Of a stretch of 64,000 nucleotides of DNA, positions 1-64,000 are shown in pieces. The translations under genes were made by a program, and so were the position numbers. Below the pieces are notes generated by a model. That model was given only the letters and a program-made list of their open reading frames with translations. It ran no database searches and was not told the origin of the DNA. This DNA comes from Planctomycetota bacterium (lineage in GTDB: Bacteria > Planctomycetota > Phycisphaerae > Phycisphaerales > UBA1924): positions 186,001 through 250,000 of the forward strand of contig JAFLCN010000001.1 of the NCBI GenBank assembly GCA_017303555.1, in the 5' to 3' direction. How positions within the stretch are numbered: the first letter of the stretch is position 1; each line of letters begins with the position of its first letter.

Positions 1-987
1 CATGGTCCTGCCGGCGCTGGGCGTGCTTGATGCCGCGACGGGATGCCGCTCGGTTCGGACGATCGACCGCCACTCGTTTGGCCATTCGTAATCATTGCCC
101 GAGGCGAGGAGCACGCTGCGTGCGAGGAAGTACATGTTGTGATGCAGAGGCCACGAGCCCATGATGTGATCGCGCCGGAAGCAGACGTCCCGGGGCTGCA
201 CCTCGAAGGACCGGGGCATGTGGCAGCCCCGAATGGCCGATGCGCAGCTCTCATAGCCGAGATCGAACACCGCCTTGCCGGCGCGGGCGCTGAAATTCGC
301 CCACTTCCCGCTCGGCCAGGCAAAGTGCTTCACGCCGCCGATTCTGCGCCGGATCGCCTCGGCGGAGAGCTGCAGTTCATCGATCGCCTGTTCCACCGAC
401 ACTTCGCCCATGTTGGGATGAGAGAACGTGTGGCTGCCGATCTCATGCCCGCGGGCGAGCATGTCCTCGATATCCGGCCACGAGAGAACATCCATCGGCG
501 GGTAGCGGAGACGGGTCTCGGCGAAACGCCGGACCATCTCCCGATCGAGCTCGCCCACGATGGCCGGGCAGACAAAGAAGCAGCCGGAGATGCCCAGTTC
601 GTCCATCACCCTCGAAGCGGCGAGGGTGGTCTTCAGCCCGTCGTCGAAGCTCACGCAGGCGTACGGGCGGTCCACCTTGCCGGAATACACCAGTTCGACG
701 GCCTTTGAATAGCTCACATACTGATGCGTTTTGCCGATCTCTTCGAGCGTGCGCCGGAAATTCGCCGTCTCGTCCTCGAAGACGTGGTGGAGGTAAACAA
801 AGTGGACGCGGGGAGTCGCGAGCAAACGCGTAAACTCGCCGGTCGCCCGGAGCTTCGCCGAATGGGCTTCGATGAACGCCGAGCGGATCGCGCTCCGGAT
901 GGAGCGTTCGTTCACGTCTCGGGAATGGGTCGCAAATCCGTCTGAGCTCACCGGCGGCCTCTCCGATGCCTCGCCCCTCGCACGCAT
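1..987 (-). CDS. Polysaccharide deacetylase (NodB-fold), C-terminus cut by window edge
   Basis: Likely removes N- or O-acetyl groups from a cell-surface polysaccharide. The reading frame is open from an ATG at 987 to base 1, so the 3' end lies outside the window; 329 codons are visible. NodB-type motifs are seen in order: FDDGL (metal-binding Asp), HTFSHPNM (the H-x3-H metal pair), and FAWPSG, which stands where many members have RxPYG. An N-terminal stretch of about 100 residues precedes the catalytic domain and has no signal peptide, which fits a cytoplasmic or biosynthetic-cluster enzyme, such as those of exopolysaccharide loci. The start is the first in-frame ATG; no strong ribosome site is visible. 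Family assignment is firm, substrate unknown. Confidence 0.85.
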   Translation of the reverse strand, partial: MRARGEASERPPVSSDGFATHSRDVNERSIRSAIRSAFIEAHSAKLRATGEFTRLLATPRVHFVYLHHVFEDETANFRRTLEEIGKTHQYVSYSKAVELVYSGKVDRPYACVSFDDGLKTTLAASRVMDELGISGCFFVCPAIVGELDREMVRRFAETRLRYPPMDVLSWPDIEDMLARGHEIGSHTFSHPNMGEVSVEQAIDELQLSAEAIRRRIGGVKHFAWPSGKWANFSARAGKAVFDLGYESCASAIRGCHMPRSFEVQPRDVCFRRDHIMGSWPLHHNMYFLARSVLLASGNDYEWPNEWRSIVRTERHPVAASSTPSAGRTM

Positions 988-1203
988 GACCAATGTTCCA
1001 GAGTAGCCAAACGCGTGCGGGATCGCCGCATCTATTCGGGCCTTTGAACCGCCCGGATCGAGAATTGGCTTTTTCGGCTACTGTTTCAACATGAAGCCCG
1101 AATGAAATTCCAGTAAAACAGCGTCCGGTCGGCCAATAAACAATTTTGTTTGCATTTTGATAGGAAGTCTGCGACGATGTGCCCGCAGGCAAACACTTGT
1201 TCC

Positions 1204-2769
1204 ATGTTCACCCGCTCACTCGCAATTCTCGCCTCCCTGGCGGCCTCGTTCGGAACGGCGATCGCTGCACCCAAGATCGACGTCCGTTTGGATCCGGCGC
1301 TCGGTGATGCCGATCGCTCGGGCCGTCTGGTCGTTTTCCTCGTCGGACAAAGTTCCGGACTCGATGCTCAAACCCGGCCGATCGACGGCCCGTTCTGGGC
1401 GTCGGAGCAGCCGCTCTTTGGCATCAATCTGAAAGGTCTGAAGCCAAGCGAAGCAGTCACGATCGGCGACTCAGCGGACGGCTATCCGTTCAAGCCGGGC
1501 GAGCTAAAGCCCGGGCGCTACCGGGCCCAGGCCGGGCTGATCTCTCGCCGCGAAAACAGCGATTGGAAACGCGTGGCCGGCAATCTCTTTTCCGATGAGG
1601 CGGACCTGGTGGTCAACTCGGAAGGAAAAGGCAGCGTCACGCTCACGCTGGCCCACCGGACGGAAGCGCCGAAGCGCCTTCCTGTTCCCGGCGTCGAGTG
1701 GTTCGAGGCTCCCTCGGCACTCCTGAGCGGATTCCGAAAAGAGCCGGTGGTGCTGCGCGCCGGCGTGGTGCTTCCTTTGGAATACGACCCGACGCGGAAG
1801 TATGCCGCGATCTATGCGGTGCCCGGGTTCGGCGGTGACGATCGTGCCGCCGAGTACGCCGCACGCGAGCGAGCGGAATCCACCGGCGCCGCCCGCGAGC
1901 TTGCGAAGCGAACATTCCTGATTGTCCTGGACCCGGAAGGGCCCAACGGCCACACGCTCTTTGCCGACTCGGCGAACAACGGGCCGTGCGCACGCGCGCT
2001 CATCGAGGAGATGATCCCGGCTCTCGAGAAACGCTACCCGCTCGTGCCCGATCCGAAGGGCCGCATGCTCAAGGGGCATTCATCCGGCGGGTGGTCGTCG
2101 CTTTGGCTCGCGTTGATGCACCCCGCGACCTTCGGGGCGACATGGTCCACGTCGCCCGACCCGGTCGATTTTCGCAAGTTCCAGACCGTCAACATTTACG
2201 AAGACAAAAACTTCTACTCGGGCGGGGCAACGGATCGACCCAGTTTCCGAGAACTCGATCGCGGCACGGGAAAGCCGCGCGTGGTCATGACAATTCGGCG
2301 CGAGGCCCGGCAGGAAGACGTGCTGGGCCCGGGCAACACGTCCGGTCAGCAGTGGGATTCGTGGTTCGCGGCCTTCGGGCCCCGTGATGCGAACGGGAAC
2401 CCGGCGGCATTGTTCGATCCGGTGACCGGAGAAATCGATCGATCCGTCGCGGACGCGTACCGCACCTTTGATATCGGCTCGCTCGTTCGGTCCGACCCGC
2501 GCCGATTTCTGCCCCTGCTCCGGGCGAATGTGCATCTACTGGTTGGCGATGCGGACAGCTTCTACTTGAACGAGGCGGTTGCGCTGCTGCAGAGCGATGT
2601 CGCCCGCCTGCAGGCCGAGATTCCGGCCGGCGACACAGCGCGGCGCACGGAAGGCTACATCCGGATTGTCCCCGGCTTGGACCACAGCACGATCCTGCGT
2701 TCGGCCCAAGCCCGTGCAGCGCCGACCGAAATGCTCGAGTTCCTGGATGCCGAACTGCCGGCACGCTGA
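1204..2769 (+). CDS. Secreted alpha/beta-hydrolase, putative esterase
   Basis: 521-residue protein predicted to be exported: the N-terminus MFTRSLAILASLAASF is a typical signal peptide ending near AIAA. The body has an alpha/beta-hydrolase core with the nucleophile elbow GHSSGGW, a later GDADSF segment that could supply the acid, and PGLDHST near the C-terminus for the His. The layout, with a beta-sandwich-like N-terminal part of about 170 residues followed by the catalytic domain, resembles esterases of the enterochelin-esterase/esterase-D type. An in-frame ATG 54 bases upstream exists, but starting at 1204 puts the signal peptide at the N-terminus. The upstream 988-1203 interval is noticeably AT-rich around 1090-1170 and probably holds the promoter. 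Substrate not inferable. Confidence 0.8.
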   Translation: MFTRSLAILASLAASFGTAIAAPKIDVRLDPALGDADRSGRLVVFLVGQSSGLDAQTRPIDGPFWASEQPLFGINLKGLKPSEAVTIGDSADGYPFKPGELKPGRYRAQAGLISRRENSDWKRVAGNLFSDEADLVVNSEGKGSVTLTLAHRTEAPKRLPVPGVEWFEAPSALLSGFRKEPVVLRAGVVLPLEYDPTRKYAAIYAVPGFGGDDRAAEYAARERAESTGAARELAKRTFLIVLDPEGPNGHTLFADSANNGPCARALIEEMIPALEKRYPLVPDPKGRMLKGHSSGGWSSLWLALMHPATFGATWSTSPDPVDFRKFQTVNIYEDKNFYSGGATDRPSFRELDRGTGKPRVVMTIRREARQEDVLGPGNTSGQQWDSWFAAFGPRDANGNPAALFDPVTGEIDRSVADAYRTFDIGSLVRSDPRRFLPLLRANVHLLVGDADSFYLNEAVALLQSDVARLQAEIPAGDTARRTEGYIRIVPGLDHSTILRSAQARAAPTEMLEFLDAELPAR

Positions 2770-2833
2770 ATCGAACTGTGCCACACGGGCTGGTTGCCGG
2801 GGCGATCGCGCGATCGGGTAACATGCTCGGGCG

Positions 2834-3343
2834 ATGATCGAAATGCCCCGGAAATACCTTCGCCGTTTTCTATTCATCCGCATCGGAAAGGGCGATGCGG
2901 AACAGGTTCGGGAAACTCTGGACTGGGGTGCGGACCCGAATTGGAGATCGCCCAAGGGGCGTCCGGCGATCGTCCGCGCGGTGCGCGGCATATGCATCAG
3001 CGCCGATGTCGTGCGTGTCCTGCTCGATGCCGGAGCCGACGCCAGCGCCCGCGATCAACTCGGTGAGACGGCGCTCGAACGGGTTCGCAAACGCCTCGCC
3101 CGTTACGCCGATCGCCCAAGAATCGTGCCCGAACGCTCCAAGTCGCTGACTCCGGGTGGCGAGCTTGTGCTGCCGAAGCACGAATGGAAGTTCATCGAAG
3201 AAATGGATGCCAAGCACTCCGGCTTCGAGGAGCTCTATCTCGAATCGCGCCGGAAGGCCGCCGAGAAGATCTGCAATCCCCGCGCGAACATCGAACGCGC
3301 CGAAGCGATTCTCGCGGCATGGGAACGCCGCCGGCAGTCCTGA
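2834..3343 (+). CDS. Small ankyrin-repeat protein
   Basis: 169 residues, no signal peptide. Two ankyrin-like units are visible: GDAEQVRETLDWGADPN and SADVVRVLLDAGADASARD, followed by LGETALERV. The C-terminal half is charged and helical and ends in an Arg-rich tail. Ankyrin repeats act as protein-binding scaffolds; no catalytic motif is seen and no partner is evident from neighbours. The gene sits 64 bases after the esterase on the same strand and could be co-transcribed with it. Function unknown. Confidence 0.7.
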   Translation: MIEMPRKYLRRFLFIRIGKGDAEQVRETLDWGADPNWRSPKGRPAIVRAVRGICISADVVRVLLDAGADASARDQLGETALERVRKRLARYADRPRIVPERSKSLTPGGELVLPKHEWKFIEEMDAKHSGFEELYLESRRKAAEKICNPRANIERAEAILAAWERRRQS

Positions 3344-3362
3344 CCCGGCCGATGAAAACTGT

Positions 3363-3965
3363 TCAGAGCGGAACCCGGGCCAATTCAAAGTTGAGTGGTG
3401 CCCTGGGCTTCTTGCCCGCCGCCGCCGCCTCGGCGCTCGGAGCCGCGAATTCCACATCGACGAGCAGCTTGCCGTCCTTCAACGTGTAGCGGCACCTGGC
3501 GACATCGCCCGTATCCCGCAGAGCGTCGAAGCGAAGCAGTGTCGGGGTCTTCTCCGCGAGCGCGTACACCTGCGGCTTGTCCTTCTCCTCCCACGCCACG
3601 CCCGAAGCGGATTGGTGGCGCAGCCGGAGCAGCAGAGTGCCCTGCTCTTCCGTGATCGTGAGCAGTTCCTGAACGGTTGAAGTCCCATCGGGCTTGTTCC
3701 AACGGAACATGCCGATCACATTGCGCCCGTGCGGCGCGCTCCAAGTCTCCTCGACGAACGAGTCCTTGTTCTTGCCCATGGCTCCCTGCCAACGGCCGGC
3801 AAGAAACTCCGCTTCGGTCACCACTGCGGGTACCCCGGTTGGAGCCGCCGCAGCTTCGGGTGAGCCCGGCGTGGTTGAAGCAGGCTCGCCCGCGCCGATC
3901 ATCAAACCGCCCGCGACCAGAACGCACGCGCCCAACCCCGCCCAACAGCCCGATCTCGTGTTCAT
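3363..3965 (-). CDS. Exported small protein, DUF6265-like beta domain
   Basis: About 200 residues. Start chosen at the ATG giving MNTRSGCWAGLGACV..., a signal-peptide-like N-terminus with a hydrophobic stretch (CVLVAGGLMIGAG), rather than an ATG 15 codons earlier. The mature part has the pattern FLAGRWQG...VEETWSAPHG...GMFRW, which resembles the DUF6265/lipocalin-like domain of small secreted proteins. No catalytic residues are known for this family. It ends with an Ala-rich linker and a basic tail. Converges with the ankyrin gene with only about 20 bases between stops. Family match is from pattern memory and is moderately certain. Confidence 0.65.
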   Translation of the reverse strand: MNTRSGCWAGLGACVLVAGGLMIGAGEPASTTPGSPEAAAAPTGVPAVVTEAEFLAGRWQGAMGKNKDSFVEETWSAPHGRNVIGMFRWNKPDGTSTVQELLTITEEQGTLLLRLRHQSASGVAWEEKDKPQVYALAEKTPTLLRFDALRDTGDVARCRYTLKDGKLLVDVEFAAPSAEAAAAGKKPRAPLNFELARVPL

Positions 3966-4017
3966 GTTTCCGCTCCGTGTGCGTTTGCAAGAAACTCTCT
4001 GCCAAGCCACGGCGGCC

Positions 4018-4431
4018 TCACGCCTTCTGCAAGTCCTGGAACAACATCAGCGCGTTCCCGTCGAGATCAAAGAACGTGGCCAGCTTGACCATCCCCGGAA
4101 TCTCCTGCGTCGCGCCGTCGAACTTCACGCCCTGCTTTTCCATCTTGGAACGTGCCGCATCGAGGTTGATGACGCCGAACGTTGGAACCGGTCCCGCGCC
4201 CACCTTCGGCTTCTCCACTTCCGACAGGCCGATGTTCACCTTCGGAACGGCCGTCGCAAGCTCGCACCAGCCGATTTCGGCAACGTCGTAGAGCAGCTTG
4301 AAGCCGAGCACCTTCTCGTACCACGCCGCGGCTTTCTTCCGATCCGCGCACTGGCAGGAGAGCGTGAGCCCGCCGTCAAAGCCGAGTGACTCCGCCGCTC
4401 CCGCCGCCTTCGTTGCTCCGCTCGTGCTCAT
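4018..4431 (-). CDS. VOC (glyoxalase/bleomycin-resistance) family protein
   Basis: 137 residues with one-and-a-half visible beta-alpha-beta-beta-beta modules: LTLSCQCADRKKAAAWYEKV at the N-terminus and GMVKLATFFDLDGNALMLFQ at the end, typical of VOC superfamily enzymes acting on or binding small metabolites. The start is the ATG at 4431, giving MSTSGATKAA; the open frame extends further upstream, across the divergent regulator's promoter, which is unlikely to be coding. Transcribed away from the HxlR-type regulator at 4547, with a 115-base intergenic region holding a perfect palindrome, so this gene is the probable target of that regulator. Exact reaction unknown. Confidence 0.8.
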   Translation of the reverse strand: MSTSGATKAAGAAESLGFDGGLTLSCQCADRKKAAAWYEKVLGFKLLYDVAEIGWCELATAVPKVNIGLSEVEKPKVGAGPVPTFGVINLDAARSKMEKQGVKFDGATQEIPGMVKLATFFDLDGNALMLFQDLQKA

Positions 4432-4497
4432 GTCGCAAACTCCTGTGAATCTGGTGAATCGCGTCGATTCCGGCCCCGAGGCCCTCGACACATTGAA

Positions 4498-4510
4498 TAT
4501 AGCGACTATA
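4498..4510. promoter_or_regulatory. Palindromic operator candidate between VOC gene and HxlR gene
   Basis: TATAG-CGA-CTATA is a perfect 5-3-5 inverted repeat in the AT-rich part of the divergent intergenic region. It lies 37 bases before the regulator's ATG and 67 bases before the VOC start. Divergent HxlR regulators commonly bind a dyad between themselves and their target; assignment here is inference. Confidence 0.6.
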
Positions 4511-4546
4511 CTTTGTGTGTCAATCGGATTCTCGCGATTTTCGAGT

Positions 4547-5098
4547 ATGGCACAGGTCCCGAACAAACTCTTGCACGTCTTTGCGCGCCGCTGGAGCATT
4601 CCCATCCTGGCGGAACTCAAGCGGAGCAACGGCAGCAAGTTTGTCACGCTTTCGCGCCGACTCGGCGCCAATTCGGTCGCTGTTCGCCATTCGCTCGATC
4701 ATCTCATCGCGCTCGGTCTGGCGCAACCCAATCCCGGCTACGGACACCCGCTCCGCCCCGAGTACATCCTGACGGGCGATGGTGAAGCGATGGGTGCGGC
4801 ATCCATCTCGCTCGACGGGGCGATCAGCCGCCTCGAACTGCGGGAGTCGGCATTGCTGCGCTGGTCGATGCCGACATTGCTCGTCGTCGGTCGCTCATCT
4901 CCGGCGAGATTCTCCGACATCGGCGATGCGCTCGGCCCCGTGACCGATCGAGCGCTCGCGCTCACGCTCAAGAAGCTCCAATCCGCGTCGATCGTGAAGC
5001 GCGCCGTGGAAGACACTTTTCCCCCAGCGCCCTTCTACACCGTTGATCGTCGCGGCAAGCCTCTTCTCGAACCGCTCGAAGAACTCGCGCGGGTTTGA
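4547..5098 (+). CDS. Tandem HxlR-type winged-helix regulator
   Basis: 183 residues made of two HxlR-like winged helix-turn-helix units fused head to tail. Unit one (about 5-85) reads RRWSIPILAELKRS...RPEYILTGDGEAM; unit two (about 105-180) reads LRWSMPTLLVVGRS...FYTVDRRGKPLLEPL. HxlR proteins are usually about 110-150 residues with a single unit and work as dimers, so this looks like a covalent pseudo-dimer. The second copy is more diverged. The start at 4547 is chosen because the frame upstream would cover the operator and the VOC promoter. Probably controls the divergent VOC gene and itself. Confidence 0.75.
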   Translation: MAQVPNKLLHVFARRWSIPILAELKRSNGSKFVTLSRRLGANSVAVRHSLDHLIALGLAQPNPGYGHPLRPEYILTGDGEAMGAASISLDGAISRLELRESALLRWSMPTLLVVGRSSPARFSDIGDALGPVTDRALALTLKKLQSASIVKRAVEDTFPPAPFYTVDRRGKPLLEPLEELARV

Positions 5099-5164
5099 CG
5101 GGGCCAGGAGTCGGCTCATTCCCCGCGGAACCGGACTTCGAAGCCGCCTTCACTGTTTCACGAT

Positions 5165-5184
5165 GCCGCGGCAGGTCCCGCGGC
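5165..5184. other. GC-rich hairpin in the 5099-5279 gap
   Basis: GCCGCGG, a 6-base loop, then CCGCGGC: a 7-bp stem downstream of the regulator's stop. There is no T-run on either side, so it is at best a weak terminator. Nothing else was seen in this 181-base gap. Confidence 0.3.
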
Positions 5185-5279
5185 GGAACCAAGGGCCAAA
5201 CCGGGGCCGATTCCTACGATCAGCGTGGCGAATGTCCGCACGGGTTTGAAACGAACCGACGAATGCGCAGCAACCCCGC

Positions 5280-6161
5280 ATGAACAAACCGATCGCCTCT
5301 CTTTTTCTTCGCGTGCTCGGCCCGGTGCTCGTTTCGCTGATGGCCGGCTGCAATCTCATGAATCAGATTCCAAAGGGCGGGCCACCTCCCAAGCCGCCGG
5401 AATTGGTGCAGGTGGTTCGCTTCCCGACAACCGACGGCCTGGCATTGGAAGGCTGGTTCCTGCCCGGTGCCGCCCTGCTGGCGAACCCCGGATCGCGCCA
5501 ACCCGCCGTGCTCTTTTGCCACGGCGTGCAGGACTCCGCCGATTCCAACATGGCCGACTTCATCAAGCACGCCGGCTACACCGTTTTCTCGTTCGACTAT
5601 CGAGGCTTTGGCAACTCCGACAAGGCCGACCTGACCGCCGAAACGCTCGCGGAAGACTCATGGGCGGCGTTCGAGTATCTGCGGTCGAGGCCGGATGTCG
5701 ATCCCGAGAAGATCGCGGTGTACGGCCACAGCCTGGGCGGATCGCTGGCGCTGGGAGTGGGCGCACGCGCTTTCCGCGAGAACGTGCCGGTCGCGTGTGT
5801 CGTCAGCGCTTCCGGATTTTCCACGTATCGACGCGCGATGAACGATTTCGTGCCCGTTGCCGGGTTTCTCATCGGCGGCACTTCAACGCCCGACCCGGAG
5901 GACTGGGCTGCACAACTCGGCAGCACGCCGCTCCTCATCACGCACGGAGGACGAGACGACATTCTCCCGGTCTATCACGCGGAGCGGATCGCGCGGGCGG
6001 CAACGCAAGCCGGCGTACCCGTCGAGGTTGTCATCAGTTCCAACGGCGATCACATCGTCGCCTACGTCTTCGAGACAGAGTTGCCGCGCGCGATTCTGAA
6101 GTTCCTGGAGCGCCACATCGGCCCCCCCGCCCCCACCACCTCTGCGCCGCGTGCGCCCTGA
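5280..6161 (+). CDS. Lipoprotein alpha/beta-hydrolase
   Basis: 293 residues. The N-terminus MNKPIASLFLRVLGPVLVSL followed by the lipobox MAGC marks a lipoprotein. The mature part is a compact serine hydrolase of the S33/FrsA-like type: FCHGVQDSADSN (oxyanion region), FSFDYRGFGNSD, nucleophile elbow GHSLGGS, acid in THGGRDDILP, and His in SSNGDHIVA. All three triad residues appear present. Such lipoproteins usually act on esters or amides in the periplasm or at the outer membrane; substrate is unknown. A short Pro/Ala tail ends the protein. Confidence 0.82.
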   Translation: MNKPIASLFLRVLGPVLVSLMAGCNLMNQIPKGGPPPKPPELVQVVRFPTTDGLALEGWFLPGAALLANPGSRQPAVLFCHGVQDSADSNMADFIKHAGYTVFSFDYRGFGNSDKADLTAETLAEDSWAAFEYLRSRPDVDPEKIAVYGHSLGGSLALGVGARAFRENVPVACVVSASGFSTYRRAMNDFVPVAGFLIGGTSTPDPEDWAAQLGSTPLLITHGGRDDILPVYHAERIARAATQAGVPVEVVISSNGDHIVAYVFETELPRAILKFLERHIGPPAPTTSAPRAP

Positions 6162-6237
6162 ACCCGAAGCTCCGAGGGCAGATAGCCTCGAATCCGGTTC
6201 GTGCTACATTGGCCCGCACAAGCAAGCGGAGGCCTGA

Positions 6238-6801
6238 ATGTCCACGCCCGTGACATCCGACCCGTACGAAATTCTGCTCGCGCACAACCTTTGGGGAACG
6301 CGGGAGATCCTCAAGCTCGCTCGCAAGCTTTCGCCCGAGCAGTTTGCGAAGCCGTTCGCCATCGGACCCGCCGAGAAGGGCGGACTTCATGGCATTCTCG
6401 CGCACGTTGTGGGCGCGATGGGACGCTGGTCCGATCGCATCGCGGGCCGCCCGCCTCGCCCGCCGCTCGCACCGGCGTGGACCGGCTATTCCGGCCCGAT
6501 GGACGAGCGGGGCAAGACCGCGGACGAACTCGATGCGCTCCTGCAAATCAATCACGACGATCTCGCGGCACTCGCGCCCTCGATCCGCAAAGACCCGGGC
6601 CGCCATATCCACCTCAATTTCGGGGGCGAGCCGTACACATTTACCGCATCCTGCGCCTATATCCATGTTCTCACGCACGGGCATTACCACCACGCACAGT
6701 GCATCAACATCCTGCGGCAGTTTGCCATACCGGGAATCTCCGACGCCCTGCCCGAACTCGATGTGACCGATTGGCAGGCGACTTCCGATATGCGGCAGTG
6801 A
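6238..6801 (+). CDS. DinB-family metal-dependent protein
   Basis: 187 residues of the DinB/YfiT four-helix type. Metal-binding His candidates are in HGILAHVVGAM and in the C-terminal THGHYHHAQ segment, which matches the H-x3-H site of DinB proteins that often act as thiol-dependent transferases or hydrolases. Starts at the ATG at 6238 after a purine-rich stretch (GCGGAGGCCTGA), a plausible ribosome site. A second DinB-superfamily gene follows 32 bases later. Confidence 0.75.
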   Translation: MSTPVTSDPYEILLAHNLWGTREILKLARKLSPEQFAKPFAIGPAEKGGLHGILAHVVGAMGRWSDRIAGRPPRPPLAPAWTGYSGPMDERGKTADELDALLQINHDDLAALAPSIRKDPGRHIHLNFGGEPYTFTASCAYIHVLTHGHYHHAQCINILRQFAIPGISDALPELDVTDWQATSDMRQ

Positions 6802-6833
6802 ACGCCGCTGCTCCATCGCTCTCATTCACTCCA

Positions 6834-7385
6834 ATGTCGAACCGAACCACCATTTCAGCATTCGAGTCCGAGTTCAGGCGCTATCGAAAGCTATCTGAAG
6901 GGGCGATCGAGCAGTTGACGTGGGAGCAACTGCGCGAATCGCTTGACGCCGAAACCAATTCCATCGCGGTCATCATGAAGCATGTCGGGGGCAACCTGCG
7001 CTCGCGCTGGACCGATGCGCTCACGACGGACGGCGAAAAGCCGTGGCGGAACCGAGATACGGAGTTTGTGGACGATTTCTCGGATCGCGATGCACTGCTG
7101 TCGACCTGGAACGCGGGCTGGAGCGTGGTTGAATCGCAACTCGCGTCTCTCACCGACGCCGATCTTTCCACGGCACTGACAATTCGCGGAGAACCCCATT
7201 CGCTGGCGCTCGCGCTTGCACGCTCCGTGTCGCACACGGCCTATCACACGGGACAGATTGTGCAGATTTCCCGGGTGCTCGCCTCCCGCGCGGGGGCCGA
7301 TTGGAAGACCCTGACCGTTGCCCGTGGGAAGAGTGCCGCGTTCAACACCCAAATGGGCTACGACGCCAACGCACAGCCCCGTTGA
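6834..7385 (+). CDS. DUF1572-family (DinB superfamily) protein
   Basis: 183 residues. The sequence FRRYRKLSEGAIEQLTWEQL, then IAVIMKHVGGNLRSRW and SHTAYHTGQIVQISR, matches the DUF1572 branch of the DinB fold. Two His-containing helices (KHVGGN and HTAYHTGQ) form the expected metal site. The family is common, but its substrate is unknown. Only about 32 bases separate it from the upstream DinB gene, so the two may share a transcript, though they belong to different branches. The start at 6834 is chosen because the frame upstream runs through the preceding gene. Confidence 0.75.
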   Translation: MSNRTTISAFESEFRRYRKLSEGAIEQLTWEQLRESLDAETNSIAVIMKHVGGNLRSRWTDALTTDGEKPWRNRDTEFVDDFSDRDALLSTWNAGWSVVESQLASLTDADLSTALTIRGEPHSLALALARSVSHTAYHTGQIVQISRVLASRAGADWKTLTVARGKSAAFNTQMGYDANAQPR

Positions 7386-7447
7386 TCGCGCCGAGGGCAC
7401 TCGACGTGCTGTGGGCCATTTGGCGGTCCGAACCTACACTCCATCTT

Positions 7448-7531
7448 CGCTCGGGGCGCGTCGTCCATTCGGGGCCGGCGCTGAGATGCACCCGTAGAAC
7501 CTGATCCGGTTTGCACCGGCGGAGGGAAGCG
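7448..7531 (+). promoter_or_regulatory. TPP (THI-box) riboswitch
   Basis: Conserved TPP-aptamer blocks appear in order: CGGGG (7452-7456), CTGAGA (7481), ACCC (7490-7493), GAACCTGATCCGG (around 7498-7509) and CGGCGGAGGGAAG (7517-7529). A short closing stem CGCT/AGCG pairs 7448-7451 with 7528-7531. It lies directly before thiC, its standard target. The start codon follows by 1 base, and the conserved GGAGG at 7521-7525 is also the ribosome site, so the aptamer itself should block translation when thiamine pyrophosphate is bound. Confidence 0.93.
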
Positions 7532-7532
7532 C

Positions 7533-9509
7533 ATGATCTCGAGTCTCAATCAGTCCCCCATCGCTCGCCTCGGCCTTCCCATGCACGGTGCGGCGAACCC
7601 CGGCGTTACGCCCAACGTCACGACGCCCGGCTCGTTCGCCCTCAAGCACGATGTCGGCGGGCCGCTGATGTTCGCGAGCCCCGATACGCCCGGCATGCCT
7701 TCGCCGAGCGAGAAGACCGCTTGGGATTTTCTGCCGGATGGGTGGAGCGTCGTGCGTCTCGGAACAGTTGCGGAGGGCGTCAAGCCGTCGGCGAACGTCT
7801 GCAGCAACTGCGTGGGCGATCGTTCTGTGGCCGAATTCTCCACGGCCCGGGGTGAAGTGCTCCGTGTGATTTACCCCGGCGCGTTCAAGCCGATTACACA
7901 GCTTGAATCCGCCCGTCTCGGCATCGTTACTGCGCAGATGAAGCGTGTGGCAGCACGCGAAGCGCACTTCGAGACGCTTTTCCCCGGCAAGGGTGCTGAA
8001 GCGGTCCGCGATGAGATTGCCGCGGGTCGCCTCGTGATCCCGGCGAACATCAACCACCTTCAGCACAACCTCGACCCGATGGCGATCGGCCGCGCGAGCA
8101 AGACGAAGGTGAACGCCAACATGGGTGCTTCGCCGGTTTCGTCGGGCACGGACGAAGAAGTCGAGAAGCTCAAGTGGGCCGAGAAATGGGGCGCCGACAC
8201 GGTGATGGATCTCAGCACCGGGGGCGATCTTGATGCCACGCGTGCCGCGATCATCCAGAACGCGACGGTTCCGATCGGCACCGTTCCGATCTACTCCATG
8301 ATCATCGGCAAGAAGATCGAAGACCTAGATTGGCCGACGATCGAAGCCTCGCTCCATCATCAGGCCAAGCAGGGCGTCGATTACTTCACGATTCACGCGG
8401 GCGTGCGTCGCGGTCATCTCAAGTACGTCAAGAACCGCCTCATCGGCATCGTCAGCCGCGGCGGCTCGCTCCTGGCCAAGTGGATGCTCGTCCACAACCA
8501 GGAGAACATCATGTACACGCGCTGGGAGGAGATCTGCGACATCCTCCGCCAGTACGACGTGACGTTCTCCATCGGCGATGGCCTCCGCCCCGGCGGCCTG
8601 GCCGACGCGACAGACGATGCGCAGCTTGCGGAACTCGAAACGCTGGGCGAACTGACCGAGCGCGCCTGGCGCAAGGGCGTCCAGGTGATGATCGAGGGAC
8701 CGGGACACGTCCCATTCGATCAGATCGAGTACAACGCCAAGATCCAGCGCACGCTCTGCCACGGCGCGCCGTTCTATGTGCTCGGCCCGCTCGTGACCGA
8801 CATGTTCCCGGGTTACGACCACATCACGTCGTGCATCGGTGCGACTTCGATGGCCTATCACGGTGCGGCGATGCTCTGCTACGTCACGCCAAAAGAACAC
8901 CTCGGTCTGCCGAAGAAGGATGACGTCAAGCAAGGGTGCATCGCGTACAAGATTGCGGCACATGCCGCGGACATTGCTCTTGGGATTCCGGGCACACGCG
9001 ACCGCGACGACGAGTTGACCAAGGCGCGTGCCGCACTGAACTGGGAGAAGCACTTCGAACTCTCGTTCGACCCCGACACCGCCCGCGCCTACCACGACGA
9101 AGACCTCGACGTCGATACCGACTTCTGCGCCATGTGCGGACACGATTGGTGCTCGGTGCGCATCAGCAAGGAGATCCAGGAATTCGCCAGCGGCAAGGCG
9201 GACGGCTTCGAACGCATCGGCGCGAATGGCAAGGCCGGAGCGCCGGTGAAGTCTGCCGCACTCACGGCCGAGCAGCAGGAAATCCTCGCGAAGCGCGGCG
9301 TGCTGTCGCCCGACGAGATTCACAAGCTCGCGAGCAAGACAAAGAAGGCGCTCAACGTGCATGTCGGCGAGAAGGCGACATGTCACAGCGATTACGTCGA
9401 TCCGGATGCCGCGAAGTCGCTGATTGAGCAGAAAGCGGGGCGCGAGGTGATGGTGCCGCTAGACGTGAGGCCGGCGCTGGGGATTGCGAAGGAAGATCGG
9501 GTGGTGTGA
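7533..9509 (+). CDS. thiC: Phosphomethylpyrimidine synthase ThiC
   Basis: Radical-SAM enzyme that converts aminoimidazole ribotide to hydroxymethylpyrimidine phosphate in thiamine synthesis. 658 residues. The full family pattern is present: [19 protein letters not shown]-like N-terminal region, [41 protein letters not shown], and the C-terminal 4Fe-4S motif CAMCGHDWC (C-x2-C-x4-C). A tail of about 90 residues follows the cluster motif and contains a predicted loose segment ([14 protein letters not shown]). The protein begins with the ATG at 7533, just after the TPP riboswitch, so expression is set by thiamine pyrophosphate. Confidence 0.97.
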
Positions 9510-9555
9510 CGGCTGTCACCATTTTGCGTCTCGGCACTTTCGTCCGTTCGAAATC

Positions 9556-10167
9556 ATGTCAACGACACCGCTTCACTTCGAATACACGCTGGCAGAACAT
9601 GGCTGGGCTCGCACTGCGTTGACGATTGGCGGCCAAAGGCATGAATTCGAGAATGCCTTCGGCTCCGATCCAATCGGCTCGCTAGCTCAATTGGCGATTC
9701 GTTTTGCCGCAAAAACCGGCGTGCCAAAGACTGAAATTGTCTTCGACTGCGAAAACCGCGGCGACTACATCGCTCAGTTCACGCATCGCGATCCTTCAAA
9801 ATTTGAATTCTGGCACCAACCAATGCAAGGGCTTGATGGAATAGAGCGGCCGCGTACCCATTTCGCATCGTGTGAGATTGATAGCTTCGCGTTTGCTCTC
9901 AATATCGCCCGGATCCTTGATCACCTTTTCCGCACCCACGGATTCGTTGGATATCTGCGCAGTTGGCAGCACTTCGCGTTCCCGCTGCGCGAGTATTTTT
10001 TCTTGCGACTCTTACTCGACGAGTCGCCCATCATCCACGAGATCACCAGGGTCTCCAATGCGTCTTCGTTTGAACTTGAACTAGATCTCTTGCGGCATGA
10101 GCCCGTCTGGGCGAACGCGCCTCGGACCAATGGTGCCGCTTCGATTGAACTTCCTTACGAGCTGTAA
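9556..10167 (+). CDS. Hypothetical protein, unrecognised
   Basis: 203 residues, no signal peptide or membrane segment, rich in Phe and His. It begins LHFEYTLAEHGWARTALTIGG and ends in a segment with PLREYFFLRLLLDESP. I do not recognise the family. Base use looks less GC-rich than the flanking genes (more AAT, TTT and GAA codons), suggesting later arrival, although this was judged by eye. It lies 46 bases after thiC and 4 bases before the next start, so it may be transcribed with that gene. Confidence 0.6.
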   Translation: MSTTPLHFEYTLAEHGWARTALTIGGQRHEFENAFGSDPIGSLAQLAIRFAAKTGVPKTEIVFDCENRGDYIAQFTHRDPSKFEFWHQPMQGLDGIERPRTHFASCEIDSFAFALNIARILDHLFRTHGFVGYLRSWQHFAFPLREYFFLRLLLDESPIIHEITRVSNASSFELELDLLRHEPVWANAPRTNGAASIELPYEL

Positions 10168-10171
10168 CGAC

Positions 10172-10555
10172 GTGCTCCGCCTCCATCACCTCGCCATCAT
10201 CTGCTCCGACTACCCGCGCTCCAAGCGCTTCTTCACCGAAATCCTCAACCTCCGCATCGTCGCCGAGCACTATCGCGCCGACCGCCAATCGCACAAACTC
10301 GATCTTGAGCTTCCCGATGGCGTGCAGATCGAACTCTTCTCCTTCCCGAATCCCCCACCGCGCCCAACCCGTCCTGAAGCGAGAGGCCTTCGCCACGTCG
10401 CCTTTGCGGTTTCAGATCTAGATGCCGAAATCAGACGACTCGCCGCGCTCGACGTCGTCGCCGAACCCATCCGCACCGACGAGTTCACCGGCAGCCGGTT
10501 CACGTTCATCAAGGACCCGGACGACCTGCCGATCGAGTTGTACGAAACGCGGTAG
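10172..10555 (+). CDS. YaeR-like VOC family protein (GTG start)
   Basis: 127 residues, close in length and pattern to the YaeR/GloA2 group: LRLHHLAIICSDYPRSKRFF, then IELFSFPNPPPRP, LRHVAFAVSDLDAEI and a final DPDDLPIELYE. The four expected metal ligands, His-Glu-His-Glu, all look present (HHLAI, IELFSF, LRHVAF, IELYE). The GTG at 10172 is chosen because YaeR homologues begin just there; in-frame ATGs at 10097 and 10130 would overlap the preceding gene. Physiological substrate is not established for the group. Confidence 0.85.
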   Translation: MLRLHHLAIICSDYPRSKRFFTEILNLRIVAEHYRADRQSHKLDLELPDGVQIELFSFPNPPPRPTRPEARGLRHVAFAVSDLDAEIRRLAALDVVAEPIRTDEFTGSRFTFIKDPDDLPIELYETR

Positions 10556-10694
10556 AAGCCTGAACGTCAGCCCGAAACCTCACGGACGCGCCCGTCTCGC
10601 CTCTGATGCGAACGCGATATCTCTTTCATTTTTCGGAACCCTCCACCGCTCGCGGCGTCGAACCGTTCTCCGTGGGTGCGGGGAGCAACGTTCC

Positions 10695-11300
10695 ATGCAG
10701 GACGAACAAGCCGATTGGTCCCGCCGCGAGGTGCTTCTCTCGTCTGCCGCGATGCTGCTGGCAGCAAACCTCTCCCGTGCCGCGGCATCCACCACTCCAA
10801 AGGACAAATCAGCCATGACTGCCGAGAATGACAAGCCAGGCGGCAACGGAAAACCCGGCGAATTCTCATTCCTCGACGGCAACTGGAAGATCAAGCACCG
10901 CCGCCTGAAAGAACCGCACGGCAAGGAGTGGGACGAGTTCGAGGGCGAAGCCACCTGCTGGTCCATCCTCGGTGGCGTCGGCAGCGTCGAAGAACTCCGC
11001 ATCCCCAGCCGCAACTTTGCCGGCATGGGTCTCCGTCTGCTCGATGTCGAGAAGAAGATCTGGAACGACTTCTGGGTCAACGGCAAGAGCGGCGTGCTCA
11101 CCACGCCCGGTCAGACCGGCGGATTCGAGAACGGCGTCGGCACGTTCGGAGCCGACGACAAAGACGGCGACAAGCCCATCAAGGTCAAGGGCGTCTGGGA
11201 CCGCATCACCCCGACATCATGCCGCTGGTGGCAGGCGGTCTCGTGGGACGACGGCAAGACGTGGGAAGAAAACTGGTTCATGGATTGGACGAAGGCCTAG
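10695..11300 (+). CDS. Tat-exported hypothetical protein
   Basis: 201 residues. The N-terminus has a twin-arginine pattern, SRREVLLSSAAMLLAANLS, so it is probably exported folded. After a Lys/Gly-rich linker the mature domain begins FLDGNWKIKHRRL and contains NFAGMGLRLLDVEKKIW and WWQAVSWDDGKTWEENW, a beta-rich, Trp-rich pattern seen in lipocalin-like DUF1579-type proteins. Cofactor and role unknown. Start chosen to place the RR motif at residues 10-11. Confidence 0.65.
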   Translation: MQDEQADWSRREVLLSSAAMLLAANLSRAAASTTPKDKSAMTAENDKPGGNGKPGEFSFLDGNWKIKHRRLKEPHGKEWDEFEGEATCWSILGGVGSVEELRIPSRNFAGMGLRLLDVEKKIWNDFWVNGKSGVLTTPGQTGGFENGVGTFGADDKDGDKPIKVKGVWDRITPTSCRWWQAVSWDDGKTWEENWFMDWTKA

Positions 11301-11324
11301 CAACGGGCGACGCAACAATCCGGG

Positions 11325-11852
11325 ATGAAGCAAGCGCATAAGCAAGCCGGCGCCTCGTTCCTCTATAAGGTCGGCGCGGTTCTCGTTGCCGCGGCAATCA
11401 CGATTGCCGTGAAGCGTGGCTGGCTTCCGGGTCCGAATCAATCGCCGAGCGGTCCGAGTGGAACATCGACATCGTCGCTCCCACCGGACTCGCGAAGCCA
11501 GCTTGCGACCGGCACCGTCCGCGAGCTCTTCCACGGCAGACGCTCGGACGTGTGGGTCGAAACAACCGGCCGCGTCGAAAAGCTGCTGCCCGACGACACC
11601 GACACCAGCGACAACTCCGACAAGCATCAGAAGTTCCTGCTGCTCGTACCCGGCGATATCACAGTTCTTGTCGCCCACAACATCAGCACCGCACGCCGCG
11701 TCCCAATCCGGCAGGGCGACAGCATCACGCTCCGAGGCGAATACGAGTACACTGAAAAAGGCGGCACGATCCACTTCACGCACAAGCCCAAGTACAGCTC
11801 CCGCGGCGTGCAAGGTGGCTGGATCGAGTTCAAGGGCGCACGCTACGAATGA
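11325..11852 (+). CDS. DUF3465-like protein with N-terminal membrane anchor
   Basis: 175 residues. A single hydrophobic segment (about 13-29, FLYKVGAVLVAAAITIAV) precedes a Ser/Pro linker and a small beta-barrel domain. The domain shows the DUF3465 signature: HQKFLLLV, VLVAHNISTARRVP, GDSITLRGEYEYTEKGG, IHFTHKP and GGWIEFKGARYE at the end. Its function is not known; the fold is OB-like. Follows the Tat protein by 24 bases. Confidence 0.75.
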   Translation: MKQAHKQAGASFLYKVGAVLVAAAITIAVKRGWLPGPNQSPSGPSGTSTSSLPPDSRSQLATGTVRELFHGRRSDVWVETTGRVEKLLPDDTDTSDNSDKHQKFLLLVPGDITVLVAHNISTARRVPIRQGDSITLRGEYEYTEKGGTIHFTHKPKYSSRGVQGGWIEFKGARYE

Positions 11853-11915
11853 CACGCACAACGCCGAATGGCTCTGCCCGAATCTGAGCTTTGAGTTTTC
11901 TTCACGGAGTTCCGC

Positions 11916-12743
11916 ATGTCCGCCTCCACCACCGCTCCCACCTTCTCCGGCTCGGTCCCCAAGACCTATCACGACCATCTCGGCCCTCTGATTTTCGATG
12001 CGTACGCCAAAGACATGGCTTCACGAGTTGCGCCGCTTCTGAAAGCGAAACCCGACGCCCGCATCCTGGAGCTTGCCGCCGGCACCGGCATCGTCACGAA
12101 TCTGATCGCACAAACGCTCCCGAGCGGGGCATCCCTTCTCGCGACCGATATCAGCGAGCCGATGCTCAACCTCGCCCGTGCCAACTTCACCGGCGCACCC
12201 GGCGTGACATTCCAGACCGCCGACGCCTGTTCGCTCCCGTGGAAAGACGCTTCCTTCGACCTCATCGTCTGCCAATACGGCGTGATGTTCTTCCCCGACA
12301 AAGTGAAGGCAATGCAGGAAGCCCGGCGGGTCCTTGCACCCGGCGGCACGTATCTCTTCAACATCTGGGATTCGTTCGAGCACAACCCATTGCCGCGGAC
12401 GGCGCACGAGACACTCGCGGCGCTCTTCCCGACCAATCCGATTCCCTTCCTTGCGAAGATGCCCTTCGGCTTCTCCGATCGGGCCGAGATCGAGCGCGTC
12501 ACCCGCGCGGGCGGCTTCACCAATTTCGAGCTCGAAACCGTCGAATTCCCGTGCATTGCCCCTTCCGCGGCGGATGCCGCGCGGGCATGGGTTGAGGGAA
12601 CGCCCATTCTCGCCGGCCTCAACGAACGAGGCATCACCGATCCGGCCCCATCCCGGATTGCCGTCGAGAAGGCACTTTCGGCCAAGTTTGGAGCAGCACC
12701 CTGCAAGTCCACGATGCGCGCGATCGTCGTTGCCGCTTCGTGA
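11916..12743 (+). CDS. Class I SAM-dependent methyltransferase
   Basis: 275 residues. SAM-binding motif I is ILELAAGTGIVT (about 52-63), followed by LLATDISEPML (acidic residue for the ribose), a Cys/Asp region FQTADACSLPW, and RRVLAPGGTYLFNIW typical of motif III. The pattern is that of small-molecule methyltransferases of the UbiE/Methyltransf_11 type. Substrate cannot be read from the sequence; neighbours do not help. No signal peptide; cytosolic. Confidence 0.85.
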   Translation: MSASTTAPTFSGSVPKTYHDHLGPLIFDAYAKDMASRVAPLLKAKPDARILELAAGTGIVTNLIAQTLPSGASLLATDISEPMLNLARANFTGAPGVTFQTADACSLPWKDASFDLIVCQYGVMFFPDKVKAMQEARRVLAPGGTYLFNIWDSFEHNPLPRTAHETLAALFPTNPIPFLAKMPFGFSDRAEIERVTRAGGFTNFELETVEFPCIAPSAADAARAWVEGTPILAGLNERGITDPAPSRIAVEKALSAKFGAAPCKSTMRAIVVAAS

Positions 12744-12770
12744 TTCCATTGCAATTCGCGCGTGCCCGGT

Positions 12771-13778
12771 TTACTTGCCGGGCAGCGGCGAGGACGTTTC
12801 TGCGGGCCGAACGTAGTGCACCTTCGCGAGGGTGTTCCGCGTCCCATCCGGATTCGGCGACGCCAGCACGTGCACGTCGTACGAACCATCGTCGAGGAAC
12901 ACGTACTTCACCTGGTAGGGCGTCATCACGCCGTCGGGGTTGGCGTACGAGTTCCAATCGAGCGTCATCGTGTTGCCATCAAGACGCACCGGTGCCTGTG
13001 TGAAGGTGCCGTCCTGATCAAAGTTCCACACCGTCCATTCGCCGGTCCGCGGGTCGATCGCTGCCGTGAAATGGCTGTGCTGCCCCATCTTCTTGTCGTT
13101 CCCGAGGAACCCGGTCGCGAAGATCACGCGTCCATCGAACAGGGGCACGATCTCCGACCGGCCCCGGAAGACCGTCCCGTCGCTCGATTTCTGCGAGAAC
13201 TCCCACTTTCCGGTCATGGATTGGAATCGCTTCGCGATCGCGTCGGCCTGCGCTTGACGATCCGGAGGCTCGAAGGCCTCCTTCATCTTCTCCAGCGTCC
13301 AGGCGTTTCCCTGCTTGAAGAACTCGTAGGCCTTGTCGTACAGCTCGCCGTCTTTGTATCCAAGCCCGGTGATGCTCACACGCGTGGATGTCGGCGACAG
13401 CGGCTCGAACCGCAGCACCGTCCATCCCGTCTCGCAGATCGCCTTGACATAATCCGGCGCGTTCTCCGGCGCGATCGACTTGAGCACCAGCACGCGCTCG
13501 GGCTCCAGCGTCACGATCTCGTTCACGATCGTCCCCGCATCGCCCAGCGTGCCCGCCGCGTCGTAGCTCGTCCGGATCCTGCCGCCCGGCCGAAATTCGA
13601 CATCGGCCTTCGGCACGCTCCAGAGTTTCTGAATGCCCGCGGGCGTCTGGAAGCTCCCCCACAGCTCCGCGACCGGCGCGTGGACGACTCCCTCAATCCG
13701 GAGAATGCGATCCTCCGCAGCAGCAAGAACGCAAACGCACGCCGCCGCAACCGAAACGACGAACTGCCCAAATTTCAT
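12771..13778 (-). CDS. Exported SRPBCC-domain protein with second lipocalin-like domain
   Basis: 335 residues. The start MKFGQFVVSVAAACVCVLAA gives a signal peptide. Residues about 23-165 are an SRPBCC/AHSA1-like domain (IEGVVHAPVAELWGSFQTP, LWSVPKADVEFRPGGRI, GWTVLRFEPLSPTST), which normally binds hydrophobic ligands. From about 180 a second beta-rich domain follows (MTGKWEFSQKSSDGTVF... DPRTGEWTVWNFDQDG), resembling DUF1579-type proteins. It is the third gene of a TetR - DUF1761 - SRPBCC unit with only 19 bases to the upstream gene. Secretion of an SRPBCC fold and its fusion to this second domain are the odd points. Confidence 0.72.
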   Translation of the reverse strand: MKFGQFVVSVAAACVCVLAAAEDRILRIEGVVHAPVAELWGSFQTPAGIQKLWSVPKADVEFRPGGRIRTSYDAAGTLGDAGTIVNEIVTLEPERVLVLKSIAPENAPDYVKAICETGWTVLRFEPLSPTSTRVSITGLGYKDGELYDKAYEFFKQGNAWTLEKMKEAFEPPDRQAQADAIAKRFQSMTGKWEFSQKSSDGTVFRGRSEIVPLFDGRVIFATGFLGNDKKMGQHSHFTAAIDPRTGEWTVWNFDQDGTFTQAPVRLDGNTMTLDWNSYANPDGVMTPYQVKYVFLDDGSYDVHVLASPNPDGTRNTLAKVHYVRPAETSSPLPGK

Positions 13779-13797
13779 GCCGAGCACTCCTGAGTGT

Positions 13798-14223
13798 TTA
13801 CCGCCACGCGCCGAGAATCGCACCCGCGGCAACAAACGCCACAAGCTGATACACGCTGTCGAGGAAATATGCCGCGAGCGGACGCGTGCGCGTGATGTGA
13901 TCCGTCAGCCCGATCGCGGTGGTGGCAAAGAGCCAGAGAAACGCGCCGAGCACCGCCCCGTTGAACGCGCCCCGCAGGTCGAGGTTCACGACCAGAAACG
14001 CCATCGCCAGCGCGCCCACGAGGTATGCGCCGATCATGACCGAGAAGAACACCTGGGGCGGACGCGCTTTCTGCATCGCCTTCACCTGCTCATCGGTGAA
14101 CCCGTGCAGCCTCTGCCAGAGCTTCGCAAAGATCGCCCCGTACCAGATGCCCCCGATCAGGAACATTGCGACACCCGCCACCACGACCGCGAGCAGATTG
14201 ATCTGTCCAAGTTTGTCAAACAT
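13798..14223 (-). CDS. DUF1761 family membrane protein
   Basis: 141 residues with four hydrophobic segments, beginning INLLAVVVAGVAMFLIGGIW and ending LVAFVAAGAILGAWR. The segment GGIWYGAIFAKLWQRLHGFTD matches the DUF1761 family of small membrane proteins of unknown role. Start set at the ATG at 14223, which has a clear GGAGG a few bases upstream; a GTG two codons earlier is less likely. Lies 14 bases after the TetR gene and 19 before the SRPBCC gene, so the three form one operon. Confidence 0.8.
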   Translation of the reverse strand: MFDKLGQINLLAVVVAGVAMFLIGGIWYGAIFAKLWQRLHGFTDEQVKAMQKARPPQVFFSVMIGAYLVGALAMAFLVVNLDLRGAFNGAVLGAFLWLFATTAIGLTDHITRTRPLAAYFLDSVYQLVAFVAAGAILGAWR

Positions 14224-14237
14224 CTGCACCTCCGGAA

Positions 14238-14864
14238 TTACCCACGCGAACGCTCGCCCGACGCCCGGGCGAGCAGGAGATCGATATACGAGCGGAGTTG
14301 CGCGACCGACGCGTCGTACGCGACCGCCGAGCGCGACGACCGCGCCTGCATCAGCCCGCCTTCCATCACGGTCAGCACGGTCGCGGCGAGCGCATCACGA
14401 TCGAGCGATGCCGGCAACCGATCGCCCGCTTCCGCGAGCCACTTCTTCACGTACCCGCACCAGCCATCGAAATTCTGCTGGATCAAGGGCCGGATCTCCG
14501 GATGCGAATCCGCAACCTCGAGCGCCAAGTTCCCGATCGGGCAGCCCAGCCGAAACTCCAAAGGCAAAAACCAATCGCGATACTGCTTGAGCAGCGCGAA
14601 TATCCGATCGATCGGATCCGCCGTCGCCGCCTCGACCGGCGCCATCACGACCGGATGGAGCAACTGCGTGTACCGCTCCAGCACCGCAGCCAGAAGCGCG
14701 TCCTTGCTCGGATACAGGTTGTACAGGCTCCCCGGGTTCACGCCCGCCTCGCGGAGGATGGTCGAGACACCGGTCGCATTGAAACCCTGTTCATGAAAGA
14801 GCCTCGCCGCCGCATCGAGAATGCGGCTGCGGGTGTCGGTCGAACTTGGAACGGGAGGCGCCAT
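14238..14864 (-). CDS. TetR-family transcriptional regulator
   Basis: 208 residues. The N-terminal helix-turn-helix is clear: TRSRILDAAARLFHEQGFNA...GVSTILREAGVNPGSLYNLY, then PSKDALLAAVLERY. The C-terminal ligand domain is of the TetR_C_6-like type (RLGCPIGNLALEVADSHPEI). First gene of the unit with the DUF1761 and SRPBCC genes. The start is placed at MAPPVP (14864); an ATG ten codons earlier sits inside the operator-like repeats. Two similar dyads directly upstream suggest autoregulation of the whole unit. Inducer unknown. Confidence 0.85.
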   Translation of the reverse strand: MAPPVPSSTDTRSRILDAAARLFHEQGFNATGVSTILREAGVNPGSLYNLYPSKDALLAAVLERYTQLLHPVVMAPVEAATADPIDRIFALLKQYRDWFLPLEFRLGCPIGNLALEVADSHPEIRPLIQQNFDGWCGYVKKWLAEAGDRLPASLDRDALAATVLTVMEGGLMQARSSRSAVAYDASVAQLRSYIDLLLARASGERSRG

Positions 14865-14898
14865 TGAACGATCACTCAAATCTTGAGCGTTCATTCAA
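14864..14898. promoter_or_regulatory. Two tandem TetR operator-like dyads
   Basis: TTGAACGATCACTCAA at 14864-14879 and TTGAGCGTTCATTCAA at 14883-14898 share the dyad TTGARYGWWCRYTCAA, spaced 19 bases apart, directly upstream of the TetR gene. The pattern is close to known TetR-family operators built on TGA...TCA arms. Binding by the adjacent regulator is inference. Confidence 0.7.
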
Positions 14899-15042
14899 CC
14901 ATATCTGGAGTGCTCTGTCAAGCCCTTCTTCCCGAATCATGAAAGGACTTTCGGATGGCGACCGTGCAACGCGAACCCGCTCACGCGGTATTCGCGTCGC
15001 GGCAAGCCGCTTCAAGAACCCCTCGATCGCCCGGAGAGCTCC

Positions 15043-16110
15043 ATGCGACCCATCCTCTTCTGCCTCCTCGCCTGCACCGCCTCGTCCGCCTGGGCCGCTC
15101 CGCGAACGGTTTCGTGCTCCGGAACCGGCCCGCTGCTGGTGGACGTCACGATCGCCGGCAAACCCCTCCGCTTCATGTTCGATACCGCCCTGCCGGGTGA
15201 CGGCCGAATCGATGAGGAAGTCGCCAAAGAGCTCGGGCTCGCTCCCGGCGGCATCTATCCCACCGATACCGACGGGGGCGGCATCCCGCTCGTCAAGGCC
15301 GAAAAGTTCGAGTTCGCCGGTGAGGGCTTTCCCAACGCAACGCTCTGGTCGGTGCCGCTGGGAGCAAAGAAGCAACCGGCTGAGCAGCGGATCGACGGGG
15401 CGATCGGCTGGCAACTGCTGAAGGGCCGCGTCTACACGGTGGACCTCGCCAACCGACGCATCATCCTCGACGATGCGGAATTGTCCGATCCGAGCGCTCT
15501 CGGGGTTGCGGCGCTGATGGCGGACGAGCCCAGCCCGTCCATCCCCGTTTCGATGGGCCGAGTCGACTCTCGCGCGACACTGAACTCCGGCAACATGATG
15601 GGGCTGGTGATCCCCAATTCGATGCAATCCAAGCTCCAACTCACCAAGGAGCCATGGGTTTCGGGAAAGATCGGAAACGGCCAAACCATCAAGCGGGCAA
15701 GGTTGAAGACGCCGATGACGTTCGGCGGGCTCGCCACGCCGATGACCGGGATCGAGTTGCTCGATGTGTGGGAAACGCCGAACATGGGCTTCCTCGCGAT
15801 GGAGCCCTTTGCGTTCACGTTCGACCTCAAGAACAACCGCGTGCGCATCACCGAGCCGGCCAACAAACCCCGCCCGGCGCGCTACGGCGTCGCGTTCGAT
15901 GCGGAACAAAGCCCGCCCAGGATCGTGCGCATCTTCGATCTCTCCGTCGCCGACCGCGCGGGGCTTCGCGAGGGCGACGCGATCATCTCGATCAACGGCG
16001 CCAGAGTACAAACGCAGCAGGAAATCCTTGCCGCGATGAAGGCCCCCAAAGTATCGATCGAAATCGAACGCGACGGAAAGCCCCTGACGCACCAGATGTC
16101 GAGGGAATAG
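15043..16110 (+). CDS. Secreted retropepsin-like aspartic protease with C-terminal PDZ
   Basis: 355 residues with a signal peptide (MRPILFCLLACTASSAWA). After it, RFMFDTALPGDGRIDEEVA resembles the D-T-G/A active-site loop of pepsin/retropepsin-like proteins, and a second half begins near SRATLNSGNMMGLVIPNS, but the usual DTG/DSG is DTA here and the second Asp loop is not obvious. The C-terminal PDZ-like domain (about 275-345) has RAGLREGDAIISINGARV. Such single-chain aspartic-plus-PDZ proteins are common in Bacteria with poorly known substrates. Activity is uncertain given the altered loops. Confidence 0.7.
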   Translation: MRPILFCLLACTASSAWAAPRTVSCSGTGPLLVDVTIAGKPLRFMFDTALPGDGRIDEEVAKELGLAPGGIYPTDTDGGGIPLVKAEKFEFAGEGFPNATLWSVPLGAKKQPAEQRIDGAIGWQLLKGRVYTVDLANRRIILDDAELSDPSALGVAALMADEPSPSIPVSMGRVDSRATLNSGNMMGLVIPNSMQSKLQLTKEPWVSGKIGNGQTIKRARLKTPMTFGGLATPMTGIELLDVWETPNMGFLAMEPFAFTFDLKNNRVRITEPANKPRPARYGVAFDAEQSPPRIVRIFDLSVADRAGLREGDAIISINGARVQTQQEILAAMKAPKVSIEIERDGKPLTHQMSRE

Positions 16111-16123
16111 CCCGGCCCCTGAA

Positions 16124-16600
16124 TTACAGATCGATCAGCATGTCGATGGTCGCGATGCGGAAACCGCAGGAAGAGAACAGCCTCCGCGCACCGGGGTTGT
16201 CGGCCGCGGTTTCCAGCCGGATCTGCTTCACGCCCATCGCCCTGAACTTCTCGACCGCGCGGATCGCAAGCGCCTTGCCAAGTCCTGCTCCCCGCACCGC
16301 CGGTTCGACCCAGACGTCGTGAATGAACCCGAAGCGCTCCAGCCGGTAGATCGGGATGCTGCTCTCGATTTCAGCAACCAGAAACGCCGCAACCCCTGAT
16401 TCGGCCTCGGCGACCAGCACAACGCTGTTCGGGTCCGCGATACGGCGCGGCAGCCACGATTCGTACATGGATGCGACGCCGGGCAGCATCGCGTAGCGCG
16501 ACGGATCGAGCTTCTCGTGCATCGAGCAGATCGCCCGGACCATCGGAAGAATGGCGGGAACATCCGCGTCCGTCGCGTCGCGCACCAGCGGGCCGCTCAT
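16124..16600 (-). CDS. GNAT family N-acetyltransferase
   Basis: 158 residues. Acetyl-CoA-binding motif A is clear: VWVEPAVRGAGLGKALAIRAVE (R-x2-G-x-G/A pyrophosphate loop VRGAGLGK), and motif B has IRLETAADNPGARRLFSSCGF. The N-terminal part, VRDATDADVPAILPMVRAI, is a usual GNAT start. Acceptor substrate unknown. Its start overlaps the stop of the upstream gene by 4 bases, so the two are translationally coupled. Confidence 0.85.
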   Translation of the reverse strand: MSGPLVRDATDADVPAILPMVRAICSMHEKLDPSRYAMLPGVASMYESWLPRRIADPNSVVLVAEAESGVAAFLVAEIESSIPIYRLERFGFIHDVWVEPAVRGAGLGKALAIRAVEKFRAMGVKQIRLETAADNPGARRLFSSCGFRIATIDMLIDL

Positions 16601-17073
16601 CCCACGGTCGCTTTCTCGAATCGGGCCGCGAGATACGCGCCGGGATCATGCTCGGGCATCGAGAGCATCGTGCGGATGAACGCGTTGCGTTCGAACCACA
16701 TGATGTCGAGGTCCCACACGCAGAACGACTCGCTCCCGTCGGTCGGCCGCCAGGGCGCTCCCGCCTCGCGGACGAGAATCCGCGTGATCAACTCGTTGTT
16801 GTTCTGCCACCAGCACAGCACGATGTAGTCGAGCGGGGTCGCGAGGTGCTCGATCAGGAATCCGAGCCCCGGTCGTCCGGGAGCGACCGCAGGCTCTGGC
16901 AGTTCCGACACAATCGGATCGAGCCCGGCCTCGTCGAACGTTGCCGGCGCATCGCACGCTCGCCCGAACACGCGATACGGCTTGAACTTCCACCCCTCGA
17001 CTTCGAACGCGGGCAAAGCACGCACCGGTCGGGGTGCGTAACGCGCTGCGATGCTTGCTGGCTGCTGGATCAC
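16597..17073 (-). CDS. Conserved-looking hypothetical protein, coupled to GNAT gene
   Basis: 158 residues, no signal peptide or membrane helix. The N-terminus is basic and Pro-rich (RYAPRPVRALPAF). The centre reads LDYIVLCWWQNNNELITRIL and the C-terminal part WDLDIMWFERNAFIRTMLSM. The many aromatic residues and defined core argue for a real protein, but I cannot name a family. Its stop overlaps the start of the acetyltransferase gene (4 bases), suggesting a shared task or at least coupled expression. Confidence 0.6.
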   Translation of the reverse strand: MIQQPASIAARYAPRPVRALPAFEVEGWKFKPYRVFGRACDAPATFDEAGLDPIVSELPEPAVAPGRPGLGFLIEHLATPLDYIVLCWWQNNNELITRILVREAGAPWRPTDGSESFCVWDLDIMWFERNAFIRTMLSMPEHDPGAYLAARFEKATVG

Positions 17074-17120
17074 GCCCCGATTTTACATTCAACCGGAAGT
17101 GCCCGCACCCCGTTGCACGC

Positions 17121-18134
17121 TCAGATCTTGCGCTCGCCCCATTCCTTCGGCTGCACGACCTGCTTGGCAAGCCCAACCGTGCGGAAAGCGCGGATCGTCC
17201 AATAGGTGAGGTCAAACTCCCACCACTTGTGCCCGTGTGCCGCGGCACGCTGATCGGCGTGATGGTTGTTGTGCCAGCCCTCGCCACCCGACAGAATCGC
17301 GACAACCCAGTTGTTCCGGCTGTCCTCGTCGGTCTCGTAATTGCGATAGCCGAACGTGTGCGTGAAGGAATTCACGCTCCATGTGATGTGCCAGACGGCG
17401 ACGGTGCGGAAGAGCACGCCCCAGAAGAGCCACGAGAGCGAGAGCTGCCAGGCGCCGGCGGTCGTGCCCGTCATCCAGAATCCCACGCCAAAGCCCATCG
17501 CCATGATGATGACCGCGTGCAGCGGGTAGAGCAGCAGCCAGGCCTTGTTGTCTTCCATCGACTTCAGCACCGGATCGCGGAGCAGATCGACGCAGTATTT
17601 GTCCACGCTCTCGCGCGTGTCCACTTCGGGGTTATTGACAAACAGCCAGAGAATGTGGCCCCAGAGGAAATTCACGAGGGGCGAATGCGGATCGGGCTGA
17701 TGGTCGGAATGCTGGTGATGCCGGCGGTGTGCCGCGACCCACGAGGCGGGCGTGCCTTCGAGGTTGCAGATCGCGATCATGGCGAGCACGCGCTCGAACC
17801 ACTTGGGCGTGATAAAACCCTTGTGCGTGAGCAGCCGGTGGTAGCAGACGTTGATGCCGATGATGCCGAAGATGTAGAAGCCGACGAGCATGACGGCCAC
17901 GCCGCTCCACGAAAAGAACATCGGGAGAACGACCGGGATCGAAGCGAGGTGGATCGCGGTGATCGCGATGATCACGTGCCAGCGCATCGTGTACGGCTTG
18001 ACGCCTTCGGGTACTTCAAGCTTGCGCGAGACCGACGCGGGACCGCCGGTTTCCGGATCCATCGGGATTTCAACGCCGGAAGCGGCAGGGGGTTGGACCA
18101 GGGGCGAGACGGGCCGGGTTGCGGTGGTCGTCAT
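17121..18134 (-). CDS. Acyl-CoA/fatty-acid delta-9-type desaturase
   Basis: Membrane di-iron desaturase that introduces a double bond into acyl chains. 337 residues from the ATG at 18134 (MTTTATRPVSPL). The three His boxes of the family are all present: HRLLTH, HRRHH and HNNHH, set between hydrophobic segments such as IIAITAIHLASIPVV and LVGFYIFGIIGINV. The open frame has an upstream extension of 33 codons that is unlikely to be coding. It ends with a basic tail. A role in membrane-lipid fluidity is known for this family. Confidence 0.92.
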   Translation of the reverse strand: MTTTATRPVSPLVQPPAASGVEIPMDPETGGPASVSRKLEVPEGVKPYTMRWHVIIAITAIHLASIPVVLPMFFSWSGVAVMLVGFYIFGIIGINVCYHRLLTHKGFITPKWFERVLAMIAICNLEGTPASWVAAHRRHHQHSDHQPDPHSPLVNFLWGHILWLFVNNPEVDTRESVDKYCVDLLRDPVLKSMEDNKAWLLLYPLHAVIIMAMGFGVGFWMTGTTAGAWQLSLSWLFWGVLFRTVAVWHITWSVNSFTHTFGYRNYETDEDSRNNWVVAILSGGEGWHNNHHADQRAAAHGHKWWEFDLTYWTIRAFRTVGLAKQVVQPKEWGERKI

Positions 18135-18274
18135 GTGGCTCTTCGCAAGTAAATGGTGCCAGAATCGGGAGCGGCGGTGTTCGGCCGTTCCGTCGAACAA
18201 CGGTAGACGCGTTGCCCCGACTTCGTCACGCAAATCCGTCCGGATTCGAGGGTTGAGCCGCGGTCTCGATTCTG

Positions 18275-19810
18275 TTATTCAAATCGAATTCCCTGCGCCA
18301 ATTCGAGCTTTCCAGAGAAATTCACGGTGCAGGTCTGGCGACGCATGTAGGCCTTCCATGAATCGGAACCGGACTCACGTCCTCCCCCGGTTTCCTTCTC
18401 GCCTCCGAACGCGCCGCCGATCTCCGCGCCGCTCGTTCCCATGTTGACATAAGCGAGCCCGCAATCAGAGCCCGTGCCCGCGGGCGAGAGGAACCGCTCC
18501 GCAAGGCTCGCGCTCCGAGTAAAGATCGCCGAGGAAAGACCCTGCGCAACCGAGTTCTGCATGGTGATCGCCTCCTGGGGATCGCGGTACGTGAACACGT
18601 AAAGGATCGGCGCGAAGGTCTCTTCGGAGGCGATCGGAAGAGAGTTGTTCGCGGGTGCGCGGATGATGGTTGGCTGGACAAAGTGGCCCGCAAGACCGGC
18701 GGGCATCTGCTTCTCGCCACCCACGAGAACCGTTCCGCCCTGCCGCTTCGCCGCGGCGACCGCAGCAGTGAACCCTTCGACCGCCCGGGCATTCACCAAG
18801 GGGCCGACCAGCGTGCCCTCCTGCGCCGGGTCGCCGATGCGGACCGAGGAATACGCCTTCACGAGCTTGCTCACCAGCGCATCGGCGACCTTCTCGTGCA
18901 CGATCAAGCGCCGTGTCGTCGTGCAGCGCTGGCCGCACGTCCCGACGGCGGCAAACACAATCGCCCGGGCCGCGAGATCGAGGTCCGCATCCTCGTGCAC
19001 GATCGCGGCGTTGTTCCCGCCGAGTTCGAGCAGGCTCCGCCCCAGCCGCGACGCGACCACTTCGCCCACGCGCTTCCCCATGCGGCACGAGCCGGTCGCG
19101 CTGATCAGGGGCAAGCGCTTGTCCGCGATCAGCCTCTCCCCCACTACATCATCGCGCCCGATGACCAGCGTGAAAAGATCCTCGTGCCCGAGCGACGATG
19201 CAACCCGCTGCGCGATCGTGTTGGTTGCGATCGCCGTGAGCGGCGCGAGCAGGCTTGGCTTCCACACGACCGTGTCGCCGCAGACCGCCGCGAGCATCGC
19301 GTTCCACGCCCACACCGCATTCGGGAAGTTGAACGCGGAGATCACGCCGATCGGCCCGAGCGGCAGCCACTGCTCGCGCATCGCGTGGCCGGGACGCTCG
19401 CTCGGCATCGTCAGGCCGTAGAGCTGCCTCGACAGTCCGACCGCGAAATCCGCGATGTCGATCGTCTCCTGCACCTCACCCTCGGACTCCGAAACAATCT
19501 TGCCCACTTCCGCCGTGATGATCGCGCCGAGCGCCTGCTTGTGCTTACGGAACTCCTCGCCGATCGCCCGAACCACCTGGCCCCGCACCGGGGCCGGCAC
19601 CTCGCGCCATCGCCTGAATGCTCGCTCGCTGCGCTCGATCGCCCGGTCGTACGCGTCCGCATCATCGAGGCGGACGGCGGCGATCGGTTTGCCCGTGGTC
19701 GGGCTGCCGACCACCGCGAGCGCTGGGTCCGCCCCGACCTGTTGCCCGGGGTCGAGCACAACACGGGAATGCCCCGAAAGATCCAGATCCGCAAGCGCCT
19801 GTGACAGCAT
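18275..19810 (-). CDS. ALDH7-family aldehyde dehydrogenase
   Basis: NAD-dependent oxidation of an aldehyde to an acid; the ALDH7 group includes L-aminoadipate-semialdehyde dehydrogenase of lysine breakdown. 511 residues from MLSQALADL; a start 19 codons earlier is possible. Motifs: GVISAFNFPNAVW, LLELGGNNAAIV (general-base Glu), GTCGQRCTTTRRL with the catalytic Cys, and a C-terminal GGAFGGEKETGGGRESGSD, which is characteristic of ALDH7/antiquitin. The lysine-pathway role is an inference from that subfamily; no other lysine-degradation gene is in the window. Confidence 0.88.
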   Translation of the reverse strand: MLSQALADLDLSGHSRVVLDPGQQVGADPALAVVGSPTTGKPIAAVRLDDADAYDRAIERSERAFRRWREVPAPVRGQVVRAIGEEFRKHKQALGAIITAEVGKIVSESEGEVQETIDIADFAVGLSRQLYGLTMPSERPGHAMREQWLPLGPIGVISAFNFPNAVWAWNAMLAAVCGDTVVWKPSLLAPLTAIATNTIAQRVASSLGHEDLFTLVIGRDDVVGERLIADKRLPLISATGSCRMGKRVGEVVASRLGRSLLELGGNNAAIVHEDADLDLAARAIVFAAVGTCGQRCTTTRRLIVHEKVADALVSKLVKAYSSVRIGDPAQEGTLVGPLVNARAVEGFTAAVAAAKRQGGTVLVGGEKQMPAGLAGHFVQPTIIRAPANNSLPIASEETFAPILYVFTYRDPQEAITMQNSVAQGLSSAIFTRSASLAERFLSPAGTGSDCGLAYVNMGTSGAEIGGAFGGEKETGGGRESGSDSWKAYMRRQTCTVNFSGKLELAQGIRFE

Positions 19811-19971
19811 GCACCGAGTGTACGGACAGCAGCCAAACAGCCGCTTTCCCAGATTCACATCCGCCATCGCAGACCGATGCGCCGGATCGGATTCCTCCGG
19901 TTTTCGCCGAACGGACGTTCCGGAAGCACCGATATCCGCATCGGGAGTGCCCGGGCGGACTTGCAGCGGAA

Positions 19972-20343
19972 ATGAAGCGTCAGCGAATCCAACTCGTGAC
20001 CGCCGGCCTCGCGACGCTGCTGCTCGCGGGGTGCGACCGCGGGCCGAACATCGGCGTCGGCGTCGTCAACAAGACGGGAATGATGATCACCAACTGCATC
20101 GTGCAGTTCGATCAGGCGGCGCTGAACACGGGCGTCGTCCTGACCAACGGCCGGCGCGAGTTCTCGTACTTCGACAAGCCGATCTCGGAAACCGCGCTCC
20201 TCGAGGTCATCTTCCCCGATGGCGCCAAGCGCAGCCTGCGGGCGCACGTCTCGAACAAGTTCGATCCGGCCCGTCCGGGCACGCTGCTTTTCGAGATCGG
20301 CCCGGATGATGTGCGTGTCGTCTTCGAGCGGGCGAAGAAGTAG
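19972..20343 (+). CDS. Small lipoprotein, unknown function
   Basis: 123 residues. MKRQRIQLVTAGLATLLLAGC gives a clear lipoprotein signal with lipobox LAGC. The mature part (about 105 residues) begins RGPNIGVGVVNKTGMMITNC and has a beta-rich pattern with FSYFDKPISETALLEVIF. Family not recognised. The ATG at 19972 is chosen because it places the lipobox at residues 18-21; the frame upstream runs into the aldehyde dehydrogenase promoter. Converges with the serine hydrolase gene 4 bases after its stop. Confidence 0.72.
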   Translation: MKRQRIQLVTAGLATLLLAGCDRGPNIGVGVVNKTGMMITNCIVQFDQAALNTGVVLTNGRREFSYFDKPISETALLEVIFPDGAKRSLRAHVSNKFDPARPGTLLFEIGPDDVRVVFERAKK

Positions 20344-20347
20344 CGGC

Positions 20348-21730
20348 CTACTTCGGTTCCTTCGCGAGCAGGTCGGTCATCCCCCGCGCCAAGGCAACCA
20401 TGGCGTTCGGATCGACCGAGGCTTTCGTGTCGTTCCATCCAAACGACACCGCGAAGAGCGCCCCGTCATTGCGCTCCAGCAACCATGTCAGGTTCATCAC
20501 GCCGGGCTCCGATCCGCCCTTGTACGCCACGCCCGGCCACACCTTCTTGTCGAACGGGATGCCGCCGTTGATGCGAAGCACCCGCTTGAGTTCCTCCATC
20601 CCCGGCTTGATCTCGAACCCGTGCAGCTTGACCATCGCGTTGCACAGGTCGGTGGCCGATGAAAACCACTCCACTTTCTCGATCTCGATCGGAACAGTCC
20701 ACTTTGCGGCGAAGTCCAGATCCGGAACCGATTTGGAAACTTCGCCGCCCGGAGCGAGCAGCGCCCTGCGTCCCTCCGTATCCGCGCTCGCGTAACGCGA
20801 TGCGAGCGTCTTGTCGGGCGAGAGCTTGATCCGGAACATCTCCATCGTCTTTATGAACGGCGTGCCGCGGGCGGCGCAGGAATTGAACCCGTCGCTGTAC
20901 TTTTCGACGTTCTCTCTCCCCGCCCGTTCGATGAGATGATCGGTCGCGGTGTTGTCGCTGATCGAGATCATCTTGGCGGCGTACTCGCTCAGCGGGAACT
21001 CCTTCCCGACCGGCTCATCCTGCAGAACCCCTCCCGGCAAGCTGATGCACGACTCCGAGATTTTGATCGGCTCATCCCACTTCGCCGCCCCGGCCAGGAT
21101 CTGCTCGCTGATCGTGCCGAGCACATAAAGCTTGAAAGTCGAGCCCGTCGCCAGGCAGAGTTCCGGGCGCAGCAGATGCACCGGCCGGAGCCTGAAGCCG
21201 GCCTCCGAATCGCCCGTCACGGCATACGCAGCGAAATTCGTCTGTCCCGGCAGCGCCGCCAGCTTCTCGTCGAACTGTTTCCACGACTCCACCCGGACTT
21301 TGGGCGCCAGCGCCGGCCGGAGCAGGAGCCCCTCGAGCTTTCCGTCCTTCTCAACGCCGATCAGCACTTCGAGCAACGCGTCGCCGCCCTGCACCACGGC
21401 CGCAAGCTTCGAGTCCGTCGCGTCGGGCTTGATCTGGACCAGTTTCGCGCCGTCCTTGAACACCGTCGCTTTCGCCGACGCCAGGATGGCACCAATCTTC
21501 TCCGCCGGAACCTGCTTCAAAAAGCCCTCGGTGAATCGCTCGGCCGGCTCCCCGAACGGCGTCTTGCCGTTCAAGTAATCGAGCAGCCACACGAGCTGCT
21601 TGCCGGCCGGCGTGGCGGGCGGCACAAGTTCGGCCGCAGCACTTCCCGGCGCGATCGGCTGGCGCGCGAAAACCACCAGCGACGAAAATGCGAGAGCCGC
21701 GCCAGCAACGATCGCCACAAGGCTTTTCAT
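20348..21730 (-). CDS. Exported serine hydrolase with class A beta-lactamase-like fold
   Basis: 460 residues with a signal peptide (MKSLVAIVAGAALAFSSLVV). A domain of about 180 residues precedes the catalytic part. The catalytic part has the S-x-x-K motif in TGSTFKLYV, an S-D-N motif in ISISDNTATDH, and YKGGSEPG at the place of the KTG motif. The whole arrangement resembles LpqF-like/class A penicillin-recognising proteins, which may act on peptidoglycan rather than on drugs. A ribosome site GGAGGGA lies 6 bases before the ATG at 21730. Not evidence of drug resistance by itself. Confidence 0.78.
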   Translation of the reverse strand: MKSLVAIVAGAALAFSSLVVFARQPIAPGSAAAELVPPATPAGKQLVWLLDYLNGKTPFGEPAERFTEGFLKQVPAEKIGAILASAKATVFKDGAKLVQIKPDATDSKLAAVVQGGDALLEVLIGVEKDGKLEGLLLRPALAPKVRVESWKQFDEKLAALPGQTNFAAYAVTGDSEAGFRLRPVHLLRPELCLATGSTFKLYVLGTISEQILAGAAKWDEPIKISESCISLPGGVLQDEPVGKEFPLSEYAAKMISISDNTATDHLIERAGRENVEKYSDGFNSCAARGTPFIKTMEMFRIKLSPDKTLASRYASADTEGRRALLAPGGEVSKSVPDLDFAAKWTVPIEIEKVEWFSSATDLCNAMVKLHGFEIKPGMEELKRVLRINGGIPFDKKVWPGVAYKGGSEPGVMNLTWLLERNDGALFAVSFGWNDTKASVDPNAMVALARGMTDLLAKEPK

Positions 21731-21809
21731 GTTGATCCCTCCGGTCAGCAAGCGACAAACACGCCCTCCGAGTGGGCAAACCTTCGCTCAGCATACCGAT
21801 CGGGAGCAC

Positions 21810-22538
21810 TCAGGCCGTCACTTTGCGGGCCATCTTCTCGATGCCCGTCGGCGTCTCGACGAGCAGTTCCTGACATTCGGTCAGGAAGAGACCGTGATCC
21901 GCGACGCCGGCGATCTGGTCCAGCTCCGCCGCGAGCTCGTCGAGATCGTGATTCTCGATCGAAACATCGATCAGCAGATGGCCGTTGTCGGTGAGGAAGA
22001 ACTGGCCGTCGAGCGTGCGCCGGATGACGCCGTTGAGGCCGAGATCACGCAAACGCGTCCGAACCGAGGCGAGGCCGAAGGCCATAACCGCGATGGGGAG
22101 GGTGCAGGACTGGCCGAGGCGATCGACCAGCTTGTTCTGCCCGACCATATAAATGGAGCGGGTGGAAGCGTGCGCCACGATTCGTTCACGAACGATCGCG
22201 CCGCCCTTTCCCTTGAGCATCCGCAGTTGCGGATCGACTTCGTCGGCGCCGTCGAAGATGAAATCAACCTTCTCCACCATCGCGAAATCGATGATCGGGA
22301 GCTGATAGCTCCGGGCCACCGTTTCCGAGGCGTGGCTGGTCGGCACGCATTGGATCGCGAGCTTCTCGGCCTTGACGCGCTCGGCCAGGGCGACGATGCC
22401 CCGGGCGGCGGTCATCCCCGTGCCGAGGCCGACGATCATCCCGGACTGAATTTCAGCCACCGCCGCGCGTGCGAGTGCGTCCACTGGGAGCATCTCCATG
22501 CCCGTATCAACTTCAGCCGACTGAGCCGTGAAACACAT
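21810..22538 (-). CDS. rpiA: Ribose-5-phosphate isomerase A
   Basis: Interconverts ribose 5-phosphate and ribulose 5-phosphate in the pentose-phosphate pathway. 242 residues, usual length about 220-235. Motifs: GLGTGMTAARGI (usually GLGTGSTA), DFIFDGADEVDP and LKGKGGAIVRERIVA, with the catalytic Asp pair and Glu in place. The N-terminus is uncertain: ATGs at 22538, 22499 and 22493 are all in frame and none has a strong ribosome site; the longest is given. The Ser-to-Met change in the phosphate loop is unusual. Confidence 0.92.
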   Translation of the reverse strand: MCFTAQSAEVDTGMEMLPVDALARAAVAEIQSGMIVGLGTGMTAARGIVALAERVKAEKLAIQCVPTSHASETVARSYQLPIIDFAMVEKVDFIFDGADEVDPQLRMLKGKGGAIVRERIVAHASTRSIYMVGQNKLVDRLGQSCTLPIAVMAFGLASVRTRLRDLGLNGVIRRTLDGQFFLTDNGHLLIDVSIENHDLDELAAELDQIAGVADHGLFLTECQELLVETPTGIEKMARKVTA

Positions 22539-22671
22539 GACAAAGACTGTAGGCGAGAGAACGAAGATGTGAAGCGTGAAGCTTCTTCATCTTGCGCTTG
22601 CAATCACTAGGTTGCGCGGGGCATATGGTTCCATAGTCCGGTCGCCGCACGCGCGCCGCGCGATCAATCGA

Positions 22672-23844
22672 TCACGCTCGCTCCGGTTCCGGAAGCCCGC
22701 GAAGAAACGCGGCGAGCCTCTCGCCTGTCGGGCTCTGTGCGTCTCGAACGTACACGCCGCTCGTCGCGCACCCGGTGGCAAGGCAACAACCGAGATTCAT
22801 GCCAAGCAGTTGGCCGAGGGCGAACCCCGCGTTGAAATGGTCGCCCGCCCCGGTCGAAAGCTTCGGATTCTCAACGAACGGCCCGTCGAACCACGCGACG
22901 CTCCCGCCCGCGCTCGCTGCGCCGGCGCCCTCGCGCGGGTGGATCACGACACAATCGACGCCGGTTCGCTCGCGAATCGCCCGGGCTCCTTCACCCACGC
23001 TCCGCGCCAGTTCCGGACCGGAATCCACCCGCAGCACATCGAGCCCGAGCACCGAGGCAACACGCTGCGCTTCCGAGAGATTCAAGCCGAGGGTGACCGG
23101 GACGGCGCGATCCAAATCCGCAATTCTGCCTACGGCGTCCCGCACGTCCGCGTCTGCACGGCGCGTCGGATCCGCAAGATCGAGGAAGACCCTGCGGGAC
23201 TCGGCACGCCGATCCGCGAAGACCTCGGTGCGAAGACCTTCCCAGATCGACTCCACACCCGGCATCATCACCCAGTTCACGATCCCGATGAGCGCGCTCT
23301 CGCGGAACGCCGCGATCAACTTCTCGCGTCCGAGGTCGGAGCCCAGCGATCGCCAGTCGATCGCCTGCACGTTCTTCGGCCGGCCCAGCATGATCTTGCC
23401 GTCATCAAACTCGAGCGCATCCGTGTGCGCCGGGGGCGCAACCGGAAAAACCCGTGCGCACGCTCCCGCAAACCCGTCGTAGATCGGGTGCAACTCGCGC
23501 GGGTTCGCCTCGGTGCCCACGGCCCCGATGTACGTGACTTTCGCCCCAACCCGCCCGAGCGCTCCGGCCATCAGCGGGCCGTTACCCCCGAACCGATCTT
23601 CCTTCACCACAAGCTCGATGTTCGCGCTCTTCCCCGCCGCCGCCGCGACGCGCGCAGAAAACTGCTCAATCGTCCTGAACGGCGTGTACCCGTCCGGCGC
23701 CTGCGTCAGGCGCTTATCCACGGCGTGGATGATCGAATCCACAAAGCCATCGAAGCCCACAACAACCGGAAGCGAGCCAAGCAACGGAGCCGATCGCTCC
23801 AGCGCTTCCGCGGCGGCAACGGCGATCTCATTCCGTTCGGGCAT
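22672..23844 (-). CDS. PfkB-family carbohydrate/nucleoside kinase
   Basis: ATP-dependent kinase, 390 residues. The C-terminal PfkB signature is clear: LSTGAGDHFNAGFALGQLL (catalytic Asp), and the N-terminal part has VVVGFDGFVDSIIHAV and RFGGNGPLMAGALGRVGAKV typical of ribokinase-type folds. The start is the ATG at 23844, MPERNEIAV; the upstream open frame of 70 codons overlaps the divergent rdgB gene. The kinase starts 62 bases from the rdgB start on the other strand. Sugar specificity is not inferable. Confidence 0.85.
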   Translation of the reverse strand: MPERNEIAVAAAEALERSAPLLGSLPVVVGFDGFVDSIIHAVDKRLTQAPDGYTPFRTIEQFSARVAAAAGKSANIELVVKEDRFGGNGPLMAGALGRVGAKVTYIGAVGTEANPRELHPIYDGFAGACARVFPVAPPAHTDALEFDDGKIMLGRPKNVQAIDWRSLGSDLGREKLIAAFRESALIGIVNWVMMPGVESIWEGLRTEVFADRRAESRRVFLDLADPTRRADADVRDAVGRIADLDRAVPVTLGLNLSEAQRVASVLGLDVLRVDSGPELARSVGEGARAIRERTGVDCVVIHPREGAGAASAGGSVAWFDGPFVENPKLSTGAGDHFNAGFALGQLLGMNLGCCLATGCATSGVYVRDAQSPTGERLAAFLRGLPEPERA

Positions 23845-23906
23845 GCCGCGAAAGTAGGCTCCTTCCGCCCGCGCGTGCGTCCGACCGCCCGTGCCAAGAA
23901 TCCGCG

Positions 23907-24548
23907 ATGATCGAGATCGTGCTCGCGACCGCAAACCCGCACAAAGTGGACGAGATGCGGGCGATATTCTCCATTCTGACGCCGCGCGCAACGCTGGTGG
24001 GGTTGAGCGACTGCGCAGGAAGCCCGTTCCCCGAGCCGGTCGAGACAGGATCAACCTTCGAGCAAAACTCCGCGATCAAGGCCCGGGCATACGCGATCGC
24101 AACGAACCGGCTCTGCCTCGCCGACGATTCGGGCCTTGAGATCGATGCGCTCGGCGGCCGCCCCGGCGTCATCAGCAGCCACTATTGCACCGATGGACGC
24201 GAAGCCGGGATGACACGCCCCGAGCGGGATGCGGCCAATAACACGCGGGTTCTCCGCGAACTGGAAGGTGTTGCCCCGGAACGTCGCACCGCCCGATTTG
24301 TCTGCGTTCTGACGCTGAGCAGCGCCCAGGGCTCAACGCTCGCCCAAGTCCGAGGCAACTTCGAGGGCCGCATCGGCCTTCCGCCCGAGGTGCCCCGCGG
24401 CCAAGACGGCTTTGGATACGACCCGCTCTTCCTCGCGGCCCCTTCGTTCACGCGAACCAGCGCCGAACTCTCCGCCGATGAGAAAAACCGGATCAGCCAT
24501 CGCAGAAGTGCCGCGGAACAAATGGCCGCGATCGTGCGGAAGATGTAA
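23907..24548 (+). CDS. rdgB: XTP/dITP diphosphatase (RdgB/HAM1 family)
   Basis: Removes non-canonical purine triphosphates (ITP, dITP, XTP) from the pool. 213 residues. Motifs: LATANPHKVDEM (substrate loop), LADDSGLEIDALGGRPGV, RTARFVCVLTL, QDGFGYDPLF and the terminal ISHRRSAAEQM. All signature residues are in place; the protein is slightly longer than the usual ~197 because of loop insertions near EGVAPERRT. Divergent from the PfkB kinase gene. Confidence 0.95.
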   Translation: MIEIVLATANPHKVDEMRAIFSILTPRATLVGLSDCAGSPFPEPVETGSTFEQNSAIKARAYAIATNRLCLADDSGLEIDALGGRPGVISSHYCTDGREAGMTRPERDAANNTRVLRELEGVAPERRTARFVCVLTLSSAQGSTLAQVRGNFEGRIGLPPEVPRGQDGFGYDPLFLAAPSFTRTSAELSADEKNRISHRRSAAEQMAAIVRKM

Positions 24549-24556
24549 CATATCTG

Positions 24557-24570
24557 TGCCTGTTCAGGCA
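24557..24570. other. Short near-palindrome after rdgB
   Basis: TGCCTGTTCAGGCA has two 6-base arms around a TT centre, 9 bases after the rdgB stop. The loop is too short for a terminator; a protein-binding site is possible but unsupported. The surrounding gap to 24631 holds nothing else that I see. Confidence 0.3.
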
Positions 24571-24631
24571 GGATCGGTTTTCTGGATTTCGAGACGTCTG
24601 CTGAAAGCAGCATCGGTGCCGGGAGTTTCTC

Positions 24632-25855
24632 ATGGGCATGCTCCGTTGGATCGTCATCGCGATTGGGCTCTTGGCGGCAGCGCTTTCCGCCCGAGCGGAC
24701 GACATGATCTATTTCAGCGACGGCCGCGTGCTGATGGGGCAGATCCTGAAGGAAACCGACGATGAGGTGGAAGCCAAGGGCACGATCGCCGGCGTGGAGT
24801 TCCATTCCACCTTTCACAAATCGCAGGTCGCTTCCATCATCCGCAACGTCGCCTCACGCTCGCCCTCCAAGGTGGAGCCCGACGTCAAGGACGAGGCCGC
24901 CAGCGGCGACTTCCTCATCGTTCCTCTCAAAGGCACCTTCGGCGACGACATCTATCCCCTCGGATTGATCAACGCGATGGACTGGGCCGTCAAGAACAAG
25001 GTGAAGCGGATCGTCATGGTAATCGACTCCCCCGGCGGCTACGTCTGGGCATCGCGCTACATGGCCGACAAGATGAAGGAATACGACAACAAGCTGAACT
25101 TCACCATGGTGATCGAGAACTCGATCAGCGCCTCGATCTGGCCCACCTTTGCAAGCGACGACATCTTCATCACGCCGGGGGGAACCTTCGGGGGCGCGGT
25201 GGTCTACAAGATGACCAACACGGGCTCGGCCGAGGTTGATATGAAAATGAACTCCATCCTCGCGGCCGAGGTCGCCGCGATGGCCGAAAAGCACGGGCAC
25301 AGCGGCGCGGTCGCCCGCGCGATGATGCTCTCGGGCCAGGAGGTCTGGGCCGTCCCGTCGGGCAAGGGGTACAAGCTCGTCTCCGTCAAACCCGCCGACG
25401 ACCGCGGCATCAAGCAGCTCTCCGCCGGCCAGGTGTTCACGCTGACGGGCAACGACTGCGTCACCTACGGCATCGCCGGCGCCATCCCGGATACCACCGA
25501 ATCAGCCATCTCGCACGTCCTGGGCGATCTGAAGAGCGCGGGCGATCAGGGCGAGAAGTTCATGAAGAACGCAAAGACCTCGTGCGACGGCCTGGTCAAA
25601 CGCGTCAAGCAGTGGCAATCCAATGTTCGCGATCGGATCGAGAAACTCAAAGACGCCGCGGCGACCGCGAAAGACAAAGAAGCCTTCATCCGGCGCATCG
25701 ACGACGTGGCATCGACCATCACCAACAGCGTTGGCCCGCTTCGCGAACAGGCTAAGGCGTTGCACATGCTGCCGCTGATCGACTCCCTGAGCGCCTCCGA
25801 CGTGGTCGAGTTCCGCAAGCAGGTTGACAAGGTGAAAGAGCAGATTCGCAAGTAG
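24632..25855 (+). CDS. Exported ClpP/SppA-like serine protease-fold protein
   Basis: 407 residues with a signal peptide (MGMLRWIVIAIGLLAAALS). A short N-terminal module follows (YFSDGRVLMGQILKETDDEV). Residues about 90-260 have the crotonase/ClpP fold seen in SppA and NfeD proteases: MVIDSPGGYVWASRYM, then ENSISASIWPTFASDDIF and TPGGTFGGAVVY. Ser166 or Ser168 is the nucleophile candidate. The last 120 residues are predicted helical and charged (RDRIEKLKDAAATAKDKEAF), without the transmembrane NfeD part. Probably acts on proteins in the periplasm; activity is unproven. Confidence 0.75.
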   Translation: MGMLRWIVIAIGLLAAALSARADDMIYFSDGRVLMGQILKETDDEVEAKGTIAGVEFHSTFHKSQVASIIRNVASRSPSKVEPDVKDEAASGDFLIVPLKGTFGDDIYPLGLINAMDWAVKNKVKRIVMVIDSPGGYVWASRYMADKMKEYDNKLNFTMVIENSISASIWPTFASDDIFITPGGTFGGAVVYKMTNTGSAEVDMKMNSILAAEVAAMAEKHGHSGAVARAMMLSGQEVWAVPSGKGYKLVSVKPADDRGIKQLSAGQVFTLTGNDCVTYGIAGAIPDTTESAISHVLGDLKSAGDQGEKFMKNAKTSCDGLVKRVKQWQSNVRDRIEKLKDAAATAKDKEAFIRRIDDVASTITNSVGPLREQAKALHMLPLIDSLSASDVVEFRKQVDKVKEQIRK

Positions 25856-25865
25856 GCCGCGAGAT

Positions 25866-26663
25866 TCAGTCGCGCCGCAGCGTGATCCTGCCGGTGCGCG
25901 GGTCGTACTCCGGCAGCACATCCAGCACATCCACGGTCGAACAGAAGCGGATGTCGGCGTCGAAGCCCAGCCGGCCGAGATTGCGTCCGCCCCTGCTGGC
26001 CCCCATTGCTTCCAGCACTCCGGCTTTCTTGGCTTCCTGCCAGAGCCGGAGACACACCAGACCGGAATCGTCCGAACCAAGCTCGCGCCCCGCTGCGACA
26101 AGTCGCTCGACCATCGCGCCGGCGGCCAGGCAATCGTCCAGGCTGATCTCGCCCCGCGTGCCCGAGCAGAGAATGTGAACCTCGCGCGGGTCGGCTTCAA
26201 TCCGGCGGCAGACCGCCGAAACATTGGTCAACGCCCCGATCAGGATCCGTGCGGCCCCGTGAGCGTGCAGAAGCGTTGAGGTTCCGTTCGCTGTCGTGAA
26301 AATCACCGTCCTGGCTTGCACCCGCTCCGGCGTGTACGCCAGCGGCGAATTGTCCAGATCGAACCCGGGAATCAGCACGCCCCCGCGCTCGCCTCCCAGC
26401 ACGATCCGGTCGCGGGCCAGGCCCTCCGACTGCATCCGCTTCGAGAGCGAGATCGCGTCCTCGACCGTGAGAGTCGGATGCACCGCCGAAGCGCCGGATG
26501 CCAGCGCGGACGCGATGGTCACGCTGGCTCGGAGCGCATCGATCATGACAACGACCGAATCGACGAGCAGGCTCGGAGCAACGAGCGCCGGCACGAGATG
26601 AACCGAGAGCGGCCGCGCGGATGGGGCGTGAGAGATTGGGGGTCCGAGGTCGGGGGCTGGCAC
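25866..26663 (-). CDS. comB: 2-phosphosulfolactate phosphatase-like protein (ComB family)
   Basis: 265 residues. The ComB family removes the phosphate of 2-phosphosulfolactate in coenzyme M synthesis, but many Bacteria carry it without that pathway. Family patterns: VVVMIDALRASVTIASAL, GGERGGVLIPGFDLDNSP, FTTANGTSTLLHAHGA and HILCSGTRGEISLDD. The gene is in a bacterium with no visible coenzyme M genes here, so the real substrate may differ. Converges with the protease gene with 10 bases between stops. Start placed at the longest in-frame ATG. Confidence 0.85.
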   Translation of the reverse strand: MPAPDLGPPISHAPSARPLSVHLVPALVAPSLLVDSVVVMIDALRASVTIASALASGASAVHPTLTVEDAISLSKRMQSEGLARDRIVLGGERGGVLIPGFDLDNSPLAYTPERVQARTVIFTTANGTSTLLHAHGAARILIGALTNVSAVCRRIEADPREVHILCSGTRGEISLDDCLAAGAMVERLVAAGRELGSDDSGLVCLRLWQEAKKAGVLEAMGASRGGRNLGRLGFDADIRFCSTVDVLDVLPEYDPRTGRITLRRD

Positions 26664-26782
26664 GGAGAAAGCCTACGCGGGCCGCAATCTGAAACTCTTC
26701 CCGGTTTCGCCGGTGCAATGGAACGACGAACAATCCTCCGGTCCCGCGAGAAGTCCAAACCAACCGAAAGGCGAGTTGCCCG

Positions 26783-27604
26783 ATGATTGCAGGCGTATCG
26801 CGTCGAGAGGTGTTTCTGGGTGTGGCAGGTGTGGCCGCCGCAAGCCTCTGTCCCCCGCTCGTGAATGGCTCGCCGGCGGCGCCGCCGGACACGAGCGCGC
26901 CGTGGCCCAACTTCCCGCATCTCGACCCGAAGCTGGTCGCGGAAGTTGTGGGCAAATCGCACTTTGACGAGAGCGCCGTGCGGAAACTGATCACCGAGCA
27001 TCCGTCGCTGGTCAACGCCTGCTGGGATTGGGGCTTTGGAGATTGGGAAACACCTCTCGGCGCCGCATCGCACACCGGCCGGCGGACGATCGCGGAGTAT
27101 CTGATCGAGCAGGGGGCACGCATCGATATCTTCGCCGCGGCAATGCTCGGCTACACCGACGTTGTGCAGGCGCTTGTGACCGCCAATCCGGGAATCCAGC
27201 GGACCCTTGGCCCGCACTGCATCACGCTGCTGGCGCACGCGAAAGCCGGGGGTGCAAAGGCCTACAAGACATTCGAGTATCTGAAATCGCTCGGCGATGC
27301 CGACAATGCGCCGGCGATCGTTCCGATCACGGATGCCGAGAAGAAGAGCTTCGTCGGCGTGTACTCGTACGGAACGGGCGCGAGCGATCGTATCGAGATC
27401 ACGATCGATGATCGCGGCTTTCTGCTCTTTCAGAAATCGGGCGACCCTTCGCGAATCCGAATTCACGCGGTGGGTAACGGCGCGTTTTTCCCGGCGGGGG
27501 CGCCGATGGCTCGTCTGGTTTTCGACACGACTAAATCGCCCGAAATCCTGACGATCACCTCCGGACCGCAGTCGCTGGTCTCGACCCGTACAGTCGCTCC
27601 ATGA
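26783..27604 (+). CDS. Tat-exported ankyrin-repeat protein
   Basis: 273 residues. The N-terminus carries a twin-arginine signal, SRREVFLGVAGVAAASL. Ankyrin-like units follow: HFDESAVRKLITEHPSLVN, TPLGAASHTGRRTIAEYLIE and MLGYTDVVQALVTANPG. The C-terminal part from about 180 (KSFVGVYSYGTGASDRIEIT) is a beta-rich domain of unknown kind. An exported ankyrin protein with a beta domain would serve as a periplasmic binding scaffold. Its stop overlaps the start of the cupin gene (ATGA), so the two are translationally coupled. Confidence 0.75.
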   Translation: MIAGVSRREVFLGVAGVAAASLCPPLVNGSPAAPPDTSAPWPNFPHLDPKLVAEVVGKSHFDESAVRKLITEHPSLVNACWDWGFGDWETPLGAASHTGRRTIAEYLIEQGARIDIFAAAMLGYTDVVQALVTANPGIQRTLGPHCITLLAHAKAGGAKAYKTFEYLKSLGDADNAPAIVPITDAEKKSFVGVYSYGTGASDRIEITIDDRGFLLFQKSGDPSRIRIHAVGNGAFFPAGAPMARLVFDTTKSPEILTITSGPQSLVSTRTVAP

Positions 27605-27957
27605 AGGTGAATCTCGACCACGCCTTTGCCGGTTTCTCCGACCACTGGTCGCCCCGGATCGCGGCAGATCTGAACGGGCAGCAGGTCAAGCTCGCGAAGT
27701 TCAAGGGCGAATTCGTCTGGCACAGCCACGAACACGAGGACGAGATGTTTCTCGTTCACAAAGGCTCGTTCACGATGGAGTTTCGCGACAAGCGGGTCGA
27801 GCTGCGCGCGGGCGAGTTTCTCGTTGTCCCGCGAGGCGTCGAACACCGACCTGTTGCGGAGCATGAAGTCGAGGTTGTCTTATTTGAGCCGGCGAGCACG
27901 CTGAACACAGGAAATGCCTCGGACGCGCGCACCGTCCGCGATCTCAAGCGGCTCTGA
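27601..27957 (+). CDS. Cupin-domain protein
   Basis: 118 residues, one small beta-barrel. The first cupin motif is WHSHEHEDEMFLVHKGSF (metal ligands His-His-Glu), the second is GEFLVVPRGVEHRPVA (His). This matches single-domain metal-binding cupins. No signal peptide, so it is cytosolic, unlike the Tat-exported product of the coupled upstream gene. Substrate unknown. Confidence 0.85.
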   Translation: MKVNLDHAFAGFSDHWSPRIAADLNGQQVKLAKFKGEFVWHSHEHEDEMFLVHKGSFTMEFRDKRVELRAGEFLVVPRGVEHRPVAEHEVEVVLFEPASTLNTGNASDARTVRDLKRL

Positions 27958-27996
27958 ATCGTCATCATCCGAGTTCTCTTCGCGCTCAAAACGAAA

Positions 27997-28021
27997 ACGC
28001 CCCGGGAAGATCCCGGGGCGT
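27997..28021 (-). terminator. Rho-independent terminator of dnaK
   Basis: ACGCCCCGGGA, loop AGA, TCCCGGGGCGT: an 11-bp perfect stem. On the minus strand it is followed by TTTTCGTTTT, so it terminates dnaK, whose stop is at 28050. Read from the other side it could also serve the cupin gene, but the T-run there is weak. Confidence 0.85.
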
Positions 28022-28049
28022 CGTTCAATTTCACTTTGTCACGACCGGA

Positions 28050-29963
28050 TTAGTTCTCGTCTTTAACCTTGAACTCCGCATCAATGACGTCGTCCTTCTT
28101 CGCGCCGTCTGCCGCGGCTTCGCCGCCAGCCGCTTCGGCTCCCGGCGTCGCACCCTTCTTCGATGCTTCCTCGTACATCACCTTGCCCAGCTCCATGCTG
28201 GCGGTGTCGAGTTCCTTCATCGCGGCCTCGATCGCGGCCTTGTCGTCGGCCTTGAGCTTGCTTTCCAGGTTGGAAAGTGCGCTTTCGACCTTGCCACGAA
28301 CTTCGGGGCTGACCTTGCCGCCGTACTCCTCCAGGCTCTTGCGGGTCTGGATGAGAATGGCTTCGCCCTTGTTCTTCAGGTCGACAACCTCGCGCCGCGA
28401 CTTGTCCTCCGCGGCATGCGCCTCGGCATCACGCTTCATGCGCTCGATCTCGTCCTTATTCAAGCCACCCGAGTTGGTGATCTTGATGTCGGCCTTCTTG
28501 CCGCTGGCCTTGTCGGTGGCGACCACCGTCAAGATGCCGTTGGCATCAAGAGCAAACTCAACTTCAATCTGCGGAATGCCCCGCGCCGCCGGCGGAATGC
28601 CGGTGAGATCGAAGTTGCCGAGCGTGCGGTTGTCCTTGGCAAACTCGCGCTCGCCCTGCAGAACATGAATCGTCACGCTCGTCTGATTGTCCGCGGCGGT
28701 CGAGAAGGTTTCCTTCTTGCTCGTCGGGATCGTCGTGTTGCGCTCGATGAGACGCGTCATCACGCCGCCGTAGGTCTCAACGCCCAGCGAGAGCGGAGTG
28801 ACGTCGAGCAACAGGATGTCCTTGACCGCACCGGTGAGAACGCCGCCCTGAATCGCGGCGCCGATGGCGACCACTTCGTCCGGGTTGACGCTCTTGTTGG
28901 GTTCCTTGCCGAAGATTTCCTTCGCGATCTGCTGCGCCTTGGGCATGCGGGTCGAGCCACCGACAAGAACGACTTCGTCGATCTTGCTGGCGTCGAGCTT
29001 CGCATCCTTCAGTGCGCTCAGGCACGGGCCCTTGAGCCGATCGAACAGGTCGGCGCAGAGAGATTCAAACTTGGCGCGATTCATCGTGACCTGCAAGTGC
29101 TTCGGGCCGTTCTGATCGGCCGTGATGAACGGCAGATTGACCGTCGTCTCCTGCATGGTCGACAATTCGATCTTCGCCTTTTCCGCGGCTTCCTTCAATC
29201 GCTGGAGGGCCATCGCATCCTTACGGATATCGATGCCTTCCTTCTTGCGGAACTCTTCCGCGAGGAAGTCGATGACGCGCTGATCCCAGTCGTCGCCGCC
29301 CAGGTGGGTGTCGCCGTTGGTGCTCAGCACTTCAAAGACGCCGTCGCCGATATCGAGCACCGACACGTCGAACGTGCCGCCACCGAGATCGAAGACCGCG
29401 ATCTTCTGGTTCTTCTTTCCCTTATCGAGGCCGTACGCAAGCGCTGCCGCCGTCGGCTCGTTGATGATGCGTTCGACCTTGAGGCCGGCGATCTCGCCCG
29501 CGTCCTTGGTTGCCTGACGCTGCGCATCGTTGAAGTACGCCGGCACGGTGATGACCGCGCGGTCGACCTTCTCGCCCAGGTAGTCTTCCGCGGTCTTCTT
29601 CAGATCCTGAAGAATGAACGCGCTGACCTGCTGGGGCGTGAACTCGCCTTGATTGACCTTCACCTTCACCGGATCATCGGGGCCGCCGACGATGGTGTAA
29701 GGAACCAGTTTTTCTTCCGACATCACTTCGCTGTGCCGCCGCCCCATGAACCGCTTGATCGAGAAGATCGTGTTCTTGGGGTTGGTCACCTGCTGGTGCT
29801 TGGCGGGCTGGCCGACGAGGCGCTCGCCCTTCTCTGTAAACGCGACCACCGAGGGGGTGATCCGGTTGCCCGAGCTATTAATGAGCACCTTCGGCTGGGT
29901 GCCCTCCATGACGGCAACACACGAGTTCGTGGTGCCGAGGTCGATTCCGATGATTTTGGACAT
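28050..29963 (-). CDS. dnaK: Molecular chaperone DnaK (Hsp70)
   Basis: 637 residues, usual length. ATP-driven folding chaperone working with DnaJ and GrpE. Begins [20 protein letters not shown] (phosphate 1), has [39 protein letters not shown] (phosphate 2), [20 protein letters not shown] (adenosine motif), then the substrate domain with [20 protein letters not shown] and the C-terminal [13 protein letters not shown] (EEVD-type tail region). An AAGGAGA ribosome site precedes the ATG at 29963. The same frame stays open for over 500 further codons antisense to other genes, which is not coding. No CIRCE element seen upstream. Confidence 0.98.
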
Positions 29964-30092
29964 AGATTCTCCTTCCTTTCTCAAAACCGCTATCGCCCTT
30001 TGATAGGGCAACCCGCGTGCCAACGCCCGGGTTTTACCAGAACCAGATGAGAAGGGCGTGAACCCCCCGCAAGCCCCCCTCCCCGTCCCTTC

Positions 30093-30111
30093 CCCGCCTC
30101 TCCGAGGCGGG
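30093..30111. repeat. C-rich hairpin repeat upstream of dnaK
   Basis: CCCGCCTC, loop TCC, GAGGCGGG (8-bp stem), preceded by a C-rich run at 30063-30094. It lies in the 177-base gap between divergent dnaK and the methyltransferase. It resembles in composition the palindrome at 39971, so both may belong to a dispersed repeat; only two copies are visible. Confidence 0.45.
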
Positions 30112-30140
30112 TCCCGACCCGAACCTGCCATACTGACACC

Positions 30141-30965
30141 TTGAATGTGAAGGGCTTGGCGCTTGGGGGAATTTGGAGTTTCAGGTTGCGGAAGTCGGTT
30201 CGAAAACGTGGGGGCAAAGTGGGCGCTGGGCGAGGGGGGCTTGCGGCGCGCTCGCTTGACTTGCCGGCGCGCGGAGCACATCTGCTGGAGGAGTTCTTTC
30301 GTCCGCTGGATGCGCTCGGTAGCGAGCCGAGGCTGATGGCCCGGTGGCTGGCGAGCGTTGGGATTCGGGAGAATTCTCGAGTGCTGGATCTCGGGTGCGG
30401 AAAAGGAGCGGTCGCGATTGAGGTCGCGCGTGCGACCGGCTGCGTCGTTACGGGGGTGGACGCATTTGAGCCGTTTGTGATGAGCTGCCGCGGGCTGGCG
30501 GCGGTGAAGGGGGTTGGATCGCGGTGTGATTTCCGGGTCGGGCTTGCGGAGCGATTTCGGGCGGAGCCCTTTGATGCGGTCGTGCTGCTCAACCTGTTTC
30601 CGTTTGAGCGTGCGATACCGATCGCCCGGCGGCTGGTGAGGCCGGGCGGGTTCTATCTGATCGACGACGCCGTTGCGATCGGGACGGAGCACTCGTCGCT
30701 TCCAACGGCAGAGGAAGTCGGCGAAGCGATCGGGGCAAACGGAGATCGGGTCGAACGACGCAAGGTTTGGACCAGGGCGGAGGTGCGGGCGAGGGAGAGC
30801 CGGAACTACGCGCTTTTGCGGAGCAATGCCCGGGCGCTGATGAAAGCGGCGCCCAAGAACCGCGCGTTGTTGACGGAATGCCTTGCCCGGATGAAGGCGG
30901 GTATTGCGGACTTGACGGCCGAAATCCGTCCCGCCTGCTGGCTCGTGCGCCGGGGACGGCGATGA
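30141..30965 (+). CDS. SAM-dependent methyltransferase
   Basis: 274 residues. Motif I is [20 protein letters not shown], followed by [12 protein letters not shown] and [12 protein letters not shown] for motif II, and [16 protein letters not shown] for motif III, a class I methyltransferase core. The first 40 residues are basic and may be over-extended: no ribosome site is seen before the ATG at 30141, and a later start is possible. Substrate unknown. Followed 21 bases later by the Ser/Thr kinase gene. Confidence 0.8.
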
Positions 30966-30986
30966 CACGGCGCAATACGCTTGTGC

Positions 30987-33926
30987 ATGACGGAGTCGGA
31001 CGGTCGCCCAATTGAGTTCAGCGACGACCCGACGCGGCACGCGCGAACGACGCCCGCCGGAACGCCGCGCACGACGCGGAACGTCAATCCGGATTCGCCG
31101 ACGATCGATCAAGCGGTTTCGCCGGTTGTGTTGCACACCGGCTGGCTCGCGCCGGGCGATCAGGTCGGCGCGTACAAGATCGTTCGAGTCATCGGCGAGG
31201 GCGGGTTCGGCGTGGTGTACGAGGCGGAGCAGGAGCAGCCGCTGCGGCGCACGGTCGCGCTGAAAGTCCTCAAGCCGGGGATGGACACGCGTGAGATCAT
31301 CGTGCGATTCGAGGGAGAACGCCAGACGCTCGCGTTGCTCGATCATCCGGGGATCGCCAAGATTCTCGACGCCGGCGTGACGGCAAATGGTCGGCCGTTC
31401 TTCGCCATGGAACTCGTGCGGGGCGTACCGATCACGCGCTTCTGCGACGACGCGCTCATGGACATTCCGGCGCGGGTGCGTCTGATGATCGATGTGTGCG
31501 AGGCCGTCCAGCACGCCCACCAGCGGGGAATCATCCACCGGGATCTCAAGCCGTCGAACATCCTGGTGCACCCGGAATCCGATCTTCCGAACGCGCCGGC
31601 GCGGGCTCGCATCATCGACTTCGGCATCGCGAAAGCAACCGCGCCCGGAGTGCAGCAGGCGCAAACACTCGCCGGGCATTTCCTGGGCACGCCGGAGTAC
31701 ATGAGCCCCGAGCAGGCCGGCTCGGCGGGCGTTGACGCGGACGTGCGTTCCGACGTCTACTCGCTTGGCGTCACGCTCTACGAGCTTCTCACCGGTCGAT
31801 TGCCCATCGAGCCGCCCAGCCGCGGCGCGGCGCTGGAGATGCTCCGCCTGCTGCGCGAGGCCGATCCGGTCCGCGCATCACAGCGGTTCGCCGATTCCGC
31901 ATCCGCGAGCACAAAGTCCATCGCCGAGCGCCGGCGTGATCGCCCGACCTCCCTCGCCCGCGCACTGCGGGGCGATCTCGATTGGATTCTGCTCAAGAGT
32001 CTCGAGAAGGACCGCGACCGTCGCTACGCATCGGCACGCGACCTGGGTCAGGACCTCGAGCGGGCGCTGAACGGCCAGCCCGTGCTCGCGGGCCCGCCCG
32101 GCAGGCTGTATCGAGCGGGCAAGTTCGCTCGGCGACACCGGATCGCGCTCACCGCCGCGTCCGCGGTCTTGCTCGCGTTGGTGGTCGGCCTGGCGCTCGC
32201 GAGTTACGGATTGATCCAGGCGCGGGACCAACGCGACATCGCGGTCCTTGCACGCGAGAACAGCGACATGGCTGCCGCGGCGGCGAAACGGGCAAAGGAA
32301 GAAGCGGATCGGCAGGCCGAGGCCGCGACGCGTGCGAAGGGTGAGGCGCAGCACGAGGCGGAGACCGCGCTCGCGGTGCGGAGCTTCTTGCAGGAGATGA
32401 TCGCGGCGGGCGATCCGGAAAAGGGCGCGACGCCGGACATGACGGTGAGGCAGGTGATCGATCAGGCGGCGGCTCGTTTGGATCAGGGTTCGCTCAAGGA
32501 TCAGCCCCGAGTCGAGGCCGAGGTGCGCCAGACGCTCTGCGATGCGTATCTCAGTCTGGGCTTGCTCGACCTTGCGGAGCCGCAGATCCGCAAGACTCTG
32601 GAGCTTCGGCGGTCGACATCGGGCGAGGAGAGCATCCCGTACATCGAGGCGGTCAACAGCCTTGCCTTCCTGCTCGATGACGAAGGAAAGTACGAGGAAG
32701 CGGAAAAATACTATCGCGAAGTGGTCGCGGCGCTCGAGAAGCACCGCGCGACCGAACCGTACAACCTCGCCACCGGCAAGAACAACCTCGCGACGCTGCT
32801 CCGTCGCACCAACCGGCTTGCGGAAGCCGAAGAACTCTGGCGCGATGCGCTCCGGCTGAGCCGCGCGGTCCCGGGGCAGGAGCACCCGACACTCGGCCAG
32901 ACGATGGACAACCTGGCGCTGTGCCTTCGCAACCAGAGAAAGTTCGACGAGGCCGAGGCCCTGACGCGTGAGGCGCTGGAGTTGTCGGTGAAGCAGGCGG
33001 CGGAGAGCCCGACCGTCGCGCGCACGCTTTCCAATCTCGGCTCGATTCTTCAGGACAAGCGCCAGTACGCGGAGGCCGAGCCGCTCTTCAAAGAATCGCT
33101 GGAGATGCAGCGAAAGTTTTTCACGAGTCCGCACAAGGAAATCGCGACGTCGCTCAACAACCTGGGCATTCTCTATGTCGATTCCGGCCGGCTCGACCTC
33201 GCGCTGCCCTTGCTCGAAGCCGCGCTCGCGGAAACCATCGGCGTCTTCGGTGAAGAGCACCCGGAGACGGTCTTCGCCCGGATGAATGTCGGCCTGTGCC
33301 TGTTTTCGCTCGGGCGGATCGACCGCGCCGAGAGCGTCCTGCTGCTCGCCGCCGGACAGACGCGGAAGATCAACGGTCTGAAGAGCGCCGCGACAGCCCG
33401 GATCCTGTTTGGGCTCGGGGACCTCCAGACCGAACGGAATCAGCTCGCCGAAGCAGAGAAGAACATCCGCGATTCCATCGAGGCGTGCGAGCTGGTCTAC
33501 GGAAGGGACCAGCTCGCGGGCAGCGGGTCGCTGCTCGTCCTCGCCGACATCCTGCTGCTGCGGGGCAAGCTCGATGAGTCGCTCGAAGCGGCGCGGCGTG
33601 CGAAGGAATCGCGGCTCAGGCTCTTCCCCGCGGACGATTGGCAGGTGCTGCAGGCCGATGGAGCGATCGGCAGCGCGTTGAGTGCGCTCGGCAAGGCCGA
33701 TGAAGGCCTGCCTCTGATGGAAGCATCGGCCCGCGCGCTCGCGGGAGGCAAGGGCGTTCCGCTCGCCGCGATCCGGCGGGGCTACTCGCGTCTCGCCTGG
33801 CACTACAAGCGGCAAGGGGACGAGGAACGCGCGAACGAATACCTCGCTCTCGCCCGCGACGTCCACGCGTTGCGACCCAAGGCCCCGACCTCCATCATCC
33901 AATCGCGCCAGGCTGACCATCCATGA
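30987..33926 (+). CDS. Membrane Ser/Thr protein kinase with C-terminal TPR domain
   Basis: 979 residues of the PknB-like, planctomycete-type architecture. N-terminal kinase (about 63-360): Gly-loop [11 protein letters not shown], Lys93 in ALKVLK, catalytic HRDLKPSN (Asp186) and DFG at 211-213, APE-like [10 protein letters not shown]. One transmembrane helix lies at about 387-410 ([20 protein letters not shown]). After a short coiled region ([20 protein letters not shown]), about ten TPR units follow to the end. The kinase faces the cytoplasm and the TPRs the outside or periplasm by this topology. Its stop overlaps the next gene's start. Start at 30987 rather than at a TTG two codons earlier. 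Confidence 0.93.
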
Positions 33927-34546
33927 CGGGGCCGCAGCAGATCCACCTTTCGTGGGACCAGGCACCGGGAACGCTGCTCGGTGCGCTGCGTGAGCGCTGC
34001 GTTTCGGTCGGCGTCGTCGGAGTCACCGGCCCGGTCGGCGCGGGCAAGTCCCTGCTCACCAATCGCCTCTGCACGCTCGGCGGCGTCTGCCTCGCGACGG
34101 ACGACTACCTGCCCGACTATGACAAGGTGAGGTACGAAGATCGCGACGACCCGGAGAAGGCGGATCTTTCACTGCTCATCGAGAACATCAACACCTTGCG
34201 CCGCGGAGAAGCCGCGAACATTCCGAAGTGGTCGTTTCACTCGCACGCACGCGAGGGCTATCGCGAAGTCGCGCCGCGGCCGATGGTGGTGATCGAGGGC
34301 ATCCACGCCCTGCACGACCGCATCCTCCCGCACCTGAACCTGTGCGTTTTCGTGGAAGCGCCTCCGTCGGTGCGCTGGAAGCGATGGGAACACCTCGAAC
34401 TCTCCGGCCAACGGGGATGGGGCGTCGAGGTCGCGAAACAGTTTTTCGATTCGGTTGCCGAACCGACGTACGCCCGATTCGCTCCCGTCTATCGATCCCG
34501 AGCGCATTTCGTGGTGCGCAACGAATCGGGCCTGCCGAGCATGTAA
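33923..34546 (+). CDS. Uridine kinase-like P-loop protein
   Basis: 207 residues. Walker A loop GPVGAGKS at 36-43, then LATDDYLPDYDKVRYEDRDD, a substrate-binding segment like that of uridine kinases/phosphoribulokinases, and PMVVIEGIHALHDRILP, the Walker B/EGIHAL signature of uridine kinase. The lid region (RWKRWEHLELSGQRGWG) is present but unusual. Likely phosphorylates a nucleoside or small metabolite. It overlaps the stop of the kinase gene by 4 bases (ATGA), so the two are coupled. Confidence 0.78.
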   Translation: MTGPQQIHLSWDQAPGTLLGALRERCVSVGVVGVTGPVGAGKSLLTNRLCTLGGVCLATDDYLPDYDKVRYEDRDDPEKADLSLLIENINTLRRGEAANIPKWSFHSHAREGYREVAPRPMVVIEGIHALHDRILPHLNLCVFVEAPPSVRWKRWEHLELSGQRGWGVEVAKQFFDSVAEPTYARFAPVYRSRAHFVVRNESGLPSM

Positions 34547-34578
34547 AAGCGGAGTCCGTCCACGAACTTCGTTTGCTC

Positions 34579-35700
34579 ATGGCCCATATCCTCGCTCGGA
34601 CGCGGGAAGGCATGAAGCAATCCGGGACAATCAGCGGGCCCGAGCAAACGCATCCGGGCACGGGTGCGGGGATCGCTCTGATTCTCACATCGCTCGCCTG
34701 CTGGACGACCATCCCGCTCTTTCTTCGGTTCTTCACTGGACAGGTGGACGGCTGGACGGCCAACGGCTGGCGCTACGGCTTCTCCGCGCTGCTCTGGCTT
34801 CCACTGCTGCTCGTGGCGGCCTGGAAACGAACTCTTCCGGCTGGCCTTTGGAAGGCGGCGCTCTGGCCGACCATTTTCAACACCGCTGCCCAGGTCTGCT
34901 TCGGACTTGCGCCCTACTTCGTTGATCCCAGCCTGATGACCTTCAGCCTTCGGTTCCAGATCGTTTTCGTGACGTGTGCCGCCGCGATCATGTTTCCCGC
35001 TGAACGGGCGATCATCAAGAAGCCCGGGTTTATCCTGGGCATCGCCATGGTGGTCTGCGGGACCATGCTCACCATTGCGCTCACGCCGGGCGGACTCGGA
35101 AAGGGAACCGCGGTCGGCGTCATCCTATCGATCGCTTCGGGCCTTCTCTACGCCGGATACGCGCTCAGCGTCCGCGCCACGATGCACGGAATGAAGCCGC
35201 TGCTCGCCTTCAGTGCTGTCAGCCAGCTCACGGCGGCGTTCATGATCGCGCTCATGATCCTCTTCGCTCGCGACCTCCAAACCAAGGAGCACGACTTCGG
35301 CCTCGGGGTCCTGAAAATGTCCGGGAGCATGTGGGCCATGATGCTGGCATCCGCGATCATCGGCATCGGCGTCGGGCACACGGCCTACTTCAAGAGCATC
35401 CAGGCGCTCGGGCTCGCGGTCTCGGCCGGAGTCGTGCAGTTGCAACCGATCACCGTCTCCATCATCGCTCCCTTTCTCTTCCCGCACGATGCGCACCTGA
35501 CCGTGGCACAGTGGGCGACTGGTTTGATCGCCGTTGCCGGTGCCGCGACGATGCTGATCACGCAGCATCTCGCCGCAAAGGCCAAATCCGTCGCTCCCAT
35601 CGACGAACTCGATGATCTGCCGGTTGATCCGGACGTGGCGTTTGTTGCCCAAAGCAACGAAATCTCTCCGGATTCGCAGGCCGGGTCCAAACGCCCCTGA
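34579..35700 (+). CDS. EamA/DMT-family transporter
   Basis: 373 residues, integral membrane protein with about ten hydrophobic segments in two repeats, for example GIALILTSLACWTTIPLFL, IVFVTCAAAIMF, LGIAMVVCGTMLTIALTP and AMMLASAIIGIGVGHTAYF. This is the drug/metabolite transporter arrangement. The C-terminal tail is cytosolic and acidic (APIDELDDLPVDPDVAF). Start at 34579; an ATG at 34612 directly after GGGAAGG is an alternative. Substrate unknown. Confidence 0.82.
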   Translation: MAHILARTREGMKQSGTISGPEQTHPGTGAGIALILTSLACWTTIPLFLRFFTGQVDGWTANGWRYGFSALLWLPLLLVAAWKRTLPAGLWKAALWPTIFNTAAQVCFGLAPYFVDPSLMTFSLRFQIVFVTCAAAIMFPAERAIIKKPGFILGIAMVVCGTMLTIALTPGGLGKGTAVGVILSIASGLLYAGYALSVRATMHGMKPLLAFSAVSQLTAAFMIALMILFARDLQTKEHDFGLGVLKMSGSMWAMMLASAIIGIGVGHTAYFKSIQALGLAVSAGVVQLQPITVSIIAPFLFPHDAHLTVAQWATGLIAVAGAATMLITQHLAAKAKSVAPIDELDDLPVDPDVAFVAQSNEISPDSQAGSKRP

Positions 35701-35941
35701 ACGGCGCTTTCCCGCCTTTTACACGGCTGAAAACGCTACTCATTCACCCGCTTCCGGCATTTGAAGGCTGGAGCCGTTGCCTCGGCTGGGGTCGGGCGAA
35801 TTCTCGATTTTTGGAAGGTCTGTGGCTAGGCTCTGCGTTACCCCCTGAGCGACATTCAGATCGCTCTGCCGCGGGGTTTCGTCGGGATGTAACGCACAGA
35901 ACCGCGGCATATCAGTCCACAGATCAATTGCAGACTCACAC

Positions 35942-35946
35942 GGAGG
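35942..35946 (+). promoter_or_regulatory. Ribosome site deciding the pckA TTG start
   Basis: GGAGG, 8 bases before the TTG at 35955. The nearest in-frame ATG (35811) would add 48 residues not seen in PEP carboxykinases and has no such site. The 254-base gap before it (35701-35954) otherwise shows no clear feature. Confidence 0.75.
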
Positions 35947-35954
35947 ATTCACAC

Positions 35955-37586
35955 TTGTCGAGCACCCCCACCGCTTCGCAGAAAGTCACGCCGTCGACGA
36001 GCTATCTCAGCAACCTGGATCTGGCTCCGCACAAGACCAGTTTCAACCTGAGCCCGGCGGAACTGGTGCAGCGAGCAGTGGCGGCAGGTGAAGGAACCTT
36101 GGCGGCGAACGGCGCGCTGGTGTGCATGACCGGCGACCGTACCGGCCGCAGCCCGAATGACAAGTACCTGGAAGAGACGCCGGGTATCAAGAACAACATC
36201 TGGTGGGGCAAGGTCAACCGCCCGTTCACGCCGGCGAACTTTGATGCCGCGCTGAAGATCGCGGTTGATCACCTGAACACCCGCCCGCACCTGTATGTGT
36301 TCGAGGGCTACGTCGGCGCCGATCCGAAGTATCGCCTGGGCGTGCGCGTCGTGACCGAGCAGGCGTGGCACAGCCTTTTCTGCTCAACGCTTTTCATTCG
36401 CCAAGGCAGCAAGGGCGCGGGGCCGGTGACCGGGCCTTTCCAGCAGGATTGGACCGTGATCAACGCGGGCCGCCGCCGCCTGACCAAGGAAGAGATGGAG
36501 AAGTTCGGCGTCAAGAGCCCGGTGCTGATTCTCCAGAGCCTGGAGCGCAAACTCGTCGTCATCATCGGCACCGAATACGCGGGCGAGATGAAGAAGAGCC
36601 TGTTCTACGCGATGAACTACGACATGCCGGAAGTCGGCGTGTTCCCGATGCACTGCTCGTGCAACACCGACATGAAGGGCGACAACGCGGCACTCTTCTT
36701 CGGGCTTTCGGGCACGGGCAAGACGACGCTGAGCGCCGATCCGAATCGCATGCTCATCGGCGACGATGAACACGGCTGGAGCGATCGCGGCGCGTTCAAC
36801 TTCGAGGGCGGCTGCTACGCCAAGTGCATCAAGCTCTCGAAGGAAGGCGAGCCGCAGATCTGGAACGCGATCAAGTTCGGAAGCGTGCTCGAGAACACCG
36901 TGATCGATCCGGTCTCGCGCATCCCGGATTACGACAGCGCGAAGCTCACTGAGAACACGCGCGTCACCTACCCCGTCGATTTCATCGACAACGCGATCAT
37001 CCCCAGCGTCTGCGGCAATCCGAAGAACGTCATCTTCCTCACCGCCGATGCGTACGGCGTCATGCCCCCCGTCAGCAAGCTGACGCCCGAGCAGGCGATG
37101 TACTACTTCATCAACGGCTACACCAGCAAGCTCGCCGGCACCGAGGCGGGCGTGACCGAGCCTCAGCCCAATTTCAGCCCGTGCTTCGGAGGCGTCTTCC
37201 TGCCGCGGCCTCCGGTGAGCTACGCCAAGCAGCTCGCCGACAAGATCAAGCAGCACGGCACGAACGTGTGGCTGCTCAACACCGGCTGGACCGGCGGGCC
37301 CTACGGAACCGGCCAACGTTTCAAACTCGCCTACACCCGTGCGTTTGTGACCGCGATTCTCGACGGCTCGCTCGCCAAGGCCGAGTACGCGACCGACCCG
37401 ATCTTCGGGCTGCATGTTCCGAAGGCTGTTCCGGGCGTCCCGAGCGATGTGCTGATGCCGCGGAATACGTGGAAGGATGGCGGCGCCTACGACGCGCAGG
37501 CCGCGAAGCTTGCGAAGGGCTTCCGCGAGAATGACAAGCAGTTTGAGATGCCGGAGGCGGTGCGCGGAGCGGGTCCGAAGGTGTAA
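35955..37586 (+). CDS. pckA: Phosphoenolpyruvate carboxykinase (ATP-type)
   Basis: Converts oxaloacetate and ATP to phosphoenolpyruvate and CO2, the first step of gluconeogenesis. 543 residues with a TTG start, matching the usual ~540. Signatures: GDRTGRSPNDKYL, FCSTLFIRQG region, the P-loop GLSGTGKTTLSADP, then GDDEHGWSDRGAFNFEGGCY (metal and nucleotide binding), and NTGWTGGPYG near the C-terminus. ATP-type rather than GTP-type by the P-loop sequence. Stands alone. Confidence 0.97.
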   Translation: MSSTPTASQKVTPSTSYLSNLDLAPHKTSFNLSPAELVQRAVAAGEGTLAANGALVCMTGDRTGRSPNDKYLEETPGIKNNIWWGKVNRPFTPANFDAALKIAVDHLNTRPHLYVFEGYVGADPKYRLGVRVVTEQAWHSLFCSTLFIRQGSKGAGPVTGPFQQDWTVINAGRRRLTKEEMEKFGVKSPVLILQSLERKLVVIIGTEYAGEMKKSLFYAMNYDMPEVGVFPMHCSCNTDMKGDNAALFFGLSGTGKTTLSADPNRMLIGDDEHGWSDRGAFNFEGGCYAKCIKLSKEGEPQIWNAIKFGSVLENTVIDPVSRIPDYDSAKLTENTRVTYPVDFIDNAIIPSVCGNPKNVIFLTADAYGVMPPVSKLTPEQAMYYFINGYTSKLAGTEAGVTEPQPNFSPCFGGVFLPRPPVSYAKQLADKIKQHGTNVWLLNTGWTGGPYGTGQRFKLAYTRAFVTAILDGSLAKAEYATDPIFGLHVPKAVPGVPSDVLMPRNTWKDGGAYDAQAAKLAKGFRENDKQFEMPEAVRGAGPKV

Positions 37587-37599
37587 GCGCGTTGTTTCG

Positions 37600-38337
37600 T
37601 CAGGTCCGGTCTGACAAATTCGTCGTCCGCAAGTCGGCGACATACTCCTCGGGAAAGAGTTCCGTATTCGGCGGGACTTCGTCGATCGAGTCAATCGCCG
37701 AATAGCGAATAACACCACCGAGCACCGAGGGCACTTCACGCCAGATTCGCTCTCCCCATGCGCGCACGTCGGTCGCCCACGGCTTGTCCATCACGCAATC
37801 CCCATCGTGCGTGAACCAGCAAATACTCCCAGCCATTGGTCCGCGCAGGACAACAAACCAACGCTCTTCGCTAAAGTTCACGCCAGCGAACGGGACGATG
37901 TCGTCCCATGTGTATGGAAGCGGTCCGAATTGAGCCTCCAATCCGTCTGGGAACCAGTCTCGCATGTGTGACCGCACCTCGTCCCATTCGTGCGGCGGGA
38001 AGAGCACGACCGCGCCGGCCAGTGCTTGGGCAACACGTCCAGCTCGATCGATTGTTCCAGTATTGGCTTTTCTTTCCAGTTCAGCCGAAGCAAATAAGCC
38101 AAGTCCATTGCCACCCGCAAGCACACTCCGCAACTGTGCCACGCTTTCAGTTTCCGGCAGTGCGGCCAGTGCCCTCTCGCCAGCCGCGGCATTTGGTGCT
38201 TCGCTGTATGTGTGAGTAAGCGCAACGTGCTTGAGCGGCACGCGAAATCGGCGCGGGTCGCTCCTTTGCGTGTTGTTCTTGCATACAAACGCGGGCGCCG
38301 GATCATTTATTCGCGGAAATAGCTTTGCGGCTTGCAT
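37600..38337 (-). CDS. Hypothetical protein, unrecognised
   Basis: 245 residues, no signal peptide or membrane segment. The C-terminal half has WFVVLRGPMAGSICWFTHDG and the ending EVPPNTELFPEEYVADL. It reminds me loosely of SMI1/KNR4-type (SUKH) immunity proteins, but the similarity is too weak to rely on. Base composition looks lower in GC than the flanks. Start taken at MQAAKLFPRIND; the frame upstream is open 37 codons further. Convergent with pckA with 13 bases between stops. Confidence 0.6.
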   Translation of the reverse strand: MQAAKLFPRINDPAPAFVCKNNTQRSDPRRFRVPLKHVALTHTYSEAPNAAAGERALAALPETESVAQLRSVLAGGNGLGLFASAELERKANTGTIDRAGRVAQALAGAVVLFPPHEWDEVRSHMRDWFPDGLEAQFGPLPYTWDDIVPFAGVNFSEERWFVVLRGPMAGSICWFTHDGDCVMDKPWATDVRAWGERIWREVPSVLGGVIRYSAIDSIDEVPPNTELFPEEYVADLRTTNLSDRT

Positions 38338-38392
38338 GACACAGAGGATACCGCATCGACGTCTGGCCAGTTCGTCCGCGGCCCGCCCGAAC

Positions 38393-38824
38393 TCACTCGG
38401 ACGTCCAGCTCTCCCACGGATTTGTGAGAAGAACTCCCGTTGCCTCAAAGTCCTTTACGTTACGGGTCATGATCCGCAGCCCGTGATGGAGCGCGGTCGC
38501 GGCGATCAGTCCATCGGCGGCGTGCAGCGTCCGGCCAGCGCTCGCCGCCTTCGCTGTGATCTCTCCCCAAAGTTGCGCGATATCGCGATCGATGGACAAA
38601 ATTCGGTCGGCGAAATGCCGCTCTGTCATGCCGAACCACGTTTCCAAATCACGGCGTCTTGCGCCGGCCGGCAGCCGCGCGATCCCGTGGGCGATCTCGC
38701 CGATTGATATCACGCTGATGAACAGATCGGATGGGTCCGCCGCGGCGAGCCGCTGCTTGACCGAGGCATGACCATCTGGTTTGCGGGCTTCAGATAGCAC
38801 ATCCGTGTCGATCAGCGTTTTCAT
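38393..38824 (-). CDS. PIN-domain toxin (VapC-like)
   Basis: 143 residues. PIN ribonuclease fold with the acidic residues expected: LIDTDVLSEARK (Asp6 and Asp8 region), ISVISIGEIAHGIARL (Glu43 region), and HAADGLIAATALHHG (Asp near 102). VapC toxins cut RNA, often tRNA or rRNA. Preceded 32 bases upstream by its antitoxin gene, in the usual order. Part of a small patch with the orphan at 37600. Active-site residues look intact. Confidence 0.9.
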   Translation of the reverse strand: MKTLIDTDVLSEARKPDGHASVKQRLAAADPSDLFISVISIGEIAHGIARLPAGARRRDLETWFGMTERHFADRILSIDRDIAQLWGEITAKAASAGRTLHAADGLIAATALHHGLRIMTRNVKDFEATGVLLTNPWESWTSE

Positions 38825-38856
38825 GAGTTGGTCGCTCGCACGTTCAAGATGTCAAT

Positions 38857-39099
38857 TCAGAGCGACACATCACGCATGGGTGAATCGCTTCGAGGCAACC
38901 GCTGCAGATCATCGATGCGCGGACCTTTGAGCAGCCAATCGGTGAATGTGGGCGACTTGCCGGTCAGTTGCTCGAATTGGTCCGCAGGAAGAAGGACGAA
39001 AGCGTCCTTGCGTCGACGGATGATCTGAGGACCATCTCGCCGCGCGCGATCGAGCAGTTCACTCAGGCGGTTTTTGGCGTCGGCGAGATTCCAGGTCAT
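38857..39099 (-). CDS. Phd/YefM-type antitoxin
   Basis: 80 residues. The N-terminal half, MTWNLADAKNRLSELLDRAR followed by GPQIIRRRKDAFVLLPADQF, matches Phd/YefM DNA-binding antitoxins. The C-terminal half (TDWLLKGPRIDDLQRLP) should wrap the toxin. Represses its own operon through the palindromes just upstream and neutralises the adjacent PIN toxin. First gene of the pair. Confidence 0.9.
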   Translation of the reverse strand: MTWNLADAKNRLSELLDRARRDGPQIIRRRKDAFVLLPADQFEQLTGKSPTFTDWLLKGPRIDDLQRLPRSDSPMRDVSL

Positions 39100-39123
39100 G
39101 GTTGTGCCTCCGAGTGGATTCGG

Positions 39124-39145
39124 TAGACTAGTCTAGCTGATCTAG
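39124..39145. promoter_or_regulatory. Toxin-antitoxin operator region
   Basis: TAGACTAGTCTA at 39124-39135 is a perfect 12-base palindrome, and a second TCTAG follows at 39141-39145, 25 bases upstream of the antitoxin start. Such dyads are where Phd-type antitoxins bind to repress their operon; assignment is inference. Confidence 0.65.
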
Positions 39146-39266
39146 CCTAAATGACTATCGGCAGGCTGTTGCGTACAGGTCGTGCATTATGGGACGTTTC
39201 GATTCGGGTGCCGCAAGGTTGAATCCGGTATCGTTCGTCGGGCAGGCAACCCAAGCGACCTTTCAC

Positions 39267-40553
39267 ATGACCGTCTCCCACTGGCGCAGATCCGCTCAAT
39301 CCCCCACCACGCTCGACGTGGGGACGTGCATCGTCGGCGCGGGTGTCTGCGGCGTTTCCGCCGCAATCGCACTCCAGAAGCGCAACGAGTCCTTTGTCAT
39401 CCTCGAACGGCATGCGCTCGCGAGCGGTGCTTCGTCGCGCAACGCCGGCTTCCTCATGCGCGGCGCGGCGTGTCACTACGCGGAAGCAATCGATCTTTAC
39501 GGCCGCGCTCCGGCGCGCGATCTCTGGCGATTCACCGAGGCAAACCTCGAAGGCCTGCGGCACGAAGGATGCGAATCGCTGGAAAGCTACCGGCGGATTC
39601 CTTCAACGCTGCTCGCGCTGCGTGCCGGAGATTCGGGCGAGGTGTGGGAACCGGACGCGGCGTACGCGAAGTTAAATCGTGCCGGGCTCGAACGCTCGCT
39701 GACGTTGATGCGTGAAGATGGGCTCGAAGTCGGCTGGCTCGAACCCGGTGACAAGGCCGCGCCTGCGGATAGTGCTTGGAAGTCGGGTCGCATCTCGTGC
39801 GCACTCGTGAATCCATCGGACGCGAGCGTGAATTCGTATCAACTGATGAAACTGCTCGCGGGCAAGCTTGCTTCGCCGGTGCTTGAGAATCAGGAGGTTT
39901 TTGGGATTGAGGATGGGGAAGGGCGGTCGCTGCTTCACGATGCCGCTGCAACAAACCAACCCACCCCCAACCCCCTCCCTCGGGGAGGGGGCTTCGGAAA
40001 AGTCGTCGTGCGTGCGGCGGATTTCACTGTTCGCTGCGAGCGCGTGCTGGTTTGCACGAATGCCTGCGCATCGCTGTTGCTCCCTCAGTTTGAGAATCTC
40101 GTGAAACCCCGGCGGGGCCAGATGCTGGGCCTCGCGCCGAACGGCCGCACGCTCGCAGCCTCGTACTACGCGAACGACGGGAGCGAGTACTTCCGTCAGG
40201 CGGCAGACGGAACGATTGTGGTCGGGGGCTGCCGCACGTATTTCGCGGAGCAGGAGGTCGGTTTCGAAGACCGAACGACGGCGAACGTGCAGAATGCACT
40301 CGAATCGTTCGCGCGGGCGATGCTCGGCTACAGCAAGAGTGAGCCGCTGCCCATCATCTCGCGCTGGGCGGGGACGATGGGTTTCTCGCCGGATGGGCTG
40401 CCACTGATCGGGCCGATCGCGCCACAGTCACCGGTCTGGTTCTGCGGCGGCTTCACGGGGCATGGCATGTCGATGGGCTACAAGGCGGCACACGAAGCGG
40501 TGGATGCGATGCTCTCCGGCCGCGAGCCGCTCTTTTCGATCTCGCGTGTCTGA
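39267..40553 (+). CDS. FAD-dependent oxidoreductase (DAO family)
   Basis: 428 residues of the D-amino-acid oxidase/GlpO-like type. N-terminal FAD-binding GxGxxG: CIVGAGVCGVSAAIALQKR, then ASGASSRNAGFLMRG. The C-terminal region has RWAGTMGFSPDGLPLIGP and FCGGFTGHGMSMGYKAAHEA, typical for this family. Around residue 230-247 an unusual insert reads NQPTPNPLPRGGGFGK and is encoded by a perfect DNA hairpin (39971-39991), a repeat that has gone into the gene in frame. The start is uncertain: the ATG at 39267 is taken, with one at 39189 upstream. Substrate unknown, probably an amine. Confidence 0.82.
   Translation: MTVSHWRRSAQSPTTLDVGTCIVGAGVCGVSAAIALQKRNESFVILERHALASGASSRNAGFLMRGAACHYAEAIDLYGRAPARDLWRFTEANLEGLRHEGCESLESYRRIPSTLLALRAGDSGEVWEPDAAYAKLNRAGLERSLTLMREDGLEVGWLEPGDKAAPADSAWKSGRISCALVNPSDASVNSYQLMKLLAGKLASPVLENQEVFGIEDGEGRSLLHDAAATNQPTPNPLPRGGGFGKVVVRAADFTVRCERVLVCTNACASLLLPQFENLVKPRRGQMLGLAPNGRTLAASYYANDGSEYFRQAADGTIVVGGCRTYFAEQEVGFEDRTTANVQNALESFARAMLGYSKSEPLPIISRWAGTMGFSPDGLPLIGPIAPQSPVWFCGGFTGHGMSMGYKAAHEAVDAMLSGREPLFSISRV
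39971..39991. repeat. Palindromic REP-like element inside the oxidoreductase gene
   Basis: CCCCCTCCC, loop TCG, GGGAGGGGG: a 9-bp perfect stem. It is translated as part of NQPTPNPLPRGGGFG, a peptide typical of palindromic repeats that have landed in coding regions. A compositionally similar hairpin is at 30093. The element does not break the frame. Confidence 0.7.
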
Positions 40554-40643
40554 AAGAAAGTCCGGGGCGCGCGAGACGGTGCAGATCGATGACAAGAAGG
40601 CATCGAGGCAGGAGGCATCAAGGCATCAAGTACCGGACGCGCT

Positions 40644-41429
40644 TCAGGCTTTGGCTGCGGTCGCTGCTGCCGCCTTGACGATTCCGGCAAACTCCGGGGC
40701 CTTCAGTGATGCGCCACCGATCAATCCGCCATCGATGTCCGGTTGACGGAACAGCTCTTCGGCGTTGCTGGCCTTCACGCTTCCGCCATAGATGATGCGG
40801 GTGCGTTTGGCGACATCGGCGTTGTACATCTGGCTCAGCAACTTGCGGAGCTTGGCGTGGACATCCTGCGCATCTTCGGGGGTCGCGGTTTTGCCGGTTC
40901 CGATGGCCCAGACCGGCTCGTAGGCGATGACGATTTTTTCGAGCGCATCGGCGGAGATGTCGGCAAGGCCGCCGCGCAGCTGGCGCTGATTGACCGGATC
41001 GGTGTGGCCGGATTCGCGCTGTTCCAGCGTTTCGCCGATGCAGAGGATTCCGGTCAAGCCGGCCTCGACGATCGCTCGCAGTTTCACGTTGACGATTTCG
41101 TCGGTTTCGCCGATGACGTGGCGGCGTTCGCTGTGACCCGCGAGCACGGTCTGCACGCCGCAGTCTTTCAACATTTCGAGCGAGACTTCGCCGGTGAACG
41201 CGCCGTCGGGCTTGTTGTAGCAATCCTGCGCGCCGAGCTGGATCGAGCTGCCCCGGTCACGGAGGATCGACCGCACGGCAAGCAGATAGGGAAAGGGCGG
41301 GTAGATCGCAATATCGACACCGCTCACGGGCGCGAGCGCATCGACCACACCCCGCGTGAGATCCGCGCTGGTGGTGCGGTTGGTGTTCATCTTCCAGTTG
41401 CCGCCGACGAAGGGCTTTCGATCCCGCAC
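40644..41429 (-). CDS. tpiA: Triosephosphate isomerase (GTG start)
   Basis: Interconverts dihydroxyacetone phosphate and glyceraldehyde 3-phosphate. 261 residues with a GTG start, giving VRDRKPFVGGNWKMN (catalytic Lys in GNWKMN). Other motifs: GHSERRHVIGE (catalytic His), AYEPVWAIGTGKTA (catalytic Glu), IIYGGSVKASNA and GGLIGGASL. The nearest in-frame ATG would lie about 97 codons upstream, far before the family start. An Ala-rich tail ends the protein. Active site intact. Confidence 0.95.
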   Translation of the reverse strand: MRDRKPFVGGNWKMNTNRTTSADLTRGVVDALAPVSGVDIAIYPPFPYLLAVRSILRDRGSSIQLGAQDCYNKPDGAFTGEVSLEMLKDCGVQTVLAGHSERRHVIGETDEIVNVKLRAIVEAGLTGILCIGETLEQRESGHTDPVNQRQLRGGLADISADALEKIVIAYEPVWAIGTGKTATPEDAQDVHAKLRKLLSQMYNADVAKRTRIIYGGSVKASNAEELFRQPDIDGGLIGGASLKAPEFAGIVKAAAATAAKA

Positions 41430-41436
41430 GCTCGCG

Positions 41437-41442
41437 CTCCTC
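41437..41442 (-). promoter_or_regulatory. Ribosome site of tpiA
   Basis: GAGGAG read on the minus strand, 7 bases before the GTG at 41429. It supports the GTG start over upstream codons. Confidence 0.7.
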
Positions 41443-41664
41443 AATTCACCCGAGTAAAGGGGCCACCAGATTTGTGGCCCGAAAACCGGGAGGATACTCA
41501 TGCCGGATTGGACGCGTGCGGATTTGGGGCGTGGACCTCCCATGTCTGGTCCGGTTCTGGCCGGTTTTCTCGGACTTTTGTGCAATTGGATTGCACAATC
41601 TTCGCTCTCCTGCGAAGATAGGAACGAGCCGCTTCGGCCCCGGTGTCTTCGCTCAGGAGGATGG

Positions 41665-43500
41665 ATGTTCAAAGCAGGATTCGTCGGATGCGCCGGCATG
41701 GCGCTCATGGCCACTCTCACGCTTCACGCCGGCGCGGGTCAGGCGGATGCACCGTCCTCGATCCTGCGGAATTCGGGCGAATCGCTCGACGGATTCGAGC
41801 CCGGCAAGGGCTTTGCATCGCGTGAGGTGATCGAGGCGATTCCGCGGTTTCATCCGACCCAGATCCTCGTTCGGATGGAGCCGTTCGTCGATCGGGCAGC
41901 GCAGGATGCGACGCTTCGTGCCGCGGGAGCTGGAGAGACGCTTCGAACAATCGGCATCGTTCCGGGCTTGCGGGTTGTTTCGGTCGCGCCCGGCACGGTT
42001 GAAGCCGTGTGCGCAAATCTGAACGGGCAACCCGGCGTGAAGTATGCCTCGCCCGATTACGTGCGCCGAGCGCACGCTCAATCCGTCCCGTATGGCATCT
42101 CGCTGGTGAAGGCCGACATCTCCTGGGCCAAGTACGGCAAGGGTGGCGGGGCGAAGGTCGCCGTGCTCGACACCGGACTCGATCTCACGCACCCCGATCT
42201 TCCGGCCACAATCGCAAACGCCTCGTTCGTTCCCGGGCTGACGGTTGACGATTACAACCAGCACGGCACGCACTGCTCCGGTACGGTCCTGGGGCTCGAC
42301 AACACCGAGGGCGTCATCGGCGTCGGGCCGAGCGCCTCGCTCATCATCGGCAAGGTGCTGAACAACGGCGGCTACGGCGTTGACAGTTGGATCGCCACCG
42401 CGATCGACTGGGCGGTGCTTCAGGGTGCCGACGTCATCAGCATGTCGCTGGGTGAGGACATCCCCGATCCGGCGCTCGAAGAAGCCTGCCTGAACGCGTT
42501 CAACGCGGGCGTACTCGTTGTCGCTTCGGCGGGCAATGCCGCGAACTCGGCACCGAACTATCCGGCTTCGTTCCCGGGCGTGATGTCGATCTCCGCCGTC
42601 GATTCGAGCTCGCAGCTCGCAACTTTCTCGAGTTTCGGATCGGCTGTCTCGGTGACAGCGCCGGGCGTCGATGTGCTCTCCTCCATTCCGACCGTGACCA
42701 CGACGGTTACTTTCTCCAACATCGCGCGTGCCGCACGCAATCTTTCCGGCGCGCGGGGAGGATCACTCACCGGGCAGGTCGTCTACTGCGGCTTCGGCAG
42801 CGTGCCGGCGGATTTCCCGGCCAACGTCGCCGGCCGCATCGCCCACATCCGGCGGGGAAACAACACCACGTTCGCGGTGAAGGCTCAGAACGCGCTCGAC
42901 GCCGGCGCCATCGGCGTCATCATCTCGAACAATACGGGCGGAAACGCGACCTTCACCGGCTCGCTGAACACGCACATTCCCGTTCCCGTCTCTTCCATCA
43001 GCCAGAACGACGGCAATGCGCTCCAGGCGCTCACCCTGCCGACCGCGACGTTCAACCAGGCCATCACCGGCCACACCTACGACTACCTCAGCGGCACATC
43101 CATGTCCTGCCCGCACACTTCGGGCGCGGCGGCGATGCTGATCGGGCTGTTCAATTCCGTTTCGCAGCCCGCCCCGCTGCCGCCCGCGAGCCTGCGCTGG
43201 ATCATCGAACGAACCAGCGTGGACCTCGGCGCGACGGGCCGCGACGATTTCTTCGGATGGGGATTGGTCGATGTCAAGGCCGGCGCGGACTACCTGTACG
43301 GGCGTGCGGTCTGCCGGGGCGACCTGAACGCGGACGGGATCGTTGACGACGCCGACTTTGTCGGCTTTGTCGGCTTCTACGACAGCCTGGTCTCGCCCGG
43401 CGGCGCGTGGACCGGGGCCGATTTCAACGGCGACGGCTACGCGGACGATGCCGACTTCGTCATTTTCGCATCGACGTACGACTCGCTCGTCTGCCCCTGA
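41665..43500 (+). CDS. Secreted subtilase (S8) with PA insert and dockerin-like tail
   Basis: 611 residues. Signal peptide from MFKAGFVGCAGMALMATLTL. An inhibitor-like N-terminal part (about 60-130) precedes the catalytic domain. Triad: Asp169 (VLDTGLDLTHPD), His200 (HGTHCSGTV), Ser479 (GTSMSCPHTSGAA). Between His and Ser is a protease-associated (PA)-like insert, IAHIRRGNNTTFAVKAQNAL...GVIISNNTGGN. The C-terminal 60 residues have two EF-hand/dockerin-like loops (DLNADGIVDDADF and DFNGDGYADDADF), bracketed by Cys, ending DSLVCP. This tail is typical of secreted Phycisphaerae proteins and may be a sorting or anchoring signal. AGGAGG 4 bases before the ATG. First of a tandem pair. Confidence 0.93.
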   Translation: MFKAGFVGCAGMALMATLTLHAGAGQADAPSSILRNSGESLDGFEPGKGFASREVIEAIPRFHPTQILVRMEPFVDRAAQDATLRAAGAGETLRTIGIVPGLRVVSVAPGTVEAVCANLNGQPGVKYASPDYVRRAHAQSVPYGISLVKADISWAKYGKGGGAKVAVLDTGLDLTHPDLPATIANASFVPGLTVDDYNQHGTHCSGTVLGLDNTEGVIGVGPSASLIIGKVLNNGGYGVDSWIATAIDWAVLQGADVISMSLGEDIPDPALEEACLNAFNAGVLVVASAGNAANSAPNYPASFPGVMSISAVDSSSQLATFSSFGSAVSVTAPGVDVLSSIPTVTTTVTFSNIARAARNLSGARGGSLTGQVVYCGFGSVPADFPANVAGRIAHIRRGNNTTFAVKAQNALDAGAIGVIISNNTGGNATFTGSLNTHIPVPVSSISQNDGNALQALTLPTATFNQAITGHTYDYLSGTSMSCPHTSGAAAMLIGLFNSVSQPAPLPPASLRWIIERTSVDLGATGRDDFFGWGLVDVKAGADYLYGRAVCRGDLNADGIVDDADFVGFVGFYDSLVSPGGAWTGADFNGDGYADDADFVIFASTYDSLVCP

Positions 43501-43599
43501 TAATCTGGGACCACGCGCACGCGCCGAGACCGACTCGGAGCTTCATTCGCCTCGCCGGGTACGAACCGAGACGCAAGACTCGGAGAATGGGAAACCGCC

Positions 43600-45450
43600 A
43601 TGAAGAACAATCGCACAACCGCACGAATCGCAGCGCTCGCCGGGGTGGCTGCTGCCGCGAGCTGCGCGCTCGCCGGACCGTCCACAGCGCCCAGCGCGAT
43701 CCTGCTCTCTTCGGTGGAATCGGTGAACGGATTCGTCGCGGGCAGCGGCATCGCACCCGTGCGGCCCGAGTTCCCGAACGGCCAGCATCCGACCCGCGTG
43801 CTCGTCCGCTTCGATCCGTTCGTGGATCGCGATGCCGCGGCAGAGGCCGACACGCTCTCGCGCTCCGGCGTGCGCCGGACGATCGAACGCATCGATCTCG
43901 TGCCCGGACTTCTGATCGTCGAAGCCGATGAAGGCTCGGTCGATGCCGTGGTAGCAAAGCTGATGCAGCAGCCCGGCGTGCTGTACGCAACACCGGATCG
44001 TGAGATGCACGCCGAGGCACAGTCCATGCCTTACGGCATCGCGATGATCGGCGCGGATCAGGTCTGGCCCTCGTGGGGCAACGGGAACGGCGTCAAAGTC
44101 TGCGTGCTGGACACGGGTGTTGATACGGCCCACCCCGATCTTCCGGTCGCGCTCACGAACTCATTCGTTCCCGGCGAAACGGTCGAGGACTACAACCGGC
44201 ACGGGACGCACTGCTCGGGCACGATCCTCGCGCTCGACAATACCGACGGCGTTGTCGGAGTCGCGCCGACGGCGCAGCTCCTCATCGGCAAGGCGCTCGC
44301 CAACAGCGGCAGCGGGTCGTGGAGCTACCTGATCTCCGGAATCAATTGGGCGGTTGCAAACGGCGCCCGCGTCATCAGCATGTCGCTCTCGGGTTCCGGG
44401 GCCGATCCTTCTCTGCAGGCTGCGTGCGATGCGGCGCTCGCCAACGGCGTGCTGCTGGTTGCCGCGGCGGGCAATCAGGCCTCCGGCACGACGCGTTACC
44501 CCGCAGGCTTCTCCTCGGTCATGGCGATTTCCGCCGTTGATTCGGGCTCCAATTTCGCGTCGTTCTCCAACTTCGGCTCGCACATCTCGGTCGCGGCTCC
44601 CGGCGTCAGCGTCCAGTCGAGCGTGCCCGTGGTTGCGTGGAATGCCAACTGGCTTTCGGTCAACCACCCGGTCAATACGATCACCGGTGGTGTCATCCGC
44701 GCTGTCACGGCGCCCGCCGTGTATTGCGGGTTCGGCGAAAATGCCGCGGCGTTCCCACCCTCGGTCAGCGGCAAGATCGCCCACGTCCGGCGCGGCTCGC
44801 CGGACGCCAACTCGGTCTCGTTCTTCGTCAAGGCCAACAACGCGCTCACGGCCGGCGCGATCGGTGTGATCATCTCGAACAACGTCGCGGGCGGCCTTCA
44901 GGGCACGCTCAATGTGAGCACGACCTTTGCAATTCCGGTGGTGGGCGCATCCCAGGCCGATGGCGACGATTTGCTCGCCAACAACAACACGACCGTCAAT
45001 ATCTATCAGTACAACAACGGACACTCCTACGCAAACTTCGACGGCACGTCGATGGCCACGCCGCACGTTGCGGGGGCCGCCGGATTGCTGCTCGGCAGCT
45101 TTGTGCCCGCGAACCCTCTGCCAGCCGTGCCCCCCGCCACGACGCGCTGGGTGCTGGAGCAGACCTCGACCGACGAGGGCGCTCCGGGCAAGGACACAAA
45201 CTTCGGTTGGGGCATCATCAACGTCCGCAAGGCCGCCGAGTATCTTCACGGCCGGATCCGTTGCCCGGGCGACCTGTTCTTTGATTCCATCGTCGATGAC
45301 GCGGATTTCGTTGCGTTCGTTGGCTACTACGACGCCCTCATCGCTCCCGGTGGACCCTACACCGGCGGCGATTTCGACGGCAACGGCCAGACAGACGACG
45401 GCGATTTCGTCCGCTTTGTCTCTTCGTACGACAGCCTGATCTGCCCCTGA
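43600..45450 (+). CDS. Second secreted subtilase (S8), paralogue of the one upstream
   Basis: 616 residues with a signal peptide (IAALAGVAAAASCALAG). Domain order is the same as in the upstream gene: propeptide-like region, Asp171 (VLDTGVDTAHPD), His201 (HGTHCSGTI), PA-like insert (IAHVRRGSPDANSVSFFVKA ... GVIISNNVAGG), Ser484 (GTSMATPHVAGAA), and a dockerin-like tail with DFDGNGQTDDGDF ending DSLICP. The active site looks intact. The pair, with 99 bases between them, arose by gene duplication and has since diverged. Substrates unknown. Confidence 0.93.
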   Translation: MKNNRTTARIAALAGVAAAASCALAGPSTAPSAILLSSVESVNGFVAGSGIAPVRPEFPNGQHPTRVLVRFDPFVDRDAAAEADTLSRSGVRRTIERIDLVPGLLIVEADEGSVDAVVAKLMQQPGVLYATPDREMHAEAQSMPYGIAMIGADQVWPSWGNGNGVKVCVLDTGVDTAHPDLPVALTNSFVPGETVEDYNRHGTHCSGTILALDNTDGVVGVAPTAQLLIGKALANSGSGSWSYLISGINWAVANGARVISMSLSGSGADPSLQAACDAALANGVLLVAAAGNQASGTTRYPAGFSSVMAISAVDSGSNFASFSNFGSHISVAAPGVSVQSSVPVVAWNANWLSVNHPVNTITGGVIRAVTAPAVYCGFGENAAAFPPSVSGKIAHVRRGSPDANSVSFFVKANNALTAGAIGVIISNNVAGGLQGTLNVSTTFAIPVVGASQADGDDLLANNNTTVNIYQYNNGHSYANFDGTSMATPHVAGAAGLLLGSFVPANPLPAVPPATTRWVLEQTSTDEGAPGKDTNFGWGIINVRKAAEYLHGRIRCPGDLFFDSIVDDADFVAFVGYYDALIAPGGPYTGGDFDGNGQTDDGDFVRFVSSYDSLICP

Positions 45451-45713
45451 AGCGGGCTTCGACCTCCTATTGACGGCACGCTCCGGCGGCTTTCCGAGTG
45501 AAAGCCCCGGGGTGTCGTTCTTTGCGCGAGGCGTACGAGCGGCAAGGGCTTGCGCCGGCCGGACCGACGCATAGGAATGCGATTTTCCCCAATTTGCCCG
45601 CTCCGCAGGATCGGCTTCAGAGGCGTGGGTTGAGTGCCGATAAGCGAAATCCAGAGAGGCTTCTCGCGGCCCTGTCGAGCCGCGAAGTGGTCGGCGCGCC
45701 CGGTTTTCGAGAG

Positions 45714-47789
45714 ATGGAAATGAGCCACGAAGCGACGCAAACCAGCGCTCCCTCCCAGTCTTCGAACTCGGGTGACCGGCATATCGCCGACGCGCTCGGA
45801 GCGATGACCGACTTTGAGAAGAGCATCCAGGGGCTGAAAAAGCTCTACGAAGAACGCAAAGAGATCGAAAGCAAGCTGGTGGAAGTGCAGTCTCGACTTG
45901 TCGCGAACGAGACCGAGCTCGCCTCCCGATCCGTTCAGCTCGAACAGGCTCTCGCGAAGCAATCCGAGATCGAAAAAACGGTCGAACTGCTCCGGTCCGA
46001 ATCGGAGGCGGCGGCCGCATCGCGCGCCGAAGTCGAGGCGCAGCTCGACACCTTGCGGTCGGAACTCGAGACACGCACACGCGAACACGAATCTCTGAAG
46101 CAGCAGGAAACCGAGCGCCAGAGACGCGACGCCGAACGCCGCGAACAGGAAGCAAAGCAGCACGAGGCGCAACAAAGAGAGCAAGAAGCCGAGCGTCAGC
46201 GGCTGGAAGCAGAACAGCGCGAACGCGAAGAGGCGGCTAGAAAAGAGCAGGAAGCTCGGGCGGCCGCCAACGAGGCGGAAGCCGAAAAATCGAAATCGCT
46301 CGCGAAGGAACTGGACGAGTTTGCCTCCGAACTTCAGAGCCTGCAGAGCGACCTGGAAAGAGAGAAGGCCGAGCTCGAAGCAACCCGCGCCTCCCTCCGC
46401 GAGAGCGCCCGGGCGCTGAAGGAACGCGAAGCCGAGATCGAATCGCAGAAAGCCGAGCAGAGCGCCGCGTTCGCCGCACGCCAATCCGAGATCGACGCCC
46501 GGGCCGAGGAAGTTTCTTCCGCACACCGGGCCGCCGAGCAGTCCGCCGCGGGCGATGCCGAGCTCGCACGCCGGCTCGAGGCCGAGACTCAGGCCTCGGA
46601 ACAATTGCGTCAGGACATCGAACGCGTCGCCCGGCGGTGCGCGGCCCAGGAAGAAGTGCTGACGGAGTACGAGCAGCTCCTCGCCGTCGAACGCACGCAC
46701 GTACACGCGCTCGTGGGCGAGATCCAGGCCGGCGATGCCGATCCGGAAGTCACCCGCACTCGGATCGACGAACTCAAGGCATGCCTTTCCAACGAACGGG
46801 CGGAACGCGATCGGCTGCAGCGTCGGCTGACCGAACTGCAGAACGCTCCGAAGGCGACCGGGGCGGCGCGGCACCCCTCTCCCTCCGGTTTGAGCGCTCT
46901 CCGGCAGCGCCGCTTGAAGCGCTACCGCGCCATCCTGCGCGAGCACGTTTCCAAGGTCCGTAAGGCAAGCGAGGTGCTCGCGAAGCGCTTCGAGCAGTGC
47001 GAGCAGGTGCTCTCGCAGCGGGCGCAGCTCGCCCAGGCGAAGCGCCAGCTTGATGTCGCGAGCGCGGCGATCGCCCGGCGTGCCGGAGCGAAACGCGCGG
47101 GCGCAATCACCCTGTGCATCGTGCTGACGCTCGGCGTGCTGGGCGCGCTGTCGTGGGCGGTTGTCGGGCAGGCCTGGCCCGGAGACTTCGAGGCCCGGGC
47201 CGACATCACCGCCGACGGCAGAGGGCGCGAGCTTTCCGATGGCGAACTCGACGAATGGCGCCGCGCGCTCGAGGCCACGCTCTCCGACCCGCAGTTCGCA
47301 GAAACCGTCGCGACCCGCATGAAGCAGCGTGGGTACGACTCGCTCGGAAACGCCGGCGCCGTCCGCACGCTGCTCACCGGATCTTTCTCGCACGAATCCC
47401 CGGTGCCCGGCACGCTCTCGCTCGAGCTCCGCGCCCCCGGAAAGGAAAAGGCAGCGCGAACGCTCGACATCATCACGACCGCGCTCGCCAGCGACGCGAA
47501 CGCGGCACGCGAGCGTCGGGCCGACGGCGCGGTCACGCTCATCAAGGGACCCGCTATCTCGGGAACACAGCCGATCAACGACCAGCGTCTGCCACGCTCC
47601 GGAATGGTGCTGCTCGGCTCGATCGTGCTCACGTGCGGACTTGGCTTTGGCATCTGGGGCAAACTCTCCCGCGCCAAGCAGGAGTTCGAGCTGGGCTCGC
47701 AGATCGATCAGGTGCTCGACGACGCCAAGTGGTCGGAGTTCACCGCCGCGACCACGGTCGGCCGGCCGAATGCCGGCGCAAAGCAATAA
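45714..47789 (+). CDS. Long coiled-coil protein with chain-length-regulator-like membrane module
   Basis: 691 residues. About 40-380 is a charged, heptad-rich coiled coil (KQQETERQRRDAERREQEAK is representative). After a basic region (RQRRLKRYRAILREHVSKVR) comes a membrane segment at about 462-485 (AITLCIVLTLGVLGALSWAV), an external domain of about 140 residues (DFEARADITADGRGREL, LEATLSDPQFAETVATRMKQ), a second membrane segment at about 630-651, and a cytosolic tail. The TM-loop-TM layout with the SLELRAPGKEKAARTLDIIT segment resembles polysaccharide co-polymerases (Wzz-like), where a cytosolic coiled coil is not usual. Start set at MEMSHE. Family not certain. Confidence 0.65.
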   Translation: MEMSHEATQTSAPSQSSNSGDRHIADALGAMTDFEKSIQGLKKLYEERKEIESKLVEVQSRLVANETELASRSVQLEQALAKQSEIEKTVELLRSESEAAAASRAEVEAQLDTLRSELETRTREHESLKQQETERQRRDAERREQEAKQHEAQQREQEAERQRLEAEQREREEAARKEQEARAAANEAEAEKSKSLAKELDEFASELQSLQSDLEREKAELEATRASLRESARALKEREAEIESQKAEQSAAFAARQSEIDARAEEVSSAHRAAEQSAAGDAELARRLEAETQASEQLRQDIERVARRCAAQEEVLTEYEQLLAVERTHVHALVGEIQAGDADPEVTRTRIDELKACLSNERAERDRLQRRLTELQNAPKATGAARHPSPSGLSALRQRRLKRYRAILREHVSKVRKASEVLAKRFEQCEQVLSQRAQLAQAKRQLDVASAAIARRAGAKRAGAITLCIVLTLGVLGALSWAVVGQAWPGDFEARADITADGRGRELSDGELDEWRRALEATLSDPQFAETVATRMKQRGYDSLGNAGAVRTLLTGSFSHESPVPGTLSLELRAPGKEKAARTLDIITTALASDANAARERRADGAVTLIKGPAISGTQPINDQRLPRSGMVLLGSIVLTCGLGFGIWGKLSRAKQEFELGSQIDQVLDDAKWSEFTAATTVGRPNAGAKQ

Positions 47790-47950
47790 CGAAGGTTCTT
47801 CCGGGAACCGCGAGTCCGACCCCGCTTCGGCATGTGCGGCCGGCTTTCGATCGCTCCGATCAGTCGCGCAAGCGAGCTTCCTGTCATGGCATGTAAAACG
47901 CCTGCGCCATGCGGCACAAACCCGAAGCGCCGTGAGGGGCGCAGTTGCCT

Positions 47951-47979
47951 GCACGTTCGATTCACGCTCTGGAACGTGC
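47951..47979. other. Inverted repeat in the 47790-48061 gap
   Basis: GCACGTTC at 47951-47958 and GAACGTGC at 47972-47979, with a 13-base spacer. It lies between convergent genes. It could be part of a terminator for the coiled-coil gene, but there is no T-run. Little else is seen in this gap apart from the terminator that follows. Confidence 0.35.
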
Positions 47980-48015
47980 TCAACCGCCCGGCAGATCCCG
48001 GATGAACTAGAAAAA

Positions 48016-48036
48016 AAGCCCGGAGGTTCCGGGCTT
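48016..48036 (-). terminator. Rho-independent terminator of the anti-sigma gene
   Basis: AAGCCCGGA, loop GGT, TCCGGGCTT: a 9-bp stem. On the minus strand it is followed by a run of seven T, 26 bases after the anti-sigma stop at 48062. Confidence 0.85.
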
Positions 48037-48061
48037 GGTTTGACGGGTTGTTCCGCTCAAC

Positions 48062-48874
48062 TCAGATGTTCGTCGTGATCATCGCCAGATGACCCTTCGC
48101 GGCATCGACGCCACGAGCCGTGACGTACAGAGCGAGCTGCTTGGGGTTGTATCCGCTCATCGAAACCGACTTCGAGATGATCTCGCCCTGCGAATCGAAC
48201 TCGGCGATCTGGCTGGCCACGCGTCCATCCTCATCGAGAACGACCAGGCGAACGGTCTCGCCCGGCTGGGTCACGATGTTGCGGCAGAGCAAACGAGCCG
48301 TCTGCTTGGACGGGTTGTAGAACACCGACGCCTCGCCCTTGAAGTCGGGCTGAGCAGCCGTAAACGGAACCTTCTTCGAACTGGCGCTGAGCAGCACGTC
48401 GGTGAGATCGGAAGGCCCGACCACACCCAGAAGCTCGTTCAGAGTCGCGTCGCTCATGTTGACGTTCGCCAGACGCTGCATCTGAGCGTTCTGCTGCTGC
48501 ACGAGGATCGCGAGAACGACCGCCGCCGTCGCGCACGCGAGGGTGGCGACGCGCCAGGCGCTGCTGACGCGCCGAACAGGATGGACCGTCGGCAGTTCGC
48601 GTCCGGCGAGGTGGAGGCGGCTGCGGGCCGAGCCGGCAACCTCCGCGATCTCGGCCTTGATTGCGCCCAGCACGCGAGCCCGGAGCTCGACGGGCGGCTC
48701 GGCGCTCAGGCGGAAACGATCGGGCTTGGCGAAGCGGGCCTGCTCATCGCGGAGCTGGGCGCGGATCGCGGGCGACGCGCCGGCAAAGGCGGCCTCGAAC
48801 TCCGCCTGCTCGCGTTCATCGAGCAGTCCGAGTGCATCGAGTTGGGCGGCTTCGAAGAGTTCTTGCGTGTTCAT
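48062..48874 (-). CDS. Membrane anti-sigma factor (RskA-like)
   Basis: 270 residues. The N-terminal 75 residues resemble the sigma-binding domain (TQELFEAAQLDALGLLDERE); a single membrane helix lies at about 107-125 (VATLACATAAVVLAILV). The outer part of about 130 residues is beta-rich (LVVLDEDGRVASQIAEFDSQ), as in RskA anti-sigma proteins. It should hold the adjacent ECF sigma factor inactive until the outer domain senses a signal or is cleaved. No HxxxCxxC zinc motif is visible. Its start overlaps the sigma stop by 4 bases. Confidence 0.82.
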   Translation of the reverse strand: MNTQELFEAAQLDALGLLDEREQAEFEAAFAGASPAIRAQLRDEQARFAKPDRFRLSAEPPVELRARVLGAIKAEIAEVAGSARSRLHLAGRELPTVHPVRRVSSAWRVATLACATAAVVLAILVQQQNAQMQRLANVNMSDATLNELLGVVGPSDLTDVLLSASSKKVPFTAAQPDFKGEASVFYNPSKQTARLLCRNIVTQPGETVRLVVLDEDGRVASQIAEFDSQGEIISKSVSMSGYNPKQLALYVTARGVDAAKGHLAMITTNI

Positions 48875-49455
48875 ACGGCAAATTCCTCACTTCCACGTTC
48901 ACGTAATCTGGTCAGAGCCCGGCTGAGCGCTGACTTGATGGTCCCAAGCGGCGTGTTCAGTTCTTCACCGATCTGCCTCAAGGTCTGCCCGCCCAGATAG
49001 GCGCGCTTCACAACGGTTCGCTGCAACTCCGGGAGCGCATCGATGCGCCGGAGCATTTCTTTCATATTCTCTTCGCGTTCGCCCTGCGTGCGATCGTCGC
49101 TGTGGTCGGGCGCGGCAACGGGCGTCGCGTCGTCCAAGACGGTCGGCTTGATCCGGGCCCGGCTCCGCCGCATCCGATCGACGAGCTGTCGCCGCGAAAT
49201 CAGCATCACCCAGGTGACCAGTGCCGCGCGTTCCGCGTCGTATCGCGATGCCGTTTTCCAAAGCCGAACGAAAATCTCCTGGACGGCGTCCTCGGCTTCG
49301 GCTCGGGTTGGCATCGACTGGAACGCCATCTTGTACACCAGACTCCCAAAACGGTCGTATAGCTCGGCGACGGCTCTTTCGTCACCGGCCGCCACGCGTT
49401 GCATCAGAGAGATGTCAAGCGCAGCCTGCTCGCGATTGATCCGCCTGTCGGCCAT
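48871..49455 (-). CDS. ECF RNA polymerase sigma factor
   Basis: 194 residues, SigK/SigE-like. Region 2: LYDRFGSLVYKMAFQSMPTR, then AEDAVQEIFVRLWKTASRYD and WVMLISRRQLVDRMRR. Region 4: LPELQRTVVKRAYLGGQTLR and GEELNTPLGTIKSALSRALT, a helix-turn-helix that binds the -35 box. Start placed at the ATG at 49455 (MADRRINREQ). It is co-transcribed with its anti-sigma gene through a 4-base overlap. Divergent from the pseudopilin-like gene, which may be part of its regulon (inference). Confidence 0.93.
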   Translation of the reverse strand: MADRRINREQAALDISLMQRVAAGDERAVAELYDRFGSLVYKMAFQSMPTRAEAEDAVQEIFVRLWKTASRYDAERAALVTWVMLISRRQLVDRMRRSRARIKPTVLDDATPVAAPDHSDDRTQGEREENMKEMLRRIDALPELQRTVVKRAYLGGQTLRQIGEELNTPLGTIKSALSRALTRLRERGSEEFAV

Positions 49456-49672
49456 GGTCGTCCCCCGACCCTCCAACCAAACAGACACACCAAACAAATG
49501 TCTTTCCACGGGTGAGAACGCACCCGCTCGTATGGATACGGGAAGACTCCCGAACCTGATGCCAGAATCGCCGATTTGTGACCTTTTCGCAAGCCCGGAC
49601 CGTAGAAAACACGCGGGTGATTTTCTGAGGTCCTGTTCGAGTTATATTCGCGGTATCCAAGAAACGTCCGAA

Positions 49673-49710
49673 TACCAGAATCCCCTTGCGGCGGATCACC
49701 GATTCTGGTA
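49673..49710. promoter_or_regulatory. 10-bp perfect inverted repeat before the pseudopilin-like gene
   Basis: TACCAGAATC at 49673-49682 and GATTCTGGTA at 49701-49710, spacer 18 bases, ending 10 bases before the GTG start. Either an operator or a leader hairpin. The gap 49456-49720 between the divergent sigma gene and this gene also has an AT-rich TATATT at 49643 that could be a -10 box. Confidence 0.6.
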
Positions 49711-49720
49711 CGGTGGCTCC

Positions 49721-50533
49721 GTGAGCGGGACGAAGGCCCGCGTTGGAGGTTGGCAGTTGCGGGATCGTGAGGCCCATTTCGGTCTCATTGGTGCGGCCCA
49801 GAAGGGGCAACGTTTTCCTGCGCTTGCAGCGTTCACCCTGATCGACCTTTTGGTGTCGATCTTCATCATCGGGATCCTGATCGGACTGCTCCTGCCATCC
49901 ATCGCCAAGATCAATGAGGCGACGCGCCGCGTGATGTGCCGCTCGAATATGCGGCAAGTCTCCATCGGCGTCTCAATGTACGCACAGGACAATTTCCAGT
50001 TCCTGCCTCGCACGCAGTTCGTTTCTTCTTCGGGCGCCAACCGCGCCGCATCGACCACAACCGTCCGGCTCGACGAATCGGGCGGCACGCGTGCGCCCCG
50101 TGCCGCGGACTACGACGGCCTCGGCCACCTGTTCTCTCGCGAATATCTGCTCGCACCCAAGATCTTCTATTGCCCCTCGCACAAGGGGACCAATCCGTTC
50201 TCGAAGTTCTCGGCGCAGTGGGCGGGGCGTCCGGGCACGATCGTCGCCAACTACCAGTTCCGCGGCGCGATGGCGGACGGCTCGAAGTTGCTGAACGTGG
50301 CGGGGGACGCCGCGAGCGGCGCGCTGATCTCCGACGCGCTGACCAGCGTGCAGGATTTCAGCCACAACTCCGGCCTCAACGTCATGCGGGGCGACCTGTC
50401 GGTGCTCTGGCTGTCGGATAGCGACAAGCGGATCGTCAACATGATCTCGCGCATCGGCAATCGCGACCGCAACGTCGGCGATACCTGGCCGCTGATGGAC
50501 GAGGTCATGGGCATGGCCACGCTCGACCCGTAA
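49721..50533 (+). CDS. Prepilin-like secreted protein (N-terminal methylation motif)
   Basis: 270 residues. Residues about 35-60 read FPALAAFTLIDLLVSIFIIG, the type IV prepilin/pseudopilin signal and hydrophobic helix, with Ala instead of Gly before the cut. The rest, CRSNMRQVSIGVSMYAQDNF and FYCPSHKGTNPFSKF, follows the pattern of the large planctomycete families of secreted proteins with prepilin-type N-termini (H-X9-DG or DUF1559-like). Start set at a GTG at 49721; no ATG is available before the signal. Function unknown; Cys-rich centre. Confidence 0.72.
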   Translation: MSGTKARVGGWQLRDREAHFGLIGAAQKGQRFPALAAFTLIDLLVSIFIIGILIGLLLPSIAKINEATRRVMCRSNMRQVSIGVSMYAQDNFQFLPRTQFVSSSGANRAASTTTVRLDESGGTRAPRAADYDGLGHLFSREYLLAPKIFYCPSHKGTNPFSKFSAQWAGRPGTIVANYQFRGAMADGSKLLNVAGDAASGALISDALTSVQDFSHNSGLNVMRGDLSVLWLSDSDKRIVNMISRIGNRDRNVGDTWPLMDEVMGMATLDP

Positions 50534-50554
50534 GGCTCAACCGCAACACGCTGC

Positions 50555-50594
50555 CGTGTCCGTCGCGCGAAGCTCGTGTCCGTCGCGCGAAGCT
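50555..50594. repeat. 20-bp perfect tandem duplication
   Basis: CGTGTCCGTCGCGCGAAGCT occurs twice in a row at 50555-50574 and 50575-50594. It lies between the pseudopilin-like gene and the peptidyl-prolyl isomerase gene, 26 bases before the latter's ATG. A replication-slippage duplication is the simplest explanation. Confidence 0.85.
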
Positions 50595-50620
50595 CGTGGC
50601 GGCGCTTGCTACGCTTTGGC

Positions 50621-51652
50621 ATGAACAAACTCTCGGCGCTCTGCTTGTCGATTCTGGCGTTCGCTTTCGTGCCCGCCCCGGCATTCGGCCAGCTCGCGCC
50701 CGAGCGGCTCTACAACGGAATCAACCGCGAGATTCCGGTGACGGTCACCATCCCGTCGGGGAAAGAAGGCGAAGCCGTCATCGAGTTGCTGCGCCCGGTC
50801 ACCGCCCAGAAAGTCGCGACCGCATCGGTGCTGCCCGGCAAGGTCAATCTTGCGACGCTGTTCCCGAACCTGTGGAACACCAAGACGCCGTCGCTGCTGT
50901 ACGCCCAGCTCTCCGTGGGAGGCGAGAAGATCGGCCCCGCCCTCGTTCTCCAGCCGATGGTGAACCCGAAGCAGGCCACCATCCCGCCCGGCACCCGCGA
51001 ACCCAAGTTCTTTTCCAACAACGAGACGTACACCGGCCTGCGCATCTACGTGGACAAGAACGTCCGCATGGAAACCGACAAGGGCGTGATCGAGTTCCAA
51101 CTCCGCCCGGATGTTGCACCCAATACGGCGTGGAATTTCCGAGAGCTTGTCGGTGGCGGTTTCTACACCGACATCATCTTCCATCGCATCGTGCCGAAGC
51201 TGCAGAGCGGGCATCCGTTCGTCATTCAAGTGGGCGACCCCACCGCGACGGGAACGGGCGGCCCGGGCTACAACATCGACCTCGAGCAAAGCTCGCTCCA
51301 GCACGATTTCGGCGTTCTGTCGATGGCCCGTTCCGGAGATCCAAACTCAAACGGCTCGCAGGTCTTTGTCTGCCTCAGCCGCCCGGGCACGGCGTTCCTC
51401 GACGGTAACTACACGACGTTCGGCCAGGCGATCTCGGGCGCCGATGTGATCCGCGCGATCGCCGCATCACCGATCGGTGCCGAAGGCCGTCCGACCGATC
51501 CGATGCCCCTGATCAAGACTGCAACGCTGGTCGATGCCGCTCCGTACGGCACCGGGCCCAAGCCGATCACGCCCGAAGCGCCCTCGCAATCACCCGAGAG
51601 CAACCAGCCGGCCCAGTCTCCTGCTAAAACCGAAGCACCAGCCCCCCGCTGA
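50621..51652 (+). CDS. Secreted cyclophilin-type peptidyl-prolyl isomerase
   Basis: 343 residues. Signal peptide MNKLSALCLSILAFAFVPA; then a beta-rich N-terminal domain of about 110 residues (VTVTIPSGKEGEAVIELLRP) not typical of cyclophilins; then the cyclophilin domain: APNTAWNFRELVGGGFYTD, IFHRIVPK, QVGDPTATGTGGPGYNI, VLSMARSGDPNSNGSQVFVC. It ends in a Pro/Ser-rich tail. Speeds proline isomerisation in folding of exported proteins. Its last 29 bases overlap the 3' end of the convergent outer-membrane gene. Confidence 0.9.
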   Translation: MNKLSALCLSILAFAFVPAPAFGQLAPERLYNGINREIPVTVTIPSGKEGEAVIELLRPVTAQKVATASVLPGKVNLATLFPNLWNTKTPSLLYAQLSVGGEKIGPALVLQPMVNPKQATIPPGTREPKFFSNNETYTGLRIYVDKNVRMETDKGVIEFQLRPDVAPNTAWNFRELVGGGFYTDIIFHRIVPKLQSGHPFVIQVGDPTATGTGGPGYNIDLEQSSLQHDFGVLSMARSGDPNSNGSQVFVCLSRPGTAFLDGNYTTFGQAISGADVIRAIAASPIGAEGRPTDPMPLIKTATLVDAAPYGTGPKPITPEAPSQSPESNQPAQSPAKTEAPAPR

Positions 51653-52586
51653 GATACAGACCGGGGTCCACATCCGACTCGCCCAGCGTGTCGCGACTGG
51701 AGTTGCGGACTTTCAGCTTCTGATAGAGCATCGCACCCACGCGCGCCTGCACGGTGATGTTGGGCGTCGGCGTCCAATCCACGCCGAACGTCGCCGGAAC
51801 GCGCTCGTCGCTGCCGATGCCGTCGGGCACGACCCCGTCGTTCTCGAGCCGGAATTCCTGATAGTCGTACCGCGCGCCCACGCTCAAGCGCCAGTGCTCG
51901 TCGATCTCATAACTCAGGTACAAACCCGGCTGATTCTCGTTCGAGAGCCGCCACTGCTTGTTGATGCGCCAGTCGATTCCCACGATCGGGAAAACATACA
52001 CGCCCCCGCCCAGGCGTGATCGAACATACACGCCCCCGGTCAGGTCGAACCCTTCCGACAGCTTGAGAATGAGCGCCGCGCCGCCCCCGCCGGTGAATCC
52101 GTCGCCGAACGCCGCCGAACCTTCCCCGGCGAAGTTGATGTTTCCGATCAGGAGCGAAGAAACGGTCTCGCTCCACTGCGTTGCAAAGTTCGCGCCCGCC
52201 GTGTACGACTGGATGTGATCCCACGGCTGGCCGCCCCCGGCAACCAGCATCGCGCTCGATGAAAAGTCGTAGTACGACTGCTCGGTGCCCAGCGTGACGC
52301 TGAGCCGATTCCGTGGCGGCACCGGGGCCGTGATGGTCACGCCCATGCCCGTCCGAAAGATCCCGACGCTGCCTGCGTTGTTATCGAGATCGCCCCGGAA
52401 CCTGTAATTGGCCGAGACGTCCAGCACGGCGGTCAGGCGCCGGTCGCGCTCGTCGAAGCCCGGCGCAGCGCCCTGGATGTCTTGTCTGGGCCGGGTGGTC
52501 GGCTCCTGCCCGAGCGCCGTGGCCGCAACCCCTCCGGCTGCCGCGAGCACCATCAAAGCCGGAAATGAACGCAGAGAAGTCTTCAA
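51624..52586 (-). CDS. Outer-membrane beta-barrel protein
   Basis: 320 residues. Signal peptide (MKTSLRSFPALMVLAAAGGV) and then alternating hydrophobic strands, for example LTAVLDVSANYRFRGDLD, YYDFSSSAMLVAGG and YLSYEIDEHWRLSVGARYDY, ending in the terminal Phe (LSGGLVLRF) expected for barrel insertion by BamA. Resembles DUF6268-type outer-membrane proteins; no pore or receptor domain is recognised. Convergent with, and overlapping by 29 bases, the cyclophilin gene. Confidence 0.75.
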   Translation of the reverse strand: MKTSLRSFPALMVLAAAGGVAATALGQEPTTRPRQDIQGAAPGFDERDRRLTAVLDVSANYRFRGDLDNNAGSVGIFRTGMGVTITAPVPPRNRLSVTLGTEQSYYDFSSSAMLVAGGGQPWDHIQSYTAGANFATQWSETVSSLLIGNINFAGEGSAAFGDGFTGGGGAALILKLSEGFDLTGGVYVRSRLGGGVYVFPIVGIDWRINKQWRLSNENQPGLYLSYEIDEHWRLSVGARYDYQEFRLENDGVVPDGIGSDERVPATFGVDWTPTPNITVQARVGAMLYQKLKVRNSSRDTLGESDVDPGLYLSGGLVLRF

Positions 52587-52708
52587 CGTCGGGCCATCCT
52601 TGTCCCACCGAACGGAGTTTAGCGAGTTCCGATCGTACCGTTTCGCGGATTCTCCGTGCCGCCGGGCCGCGTAAACTCCGTCCCCGTCGGGCCTCGTGCT
52701 CGGCGTTC

Positions 52709-52781
52709 GGGGCGGTAGCTCAGTTGGTAGAGCGCCAGCTTTGCAAGCTGGATGTCGCGTGTTCGAATCACGTCCGCTCCA
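52709..52781 (+). tRNA. tRNA-Ala (anticodon TGC)
   Basis: 73-base cloverleaf. Acceptor stem GGGGCGG pairs with CCGCTCC (one G-T pair). The D-arm contains AGCTCAGTTGGTAGAGC, the anticodon stem CCAGC/GCTGG closes the loop TTTGCAA with anticodon TGC, and the T-arm loop is TTCGAAT. The 3' CCA is not encoded. Sits between the outer-membrane gene and the M28 peptidase, both on the other strand. Confidence 0.96.
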
Positions 52782-52801
52782 TTTTCAGTTCCGATCGCGG
52801 C

Positions 52802-54661
52802 TTAGCTGCGATTCGGGTTTGCAGCGGGAGTTTGCGGCGGATTCGTCTGCTGCTCGCGCCGCAGCATGTTCGGCCGCTCGCCTGTTTCGGTCTTTGCCCT
52901 GGGCAGCAGCGTCGGCGCGCACCCAAGCCGGTACGCCACGACCGCCGAGTTCGTTGCCGACTGGACCAGGTATTCCTCGATCGCGAGGTTCATCTTGTCG
53001 TTCTGGGTGTGCCAGCCGAAGCCGTACTCGGCACGCCCGCCTTCTTCCCAGAAGAAGCCCGGAACGCCGACAAGATTGAAACTGTGGTGGTCCGACCCGC
53101 CGTGGCTCTTGGTCGTCTCGCCCGAGTTCTTGATATCCACGTTCAGGAACTTCTTGTCGAAGCGGCTGAAGAAAACGTTGTTGATCGGCGCGCTCGCCGC
53201 GGCGAGCATGTCCACCTGCACGGTCGCGGCCTGCACGCCCGCCTGATACCCGGTGCCGCCGTCATCGACGAAGACCGCGCTGATCCCGGCCAGTTCGTCC
53301 TTGTGCGATTCGACATAGCCCTTCGAGCCCAGCAGACCCTGCTCTTCGCCGGTCCAAAGCACGAAGCGGATGGTCCGCAGGGGCTTGGCGTTGACCGCCT
53401 TGAGGATGCGTGCCGCCTCGATGGTCACGGCGCTGCCGGTGGCATTATCGGTAACGCCCAGCGAGCCGGGCCCGTCCCAACTGTCGAGGTGCCCGGAGAT
53501 GATCACGTACTCGTTGGGGTACTTGCTTCCCTTGATCTCGGCGATCACGTTGTGTACCGGAACGGGCCCGGCCTTGAACGTGTGATTCAGGTTGAATTCG
53601 ACTTCGACTTTCTCGCCGTCCGCGAGGCGCGAGTTGAGGAAGTCGTAATCGCTCAGCCGCACCTGCACGTGGGGCTGATCATCCGATGGATCGTCACGGT
53701 CGGTGATCGACAGATCACGCCACCCGCTGACGGCACCGGTCCAGACACGTTCATCGCGGCTGGAAGAGATGTACCCGGCGATCGGCTCGAACGCGAGGCG
53801 CTCGGCGATGGGCAGATCGGAAACCGATTTTCCCTCCGCGATCTTCTTGCGGGCTTCCTTGCGCATTTCGTAACGTGCCGACATCATCGAGCGGATGCCC
53901 CGCATGCCGAGCGCGGGCGGGGCCTGCACCAGGACCCAAGCGCCCTTCAACTCGCCCTGCACCGCCCGGAACTCGTCTTCGGTTTTCGGCTCGCGGATCA
54001 CCGGGCCGCGCACGGCGCCGTTGGTCCCGACGCTCCACGAGAGGGCCGTCAACTCCACCTCGCGAGCCTTTGTCCACTCCGTCTTTGCCGGAGTCGGTTC
54101 GGGCTTGGCTTCTTCCTTGGCGGGTTCGGTCGGGGGCGTTGCGGCCGGAGAGGCCTCGCGCGTATTCACACCGGGGCGCGTTTCGGGGCGCATGGGGCGC
54201 GCGAGAAAGATCGTGCCGCTGCTCGGGCCGCGATCGAATCCGACTCCGACGGTCCCCCACTGCTCAAGGTGCACATTGGTCAATCCCCATTCGCGGAAGC
54301 TCTGGCTCGCCCAATCCTGCGCCTTGCGCAGATTCTCGGATCCCGTCAGGCGCGGTCCACGCTCGACGGCGAGCGCCTTGAGGTGATCCATCACTTCGGA
54401 CCGGAGCGCGCCCTCCTGCACGATCTTCATCGTGATCGCATCGTCCCCCATCTCGATCGCCGGGACGGGCGCTTCCTTGCCGTCGATGACGCTCACCCAC
54501 TCCCCGGGCTGCTTCAACGTGACGTCGAGGCCCGCGCCATCCAGCGCGGTCGCTTCACCTTTGGCCTGCGATTGCGTCGCCGAACGGGGTGTCCCCGCGC
54601 AGGAGGCCAGCACCACCGAAAGAAGGGTCACTCCGACGACGATTCGCTTGGTTACAGCCAC
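52802..54661 (-). CDS. M28-family metallopeptidase lipoprotein
   Basis: 619 residues. N-terminal MAVTKRIVVGVTLLSVVLASC is a lipoprotein signal with lipobox LASC. A PA-like domain interrupts (about 200-330, with GAWVLVQAPPALGMRGI). The catalytic domain has the di-zinc ligands: ISGHLDSW (His-Asp), GVTDNATGSAV (Asp), WTGEEQGLLG (Glu-Glu), SAVFVDDGG (Asp) and FGWHTQND (His). This is the aminopeptidase/carboxypeptidase Q-like arrangement. Cleaves N-terminal residues from peptides at the cell surface. Confidence 0.9.
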   Translation of the reverse strand: MAVTKRIVVGVTLLSVVLASCAGTPRSATQSQAKGEATALDGAGLDVTLKQPGEWVSVIDGKEAPVPAIEMGDDAITMKIVQEGALRSEVMDHLKALAVERGPRLTGSENLRKAQDWASQSFREWGLTNVHLEQWGTVGVGFDRGPSSGTIFLARPMRPETRPGVNTREASPAATPPTEPAKEEAKPEPTPAKTEWTKAREVELTALSWSVGTNGAVRGPVIREPKTEDEFRAVQGELKGAWVLVQAPPALGMRGIRSMMSARYEMRKEARKKIAEGKSVSDLPIAERLAFEPIAGYISSSRDERVWTGAVSGWRDLSITDRDDPSDDQPHVQVRLSDYDFLNSRLADGEKVEVEFNLNHTFKAGPVPVHNVIAEIKGSKYPNEYVIISGHLDSWDGPGSLGVTDNATGSAVTIEAARILKAVNAKPLRTIRFVLWTGEEQGLLGSKGYVESHKDELAGISAVFVDDGGTGYQAGVQAATVQVDMLAAASAPINNVFFSRFDKKFLNVDIKNSGETTKSHGGSDHHSFNLVGVPGFFWEEGGRAEYGFGWHTQNDKMNLAIEEYLVQSATNSAVVAYRLGCAPTLLPRAKTETGERPNMLRREQQTNPPQTPAANPNRS

Positions 54662-54794
54662 AGACTGCCTCCGATTTGCGCGGCAATCGCCGCGAAGTCC
54701 AAGAGTACCGATTCTCCCCGCCTCCGTTGCGGCGAATCCCGAACCCCGGCCCTCCGTTGCGACCTATCATCTCGACCTTTCTTCCGGAGCTCGA

Positions 54795-55328
54795 ATGGAA
54801 CACATTTTTGCGTGGTTCATGAATAATCCATGGGCGACCGCGCTGCTCATGGTCGTCTTCATCGCGATCAGCACCCTCATGGTCCTGGCCATCCTGATCC
54901 AGCGCCCGCAGGGCGGCGGTCTTTCCGCGGCTTTCGGCGGCGGTTCGGCCGGCTCGGGCCAGACTGCGTTCGGCACCAAAACCGGTGATGCGCTGACCTG
55001 GTTCACCATCTCGGTGTTCGCGGCATTCCTGCTCTTCGGGATCCTGCTGAACTACGCAACGACTCCCGTCGCGATCGCGGCGCCGGACACAACGGCAACC
55101 AGCACAAATCCCGAGGCGCCAGCGGGCGGCGAAACCCCCGCTTCGACCGCTCCTCCGATCACTCCGCCAAATGGCCAACCGGCCGAGCAGCCTGCCGCGG
55201 CACCCGAGACCGCACCGCCCGCAACCGAGCCCGTAACGCCTCCGGCCACTTCGCCGGCACCGTCATCCAATCCCGCACCGGCCCCTGCACCGGCCCCCGC
55301 GCCGACCGAGCCGGCCCCGAAGAACTAG
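54795..55328 (+). CDS. secG: Preprotein translocase subunit SecG with Pro-rich tail
   Basis: 177 residues; SecG is usually about 75-110. Two membrane helices are seen: ALLMVVFIAISTLMVLAILI and TWFTISVFAAFLLFGILL, with the conserved loop QRPQGGGLSAAFGGGSAG and GSGQTAFGTKTG between. The last 85 residues are a Pro/Ala/Thr tail (NPAPAPAPAPAPTEPAP) not found in standard SecG. It assists SecYEG in protein export. Start at the ATG at 54795. YicC gene follows 49 bases later. Confidence 0.92.
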   Translation: MEHIFAWFMNNPWATALLMVVFIAISTLMVLAILIQRPQGGGLSAAFGGGSAGSGQTAFGTKTGDALTWFTISVFAAFLLFGILLNYATTPVAIAAPDTTATSTNPEAPAGGETPASTAPPITPPNGQPAEQPAAAPETAPPATEPVTPPATSPAPSSNPAPAPAPAPAPTEPAPKN

Positions 55329-55365
55329 CACGGGCGCCGGAACGGGCGCGGCGACGCATCCCGAC

Positions 55366-55371
55366 AGGAGG
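55366..55371 (+). promoter_or_regulatory. Ribosome site deciding the yicC TTG start
   Basis: AGGAGG, 6 bases before the TTG at 55378. The TTG gives LIRSMTGYGE, which matches the M-I-R-S-M-T-G/A start of YicC proteins; the next Met is the one in RSMTG. Confidence 0.8.
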
Positions 55372-55377
55372 TTCGGA

Positions 55378-56256
55378 TTGATTCGGAGCATGACTGGATA
55401 CGGCGAGGCGACGGCGCATGTGGACGGTGCGCACTACGTGCTCGAAGTCCGCTCGCTCAACAACAAGTACTTGAAGGCGGTGCTGAGGCTTCCGGAAGAG
55501 CTGCAGAGCCTGGAAGCAGAGCTCGAAACGCGCCTGCGTGAGAAGATCAGCCGCGGCACGGTGACCGTGAATGCTTCGGTTTCGAACCAATCAGAGTCCG
55601 CGGCCTACGAGATCAACCGAAAAGCGTTGAACCGCTATATCGAGCAGCTCAAGGGGATCGACGGCGCTCCGGCGATCGACCTTGGCGCGTTGCTCGCGCT
55701 ACCGGGCGTTCTGCAGCCCCCTTCCGATGCCGAGGGCCGCTTCGAGGCGACCAAGGCCGCGATGCTCGAGCTGCTCGAAAAAGCAATCAAGCAGTTGCAG
55801 GCGATGCGCGAGCGCGAAGGGAAGGCGTTGGTTGCCGATCTCCGCACGCACCATCAGTTCATCGCGTCGAAGCTCAAGCTCGTCGCCGAACGCGCGCCGG
55901 AAGTCATCGCGGAGTACGAGCGGCGCCTTCGCACCCGGATCGATGCGCTGCTGAAGGATGTGGGCGTCAAGATCGACTCGGTGGATCTGGTCCGCGAGAT
56001 CGCGGCGTACGCGGAACGAACGGATATCGCCGAGGAGATCAACCGTCTGCGGGCCCACCTGGATCAGTTTGAAGAACTGATCTCGAGCAACGAGCCCCGC
56101 CCGCTCGGACGCACGCTCGATTTCCTCGCTCAGGAGATGCTCCGCGAGGCGAACACGATCGCGAGCAAATCGCCCGATGCGACGATTTCCCGGCATGCCG
56201 TGGAGATCAAGGGGGCGATCGACCGCATCAAGGAACAGGCCCAGAACGTCGAATAA
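55378..56256 (+). CDS. yicC: YicC family endoribonuclease
   Basis: 292 residues, TTG start. The N-terminal part IRSMTGYGEATAHV and the core SLNNKYLKAVLRLPEELQSL match the YicC family; the C-terminal DUF1732 part ends HAVEIKGAIDRIKEQAQNVE, with NEPRPLGRTLDFLAQEMLREAN as its signature. YicC proteins are endoribonucleases involved in RNA turnover in some Bacteria. Following secG; in other genomes YicC often precedes gmk, which is not here. Confidence 0.92.
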   Translation: MIRSMTGYGEATAHVDGAHYVLEVRSLNNKYLKAVLRLPEELQSLEAELETRLREKISRGTVTVNASVSNQSESAAYEINRKALNRYIEQLKGIDGAPAIDLGALLALPGVLQPPSDAEGRFEATKAAMLELLEKAIKQLQAMREREGKALVADLRTHHQFIASKLKLVAERAPEVIAEYERRLRTRIDALLKDVGVKIDSVDLVREIAAYAERTDIAEEINRLRAHLDQFEELISSNEPRPLGRTLDFLAQEMLREANTIASKSPDATISRHAVEIKGAIDRIKEQAQNVE

Positions 56257-56373
56257 CGGCGGTTCGGACGCCGGCGAGCCTTTCCCCGTAGGATTGAGTA
56301 TGAGCAGCCATTGACCCGGGCTTCAGGTACGCCATGGACCGGAGGGCTTACACTTCTGCGGTCGCGCACTTCC

Positions 56374-57540
56374 ATGAAGTACTTCCATCGCCATTCTTCT
56401 TTCTTGGGCGGACGGGGACTCGTTGCCGCGGCGTTCGTTTTTTCTGCGGGGCTCGCGGCGGCTTCGGAGACCCCGATTGCCCAGTCGGTCGAGCAGCTCG
56501 ATAGCGATTCGATCGAGACACGTGAGCAGGCCGCGACGATGCTCCGGGCCTGGGCGGGCAACTCGCCCGATCGACTTCTCTCCCTGATCTCGCGTGACTC
56601 GAGCCCCGAACAACGGGATCGTCTGACATCACTTGCGCACCAGGTTTTCGAGCAGACGCCCCGCGGCGCGCTGGGTGTTTCGTTCGCCGTCTCGCGGCAA
56701 CTCGGCATCCCGTCACCCGAGGAACCGTTCGAAGAGGGCATCCCGATCGACTCCGCGCTCCCGAACTTTGACTCGATCAACGTGTTGAAGAACGGCGACC
56801 TGCTCCGATCGATCGACGGCTGCCGCGTTCGGACCAACATCCAGTGCCAGCTCGAGACGGTCTCCCGCGACAAGGGACAGGTTGTCCAGCTTGAGATCGA
56901 ACGCGAAGGGCGGCCGATGCGGGTGAGCGTGTGCCTCGGCTCGAGGCGTGAGCTCCGCGGCGCCGAAACACCCTCGAAAGAAATCATGGAGGCGGCGTGG
57001 AAGCTCCGGCTCGCGCGGGCCACATCGTCGCTGCCGACGCAAACGCCCATCGGCACCGTGCCGGCGCAGGCATGGGCCGAAGCGGAGCGCCTGGCCAAAG
57101 AGCCGATCGACCCGGATGCCGAAATCCGTCGCGCCTCGATGCAGCGGAGCGAGAATCGGTTCGAGCGCACAACGCCGGATGGCCGCACGGTCTTCACCCG
57201 CGACGGACTGCCCGAGGCCGACCTTGTTGCAACCGGCACGCCGCGGACACGTGTTTCGACCGGGACACCGCAGTCTCGCATGCTGGCGCGCAACCCGCAG
57301 CAGTTCGGGAACGGCGCTGGCGAGAACCGTGATGCCATCATCCGCCGCCTGGTTGAGCTGCGCGAAGAACAGCGTGGGCTGCAGCAGCGCGTCAGCGACG
57401 TCAGCAAGCTGGTGAACGACCCCAACCTGCCGCGCGAGCAGCGACAGCAGCTCCGCCAGATGCTCGAGGGGCTCGAAACCGAACTGGCGGCGATCGAGAA
57501 CCAGGCGCTGCAACTGAACCAGGCCCGCCGCAACCGCTGA
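56374..57540 (+). CDS. Exported PDZ-domain protein, unknown function
   Basis: 388 residues. Signal peptide MKYFHRHSSFLGGRGLVAAA...ETPIA. After a helical region with HEAT-like features (QEQAATMLRAWAGNSPD is close to this), a PDZ-like domain spans about 100-190 (LGIPSPEEPFEEG..., NVLKNGDLLRSIDGCRV, VVQLEIEREGRPMRVSV). The last 130 residues have low-complexity and a Gln/Arg-rich helical end (REEQRGLQQRVSDVSKLV). No protease domain, so it may be an adaptor. Start at 56374; an earlier start would add 21 residues before the signal. Confidence 0.7.
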   Translation: MKYFHRHSSFLGGRGLVAAAFVFSAGLAAASETPIAQSVEQLDSDSIETREQAATMLRAWAGNSPDRLLSLISRDSSPEQRDRLTSLAHQVFEQTPRGALGVSFAVSRQLGIPSPEEPFEEGIPIDSALPNFDSINVLKNGDLLRSIDGCRVRTNIQCQLETVSRDKGQVVQLEIEREGRPMRVSVCLGSRRELRGAETPSKEIMEAAWKLRLARATSSLPTQTPIGTVPAQAWAEAERLAKEPIDPDAEIRRASMQRSENRFERTTPDGRTVFTRDGLPEADLVATGTPRTRVSTGTPQSRMLARNPQQFGNGAGENRDAIIRRLVELREEQRGLQQRVSDVSKLVNDPNLPREQRQQLRQMLEGLETELAAIENQALQLNQARRNR

Positions 57541-57543
57541 CCG

Positions 57544-58110
57544 CTATTCCGTGGCGAATCGCTCGAGCAGGCCTCTCAGGGCCTTGATCGCGTTCCGCGT
57601 TTGCTTGTGACGGGTCGCGTCGACCCCGGCCAACCTGATCGCGCGATGGCAGACGTCCACGCGTCGGGGCAGGTCTTGCGTTCCGCGCGGATCGTTCACG
57701 CTGTCAACCAGGTTGTCGTACGCATCCGCCAGCTTGACGAGCCGAACACGCCAGTCCGCGCGGGCGATGCGTCTGTCGTACGCGGCTTCGCGCCGGGATT
57801 CGGGCAGCGACATGTCCTTGGTGAGCGCCGCCACCATGTCCGCCACGCTCCGGCCGAACCGATCCAGGATGTCCTCGTAGTCGGTTGTCGTGTCCTCGAT
57901 GAGATCGTGCAGCAATGCCGCGGCAAGAACCTCCTCGTCGTGACACCCGAAGGTTTCGGACACCGTCATCGCGACGCGGACAACGTGCGAGAAGTACGGC
58001 GTCCTCCCGTCGCGACGGAGCTGGCCGGAGTGCTTGCGTGCGGCAAACGCCGCGGCGTCGCGCCAGAGCGCTCCGCCGACGGGCCCGCCGGATCGCCCGG
58101 GCTTCTTCAC
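57544..58110 (-). CDS. HD-domain phosphohydrolase, alarmone-hydrolase-like
   Basis: 188 residues. HD motif pattern: FAARKHSGQLRRDGRTPYFS HVV..., with LLHDLIEDTTTDY giving the H-D pair and the E-D segment seen in RelA/SpoT-type hydrolase domains. No synthetase domain is attached, so it would only break down a (p)ppGpp-like nucleotide or another phosphoester. Metal ligands His-His-Asp-Asp appear present. Overlaps the GH35 gene by 4 bases, so it is translated from the same message. Confidence 0.78.
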   Translation of the reverse strand: MKKPGRSGGPVGGALWRDAAAFAARKHSGQLRRDGRTPYFSHVVRVAMTVSETFGCHDEEVLAAALLHDLIEDTTTDYEDILDRFGRSVADMVAALTKDMSLPESRREAAYDRRIARADWRVRLVKLADAYDNLVDSVNDPRGTQDLPRRVDVCHRAIRLAGVDATRHKQTRNAIKALRGLLERFATE

Positions 58111-61076
58111 GCCGGCTCCTGCGCCACCCCGGTGGTCACGGGCATGACGGTGTCGTCGAAGACGATCTTCACCTTCGCGGGCTTAGCGCCGTGCTCGTCG
58201 AAGATCATCAGCTCGTTCATCGCGGGGTGCTTCGGGTCGTTGTCTTTCTTGAGCCAACAGGCCGGCAGCCAGTAGCGTGTCTGCGTCGGGATGTCCTTCC
58301 CCGCCTTGGTCGCAATGAAATAGCGACCGATATGACGCCCGTTGAGATAGAGCTGGCCCTTCGTCAGTCCGTCGAGCTCGATGAACATCGGGACGGATGT
58401 GTGCGGGGCCTGGAACGACGTCTTCCACCAGACGGGGCCCTCTTCGTGCTTGTTGCCGGCCTTGAACGCGGCGGCGGTGGGCACATCGAACTTGGCAAAC
58501 GCCCACTCCGCTTTGCCGGAGATGTTGCTCTCCACCGAGTAGAACTCGAGCATCGAAGCGGCGCCATCGACCAGTCCGCTGACACTGTCTTCGCCGTCGC
58601 CCCCGCCGTCGCCCCCGCCCTCGATCGGGAAGAGCGCGAGCTGGATGACCACGTTGCCGCGACCGAGGCGGTCCTGTTCGATCAGGTAGGTCGCGGGGCC
58701 CGCGCCGTCGATCACGGTGACCGGCTTGTCATTGACGATGAGAAGTGCCGCGCACGGCAGACCTTTGTTCACCAGCAGGATGGGGGAAGAAGATTTCTTA
58801 CCCAGGTTCCAACTGATGCGCTCGGGGAGCGTGGAGTCGGAGGAGCGAACGTCGTAGATCGGGCTGCTGAAGCGCAGGATGTCGAGCGGCTCGCCGATCT
58901 CGACCTTGGGCGCCGCGGGCTTGATCTGCTCGACCTCGAGCAGGTGCGAAACAAGGCCCTTGGGTTCGCCCATGTGGCGGCCGTCGCTGTAGCGTCCGAG
59001 CGCTTCGCCCAGAACAACAAGGGTCTGCTCCGGCTTGTGAAGGGGCAGCCCGAGCGTGGAGTGCGCACCCGCGCCGACACCCAGAACACCCACTTCACGC
59101 GAACGGTCGAAGAAGTGGAGCCGGTCGCCTGAGGAGGGCGAGGCGATAGTGACGCGTTCCGCCTTCGAAGGCTTCAGCTTCACCCGGTACCAGCCGTAGC
59201 TCGTGGTGGAACCGAGGGTTGAGAGGTCGGCCGGCCCATCGACGGCGGCGAACCGCGCGCTCTCGCCGGAGATGTACTCGTCGAGCGGTGCGCAGACCCA
59301 GTTGTGCAGCGCGATTTTTTCGGGGGCCCGTTCGGCCTTCTTGGTGAGCGAGAGCTTCGCCGTATCGACGGTCCGGACATCGCCCTCGCCGTCGATGCGG
59401 GTGATCTGCCGTTGGCCCTCGATCGGCATCGGGCGGCCGTCGGTGGTGAGCCCGGACGTGTTGACGTAGACGGCATCGTCCGAGAAGAAAGTCGCGTCGG
59501 CGAGTTCTTCACTCACGACCACCAGGAACATGTTCTCGTGCTCGATGACCTCGGGGTTGCGAACACCCGATGCCGGTACTTCCACTTCCAGCGGCGAGCC
59601 GTTGATCGAGATCGTGCCACGGGTTCCGACAGGGCCGAAGACCACGAGCGTCCGCCCCACCGCGCCGAGTGCGCAGAGCGTGCAGTAATCCACATTCGCG
59701 CGCCCGCCGACGCTGGCGTTGATCAGGCACCATGCGACCGACTGGTTGGTCAGGTGCACCGGGAGTGCGGTGCCGTCGTGCATCATCAACTCGACGGTGC
59801 GCACTTCGCCCTTGTCCGCCGGGCCGGGCGTGAACACGAACGCAACGCCGCCCTGGCTGCCCGAAGCGTGCACCACGGTCGCGGGCGGCTCGTGCGGATC
59901 GTGCTTGCCCTTCTTGGTGTGGGCAAGCGCAAGGCGCGGCGCCACCATGACCGGGTGGAACGTCGGATCGAAACCGCTGAGCACGCGACCGAATCGCGAC
60001 GCGAAGGTATTGATGCGGCGGAGGAACGCGTGCGTCTCGCTTGCAGAGCCCGTTTGAGTCAGCGGCGCGTGCGCCGAGACGTTGGTCGCGCTGAAGACAT
60101 CCGGAGCGTCGGACAAACGCCCGCCCGAGATGCCCCAGTTCGTGCCCGCGTGGAAGGGCGACAGGTTGTACTGCCCCGCGCCCGCCAGGATCTCGGCGAT
60201 CTGGCGCTGCAGCAGCCACGCCGGACGCGCTTTCTCGGGGGCCTTGCCCCAGGAATCGCGCGGCGCCGTGTCGAAATCAACGACGAAGCGCGGCTGGAGC
60301 GAACGCACCATGGCGAACTGACGCATCGCGCTCAGCATCTCTTCGCCGCCGGTCCAGCCGTCGATTTCGCCTTCGACGCCGGACCACAGGTTGTTGCTGT
60401 TGACGATCGGAACATCGAAACCGGACTCGCGGATGTAGCGCATCAATTCGCCGAGGTAGTGGTCGGCGATTTCCTGATCGCCGCAGGTCCAGCCCGCCTC
60501 GTTGTGGATCATGACCAGCGGGCCGCCCTTGGCGGTCGCCGTCACCTGCAGCGTGCGGATCTGGTTCGACACGGCGTTGATGAAGCGCGATGCCGCCTCG
60601 AGGAACGGCTGGCTCGGGGCGCGAAGACGCATCACCTTGGCCTTGATCGCCCGGGTTTCCGCGTTGTCGTCGCCGTCGGGCTTGGTCGGCAGTTTGCCCT
60701 CGGCAACCTTCGCCTCGGCCGCCTTTGCTTCGGCGCTCTTGTTCGACACCAGCCAGACCGGCATGCCGCCCATGTCAAAGCCGTTGGCAACGTGCGGTCC
60801 AAGGCGGACCGTGCAGTACATCCCGGCCTTCCCGACGAGATCGACGAAGTGCTTCAGGTCGTTGTCGCCCTTGAAGTCAAAGTGCCCCGGACGCGGCTCG
60901 TGGCGCGCCCACACAATGCTCGTGTCGATCGTGTTCAGGCCCGCCAGCTTCGCGGCATGAATCCGGTCCGCCCAGTACTCCCGCGGCACCCGCGTGTACT
61001 GAATCGTTCCCGAGACCAGCCAGATGCGCTTGCCGTCAATGAGAAGACTGCGCCCGTCGTAGGTAATCGAAGCCAT
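58107..61076 (-). CDS. GH35-like beta-galactosidase family glycoside hydrolase
   Basis: 989 residues. N-terminal (beta/alpha)8 barrel: DGRSLLIDGKRIWLVSGTIQ, YTRVPREYWADRIHAAKLAG and GLNTIDTSIVWARHEPRPG match GH35 beta-galactosidases. The acid/base Glu is in MIHNEAG (Glu193). At the place of the usual nucleophile Glu (SEFYTGWLDHWG-like loop), this protein has VDFDTAPRDSWG, an Asp267 instead. Residues about 112-140 form a Lys/Ala/Glu-rich insert. C-terminal beta-sandwich domains include FKAGNKHEEGPVWWKTSF, resembling the GH35 carbohydrate-binding end. No signal peptide. GGAAGGGA precedes the ATG at 61076. Confidence 0.85.
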   Translation of the reverse strand: MASITYDGRSLLIDGKRIWLVSGTIQYTRVPREYWADRIHAAKLAGLNTIDTSIVWARHEPRPGHFDFKGDNDLKHFVDLVGKAGMYCTVRLGPHVANGFDMGGMPVWLVSNKSAEAKAAEAKVAEGKLPTKPDGDDNAETRAIKAKVMRLRAPSQPFLEAASRFINAVSNQIRTLQVTATAKGGPLVMIHNEAGWTCGDQEIADHYLGELMRYIRESGFDVPIVNSNNLWSGVEGEIDGWTGGEEMLSAMRQFAMVRSLQPRFVVDFDTAPRDSWGKAPEKARPAWLLQRQIAEILAGAGQYNLSPFHAGTNWGISGGRLSDAPDVFSATNVSAHAPLTQTGSASETHAFLRRINTFASRFGRVLSGFDPTFHPVMVAPRLALAHTKKGKHDPHEPPATVVHASGSQGGVAFVFTPGPADKGEVRTVELMMHDGTALPVHLTNQSVAWCLINASVGGRANVDYCTLCALGAVGRTLVVFGPVGTRGTISINGSPLEVEVPASGVRNPEVIEHENMFLVVVSEELADATFFSDDAVYVNTSGLTTDGRPMPIEGQRQITRIDGEGDVRTVDTAKLSLTKKAERAPEKIALHNWVCAPLDEYISGESARFAAVDGPADLSTLGSTTSYGWYRVKLKPSKAERVTIASPSSGDRLHFFDRSREVGVLGVGAGAHSTLGLPLHKPEQTLVVLGEALGRYSDGRHMGEPKGLVSHLLEVEQIKPAAPKVEIGEPLDILRFSSPIYDVRSSDSTLPERISWNLGKKSSSPILLVNKGLPCAALLIVNDKPVTVIDGAGPATYLIEQDRLGRGNVVIQLALFPIEGGGDGGGDGEDSVSGLVDGAASMLEFYSVESNISGKAEWAFAKFDVPTAAAFKAGNKHEEGPVWWKTSFQAPHTSVPMFIELDGLTKGQLYLNGRHIGRYFIATKAGKDIPTQTRYWLPACWLKKDNDPKHPAMNELMIFDEHGAKPAKVKIVFDDTVMPVTTGVAQEPA

Positions 61077-61430
61077 CGGGTCCCTTCCCCGGATTTGCCG
61101 GAGCGAAGACCAACCGCAAAGCACATAGCCCAGCGCACAACGCTGTGCGGCCCGCGGAAAAAATTTGAGCGTCCAAGCTCACAGGCCTCGACGGCTGGTG
61201 TTCGTTCCCCCGCAGGAACCGAACGACCTGCAACGTTCGCCGGCTTACTGCAAATCCATTGCAGGAAAGCCTTTGAGAACGCTGACGACCCGGAGGCCAC
61301 GGAGAGGTCCACCCTCACATCCGTCCAAATCCCTAACGAGATGGGTCGTCCAATCGACGATGGCGGACTGTATGCGCGCCGCGAAGCGTTCGCAACACGG
61401 ACCGCTTTGCGAAGGTACACTTCGGGGTCT
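61077..61430. other. Intergenic region between GH35 gene and TolC gene
   Basis: 354 bases if the TolC gene begins at 61431. A short inverted repeat CGCACA-ACGC-TGTGCG lies at 61134-61149. The bases TACACT at 61414 could be a -10 box. If translation starts at the in-frame ATG 61341, the gap is 264 bases. I see no other gene or repeat. Confidence 0.4.
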
Positions 61431-63383
61431 GTGACGCTCGCGAAGCCCCGATCAAAGTCCGAACAACTGCGCGTGATCGACCGCCCTCCGCCAATTCCGT
61501 TCCGCCGCAACCGCGTCCTGCGCGGGGCCTCGGTTTTATTTTTGTTTGGGACAGCGGCTTCTCTCAGCGGCTGCAATTCGGGGATGGATGCGATCGACCG
61601 TCGCATCGACGAGATGCTGCAAAGCCGATCGAGCGAGCTGCGCTCGAACAAGGTGCCGGCGAACGACTATTCGAAGGAAGCCGCCCAGTCTGATGACCAG
61701 AAGATTCGAGACCACTCTCTGGCGAGCGACCCGAAGTCCAACAACCCGGTCGCGGACGAGTTGAAGTACACCCCCGCCGACGAGGCTCGCGATGTATCGG
61801 AGCGCCTGAACGCGTACGCGATCGATGCGTACGGCACGGACACCGCCGGCGCAGGCTTGAAGGACGCCCGACCGATCGATCTCGTTTCGTCGTGGAAGAT
61901 CGCGCAGAAATCTTCCCGGGAGTTTCTGACCGCCGAGGAGGACTACCTGCTGGCGGTGATCGGCCTGCTGGCGGAGCAGCACCGCTGGGACCCGCGGTTT
62001 TTCAACGACACCACGATCGCCGCGAGCAACACGTGGAACGACGGCACTCCGGCGAACGCGTTGAGCGTCATCAACACGCTGAAGGTGCAGAAGAAGCTTC
62101 CGTACGGCGGGCAGGTGGAAGCGTCGTGGGTGGCAAACGCGGGTCAGCAGTTGGTTGGCACGGTTTCCGACGAGTACGTGCAGGCTTCGGCCGTGCAGCT
62201 TTCGGCGAATGTGCCGCTGCTGCGCGGGGCGGGCATGGTGGCGCAGGAGCCGCTGATCCAGGCCGAGCGCGACGTGATCTACCGGGCCCGGGCGTTCGAG
62301 CGATTCCGGCGTCAGTTGCTCGTCAACATCGCGGGCGACTACTTCCAGCTCGTACAGGTGCAGTCGCAGATCGCGAACCAGATGCGATCGCTCGACAGCC
62401 TGCGGACGTTCCAAACGGCCACGCAGGCGCGTGTCGATGCGGGTCGCATCCGCGCGTTCGAGGTGAACATCGCCGCGAACGATGTGCTCAACGCCGAAGC
62501 GGCGCTCGCCAACCTGCGGGAGCAGTACATTCTGCAGCTCGATCGATTCAAAGTCCGTCTCGGGCTTCAGGTTTCGGAACGTGTGGTCATCCGGCCGCTC
62601 GCGCTCGAGATCCCGACGCCGGATTCGACGCTCGACCAGGCGACGCGGGCGGCCCTGGAGTTCCGGCTCGACCTGCAGAACACCCGCGACCGCGTTGATG
62701 ATGCTCGCCGGGGCGTCGCCAACGCACAGAACGCGACCTTGCCGGCGCTGAACGTCGGCACTACCGCGCTCATCATCACCGACCCGAACAAGGACATCGG
62801 CGGCGTCAATTTCAGCCCGCAGGATTCGACCGTCTCGGGCAACGCCACGCTCTCGCTCCCGCTCGACAACGAGATCGAACGCCTGAACGTCCGTTCGGCC
62901 ACGATCGCTCTCCAGCAACGCGAACGCACCCTCGAACAAGCTCGCGACAACGTGATCGTCGGCGTGCGGAGCGCGCTCCGCAACATCGATCTCGCGGCGT
63001 TCAGCCTGAAGCTTGCCGAGCAGCAGGTGCAGATCAACCGGCGCCGGCTCGAAGAGCAGCTCCTCAAAATCGACGAGGTCGATGCGAAGCAGGTCGTCGA
63101 CTCGCAGAACGCGCTGCTCCTGGCGGAGAACCGGCGCGACCAGGCGAAGACCGACCTGCGCAATTCGATCCTGAACTACCTGCTCGAATCCGACCAGCTC
63201 CGCGTCGCTCCCGACGGCACCTTCCAGCCGCTGCCGGGCATGGAACTCACGGCCGCGGGCAACACGACGCCGGGCGCCGGCGACCCACCACCGATGGGAA
63301 ATCCTGAGCAAGCCGCGGGCGCGATGAGGCAGGATGCGCCGGCAAAGACGCCGGCCGATCCCTCCGCGCCGAAGAACCCCTGA
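61431..63383 (+). CDS. TolC-family outer-membrane efflux lipoprotein
   Basis: 650 residues from a GTG start; in-frame alternatives are ATG 61341 and GTG 61473. A basic stretch (RRNRVLRGASVLFLFGTAAS) with lipobox SLSGC indicates a lipoprotein. The mature part has the two repeated coiled-coil halves of TolC proteins: YYLLAVIGLLAEQHRWDPRF-like entry, then FRRQLLVNIAGDYFQLVQVQ, ALANLREQYILQLDRFKVRL, and in the second half RERTLEQARDNVIVGVRSAL and EEQLLKIDEVDAKQVVDSQN. It should form an outer-membrane export duct. A Pro/Ala tail ends it. No partner pump genes are in the window. Confidence 0.82.
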   Translation: MTLAKPRSKSEQLRVIDRPPPIPFRRNRVLRGASVLFLFGTAASLSGCNSGMDAIDRRIDEMLQSRSSELRSNKVPANDYSKEAAQSDDQKIRDHSLASDPKSNNPVADELKYTPADEARDVSERLNAYAIDAYGTDTAGAGLKDARPIDLVSSWKIAQKSSREFLTAEEDYLLAVIGLLAEQHRWDPRFFNDTTIAASNTWNDGTPANALSVINTLKVQKKLPYGGQVEASWVANAGQQLVGTVSDEYVQASAVQLSANVPLLRGAGMVAQEPLIQAERDVIYRARAFERFRRQLLVNIAGDYFQLVQVQSQIANQMRSLDSLRTFQTATQARVDAGRIRAFEVNIAANDVLNAEAALANLREQYILQLDRFKVRLGLQVSERVVIRPLALEIPTPDSTLDQATRAALEFRLDLQNTRDRVDDARRGVANAQNATLPALNVGTTALIITDPNKDIGGVNFSPQDSTVSGNATLSLPLDNEIERLNVRSATIALQQRERTLEQARDNVIVGVRSALRNIDLAAFSLKLAEQQVQINRRRLEEQLLKIDEVDAKQVVDSQNALLLAENRRDQAKTDLRNSILNYLLESDQLRVAPDGTFQPLPGMELTAAGNTTPGAGDPPPMGNPEQAAGAMRQDAPAKTPADPSAPKNP

Positions 63384-63519
63384 AAACATGAGCGGCGCAC
63401 GTTGAATGCACCGCCGGAGCTGGCGCGGTCGGCCCCGCTTGGTCTTGACGCACCGGACTTGCGCGAATCCCGGCCGCAAACGGCGGCAATCCCTCGGCCA
63501 CGGCTCCGGAAACGATCGG

Positions 63520-64000
63520 TCAGATCGCGGCGCCCGACCATGAGGGCGGTTCGGACGGGACAGCGGGCAGGTCCGCCGCGGCAGCTTCGGCCGGCTCCGG
63601 CTTGACTTCCGTGACGGGTTCGACCGGCTCGGGCTTGTCTTGCAGCTCGCCCCGCGGGTCGATGCAGAAGAATCCGCCATCGATGCGTGCGCCATCTTCC
63701 ACGATCAGGATTTTCGCTTTGCAATCGCCCCGCCAGCGGGCGGTCTCGCCGATCACCACGTGACCGTGCGTCACCACGTCTGCCTTTAGTTCGCCGAGCA
63801 CTTCAACGGCATCGCCGGCGCGAACGCCGGGCGCCCACACCCGGCCCTTGCGCTTGATGAACAGGATGCCCGTCGTCTCCACGCGACCCCCGGTTCGGTC
63901 GGTATCGACAATGACATCGCGGACAGTCTGCCGCTTGTAACAGCTCGGACAGGTGGTCGTTTCGGCCTTCTGGGCGATGTGCATCGTCGCGCGGCAATGG
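63520..64000 (-). CDS. Bactofilin-like protein, 5' end possibly off the window
   Basis: At least 154 residues (from the ATG at 63984), but the frame stays open to base 64000, so the start may be further right. The centre has a beta-helix pattern of bactofilins (GILFIKRKGRVWAPGVRAGD, EVLGELKADVVTHGHVVIGE, IVEDGARIDGGFFCI). Before it is a CPSC pair (TTTCPSCYKRQTV) which with an upstream HC could form a zinc-ribbon. The last 40 residues are Pro/Glu-rich. Bactofilins polymerise into cytoskeletal filaments; here possibly with a metal-binding N-terminus. Confidence 0.7.
   Translation of the reverse strand, partial: HCRATMHIAQKAETTTCPSCYKRQTVRDVIVDTDRTGGRVETTGILFIKRKGRVWAPGVRAGDAVEVLGELKADVVTHGHVVIGETARWRGDCKAKILIVEDGARIDGGFFCIDPRGELQDKPEPVEPVTEVKPEPAEAAAADLPAVPSEPPSWSGAAI

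Follow-up and report, generated by a model that had tools for sequence, protein, structure and literature searches.

A membrane protein with a polysaccharide co-polymerase-like dome and a long coiled coil, conserved within one planctomycete order

The open frame at positions 45714–47789 on the plus strand of the window (the whole stretch of 64,000 nucleotides that was analysed) raises the question of what type of protein carries a long coiled coil on a membrane module resembling the polysaccharide co-polymerases (PCPs), and what such a protein might do. The frame comprises 691 aa. Methionine M3 is common to all eight sequences of an alignment of full-length homologues (A4), and because the homologues align from this residue, the ATG at 45720 is more likely to be the start of the gene than that at 45714. 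The product is an unnamed inner-membrane protein that is conserved within one planctomycete order. It is composed of the following parts:

45720–47789 (+), alternative start 45714: whole gene of the coiled-coil PCP-like protein; open frame, invariant M3 in A4
45789–45875 (+): conserved N-terminal motif at the start of the coil, DALGAMTDFEKSIQGLKKLYEERKEI..., residues 26–54; identity in A4, present in other genera too
45786–46844 (+): predicted cytosolic coiled coil, residues 25–377; AF2 helices, heptad periodicity of 3.5
46845–46895 (+): flexible linker, residues 378–394; low pLDDT, least conserved region
46896–47093 (+): basic juxtamembrane helix, residues 395–460; most conserved segment in A4, AF2 helix
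47094–47174 (+): TM1, residues 461–487; hydropathy maximum of 2.25, positive-inside pattern
47175–47585 (+): external PCP dome, residues 488–624; AF2, Foldseek to KpsE and Wzc, hhalign to Wzc
47571–47573 (+): near-invariant proline P620, seven residues ahead of TM2; in 30/31 members, invariant in A5
47592–47666 (+): TM2, residues 627–651, with GxxxG spacing in most members; hydropathy, glycine columns 630 and 634
47667–47786 (+): predicted cytosolic C-terminal tail with a conserved LDDAKW-type motif (W673); W in 29/31 members, 61% identity in A4

Hydropathy analysis yielded exactly two membrane segments, at about residues 461–487 and 627–651. Among 31 family members, the flanks of TM1 carry on average 4.4 lysine and arginine residues on the inner and 1.2 on the outer side, and those of TM2 carry 3.5 and 2.3, respectively. 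Because of this positive-inside charge pattern, both the N and the C terminus are predicted to lie in the cytosol. A full-length AF2 model calculated with eight sequences (mean pLDDT 74) consists of helices at residues 25–179, 185–338, and 344–377 and a disordered linker (378–394), after which a helix continues into TM1, followed by the external domain and TM2. The hydrophobicity of the protein has a period of 3.5 residues (z 3.2 over composition shuffles), and all relatives show periods of 3.4–3.55 (z 2.9–11.9 over shuffles of the same composition). Thus, the cytosolic coiled coil of the original prediction holds, but its length of 340 residues has to be corrected, as the helical part amounts to about 430 residues when the juxtamembrane helix is included. 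At 0.15 nm per residue, such a coil would reach about 65 nm at most, which is too short for the spanning of the cell that had been considered. Whereas PCP-2a (Wzc) proteins carry a tyrosine kinase with Walker motifs at their C-terminal end, the C-terminal tail here comprises about 40 aa, and neither an AAA_31 nor a kinase domain was matched in the protein.

In order to deduce what the module around the two membrane segments is related to, residues 394–691 were modelled by AF2 with eight sequences (pLDDT 81.7). Between the TMs, the model shows the order strand-helix-helix-helix-strand-strand-helix-strand. A Foldseek search against the PDB led to 33 matches at E ≤ 1e-3, all of which are PCPs (KpsE or Wzc). 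The best match was KpsE (8tsi_H, E 4e-6), and Wzc was found with E 1.5e-4. The TM-score reached up to 0.60 on KpsE and about 0.36 on the query, whereby the low query value is due to the long helices and the TM geometry. A search of viral folds (BFVD) gave no match at E ≤ 1e-3. Profile comparison by hhalign of the 31 family members with 20 Wzc-type proteins of the same order gave E 1.1e-6 for the region TM1–TM2, collinear over TM1 and the dome, and E 2e-4 for the external part alone. The corresponding reversed controls gave E 5e-3 and 6e-2 or worse. None of 60 column shuffles exceeded a score of 20, compared to real scores of 52 (TM1–TM2) and 35 (external part). Furthermore, the family profile A5 matched, with E 4.5e-6, the frame that holds the order's best Pfam Wzz match (G053:C23). 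With an HMM restricted to the external domain, Wzc proteins were matched at 8e-6 and 9e-5, and no unrelated protein was hit in a set of 365 neighbour proteins plus 20 reversed decoys; the sole other match was a family member overlooked by neighbour clustering. Since fold, profile–profile, and HMM methods agree and each was controlled, the homology of the external domain to the PCP dome is well supported. The suggestion of a Wzz/PCP-like module of TM, external domain, and TM, a relative of Wzz, Wzc, and KpsE, is therefore borne out, with two membrane segments predicted and the external domain matching PCP folds.

Sequence searches of Pfam and NCBIfam assigned no family above threshold to the protein, and a sequence search of the PDB returned nothing. 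The Wzz model PF02706 has no match in the own genome, and its cut-off was reached by 0 of the 31 family members (best E 0.16, in 2/31). The GNVR cut-off was likewise reached by no member, so that matches to both models are weak only. Low-score matches to Lge1, PsaG, and uS3 were rejected as composition or chance. The external part is just 139–150 aa long among the 31 members and has no helical crown, nor does the AF2 model contain a long external helix. As had been predicted, the whole arrangement of a dome and a long internal coil corresponds to none of the catalogued protein families, and the open-access literature that was searched contained no account of it. It apparently constitutes an undescribed variant of the PCP superfamily that is real and conserved.

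Of 61 related genomes, 51 contain relatives that were identified with the C-terminal module, mostly in single copy. With the broader profile A5, and excluding weak matches in Wzc-sized frames, the family was found in 46 of the 64 sampled genomes of the order, among them 25 of the 27 genomes of the same taxonomic family. A sister lineage, which is a different family of the class, contributes two further genomes (G413 and G433). The sampled phylum outside the class yielded just two weak matches, both in Wzc-sized frames. Matches in G127, an ABC transporter frame, and in G472 were rejected as family members. In A4, the juxtamembrane helix is the best conserved part, with a mean pairwise identity of 66%, followed by the C-terminal tail (61%), the dome (58%), and the N-terminal motif (52%), which occurs in other genera as well; the coil (35%) and the linker (22%) are the least conserved. 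P620 is accompanied by a second proline in 45% of the members, and the TM2 glycines at GxxxG spacing are present in 61% (column 630) and 55% (column 634). While the dome keeps its length across the members, that of the coil varies between about 290 and 870 aa. Coil length is thus very variable, as seen from the 1127-aa member of G413 (L098, minus strand), which consists of a coiled coil of about 870 residues, a TM, about 137 aa, and a second TM. In a distant relative (G056), two genes of this kind with 641 and 871 aa lie in tandem (L074:8198–12775, minus strand) next to a radical-SAM gene.

Does the gene neighbourhood hint at a function? Directly upstream are two subtilases with PA domains, the twin proteases of the original prediction. 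These tandem secreted enzymes (41500–43500 and 43600–45450, plus strand) contain a PA domain and dockerin-like calcium-binding C-termini. The pair adjoins the gene solely in part of the species of this genus; two further species of the genus lack it, as do other genera. The twin proteases had been correctly recognized as neighbours, but a functional link to them was rejected on account of this restricted occurrence. Downstream, and convergent to the gene, are an anti-sigma-like protein (48062–48874, minus strand) and an ECF sigma factor (48871–49509, minus strand), beyond which follow a prepilin-like protein (49043–50533) and a cyclophilin (50576–51652). The synteny of this block extends over many genera of the order. 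A link to the sigma/anti-sigma pair was discarded despite the stable synteny, since convergent genes are not co-transcribed.

In its own genome, the gene is located outside any polysaccharide operon. A separate, complete-looking exosortase/EPS cluster (G000 contig C40, ~14–32 kb, locus L083) encodes the OPX protein Wza, an exosortase, a TPR protein, and a Wzc-type protein, together with an NAD-dependent epimerase, Glycos_transf_4, and MurJ. The Wzz domain of this Wzc-type protein escapes Pfam. TIGR01007 is matched above cut-off only by the fused Wzc-type protein, other matches in the genome being below. Because the separate cluster has its own Wza and Wzc, a role of the coiled-coil protein as chain-length regulator is unproven, and so is the organisation of polymer export that had been proposed for it. 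In five related genera (G013, G020, G021, G035, and G036) Wza is encoded 6–8 kb away from the gene, with lipA and other genes in between where the stretch was read. This linkage may be one inherited arrangement and is thus weak evidence for a polysaccharide link. As Wza is present in 61 of 61 relatives, its co-occurrence with the gene is uninformative.

The best reading, to which we assign a probability of roughly 0.45, is a PCP ring reduced to the dome, which holds coiled coils out into the cytosol and acts as an organiser, and its most likely job, at the same odds, would be to organise or regulate the assembly of envelope polysaccharide at the inner membrane. As a rule, PCPs form ring oligomers, mostly octamers. 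By analogy with KpsE, Wzz, and Wzc, the domes would assemble about eight subunits into a ring. Through the ring, the coiled coils would come together as a bundle or fringe extending up to ~65 nm below the membrane, in the place that is held by the BY-kinase in Wzc, whereby the N-terminal motif, the juxtamembrane helix, and the C-terminal W motif may bind cytosolic or membrane partners. The PCP-dome homology obtained by Foldseek, hhalign, and HMM argues for this role, as do the dome length near that of KpsE and the vicinity of Wza in five genera. However, the gene stands apart from the EPS cluster with its Wza and Wzc-type kinase, and Wza is still present in genomes of the order that lack the gene (e.g., G037, G042, G050, and G054). 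Moreover, a protein without a crown has no obvious contact with an outer-membrane exporter.

According to a somewhat less probable, but serious, explanation, the PCP dome has been co-opted to anchor a cytosolic coiled-coil scaffold to the membrane as a ring, and polysaccharide handling was lost. Candidate tasks of such a scaffold would be cell shape, division, and nucleoid or enzyme positioning. It would fit with the position outside a polysaccharide operon next to the existence of a separate Wzc, with the loss of crown and kinase, and with a coil whose length drifts while the heptads are kept, as in scaffolds. The usually single-copy gene with stable, housekeeping-like neighbours points in the same direction. 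Nevertheless, the dome, P620, and the TM2 glycines are under strong constraint, and this constraint on the PCP signatures suggests that an external function was retained; in addition, no cytoskeletal partner is visible. In its boldest form, a PCP ring turned anchor for a planctomycete-specific scaffold, and thus a new cell-organising structure of the Phycisphaerales that handles no sugar polymer at all, the idea is less likely than not.

More doubtful still is a crownless chain-length regulator of the PCP-2b type (CpsC/CapA), whose separate kinase would be bound by the conserved C-terminal tail. The two TMs, the short dome-only external part, the lack of a kinase, and the conserved tail motif would agree with it, but the fused Wzc-type protein alone passes the TIGR01007 cut-off in this genome, and a long N-terminal coil is not known from CpsC-type proteins. 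Finally, the resemblance to the PCPs could be due to chance, the protein being an unrelated, generic one with two TMs and a small alpha/beta domain. The Pfam results below cut-off, the empty PDB sequence search, and the low query TM-score might be attributed to this, but such a chance resemblance is largely refuted and highly improbable, since three independent controlled methods lead to the same superfamily and topology.

PCPs are usually described with a crown above the dome and often a kinase below the membrane, and the family departs from both. As it keeps the dome alone together with a cytosolic coil of up to ~870 residues, the putative dome ring may serve as a module of its own, and the external structure of the protein would bear on the share of the dome in chain-length control. 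In these bacteria, whose cell biology is unusual and of whose structural proteins few have been characterised, the gene represents a candidate for envelope or cell organisation.

Among the known systems, the Gram-positive PCP-2b proteins CpsC/CapA share with the family the pair of TMs, an external part that is short and restricted to the dome, and a cytosolic tail, whereas they lack an N-terminal coiled coil and their partner kinase is encoded adjacent to them. The best structural match is KpsE, the PCP-3 partner of the KpsMT capsule exporter, which has the same TM–dome–TM order and a dome of similar size, about 147 residues (34–172 plus 322–329; PMC11041684) compared to 139–150 aa. KpsE differs in having a helical crown over the dome and no long cytosolic coil, and a KpsMT pair is not found beside the coiled-coil gene. 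In general, PCPs are characterised by a periplasmic domain that is helical and elongated and by a TM2 that is rich in glycine and preceded by a segment rich in proline (PMC7809406). With Wzc/PCP-2a and Wzz (PF02706) the family shares the profile match collinear over TM1 and the dome, the HMM cross-matches, and the proline ahead of TM2. PCP-2a has a kinase (PMC12220298), whereas the coiled-coil protein has neither kinase nor crown and carries there, instead, a cytosolic coil of ~430 aa.
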